Source: an uncultured Comamonadaceae bacterium
GTDB taxonomy: Bacteria; Pseudomonadota; Gammaproteobacteria; Burkholderiales; Burkholderiaceae_C
Length of the DNA: 17,212 nt
Assembly (NCBI GenBank): GCA_937893415.1
Contig: CALBWZ010000425.1
Coordinates: 1-17,212, forward strand
Reading direction: 5' to 3'
In this document: positions 1-17,212 of the stretch, piece by piece
Numbering within the stretch: the stretch's first letter is position 1
Layout: each line of letters starts with the position of its first letter
Program-made: the position numbers and the translations under genes
The notes under the pieces: generated by a model
The model's input: the letters and a program-made list of their open reading frames with translations, nothing else
Databases searched by the model: none
What the model was told of the DNA's origin: nothing

Positions 1-319
1 AACAGGTCAGATTCATTTATTCGTATAAGTGCTTGTATTGTATGGATTATTTTAAAAAATTGCCGGGTTAAAGGGTTAACCCTAGTACGTCAACATGCAG
101 ACCCACATCACCTCACAAGCACTGCCTGATGTGCATCACCAGCTTGGCCTTTAGCCTTATACAACTGTACCGGTAACCTGCCGTCAGCGAGCAGGTTGCA
201 GCAACAATACACCGCCATATTGGGGACCAGTCCCTGAAATAGTCACCTGAAACCAACTGCGAATTGTTTTGTTGTAACGTGGAGAGCTCAATTTTCATAT
301 TGTTCTGATCGGATTAGCC
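1..319. other. Non-coding region upstream of coq7
   Basis: I see no convincing gene here; the only ORF (minus strand, 113-298, 61 codons) resembles nothing I know. The stretch holds a perfect 10-bp palindrome GGGTTAACCC at 73-82, preceded by a direct copy of its left half (GGGTTAA, 65-71). It also holds a stem-loop with arms AACCTGC (175-181) and GCAGGTT (191-197), and a short inverted repeat TGATG/CATCA at 127-138. A weak promoter for coq7 could be TTGTAA (272-277) with CATATT (296-301), spacing 18. The first 60 bases are AT-rich. Confidence 0.5.
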
Positions 320-958
320 ATGTCACGTACTGCCGACGCACTCATCAATGCCATTGACAGCGGCCTGCGCACCCTGTTTGTTACACCGCATGCCAGTCGT
401 GCCCTAGATCTGCCAACTGACAACCCACCACTTAACGCAGCGCAGCAGCGTCACAGCGCGTCGCTGATGCGTGTCAACCATGTGGGCGAGGTCTGTGCGC
501 AAGGCCTGTATGCCGCGCAAGCGTTGGGCGCACGCGTGTTTTCTAAAGACGAGGCGTTGGCTGGCCATTTAGAAGCGGCCAGCATAGAAGAAAACGACCA
601 TTTGGCGTGGACCAGCGAGCGCTTGCACGAACTGAACGGGCGGCCTTCGTTGCTGAACCCTGTTTGGTACGCTGGCGCGTTTGCAATGGGTTTGCTGGCT
701 GCGCGCTTGGGCAAACGCGTGAGTTTGGGGTTTGTGGTGGCCACTGAACAGCAGGTTGAGGCGCATTTGGCCTCGCACATGACAAGGCTAGATCCCAACG
801 ACACCCGGTCCAACGCCATCGTGGCACGCATGAAAAAAGACGAGGCACGACACGCCAAACAGGCGCAGGCGGCCGGTGGCATGACATTGCCCCAACCCGT
901 GCAAGCAGCGATGCGGGGCGCGGCGAAAGTTATGACGACCGTGGCGCAGCGTATTTGA
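320..958 (+). CDS. coq7: 2-polyprenyl-3-methyl-6-methoxy-1,4-benzoquinone monooxygenase (Coq7)
   Basis: This is the di-iron hydroxylase of late ubiquinone biosynthesis, which converts demethoxyubiquinol to its 5-hydroxy form at the inner membrane. The 212-residue protein carries the ligand pattern of the family: E57 in the segment RVNHVGEVCAQGLY, E91 and H94 in EENDH, E143 in ATEQQVEAH, and E175 and H178 in DEARH. A helix-rich hydrophobic stretch around residues 115-140 fits peripheral membrane association. Length is usual for the betaproteobacterial form. The ATG at 320 has only a weak GGA (311-313) six bases upstream, but no other start fits. The gene appears monocistronic and converges on osmC. 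I am sure of the family and fairly sure of the function. Confidence 0.95.
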   Translation: MSRTADALINAIDSGLRTLFVTPHASRALDLPTDNPPLNAAQQRHSASLMRVNHVGEVCAQGLYAAQALGARVFSKDEALAGHLEAASIEENDHLAWTSERLHELNGRPSLLNPVWYAGAFAMGLLAARLGKRVSLGFVVATEQQVEAHLASHMTRLDPNDTRSNAIVARMKKDEARHAKQAQAAGGMTLPQPVQAAMRGAAKVMTTVAQRI

Positions 959-980
959 GACCTGCAAATACAGTGGTGAC

Positions 981-1004
981 GGGTTGATGGGTCGATGGGT
1001 TGCT
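981..1004. repeat. Three tandem 8-mers (GGGTTGAT / GGGTCGAT / GGGTTGCT)
   Basis: Three consecutive 8-bp units lie just after the coq7 stop, differing from one another at one or two positions. About 80 bp further on, ACCCGG occurs three times (1081-1086, 1095-1100, 1101-1106). These may be slippage products in a non-coding gap. No function is apparent. Confidence 0.6.
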
Positions 1005-1150
1005 AGCAGCGCTGAAGTTGGCGTGACCACGGCCCTGTTAGACCACACGCTGAGGTGGATTCAGCAACCCCGCCATGCGCACCCGGTGACAAGAACCCGG
1101 ACCCGGCAACACGTGCAAGATGGCAGTGGTGTCGCGGGCAACCATTCACG

Positions 1151-1177
1151 TGTCCTGCTGGCTCCACCAGCAGGACA
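1151..1177. terminator. Perfect hairpin between convergent coq7 and osmC
   Basis: The arms TGTCCTGCTGG (1151-1161) and CCAGCAGGACA (1167-1177) are exact reverse complements around a 5-nt loop (CTCCA). An 11-bp GC-rich stem between convergent genes fits a bidirectional 3'-end or termination structure. There is no T-tract on either side, so it is not a classic intrinsic terminator; it may protect mRNA 3' ends or assist termination. A second weaker pair, TGTCAA (1200-1205) and TTGACA (1220-1225), lies just past the osmC stop. Confidence 0.5.
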
Positions 1178-1227
1178 TATTCAGCACGGGACCGCCACCT
1201 GTCAACAGCCACCAACAGTTTGACAAG

Positions 1228-1677
1228 TTAAACCGACACGACTTCCACGGTGGTTGTGATGTCTGCGGTTTTACCCAACATAATGCTGGCAGAACAGTAT
1301 GTGTCGTGGCTCATGGCGACAGCGCGCTCCACCGCGGCTCTGGGCAGGTTGACGCCAGTCACCACGAAGTGCATGTGAATGTTGGTAAACACCTTGGGGT
1401 CGGTCTCGGCCCGTTGTGTGGTGAGTGTGACGGTGCAACCCGTCACTGTGTGACGACCACGCTTCAGAATTAAGACCACGTCGTAGGCAGTGCATCCGCC
1501 AGTGCCAGCCAACACCGTTTCCATAGGTCTAGCGGCCATGTTGGCACCGCCGTTTTCTGGCTTAGACGCATCGGGCGCGCCGTCCATGGTGATGACATGC
1601 CCGCTACCGGTTTCTGCCACAAAGCCCATGTTGGACTGAGCGCCTGTTGCGCCTGTCCACGTTACTGTGCATTCCAT
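1228..1677 (-). CDS. OsmC/Ohr family protein, YhfA-like
   Basis: This is a cytosolic OsmC-fold protein of 149 residues. Family members reduce organic hydroperoxides by thiol chemistry, although the YhfA branch is less well characterised. The two conserved cysteines are present: C62 in GGCTAYDVVLILKRGR and C128 in TYCSASIMLGK. The ARPMETVLAGTGG segment before C62 is typical of the YhfA subgroup. The start codon (complement of 1675-1677) has a good GGAG (complement of 1684-1687) six bases upstream. It stands alone on the minus strand, divergent from the small-RNA/ilvA region, with which it shares a promoter region. The substrate is unknown; confidence in the family is high. Confidence 0.93.
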   Translation of the reverse strand: MECTVTWTGATGAQSNMGFVAETGSGHVITMDGAPDASKPENGGANMAARPMETVLAGTGGCTAYDVVLILKRGRHTVTGCTVTLTTQRAETDPKVFTNIHMHFVVTGVNLPRAAVERAVAMSHDTYCSASIMLGKTADITTTVEVVSV

Positions 1678-1800
1678 TGATCACTCCAAATAAGAAAAAA
1701 CGGTGCAGCGCTTCGCGGCCTATGCGGCATAGACCTGACAAACCGCCCAAACCATAAAAAAACGCTCTGCTGCATTGCAACATACCGGTATACTTTGGGT
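1678..1800. promoter_or_regulatory. Divergent promoter region between osmC and the ilvA-side transcript
   Basis: A 10-bp perfect palindrome ATACCGGTAT (1782-1791) overlaps a good + strand -10 hexamer, TATACT (1789-1794); no convincing -35 sits 16-18 bp before it. On the minus strand TTGCAA (complement of 1775-1780) can act as a -35, with TTATGG 17 bp further on, for osmC. The osmC leader contains an inverted repeat CTATGC-G-GCATAG (1720-1732) that could be an operator or a short mRNA hairpin. The palindrome placed at the -10 suggests activator- or repressor-controlled initiation, which is inference only. Confidence 0.4.
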
Positions 1801-1834
1801 ATCGCGGTTGTTTGTGTGCAAGCACTTACAGTTT

Positions 1835-1934
1835 GGGCGCATATTCATGTGCCCCGACCGCAACCAGTTGTCTCCTCCACCTCCTCAAAACTGGTGGATT
1901 CAGCCTCAAGCTGTAAAGCTTGAGGCTTTTTTTT
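1835..1934 (+). ncRNA. Putative small RNA with anti-Shine-Dalgarno loop
   Basis: Three consecutive stem-loops are visible. The first pairs GGGCGCA (1835-1841) with TGTGCCC (1848-1854, one G-U pair) around a 6-nt loop. The second pairs ACCAGTT (1863-1869) with AACTGGT (1889-1895) around a 19-nt pyrimidine-rich loop, 1870-1888. That loop contains TCTCCTCC (1871-1878) and CACCTCCT (1878-1885), the latter identical to the anti-SD core of 16S rRNA. The third is an intrinsic terminator with an eight-T tract. This architecture suits a trans-acting sRNA that pairs with ribosome binding sites. The 5' end is uncertain: the -10 TATACT (1789-1794) would give a start near 1801 and about 134 nt. Reading through the region gives no sensible peptide. 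It could instead be a cis leader of ilvA. Betaproteobacterial sRNAs with anti-SD loops are known, but membership in a known family is untested. Confidence 0.6.
1902..1934 (+). terminator. Strong Rho-independent terminator upstream of ilvA
   Basis: The arms AGCCTCAAGCT (1902-1912) and AGCTTGAGGCT (1917-1927) are perfectly complementary over 11 bp around GTAA, and eight Ts follow (1927-1934). No protein gene on the + strand ends before it; coq7 ends almost 950 bp upstream and osmC points the other way. It must therefore end a non-coding transcript or an attenuated ilvA leader. Confidence 0.9.
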
Positions 1935-1957
1935 GGGCCTGTTACAGCGCGTATGAT
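1929..1957 (+). promoter_or_regulatory. Possible ilvA promoter overlapping the terminator T-tract
   Basis: TATGAT at 1952-1957 is a 5/6 match to the -10 consensus. Exactly 17 bp upstream, the -35 position falls on TTTTTT (1929-1934), the terminator T-tract, so the -35 is poor. If used, transcription would begin near 1964, giving a very short ilvA leader with AAGGA at 1965-1969. Confidence 0.3.
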
Positions 1958-1977
1958 TTGCCGCAAGGATCTTCACT

Positions 1978-3552
1978 ATGCCAGCCACCCCACACACACC
2001 CACAACCAGCACAAGCAACTTGAGCCCCAGTGACTACCTCAGGCGTATTTTAAATGCCAAGGTGTATGAGGTTGCCAAAGAAACCGACTTAGACATTGCG
2101 CATACATTGAGCGCCAAGCTCAACAACACGGTGTTGCTCAAGCGTGAAGACCAGCAACCTGTGTTTAGTTTTAAGTTGCGGGGCGCCTATAACAAAATGG
2201 CCAACCTGAGCCGGGCACAACTCAAGCGCGGCGTCATTTGCGCATCAGCTGGCAACCATGCACAAGGTGTTGCCTTGTCGGCACGTAAATTAGGCACAAA
2301 GGCGCTTATCGTGATGCCAACCACCACGCCACAAGTGAAAATTGATGCTGTGAGGGGGTTGGGCGGTGACGTGGTGTTGTTCGGCGAAAGCTTTACCGAC
2401 GCTTACAACCACGCGGTAGAACTAGAGCAGAAAAAAGGGCTTACTTTCGTACACCCCTTTGACGACCCTGATGTGATTGCGGGTCAAGGCACCGTTGCCA
2501 TGGAAATGCTGCGACAACACACAGGTCCGCTTGACGCGGTATTTGTCGCCATTGGTGGCGGCGGACTGATTGCTGGCGTGGCCAATTACATCAAAGCAGT
2601 GCGCCCAGACGTCAAAGTCATTGGTGTGCAAATGAACGACTCTGATGCGATGGTGCAGTCGGTCAAAGCGGGGAAACGCGTGGCGCTGGCTGATGTGGGG
2701 CTTTTTTCTGATGGTACAGCCGTCAAACTGGTGGGTGCAGAAACATTTCGCGTGTCTAAAGAACTGGTCGATGACTACATCACCGTTGATACAGACGCCG
2801 TGTGCGCCGCTATCAAAGACATATTTACAGACACCCGCTCTATTGTTGAGCCCGCAGGCGCGTTGTCGGTGGCCGCCATTACGCAATATGTGGCCAAACA
2901 CAAGGTCAAAGGCCGCACCTTTGCAGCCATTTTGTGCGGCGCCAATATGAACTTTGATCGCCTACGCTTTGTCGCAGAACGTGCTGGTGTTGGGGAAGAA
3001 AGCGAGGCCTTGTTTGCCGTCAGCTTGCCAGAAGAGCGGGGCAGCTTTAAGCGATTTGTGCAATTGATTGGCGATTTGCCGGGCGGTCCACACAACGTGA
3101 CCGAGTTCAACTACCGCATGAATGATGCACAGCGCGCCAACGTGTTTGTGGGCTTGTCCACCAAAAAAGGCGAAAGCCCACAACTGGCAAAGCACTTTAA
3201 ACGCGGCGGCTTTGAAGCTTTAGACCTCACCCACGACGAGCTTGCCAAACAACACGTACGCCACATGATTGGTGGGCCCAACCCCCAAGGCGGTGACGAA
3301 CGCTTGCTGCGGTTTATATTTCCCGAGCGCCCAGGCGCTTTGTTGAAATTTTTATCCATGATGCAACCCAACTGGAATATCAGCTTGTTTCACTACCGCA
3401 ACCAAGGCGCTGACTACGGTCGTATTTTGGTGGGTATGCAAGTACCTAAGGCAGACAACAAGGCCTTTAAGACCTTCCTCACCACGCTGAACTATCCCAG
3501 CGTGGATGAGACTGATAACCCGGTATTTCGCTTGTTTTTAAAACCACAATAA
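1978..3552 (+). CDS. ilvA: Threonine ammonia-lyase, biosynthetic (IlvA)
   Basis: This is a cytosolic PLP enzyme that deaminates L-threonine to 2-oxobutanoate, the first committed step of isoleucine synthesis. At 524 residues it matches the long, allosteric biosynthetic form rather than the short catabolic one. The PLP-binding lysine is K66 in FSFKLRGAYNK. The phosphate-binding loop GGGG lies at 193-196. The C-terminal third has two ACT-like regulatory domains: one from about residue 346 (EERGSFKRFVQLIGDLPGG) and one from about 440 (ERLLRFIFPERPGALLKFL). These normally mediate isoleucine inhibition and valine activation. Start ATG 1978 has AAGGA (1965-1969) eight bases upstream. It is preceded by a strong terminator and followed after 16 nt by the nucleotidase gene. 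No Ile/Val/Leu-rich leader peptide was seen. Confidence 0.96.
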   Translation: MPATPHTPTTSTSNLSPSDYLRRILNAKVYEVAKETDLDIAHTLSAKLNNTVLLKREDQQPVFSFKLRGAYNKMANLSRAQLKRGVICASAGNHAQGVALSARKLGTKALIVMPTTTPQVKIDAVRGLGGDVVLFGESFTDAYNHAVELEQKKGLTFVHPFDDPDVIAGQGTVAMEMLRQHTGPLDAVFVAIGGGGLIAGVANYIKAVRPDVKVIGVQMNDSDAMVQSVKAGKRVALADVGLFSDGTAVKLVGAETFRVSKELVDDYITVDTDAVCAAIKDIFTDTRSIVEPAGALSVAAITQYVAKHKVKGRTFAAILCGANMNFDRLRFVAERAGVGEESEALFAVSLPEERGSFKRFVQLIGDLPGGPHNVTEFNYRMNDAQRANVFVGLSTKKGESPQLAKHFKRGGFEALDLTHDELAKQHVRHMIGGPNPQGGDERLLRFIFPERPGALLKFLSMMQPNWNISLFHYRNQGADYGRILVGMQVPKADNKAFKTFLTTLNYPSVDETDNPVFRLFLKPQ

Positions 3553-3568
3553 GGCGCTACAACACCCT

Positions 3569-4477
3569 ATGGCCAACACCTTAGACGGCAAACTGGTGGT
3601 TGCCATTTCTTCTCGCGCATTGTTTGACTTCGAAGAAGAAAACCGCGCCTTCGAAGACGGCGACGACCGCTCGTATATGCAGCTGCAGCTCAGCCGCCTT
3701 GACGTGCCAGCCACGCCAGGCGTGGCTTTTTCAATGGTGCAAAAATTATTGGCTTTTAACGACGCCAACGCACAACCCGTAGAAGTCGTCATTTTGTCTC
3801 GCAATGACCCAGTCAGTGGCATGCGTGTGTTTCGTTCAGCCAAACACTATGGCTTGGCTATTCAACGCGGCAGTTTTACGCGCGGGCGTTCGCCGTGGAA
3901 ATACCTCAAGCCCCTTAAAGCCAATCTGTTTTTATCAACCCACTTGGCCGATGTACGTGAGGCGCTGGCAGCAGGCGTGCCTGCCGCTCAGGTCTACCCA
4001 CACTCGGTACACGCGTCCAATGCGCACCCACAAGAGCTGCGCATCGCTTTTGACGGTGACGCGGTGTTGTTCAGCGATGAAGCCGAGCGCATTTACCAAG
4101 AGCACGGTCTCGATGCCTTTGTCCAACACGAGTCACTGCGCGCCGGACAGCCTTTGCCTGGCGGTCCTTTTAAGCCATTTTTAGAAGCCTTGCAGCGCAT
4201 GCAACAAGCCTCTGCACACCACGCAAATATGCCTATTGCCATTCGCACCGCCTTGATCACAGCACGCAGCGCGCCGTCACATGAACGCGCTATTCGCACG
4301 CTCATGAACTGGCACATCGACATTGACGAGGCCATCTTTTTAGGCGGCTTGGCCAAGGGCGAGTTTTTACGCGAGTTTGAGCCAGACTTTTTCTTTGACG
4401 ATCAAACTGGCCACGTTGAATCTGCCGCCAGCCATGTCCCCAGCGGTCACGTAGCCAGCGGCTCCCGCAATACCTAA
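3569..4477 (+). CDS. Cytosolic 5'-nucleotidase (cN-I/NT5C1-like)
   Basis: A 302-residue member of the bacterial branch of the cytosolic 5'-nucleotidase family (Pfam 5-nucleotidase), HAD-like phosphatases expected to dephosphorylate nucleoside 5'-monophosphates. Characteristic segments are present in order: VVAISSRALFDFEEENR near the N terminus, SRNDPVSGMRVFRSAKHYGL at about 72-91, the acidic catalytic-type motif FDGDAVLFSDE at about 160-170, and FLGGLAKGEFL with FEPDFFFDDQTGH near the C terminus. The gene starts 16 nt after ilvA with poor SD support (AAGG overlapping the ilvA stop), suggesting translation as part of the ilvA message. Its metabolic link to ilvA is unclear. The exact nucleotide substrate cannot be told from sequence. 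Confidence 0.88.
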   Translation: MANTLDGKLVVAISSRALFDFEEENRAFEDGDDRSYMQLQLSRLDVPATPGVAFSMVQKLLAFNDANAQPVEVVILSRNDPVSGMRVFRSAKHYGLAIQRGSFTRGRSPWKYLKPLKANLFLSTHLADVREALAAGVPAAQVYPHSVHASNAHPQELRIAFDGDAVLFSDEAERIYQEHGLDAFVQHESLRAGQPLPGGPFKPFLEALQRMQQASAHHANMPIAIRTALITARSAPSHERAIRTLMNWHIDIDEAIFLGGLAKGEFLREFEPDFFFDDQTGHVESAASHVPSGHVASGSRNT

Positions 4478-4500
4478 ACCTCACTTGCACGAGCCAAACA

Positions 4501-6267
4501 ATGCCTAATGCTGTTCAACACTGGTGGGCCAAGCAAGGCCTGAAATGGGCGGATTTTGCGCAATTTGTACGCCGCGCATGGGCGCTCACGCTGCCCTACT
4601 TCGTGTCCGACCAAAAATGGCGTGCCAGAGCCATGTTGGCGGGTATTGTGGCACTGAATTTAGCCGCTGTTTATATGTTGGTGCTCATCAACGAGTGGAA
4701 CCGCGTGTTTTACGACGCCCTGCAAGACCGCAACGCTGATGTGTTTTGGCGAGAGCTGAAACGCTTTTTAATGCTGGCGTTTGGTTTTGTCATTGTGGCT
4801 GTATACCGCTTTTACCTGACGCAACTGTTAGAGATGTATTGGCGCAAATGGCTGACTGAGTTTTACGCCAACCGCTGGCTGACCCATCAAGCGTTTTACC
4901 GCTTGGAGTTGCTGCTCTTTGCCAAGGGCGGCACGGACAACGCCGCTACCGACAACCCCGACCAACGTATTCACGAAGACCTGAACTTGTTTACCAGCTA
5001 CACCGTTAGCCTGACCATGGGCTTGCTCAACGCGGTGGTCACACTGCTGAGTTTTGTGGGTATTTTATGGACGTTGTCTGGCGATTTTTCGTTTCATGTG
5101 GGAGACACTGCTGTCACCATCCCTGGCTTTATGGTGTGGATGGCATTGCTGTATTGCGCTGTGGGCAGTGTGCTCACCCACTTCATAGGCCGTCCGTTGA
5201 TCAGTCTGAACTTTCGCCAGCAGCGCGTGGAAGCTGACTACCGCCACCACTTGGTCAGACTGCGTGAATACAGTGAATCTGTCGCCATGGACAAGGGTGA
5301 GACGGTTGAAAAAAGCCGCTTAGACAGACGCTTTGGAGCCGTGCTAAGCAATTACTTGCAGCTGCTGTTGGCACAAAAACGCCTCACATGGTTTACCGCG
5401 GGGTTTAACCAATTGGCCATGGTGTTTCCCTTCGTGGTGGCTGCACCTAGGTTTTTTAGTGGTGCGATTCAACTGGGTCAGTTGATGCAAATAGCGTCGG
5501 CTTTTGGCCGTGTACAAGACAGCTTGAGTTGGTTTGTCGACAGCTATGACAACCTCGCTCGATGGCGCGCCACCACGGACCGACTCACCTACTTTGAAGA
5601 CGCCATGCAGGCCGTCTCTAGCGATACAGGTCAACGCCGAGAGGTGGGCGAATCCAAAGCTTTGTGGGCAGACAGCTTACAGCTCAAGCTACCCGATGGT
5701 CAGGCCCTTGGCACACCGTTGAGCTTGCAGGTTGAACCTGGGCAAACATGGTGCGTACAAGGCCCCTCTGGCAGCGGTAAGTCCACGTTGCTGCGCGCCA
5801 TTGCTGGCATTTGGCCTTGGTGGTCAGGGCGCTTGGTGCGCCCAGACGCTTTTGACGACAATGCCATGTTTTTGCCGCAGCGCTCTTACTTTCCCAACGG
5901 CTCCTTGCGCGAGACTGTGGCCTACCCACAAATTAGTGACGGCTTTGACGACGTCACCTTACAACGTGCGCTGAAGCTGGCAGGGTTGCCAGACTTGTCC
6001 TCACAACTCGACACAGAGGCCAATTGGGGTCAGAAGCTGTCTGGCGGAGAACAGCAACGCTTGGCTATTGCCCGGGTGTTTCTCAAACAACCCCGTTGGC
6101 TCTTTTTAGACGAAGCCACCAGCGCGCTGGATGAAGCCACAGAGGCTACTGTCTACAAAGCATTACTGGCTGACGTGCTGGCGCGTGGCGGTTGCGTGGT
6201 GTCTGTGGCGCATCGCGCCACCGTAGCGGCCCTGCACAGCCACCATTGGGTAATACCTGCTGTATAA
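4501..6267 (+). CDS. ABC transporter, fused permease/ATPase, SbmA/BacA-YddA type
   Basis: This 588-residue half transporter has an N-terminal membrane domain and a C-terminal ATPase and should act as an inner-membrane homodimer. Hydrophobic segments lie at roughly 44-64, 88-108, 170-192, 207-229 and 300-320. The membrane domain has NEWNRVFYDALQ (64-75) and NPDQRIHED (152-160), both marks of the SbmA/BacA/YddA/ABCD group. The ATPase has Walker A GPSGSGKST (421-429), the signature LSGGEQQR (513-520), Walker B ending D537-E538, and the H-loop H571. Relatives carry vitamin B12, peptide antibiotics or fatty acyl compounds, so the substrate here is open. It follows the nucleotidase by 23 nt with no visible SD and probably belongs to the ilvA transcript. 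No clear terminator follows. Confidence 0.92.
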   Translation: MPNAVQHWWAKQGLKWADFAQFVRRAWALTLPYFVSDQKWRARAMLAGIVALNLAAVYMLVLINEWNRVFYDALQDRNADVFWRELKRFLMLAFGFVIVAVYRFYLTQLLEMYWRKWLTEFYANRWLTHQAFYRLELLLFAKGGTDNAATDNPDQRIHEDLNLFTSYTVSLTMGLLNAVVTLLSFVGILWTLSGDFSFHVGDTAVTIPGFMVWMALLYCAVGSVLTHFIGRPLISLNFRQQRVEADYRHHLVRLREYSESVAMDKGETVEKSRLDRRFGAVLSNYLQLLLAQKRLTWFTAGFNQLAMVFPFVVAAPRFFSGAIQLGQLMQIASAFGRVQDSLSWFVDSYDNLARWRATTDRLTYFEDAMQAVSSDTGQRREVGESKALWADSLQLKLPDGQALGTPLSLQVEPGQTWCVQGPSGSGKSTLLRAIAGIWPWWSGRLVRPDAFDDNAMFLPQRSYFPNGSLRETVAYPQISDGFDDVTLQRALKLAGLPDLSSQLDTEANWGQKLSGGEQQRLAIARVFLKQPRWLFLDEATSALDEATEATVYKALLADVLARGGCVVSVAHRATVAALHSHHWVIPAV

Positions 6268-6388
6268 AAATGAACACCTAAGTTCGCATTGTGATATTAT
6301 TTAAAGCGGTAAAAACAATACCTTTTAAATCATATCAAAATGATAGTATTTAAAGGCAAACAAGCAACGCAGCCTGGGGAGACGACAC
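6268..6388. promoter_or_regulatory. AT-rich gap with nested inverted repeats before the signalling pair
   Basis: The gap is much richer in A+T than its surroundings. TATTTAAAG occurs twice as a direct repeat (6298-6306 and 6347-6355). CCTTTTAAAT...ATCAT (6321-6333) is loosely inverted against ATGAT...ATTTAAAGG (6340-6356). A weak hairpin GGTA/TACC (6308-6311, 6319-6322) followed by TTTT may partly terminate the ABC transporter message. I infer a promoter for the downstream pair lies here, but no clean -35/-10 stands out. A strong SD, GGGGAG (6376-6381), precedes the next gene. Confidence 0.4.
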
Positions 6389-6883
6389 ATGACTGACCGC
6401 CGAACAGCCTTAACGCACCTATGCGTAGGCGGTGTGCTGGTAACTTTGGGTATGGGAAGTGCTAACGCTGTTTCTGAAACAGAAGCAAATTTACGGATCT
6501 CGTACCGCAACGGCTCACAACGCACACTGACATTCAGTGATTTGAGTGGCTTGAAACAGCACAACATAGTGACCTCAACACCGTGGCACCTGGGTACCCC
6601 TAGATTTACAGGGCCGTTGCTGCGAGATGTACTACAGCTGGCCAACTTCAAAGGCAACGTTGTGTTGGCCTCTGCGGTGAACGACTACAAAGTCACTATT
6701 CCCGTGGAAGATTTGGTTCAGCACAGTGTGTTGCTAGCGCACAGCATCAACGGCGAGCGACTCACACTGCGCACGCTTGGCCCTTTGTTCGTCATGTACC
6801 CATTGGATACAGATGAAACGCTGCGAACCGCCGGCGTGTATGCGCGCTGTATTTGGCAGTTATTGGAAATTAAGGAGCAGTGA
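6389..6883 (+). CDS. Exported sulfite-oxidase-fold protein without Mo-ligand cysteine, likely sensor partner
   Basis: A 164-residue protein with a probable Sec signal peptide: basic start MTDRR, hydrophobic core 9-22, and an AxA cleavage site after A27. The mature part resembles the small molybdopterin-binding (sulfite oxidase/YedY-like) domain: TPWHLGTPRFTGPLLRDVL (64-82), then NDYKVTIP (98-105), then a GPLFVMYPLD segment (131-140). The cysteine that coordinates molybdenum in true enzymes is not where expected; the only mature cysteine is C154 near the C terminus. So it is probably not a molybdoenzyme and may be a periplasmic ligand-binding or redox-sensing module. It precedes the sensor kinase with a 4-bp overlap if that gene starts at GTG, which supports a joint sensing role. 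SD GGGGAG lies seven bases before the ATG. Confidence 0.75.
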   Translation: MTDRRTALTHLCVGGVLVTLGMGSANAVSETEANLRISYRNGSQRTLTFSDLSGLKQHNIVTSTPWHLGTPRFTGPLLRDVLQLANFKGNVVLASAVNDYKVTIPVEDLVQHSVLLAHSINGERLTLRTLGPLFVMYPLDTDETLRTAGVYARCIWQLLEIKEQ

Positions 6884-9201
6884 GCATATTGCCGCGAGGC
6901 TATATGCGCCAACACTTCCCACAATGGCGCAAGCACGTCATGTTGTGGTTAGTCGCGCCCATTGTGCTGATCAGCCTCACGCTCACGCCCCTTGCGGTAT
7001 TTCAATACAAACAGTACCAGTCCCTCATTCAGCAGCCGCAATATGGCAACGACTCAGTCATCATGCTTGCCTATCAGATGGAGCGCGAGGCCCAGCGTTT
7101 TGCGCTGGCGCTTCAAAATTACCTGAGTACTGAATACACCACCAGCAACGATGAGCTGATGACGCGCTTTGACGTGTTTTATAGCCGCGTCAGCCTACTT
7201 GAACAAAACCCAGGTACACGTTGGATTAAGAATACAGATAACTACGTTGACGGCCTACAAGCTGTCAACCAACTAATGGACAAAGCGGTTCCTATTTTTG
7301 AAACCAACAACACGCTAGAAGCTGCGACTAGGCAGCAGCTTGCCGACATTCAAACAGATACGGCAATACTTAAACTCAAACTCTCGCAACTTACTTTTAC
7401 GGCCAACTCTGCCGTGTATGCCAACTTTGACAAAAGCAACACCCTACTGCGTGAACAAAGTAGGCTCATCATTGTGGTGACGATGGCACAAGGCGTTTTA
7501 ATGGTCATTGCCATCGTTGCAACCTACCTGTACATCAGACGGCACCAGCGCCAAGTCGCAAAACTCACAAGTTTGACTCAGGCCCTTGCACTGGCTCGCA
7601 ACAAGGCCGAGGCGGCCAACCGTAGCAAAAGTATATTTTTGGCCAACATGAGCCACGAAATACGCACACCATTCCAAGGTTTGCTGGGCATGCTTAATTT
7701 GCTGTTGCAAACCCGCTTAAACGCACGCCAAAAGGACTACGTGAACACCGCTCACAGTTCAGCACTGCATTTGCTGGGCGTGGTCAATGACGTACTAGAC
7801 ATGTCCACCATTGAGTCAGGCAATCTGCGCCTCAACAACGGCCCCGTTAACTTGCACGACTTGGTCAACGAGGTGGGAAATTTAATGCGCACGCAAGCCA
7901 CGGCCAAAGGTCTTGATCTCATAGTGTCATTGGCCCACAACACGCCGCAGTGGTTGCACACAGACAGCGTGCGTTTGAGACAAGTTATGTACAACCTGCT
8001 CAGCAACGCCATTAAATTTACGCAGCATGGCCAAGTGCAATTTGAAGTGCACCCCAACGGCGCCAATGAACCAGGTATTGAAATATGTGTGGTGGACACA
8101 GGTATTGGTATGAATCAACAAACCATTGACCTGCTGTTCACACGCTTTTTTCAAGCTGACGACGCATCAACCAAACGTTATCAAGGGACTGGTTTAGGAC
8201 TAGAGATTTCACGAACGCTGATTCAACTTATGAACGGCACACTAAACATCAGCAGCGTTGAGGGCAAGGGCTCACGGTTCCAAGCCGTGTTGCCGCTGGG
8301 CAACGCAGCGCCTACTGAGGTCGACGGCGTAATTGACTCAGACAGCTTGTACGCCATAACCACCGGCGACAAATCGTTGCGCGTATTGGTGGCTGAAGAT
8401 CACCCCATCAACATGAAGGTGCTGTCCATTTTGCTAGAACGCATGGGCCATGAAGCCACTATGTGCAGCAGCGGTGCCTGTGCCATCGATACGCTCAAAA
8501 AAGATGTATTTGATGTGATTCTCATGGACTACCACATGCCTGAAATGGACGGCTTGCAAGCAACCCGCCTCATTCGCGAGCTACCCAGCCCCGCTGGACA
8601 AATACCTATTGTGCTGATCACAGCAGACGTGGTGCACGACACACGAGCGCGCGCACTCGCAGCTGGTGTCACGGCTTTCGCCCCGAAACCCGTGCGCTTG
8701 CAAGATTTGCACGCCACGTTTAACGCGTGCAATTTGTTGGGCAACCCTGACACAACAGCCCGTACAACGCCAGACCACAACACACCACACAGCACCTCTG
8801 AAGACGCACCCATGGACTACTCGTACAACAACACCCAGCTGCTCAACATCAGCATTTTTTCTGAACTCTTCGACCTCTTGCCTGCAGACAATTGGGCCAC
8901 CATAACGAGCACATTGTTTGACCCACCACACGGCGATGTGCCAGTGCTGATGGCGCACCTGCAAGACCACGTCGGCAGCAAGGCCTTGGGGGAGCAGGCT
9001 CATAAAGTTAAGGGTGCAGCCATGATGATTGGGCTGCAACGTCTGGGTGAGTTGTGTGCGCGCATTGAAGACCAATGCAACGCAGACGACCAGAGCTTGC
9101 AATTCGACGAGGCCTTGCTTGCGCTGTCTGCTGCAAGTCACGATACGCAGCAGGCCCTGGCCAAGCAACTGCAGATCAACAACACGGCACAAGACGCCTA
9201 A
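6880..9201 (+). CDS. Hybrid sensor histidine kinase (HisKA-HATPase-REC-Hpt)
   Basis: A membrane sensor of up to 773 residues. TM segments lie at about 21-41 and 196-219, enclosing a helical periplasmic region of roughly 155 residues that I do not recognise. A coiled linker leads to HisKA with phospho-acceptor H259 ([10 protein letters not shown]). HATPase boxes follow: N372 ([10 protein letters not shown]), D406 (DTGIGM) and G436 (GTGLGLEIS). A receiver domain has D550 ([11 protein letters not shown]), and a C-terminal Hpt domain has H708 ([12 protein letters not shown]). The REC-Hpt linker is rich in T, P and H. Phosphate would pass H259-D550-H708 to a separate response regulator, which is not in this window. 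The start is uncertain: GTG 6880 overlaps the previous stop, but its AAGGAG (6872-6877) is only 2 nt away; ATG 6904 (residue 9), with GAGG at 6896-6899, is equally plausible. Confidence 0.93.
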
Positions 9202-9507
9202 ACAAACAAGCATTCAGCGCCTTACCGTTTAAAAGCTGTTGCTGTTGTTATTGCTGAGCACCACCACATGGCTTCGAGGTTTCTAAGCTACCCACTGACT
9301 GACTAGATGCCTAACCATTCACATTGGCAGGGTCTTTGCTTGGGGGGCTCAAGAAATTAATGTAAGTGCTGCCATTTGTGTAGGTGTGAGCAATGGCTGA
9401 TTGGTAGATGCACAACGACATGGTCAAATAACGCCTGAGTGCTTTTTTTAAACCTGTGCACAGCAACCAGCATTGCAACACTGCCCATAACGAATGCCCA
9501 CCTATCT
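9202..9507. other. Non-coding gap between the sensor kinase and fructokinase genes
   Basis: No gene is supported in these 306 bases. A GCCATT/AATGGC pair (9371-9376, 9392-9397) with a 15-nt loop and a T-run (9443-9449) are present, but no stem precedes the T-run, so it is not a good terminator. A GTT/GCTGTT-rich stretch lies near 9233-9254. No clear promoter for the fructokinase gene was identified. Confidence 0.5.
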
Positions 9508-10428
9508 ATGCAAGTTACAGTTCTGGGCGAAGCCCTCATGGATTGCCTTCAGCAAGCTGACGGCCAACTCAAACCACTTCAAGGTGGCAGCCCCTTCAAC
9601 TTGGCAAGGGCCTGCGCCTTACAAGGGGTAAAAACCCACTATCTGAACCCGTTGTCTAACGATGCGTTTGGCGATGCGTTGAAAGCCAGCCTCGAACGTG
9701 ACGGCGTGGGCTTGCCACAGCTAAGGTCCAAATTGCCAACATCGTTAGCCGTGGTTCAGGTGGTGAATGGACAGCCAAGCTATGGCTTTTACCGCGAAGG
9801 CATTGCCGACCGCGACTACGCTGTGCAAGCCATTTTGGCGCAACTAACTGACATGACACCGGGCGTGTTGCACACCGGGTCGTTGCTACTCATACCCCCA
9901 GAGCACCTGAAGGTATTGGCGGTTGTGCAAGGTGCCAAGGCGCTGGGCTGGACCATCAGCATGGATATCAACATGCGTCCCAGCGTGGCTCCAGATTTAC
10001 CGGCTTACGTACACGCCGTCAAGTTGCTGTCACAAGAGGCGGACTGGTTAAAGGCCAGTGATGAAGACTTGGCAGTACTGGGCTTTGCATCCATCAACTT
10101 GGCCAACGCCGGCGCGTTGTCAACGCACTTCCCCAATGCAAGCCGCATTGCACTGACTTGTGGTGGCGATGGCGCATGGCTACAAGTGGACAAACACACC
10201 GCACAAGCCAGCGTGCCCAAGGTCGATGTCACCGACACCGTGGGCGCGGGCGATACCTTTTGGGGCAACTGCTTGGCCGACTGGGCAACAACCCATGCGC
10301 CTGGCAGCCCCGCAACGGAGCGCGTAGCCTATACGCTGCGCAGAGCGATGCAGGCGGCTGCAATCAACTGCACACGCTTAGGCTGCCAGCCTCCAAACGC
10401 TGCTGAATTAACCAATGCGCTGCGCTAA
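9508..10428 (+). CDS. PfkB-family carbohydrate kinase, probable fructokinase
   Basis: Expected to phosphorylate a sugar at the primary hydroxyl using ATP, most likely fructose to fructose-6-phosphate in the cytosol. The start chosen is ATG 9508, because MQVTVLGEALMDCL is the usual first strand of this family; an in-frame GTG at 9439 would only add an unrelated 23-residue tail. That gives 306 residues, a normal length. The N-terminal PfkB signature includes GGSPFNLARACALQG (26-40). The C-terminal signature DVTDTVGAGDTFWGN holds catalytic D249. SD support is absent. It sits upstream of the zwf-pgl-edd-eda-pgi run in the same direction but 279 bp away, with hairpins between, so it probably has its own transcript. 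Substrate assignment as fructose rests on similarity and context; other ketose kinases are possible. Confidence 0.85.
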   Translation: MQVTVLGEALMDCLQQADGQLKPLQGGSPFNLARACALQGVKTHYLNPLSNDAFGDALKASLERDGVGLPQLRSKLPTSLAVVQVVNGQPSYGFYREGIADRDYAVQAILAQLTDMTPGVLHTGSLLLIPPEHLKVLAVVQGAKALGWTISMDINMRPSVAPDLPAYVHAVKLLSQEADWLKASDEDLAVLGFASINLANAGALSTHFPNASRIALTCGGDGAWLQVDKHTAQASVPKVDVTDTVGAGDTFWGNCLADWATTHAPGSPATERVAYTLRRAMQAAAINCTRLGCQPPNAAELTNALR

Positions 10429-10578
10429 AAAAACGGTCAGGCGAACCGCGTTCGTGACAAACAAGCACATGCAGCCTCATTGACCTCACCTGTTGGACCA
10501 TGTAGGGCGGTTGTAGTTACATACGCAACCATCTAACCGCCAACGCCTGCAACCCGAGATTGGCTCTGGTAGATAGCT

Positions 10579-10590
10579 GCAAGCGCTTGC
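10579..10590. promoter_or_regulatory. 12-bp palindrome GCAAGCGCTTGC, LacI-family operator-like
   Basis: A perfect palindrome with a central CG, preceded by T (10578), matches the general shape of LacI/GalR-family sugar-regulator operators (TGNAANCGNTTNCA). It lies 118 bp before the zwf start. The position suits a repressor or activator of the ED operon, but no LacI-family gene is in view. Assignment to that family is inference from shape alone. Confidence 0.45.
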
Positions 10591-10639
10591 GCTTCAATTG
10601 GCAATGAAACCTCGTTGTAACCAATTAAACAAAAAAACA

Positions 10640-10654
10640 TGTAACTGAATTACA
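10640..10654. promoter_or_regulatory. HexR-type operator upstream of zwf
   Basis: TGTAACTGAATTACA has perfect 5-bp arms TGTAA/TTACA and 6 of 7 symmetric pairs across 15 bp. HexR, an RpiR-family repressor that is released by KDPG, binds sites of the type TGTAATTAAATTACA upstream of zwf, edd and related genes in many Proteobacteria. The box ends 53 bp before the zwf start codon and overlaps a possible -10 (TACACT, 10651-10656), as expected for a repressor site. The hexR gene itself is not in the window. Confidence 0.7.
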
Positions 10655-10707
10655 CTTTCATACATGCGTGCTGGGTAGAGCAAGTGCGCCACAACAGGAC
10701 AATACCG

Positions 10708-12171
10708 ATGAGTGACACGAACAACGTAGACATAGTGATATTTGGTGGTGCGGGCGACTTGGCTTTTCGCAAGCTGGTGCCTGCGCTTTTTATGGCGCAT
10801 ATGCACAACAAGCTAGAAGGTAACGCACGCATTATTGGCGTAGGCCGGCAAGCATGGGGACGCGATGATTATTTGGCGTTCATCACCGAAAAAACCCGCC
10901 CTTTCCTAAAAGACGCGCTCAAAGAAGCCAACGGTGAGACCTGTTGGACCAGCTTTCTTGACCGCTTGTACTTTGCCAGCATCGATGTGACCCAAGCAGA
11001 CGACTACAAACACCTGACCGTCTTGAGCACAGAAGGCGCACAGCGTGTGTTTTACCTAGCCACAGCACCCAGTTTGTTCACGCAAATTTGCAGCCATTTA
11101 GACAGCGCCGGTTTGATAGACGCGCAAGCGCGGGTGGTTTTAGAAAAGCCCTTGGGTCACGACTTGGCCTCAGCCAAGGCCATCAACGACCAAGTGGCCC
11201 AACACTTTGCGGAGAGTCAGATTTACCGCATTGACCATTATTTGGGCAAAGAGACTGTACAAAACCTGATGGTTTTACGCTTCGGCAACGCCATCTTTGA
11301 ACCACTGTGGCGCAGCCCAAATATTCGCAGTGTGCAAATTACTGTGGCTGAAACAGTAGGCGTGGGCAGCCGTGCAGGCTTTTACGACCAAACCGGTGCG
11401 GCGCGCGATATGGTTCAAAACCATTTGTTGCAACTGCTCTGTATAGTGGCTATGGAGCCGCCCATTTCGCTGCAGCCCAACGACGTACGAGACGAAAAAC
11501 TGAAGGTGTTGCGCTCGCTTCGCCCCATGACCGCTGTAGATATCAAACGCGACACCGTTAGGGGCCAATACAAAAGCGGCACCGTAGAAGGCGTTGCTGC
11601 CGTAGGCTATTTGGCTGAAGAAAACGTACCAGCCAACAGCACGACGGAAACGTTTGTTTCACTGAAAGCCCACATCAATAACGCGCGCTGGGCCAATGTG
11701 CCATTCTATTTACGCACAGGCAAGCGCATGCAGCACAGACGCTCAGAAATCATCATTGAATTTGATGACATGCCCTTCTCTATTTTTTCGGGCGCAGCCA
11801 ACAGCCAACCCAACCGTTTGGTGATTAGTTTGCAGCCTGAAGAATCTATTCAGTTGAAAATGATGGTGAAAGAACCGGGCTCGGGCATGAACATGCGCCC
11901 AGTCAACCTTGACCTAGACATGCGTTCAGCCTTTACAGAACGCCGTGCCGAGGCGTACGAGCGCTTGCTCGTGGATGTGGTGAAGGGTCGCTTGACGCAC
12001 TTCATGCGCCGCGATGAACTGGAAGCTGCGTGGTCGTGGGTTGAGCCCATATTGAATGGCTGGGCTGCATCTGGCGAGCCGCCAAAGGCATACAACGCAG
12101 GCACCTGGGGCCCTGCCGCCTCATCGGCATTGATGGCGCGCAGTGAACACACATGGTTCGAAGAGTCTTAA
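10708..12171 (+). CDS. zwf: Glucose-6-phosphate 1-dehydrogenase
   Basis: Oxidises glucose-6-phosphate to 6-phosphogluconolactone with NADP(+) or NAD(+) in the cytosol, the entry to the ED and oxidative pentose routes. The dinucleotide-binding loop is FGGAGDLAFRKL at residues 12-23. The substrate and active-site segment RIDHYLGKE contains H177 and K181. The catalytic-type histidine H239 lies in MVQNHLLQ. ATG 10708 is chosen because it puts the Rossmann strand VDIVIFGG at the usual distance from the N terminus; an in-frame GTG at 10684 would add eight unsupported residues. The resulting 487 residues is the family norm. It is the first gene of the ED run, directly behind a HexR-type box, and is followed after 22 nt by pgl. 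Coenzyme preference cannot be read by eye. Confidence 0.96.
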   Translation: MSDTNNVDIVIFGGAGDLAFRKLVPALFMAHMHNKLEGNARIIGVGRQAWGRDDYLAFITEKTRPFLKDALKEANGETCWTSFLDRLYFASIDVTQADDYKHLTVLSTEGAQRVFYLATAPSLFTQICSHLDSAGLIDAQARVVLEKPLGHDLASAKAINDQVAQHFAESQIYRIDHYLGKETVQNLMVLRFGNAIFEPLWRSPNIRSVQITVAETVGVGSRAGFYDQTGAARDMVQNHLLQLLCIVAMEPPISLQPNDVRDEKLKVLRSLRPMTAVDIKRDTVRGQYKSGTVEGVAAVGYLAEENVPANSTTETFVSLKAHINNARWANVPFYLRTGKRMQHRRSEIIIEFDDMPFSIFSGAANSQPNRLVISLQPEESIQLKMMVKEPGSGMNMRPVNLDLDMRSAFTERRAEAYERLLVDVVKGRLTHFMRRDELEAAWSWVEPILNGWAASGEPPKAYNAGTWGPAASSALMARSEHTWFEES

Positions 12172-12193
12172 ATACACGCAAGGAGACATTGCC

Positions 12194-12916
12194 GTGCCAC
12201 TGAACATTCGAGAACACAGGTTACCCAACGCCGATGCGTTGGCGCAATCGTTGGCCGCAGACATTGCGCAACGCTTGCTGCTCGTCTTGCGCCGCCAAAC
12301 CACAGCGACCCTGTTTGTGTCAGGCGGCAAATCGCCGATTGCGCTCTTTAAAGCCTTGGCAGCACGTGCGCTGCCGTGGCACGCCATTACAGTGTCTTTG
12401 GCTGATGACCGCTGCACACACAACACAGATGAGGCCAGCAATGCGCTGCTGGTGCGCAACCACTTGCTGCAAGATTATGCGTCTTCAGCCACGTTTGTAC
12501 CTGTGGTCGATATTGGCCCACACACACCCATACCAAGCCCGCTGACGTTGGCAGATACAGCCACACAGCAACTGAAAAAAATGGCTGGCATTGATGTGCT
12601 GGTGTTGGGTATGGGCGCAGACGGACACACCGCTTCGCTGTTTCCTCAAGCACCACAGCTGCGTGTTGGCTTGGACCTGCAACAAAGCGTCGGATACATT
12701 GCCACCAGCCCTCAAAAAGCTGCTTTTGAGCGTATCAGTTTGAACTTAGCGGCTATCTTATCGGCACGCCATATTGCCGTGGCCATAGGCGGCGGCGCAG
12801 ACAAACATGCGGTGTTCGAGCAAGTTAAATCTGCCAAGACTGACGCGCTACCGTTGTCGCATGTGCTGCACAACCATGCTGGCACATCCAACATAGACAT
12901 TTGGCTCAACGACTAG
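12194..12916 (+). CDS. pgl: 6-phosphogluconolactonase
   Basis: Hydrolyses 6-phosphogluconolactone to 6-phosphogluconate (Pgl/DevB, glucosamine-6-phosphate isomerase-like fold). Family marks are SGGKSPIALFKAL near the N terminus, SLADDRC in the middle, and GMGADGHTASLFP. The start is taken as GTG 12194, because a strong AAGGAG (12180-12185) lies eight bases upstream and the protein then begins at the usual place, giving 240 residues. An in-frame GTG at 12143 would overlap the end of zwf and lacks such a signal. The 22-nt gap to zwf indicates co-transcription. A small hairpin GGCTG/CAGCC (12918-12922, 12931-12935) follows the stop. Confidence 0.93.
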   Translation: MPLNIREHRLPNADALAQSLAADIAQRLLLVLRRQTTATLFVSGGKSPIALFKALAARALPWHAITVSLADDRCTHNTDEASNALLVRNHLLQDYASSATFVPVVDIGPHTPIPSPLTLADTATQQLKKMAGIDVLVLGMGADGHTASLFPQAPQLRVGLDLQQSVGYIATSPQKAAFERISLNLAAILSARHIAVAIGGGADKHAVFEQVKSAKTDALPLSHVLHNHAGTSNIDIWLND

Positions 12917-12993
12917 CGGCTGGCACCTAACAGCCACTCCGCCTTGCATGTATACAACCTGATCAACCACTCCAACACACACCAACACACGCC

Positions 12994-14871
<1,878 letters not shown>

Positions 14872-14908
14872 ACAAACAACGCACACAACGCCCCACGAAA
14901 GCCACACC

Positions 14909-15559
14909 ATGTCGTACCTCCCGCTGCCCAGCTTCAACAGCAAAACGGTGCCTGTCATCGTCATTACCGATGTGGCCCAAGCTGTGCCCATGGCCCACGC
15001 ACTGCTGGCAGGCGGCATTGATGTCATGGAGATCACGCTGCGCCATCCAGCAGGTCTGCCCGCTATTGAAGCTGTGGCCAAGGCTGTGCCTGAGATGGTG
15101 GTCGGTGCGGGCACGGTGACCACACCCGAACAGGTGCAGCAAGTCGTCAACGCTGGTGCCACGTTTGCCTTGTCGCCAGGTATGACACCGGCCTTGATTG
15201 CAGCCATCAAAGCAGCCAAACTGCCGTTTGTACCTGGCGTCATGACACCGGGTGAAGCGATGGTGGCACATGAGCACGGCTTTCAATTGCTCAAACTGTT
15301 TCCCGCAGCGCAGGCTGGCGGCTTGGCCATGCTCAAAGCCATGGGCGGTCCATTGAGCGAGCTGCGGTTTTGCCCAACTGGTGGCGTGTCGTTGGCCAAC
15401 ATGAATGAGTTTCTAGCGCTGCCCAACGTGGCGATGGTGGGCGGGTCTTGGCTCACCCCTGCCGATCTGGTGTTACAAGCCGCTTCCAGCTCAGACTGGT
15501 CCAGCATCACCAAACTGGCACAACAAGCCACCGATCAAGCCGCAAGTTCGCAGCAATAA
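14909..15559 (+). CDS. eda: KHG/KDPG aldolase
   Basis: Cleaves KDPG to pyruvate and glyceraldehyde-3-phosphate, the last ED step. It is a class I TIM-barrel aldolase. The Schiff-base lysine is K129 in FQLLKLFPA. The proton-relay E41 and phosphate-site R45 lie in MEITLRHPAG. GAGTV is at 67-71, and the C-terminal phosphate loop is in CPTGGVSLANMNEFL. ATG 14909 is chosen, giving 216 residues, because the in-frame upstream extension would overlap the end of edd and resembles nothing. SD support is poor (CGAAAG about ten bases upstream). The gap to edd is 37 nt and to pgi 40 nt, consistent with one operon. Confidence 0.95.
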   Translation: MSYLPLPSFNSKTVPVIVITDVAQAVPMAHALLAGGIDVMEITLRHPAGLPAIEAVAKAVPEMVVGAGTVTTPEQVQQVVNAGATFALSPGMTPALIAAIKAAKLPFVPGVMTPGEAMVAHEHGFQLLKLFPAAQAGGLAMLKAMGGPLSELRFCPTGGVSLANMNEFLALPNVAMVGGSWLTPADLVLQAASSSDWSSITKLAQQATDQAASSQQ

Positions 15560-15599
15560 GCCGAAACCAGCTTTAACAAGACCGCAACCAGACACCACC

Positions 15600-17198
15600 A
15601 TGGCAGCCAACTTCACAGCCCCACAACACACAGCCGCTTGGCAAGAACTTGCCAAGCTGCCCACCACGGCGCATCTGCGTGACACGCTGCAAGACCCTGC
15701 CAGACACAACGCCATGCAACTCAGTGCCGCAGGCATCAGTTTGGATTTTTCACGCCAGCGCGTGGATATGCAGACCCTGTCGGTCTTGCACCAACTGGCC
15801 CAAGAGCGTCACGTCATGGCGCAGGCTCAAGCCATGGCTCAGGGTGCCCCTATCAACGCCACCGAAGACCGTGCGGTGCTGCATATGGCCTTGCGTGGTG
15901 CGGGGCAAGCCAACCCACCGTGGGGGAATGCCATCAGCCTACAAGTCAGGGCTGAACTGCATAAGTTTTTAACATTCGCCGATACCGTTTACAGAGGCGA
16001 GGCCCTCGGCCACACTGGCCTCCCCATCACGGATGTGGTCAATGTAGGCGTTGGCGGCTCTGACCTGGGCCCACGCATGGCGGTGCAAGCGTTGGCTGGT
16101 AACGCAGGCAAGCAAGTGCGTATGCACTTTGTATCTAACCCTGATGCATGGGCCTTGCACCACACACTCAGCACCTTAGATGCATCGCGCACTTTGGTGG
16201 TGGTACTGTCCAAAACATTTACGACACAAGAAACACTCACGCTGGCCACCAGTGCACGTGAATGGTTGGTAGACAGCGGCATCAGCGAGACTGACATAGG
16301 CCAACACTTGGCCGCTGTGTCAGCCGCCACCGATAAAACAAGTGCCTTTGGCGTGCCACCTGAACGGGTGTTCGGTTTTTGGGATTGGGTGGGTGGTCGT
16401 TATTCAGTGTGGTCGGCCATTGGCCTGCCGTTGGCCATGGCCATTGGCAGCGACAATTTTTTATCGTTTTTGGCTGGCGGGCACGAGATGGACCAGCACT
16501 TCCTACACGCGCCAGCACAGCAAAACTTGCCACTCACCATGGCGCTGTTAGGCGTATGGAACCGCAATTTTTTAGGCGCACCCACGCAACTGATTGCGCC
16601 TTATGCGTGGCGTCTAGAAAAGTTCACCGCCTTCGTTCAGCAAATGGACATGGAGTCCAACGGCAAATCAACGCTCACCAACGGCGAATCGGTGGCCGTG
16701 GCGACTGGCCCCATTGTGTGGGGTGGCTTGGGTATTGACGGACAACACGCTTACTTCCAGCTCATTCACCAAGGCCAGCATCTGGTGCCTGTGGACTTTA
16801 TCGGCGTGCGTACCGAGGACACGCCAGGCCCACGCGCGGCAGAACACCACCGTGTCACATTGCTCAACCTCCACGCCCAGGCACAAGCTTTGGCCTGCGG
16901 TCGCGATGACATGGCTACAGCTCAGTCGCTGCGGGACGCGGGCTTGGGCCAGGCCGACATCACGCGCCTAACCCCCCACCGCAGCTTTGCAGGCAACGTG
17001 CCCAGCAACGTGCTGTGGCTAGACGCACTCACACCCAAAACGTTGGGTGCGCTGGTTGCGTTGTACGAGCACAAAGTGTTTTGCCAGGCCGCCATTTGGG
17101 GGACTCACGCGTACGACCAATGGGGTGTTGAGCTGGGCAAAACCATGGCCAAAAGCATGGAGCAACACGCACAAGCCTGCACCACGAAGCGGAGTTGA
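15600..17198 (+). CDS. pgi: Glucose-6-phosphate isomerase
   Basis: Interconverts fructose-6-phosphate and glucose-6-phosphate in the cytosol. At 532 residues it is the full-length bacterial form. Sugar-phosphate-binding segments are VVLSKTFTTQETL and VGGRYSVWSAIGLP. Catalytic residues sit in the usual motifs: E352 in MDMESNGKS, H383 in DGQHAYFQLIHQG, and K514 in DQWGVELGK. ATG 15600 has no SD; the preceding 40 bases are C/A-rich, as in front of edd and eda. Placement after eda suggests the operon is built to feed F6P, made by the upstream fructokinase or recycled from triose phosphates, back into Zwf. The gene is complete; only 14 bases follow it. Confidence 0.96.
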   Translation: MAANFTAPQHTAAWQELAKLPTTAHLRDTLQDPARHNAMQLSAAGISLDFSRQRVDMQTLSVLHQLAQERHVMAQAQAMAQGAPINATEDRAVLHMALRGAGQANPPWGNAISLQVRAELHKFLTFADTVYRGEALGHTGLPITDVVNVGVGGSDLGPRMAVQALAGNAGKQVRMHFVSNPDAWALHHTLSTLDASRTLVVVLSKTFTTQETLTLATSAREWLVDSGISETDIGQHLAAVSAATDKTSAFGVPPERVFGFWDWVGGRYSVWSAIGLPLAMAIGSDNFLSFLAGGHEMDQHFLHAPAQQNLPLTMALLGVWNRNFLGAPTQLIAPYAWRLEKFTAFVQQMDMESNGKSTLTNGESVAVATGPIVWGGLGIDGQHAYFQLIHQGQHLVPVDFIGVRTEDTPGPRAAEHHRVTLLNLHAQAQALACGRDDMATAQSLRDAGLGQADITRLTPHRSFAGNVPSNVLWLDALTPKTLGALVALYEHKVFCQAAIWGTHAYDQWGVELGKTMAKSMEQHAQACTTKRS

Positions 17199-17212
17199 TC
17201 ACGTTTGAGCCC

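Follow-up and report, generated by a model that had tools for sequence, protein, structure and literature searches.

An RF02278-family small RNA with a putative PhaR-type operator at its promoter, and phasin mRNAs that share its seed, in Burkholderiales

The 17,212-nt stretch of DNA analysed here, hereafter called the window, raises the question of which RNA is encoded around positions 1835–1934 and what might control it. An earlier note had wondered whether the segment belongs to the Betaproteobacteria toxic small RNAs of Rfam, and a cmscan search answered in the affirmative. Positions 1869–1933 of the plus strand matched RF02278, the family of that name, with 59.5 bits against the curated cut-off of 50, over positions 1–64 of the 64-position model. 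RF02278 was the sole Rfam family matched in the window at E values up to 1, and the anti-hemB RNA (RF02837) gave no match within the window at that threshold. The window RNA is a real element of a known kind, with a mature form of about 65 nt (1869–1933, plus strand) whose predicted 5' end is the T of TGTC, as in the processed form of S17 (S17S) described below. The source genome, a 2.4-Mb draft of 468 contigs in which the window is contig C425, had a single RF02278 match at E up to 1. Among 40 genomes comprising the source genome and members of its genus, family and order, matches at E 0.01 were present in 34 and matches exceeding the cut-off in 24; in an order sample of 300 genomes, the source genome included, the family was detected in 164 at E 1e-4 and in 114 over the cut-off. 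The Burkholderia RNA ncS35, which had been cited as an example, was a poor choice, as its authors report no Rfam hit; the RF02278 members in B. cenocepacia are ncS03, ncS05, ncS27 and ncS62. In the family that we call f8, four genomes (G030, G079, G292 and G321) had six to nine matches each, and the f8 copies in loci L022, L280, L293 and L317 had altered loops and lacked the operator discussed below.

The fold predicted for 1835–1934 was well below those of shuffled sequences (z -6.9; 0 of 200 as low). As in RF02278, the RNA has two hairpins, the second being an intrinsic terminator, and these are maintained by compensatory change. The first hairpin (1876–1898, plus strand), assigned from pair probabilities and conservation, has the stem 1876–1881/1893–1898 and a loop, 1882–1892, containing UCCUC, which is predicted to serve as a second pairing site. 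With four different 5' ends, the pairs 1877–1881/1893–1897 had probabilities of 0.88–0.99 and the outermost pair, 1876–1898, of 0.77–0.87. The strong terminator (1902–1934, plus strand), already recognized in the earlier note, has an 11-bp stem at 1902–1927 and a T-run at 1927–1934, and was identified by a terminator scan and by covariation; terminator-like sites numbered 2 against 0.3 in shuffles, and the second, on the opposite strand, is the promoter dyad described below. In an alignment of 18 sequences, 96.7% of the cells of both Rfam helices were paired and 8 of 15 pairs were changed on both sides. Cells changed on both sides numbered 23, compared with 6.0 after shuffling and at most 6 after sliding, and the covariation was 0.294 against 0.127 for shuffled alignments. 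Most of this was contributed by the terminator (nine pairs counted, six with two-sided changes, one pair open in 7 of 18 sequences). In the first hairpin, 100% of the cells were paired and two pairs were changed on both sides, while the other four of the six were invariant and thus uninformative on covariation.

The 7-bp stem with a 19-nt loop (1863–1869/1889–1895), which the earlier note had drawn, was not supported. Its pair probability was 0.004–0.113 across the 5' ends, its energy was -7.7 kcal/mol compared with -9.1 kcal/mol for the 6-bp Rfam hairpin, and the two folds are mutually exclusive. Within the genus, the 7-bp stem was fully kept only in the window and in L014 and L062, which, judged by their letters, are an identical sequence twice, and five other rows had lost one to four pairs; in contrast, the Rfam hairpin was intact, with 6/6 pairs, in all eight same-genus rows. 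Covariation of the stems, which the earlier note had proposed as a check, was found in the Rfam hairpin and terminator helices; the 7-bp stem decays within the genus.

The conserved seed of the RNA is the 5' GUCUCCUCC (1870–1878, plus strand), not the 16S-like CACCUCCU. Positions 1870–1875 are predicted to be single-stranded in the mature form, with a mean unpaired probability of 0.99 for the transcript 1869–1933, 0.97 for both 1863–1933 and 1801–1933, and 0.53 for 1835–1933. The two pyrimidine motifs to which the earlier note had drawn attention are present, TCTCCTCC at 1871–1878 and CACCTCCT at 1878–1885, and the latter, which we take to be identical to the anti-SD core of 16S rRNA, had raised the idea that the RNA mimics this region and acts as a general, toxin-like inhibitor of translation, an idea that the family name suggests as well. 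Overexpressed RF02278 relatives are reported to inhibit growth, which would suit such a mimic. However, CACCTCCT was kept in 21 of 135 family loci, compared with 130 of 135 for GTCTCCTCC, and selection therefore appears to act on the 5' seed rather than on 16S identity. Moreover, the CACC portion is mostly paired and UCCUC lies in the loop of the first hairpin, so that no 16S mimic is displayed in a large loop: the letters are there, the proposed exposure is not. Stationary-phase entry was only modestly impaired and S17 acts on specific sites, as reported in PMC11722255, and we consider a 16S mimic very improbable. A small protein encoded across the small RNA was considered and rejected, since in seven loci of the same genus no frame ahead of TGTCTCC gave a peptide that was conserved past the closest relative. 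Two frames ran without a stop across the conserved letters of the RNA, in 6/7 and 5/7 of these loci, as conservation of the RNA alone would yield; the S17 paper mentions a possible 32-residue frame (PMC11722255).

The genes around the RNA were traced by tblastn, using the window's own neighbours as queries against 167 loci, the window's own included; as many of these loci are incomplete, the counts are lower bounds. A divergent gene at 1228–1677 (minus strand), which we take to be OsmC-like, was matched in at least 136 of the loci, a presumably coq7-like gene at 320–958 (plus strand) in at least 84, and a downstream gene at 1978–3552 (plus strand), which we assume to be ilvA-like and to encode a threonine deaminase, in at least 79. 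The frequency of the last neighbour, together with the RNA ending about 44 nt ahead of the ilvA start, would fit a 5'UTR or attenuator of ilvA with no separate RNA; this reading is scarcely credible in view of the strong terminator, of loci 8 kb long, L042 and L045 among them, that have the RNA and osmC and no ilvA match, and of homologues reported as discrete RNAs of 57–92 nt. S17 of Bordetella pertussis, as described in PMC11722255, adjoins coq7, occurs as a 190-nt form (S17L) and a processed 67-nt form starting at T, is cleaved by RNase E, depends on Hfq and shows BvgA-linked expression; its silencing at ribosome binding sites is backed by reporter fusions, and the 27 nt from its processed 5' end are conserved across Betaproteobacteria. 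The window RNA shares with S17 both the coq7 neighbourhood and a conserved stretch that begins at the T where S17S starts. From the synteny of osmC, coq7 and ilvA and from the position of S17 beside coq7, the window RNA is best taken as a likely syntenic ortholog of S17, S17 being compared by its published description. By analogy with the conversion of S17L to S17S, a longer primary transcript would begin near 1801, and its predicted 5' leader (1801–1868, plus strand), which contains a hairpin at 1835–1854, would be removed by processing. The long and processed forms, the Hfq dependence and the BvgA link are demonstrated for S17, whereas the window RNA is known from its sequence. Farther along the window, at 9439–17198, lies a sugar-catabolism run; judged by their translations, its genes resemble those for a sugar kinase, zwf, pgl, edd, eda and pgi.

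The earlier note mentioned neither a promoter operator nor a link to phasins. At 1767–1783, a dyad to which no strand is assigned, CTGCTGCATTGCAACAT, agrees at 16/17 positions with the Ralstonia eutropha PhaR consensus and overlaps the presumed -35 hexamer CTGCTG (1767–1772), which makes it a putative PhaR site at the promoter. The PhaR palindrome deduced in R. eutropha is YTKNTGCRNYGCANMAR (PMC12849132), and CTGCTGCATTGCAACAT also fits the motif TG[N]TGC[N]3GCAA found within the footprint of PhbF, the Herbaspirillum homolog of PhaR (PMC3206438). The presumed -10 hexamer, TATACT (1789–1794, plus strand), was assigned by its position relative to the operator. In a simple scan of the window no consensus sigma-70 promoter passed, and CTGCTG is a poor -35 match; in the window's genus, 19 nt separate the operator from the -10, and TTGYTG, within the box itself, would serve as the -35. 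The operator sits within 1678–1800, between the divergent osmC and the small RNA, so that osmC could be affected too. With one mismatch allowed, the PhaR consensus had 71 sites in the source genome, compared with 26 for the reversed pattern; the consensus is degenerate on this count, and the excess suggests that the regulon may be wider.

To place this dyad in a wider sample, at least 128 places with the exact 18-mer TGTCTCCTCCACCTCCTC were collected, of which 122, the window's own included, passed the small RNA check; the six failures were five chance matches and L133, which ends early. Among the matches listed, the core TGCnnnGCA occurred within 200 nt in 109 of the 122 upstream regions and an operator matching at 14/17 or better in 106. 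The latter compares with a mean of 4.6 and a maximum of 10 in 100 Markov shuffles, and with 29 of 1092 random stretches of the same loci. The spacing, measured from the base preceding the core to the TAnnnT hexamer in the 106 operators listed, was 23 nt in 70 and 22 nt in 17 (22–23 nt in 87 together), 19 nt in 6, 24 nt in 4 and 29 nt in 2, with no hexamer in 7. At this spacing to the -10, the operator covers the -35. In two loci of family f4, L221 and L227, the promoter is TTGCAT-17-TACTAT, the published S17 promoter, and its TTGCAT lies inside a 16/17 operator. In the S17 study, this promoter (PS17) needed no activator and a repressor was postulated and left unnamed (PMC11722255).

The source genome encodes PhaR (PF07879; C191:2007–2186, E 1e-28), phasin and PhaC, and PF07879 was detected in 31 of the 40 genomes, the source genome included, and in 202 of the 300 of the order sample. 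Occurrence of the operator over the -35 region was linked to PhaR. The operator was present in 77 of 97 small RNA loci with PhaR and in 1 of 38 where PhaR was not found (p 1.8e-17), and, counted per genome, in 76 of 93 and 1 of 29, respectively. As the PhaR-less genomes cluster by family, so that independent events are few, each family and PhaR state was also counted once, giving 15 of 19 with PhaR and 0 of 10 without it (p 5e-5). The PhaR-bearing set was a sample; the PhaR-less set comprised 28 of the 47 such genomes of the order sample (anchorable ones among the matches listed) and G009. L256 and L276, which could not be anchored, were left out, as were the weak matches L028, L029 and L030, and L007, with 37 nt of upstream sequence, was scored as operator-less. 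Within a family or genus, G009, G319 and G032 lacked both PhaR and a proper operator, while their PhaR-bearing relatives have the operator (the assembly of G009 is 78% complete); a counter-case is G165, of the genus of G032, in which PhaR was present and the operator absent. The only operator-bearing locus without PhaR was L239. Among the 20 PhaR loci without an operator, 8 were in f8 and f32, which have multi-copy genomes, 8 in f5, f22, f44 and f49, and 4 in f1, f4 and f10.

These counts bear on a simpler account, in which the window encodes an ordinary RF02278 small RNA silencing GGAGACA-type sites and the -35 dyad is another regulator's site or a feature of the promoter, with no part for PhaR. 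In line with it, 37 of the 38 PhaR-less loci have the RNA without the operator, the operator core often opens with the -35-like TTGC, and the co-occurrence of the small RNA and PhaR genes was weak (both in 117 genomes, small RNA only in 47, PhaR only in 85, neither in 51; p 0.11). However, the operator follows PhaR both between families and in the three within-family contrasts above, and the same motif stands upstream of the phasin gene phaP in 28 of 29 loci. Retention of a TTGC -35 without the second half of the dyad in PhaR-less loci says little either way: 3 of 38 such loci start with TTGC (one with the second half), compared with 40 of 97 loci from PhaR genomes (30 with the second half). 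We regard this account as unlikely, though one to be taken seriously, and favour control of the RNA by PhaR. In many of the PhaR-less loci L240–L272 the promoter is of another kind, marked by an AT-rich, TATTAG(A)TAAT-like stretch; by eye, a short inverted repeat also precedes TGTCTCC.

The phasin genes came into view through weak RF02278 matches just downstream of them in seven genomes (G002, G003, G006, G009, G013, G016 and G019). The phaP operators counted above, mostly two about 58 nt apart, exclude L197, whose upstream sequence is short. On the 3' side, GTCTCC[T/A] within 170 nt past the stop, followed by a T-run, was found in 21 of 29 loci, the source genome included (L207, at a contig end, was omitted); by family, 20 of 23 loci in f1 had the element, compared with 1 of 6 elsewhere. 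Among 23 further genera of the family, 22 had the phaP operator and 15 the seed element. Where PhaR was not found, phaP had no operator in G002, one in G003, and two in G006 (assembly 79% complete) and G009. The element consists of (T)TGTCTCCT(C/T), a long hairpin and a terminator. Its outer stem was 95.8% paired in 20 sequences, with 26 cells changed on both sides, compared with 6.7 after shuffling and at most 4 after sliding, and a covariation of 0.656 against 0.248 shuffled and at most 0.182 slid. Among 18 scanned loci out of 30, seven scored 26.1–33.2 bits, below the RF02278 cut-off, and the other 11 gave no RF02278 match at E up to 0.5; the element is accordingly termed seed-sharing and not a member of the family. 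The 3'UTRs of L186, L193 and L196 had a weak likeness to the anti-hemB RNA (RF02837), at 23.5–26.6 bits against a cut-off of 49.5, and locus L185 a weak match to CC0196, below its cut-off. We infer that the phaP 3'UTR element may be released as a small RNA.

New here are the PhaR-type operator on an RF02278 promoter and the phasin mRNAs with the same seed, a covarying hairpin and a terminator. We think it probable that the window encodes an RF02278 small RNA, orthologous to S17, that is controlled by PhaR in response to PHB, silences uptake and catabolism, and is reinforced by a phasin RNA. PhaR, a repressor that gives up its DNA sites to bind PHB granules, would keep the small RNA promoter off; it departs the phaP1 promoter once granules form, according to PMC12849132. 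PHB accumulation would thus remove PhaR and relieve repression, and the small RNA would be made as a leader transcript and cut at the T of UGUCUCC. With the help of Hfq, GUCUCC and the UCCUC loop would pair with ribosome binding sites of GGAGACA type and so switch off uptake and catabolism. The phasin mRNA, which these operators would also control, would release from its 3'UTR, or carry there, another RNA sharing this seed, so that both RNAs would act on uptake genes. Whether Burkholderiales in general have such a circuit, with granule-titrated PhaR governing an RF02278 small RNA and a second one from the phasin 3'UTR, and the shared GUCUCCU silencing GGAGACA-type mRNAs and closing nutrient import, seems to us an evenly balanced question.

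RF02278 RNAs have so far been described as toxic or growth-slowing, and no named transcriptional controller was found in the literature examined. If PhaR is that controller, a broad post-transcriptional programme would take its input from the carbon-storage granule, and the phasin mRNA 3'UTR would gain a regulatory role. The B. cenocepacia RNAs ncS03, ncS05, ncS27 and ncS62 share with the window RNA the covariance match, two hairpins, CU-rich stretches and a seed complementary to ribosome binding sites, where silencing is predicted for them; the window RNA differs in its longer predicted leader and its single match in its own genome. Levels of ncS03, ncS05 and ncS27 are reported to rise in biofilm, on starvation and in glucose medium, and overexpressed NcS27 to slow growth on some substrates. 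In PMC5688073, the regulator of accumulation of its small RNAs is stated to be unknown, and the "common upstream motif" of its Fig. S3 may be the PhaR-type operator. PhaR as a whole word is absent from the main texts of PMC4603805, PMC5688073, PMC11722255, PMC10987360 and PMC7011215, and none of the titles and abstract openings among the matches listed joins PhaR or phasin to RF02278. Sinorhizobium meliloti, an Alphaproteobacterium, offers a precedent in MmgR, a PHB-linked small RNA under the control of AniA (PhaR). MmgR is reported to lower the amount of phasin; in the present case, it is the phasin mRNA that bears the seed. The review that describes MmgR also calls riboregulation of PHB in C. 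necator undeciphered (PMC8401924).

Candidate targets were sought in the source genome, where GGAGACA followed by ATG 2–10 nt on occurred 26 times, compared with 11 for the backward pattern. The 26 occurrences represented 24 distinct sites, 19 of them with open frames of at least 100 codons. In L031–L149 (118 loci), ACA was outside the top 12 triplets after GGAG at starts, whether ranked by enrichment or by frequency, a result that says little because this sample repeats one locus. Proteins from 10 of the 24 sites were searched, and four were solute-binding proteins (PnrA-like, SBP_bac_8, Peripla_BP_6 and Peripla_BP_4). The others were an acyl-CoA dehydrogenase, an AMP-binding enzyme, a short-chain dehydrogenase, a 3-hydroxyisobutyrate dehydrogenase-like protein, one with molybdopterin-binding and xanthine dehydrogenase domains, and one without a family. 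The 3-hydroxyisobutyrate dehydrogenase-like candidate can be compared with mmsB, whose reporter was lowered about 2-fold by S17S overexpression, and the gene list of the S17 authors includes 32 transporter-related genes or operons, as given in that paper (PMC11722255).
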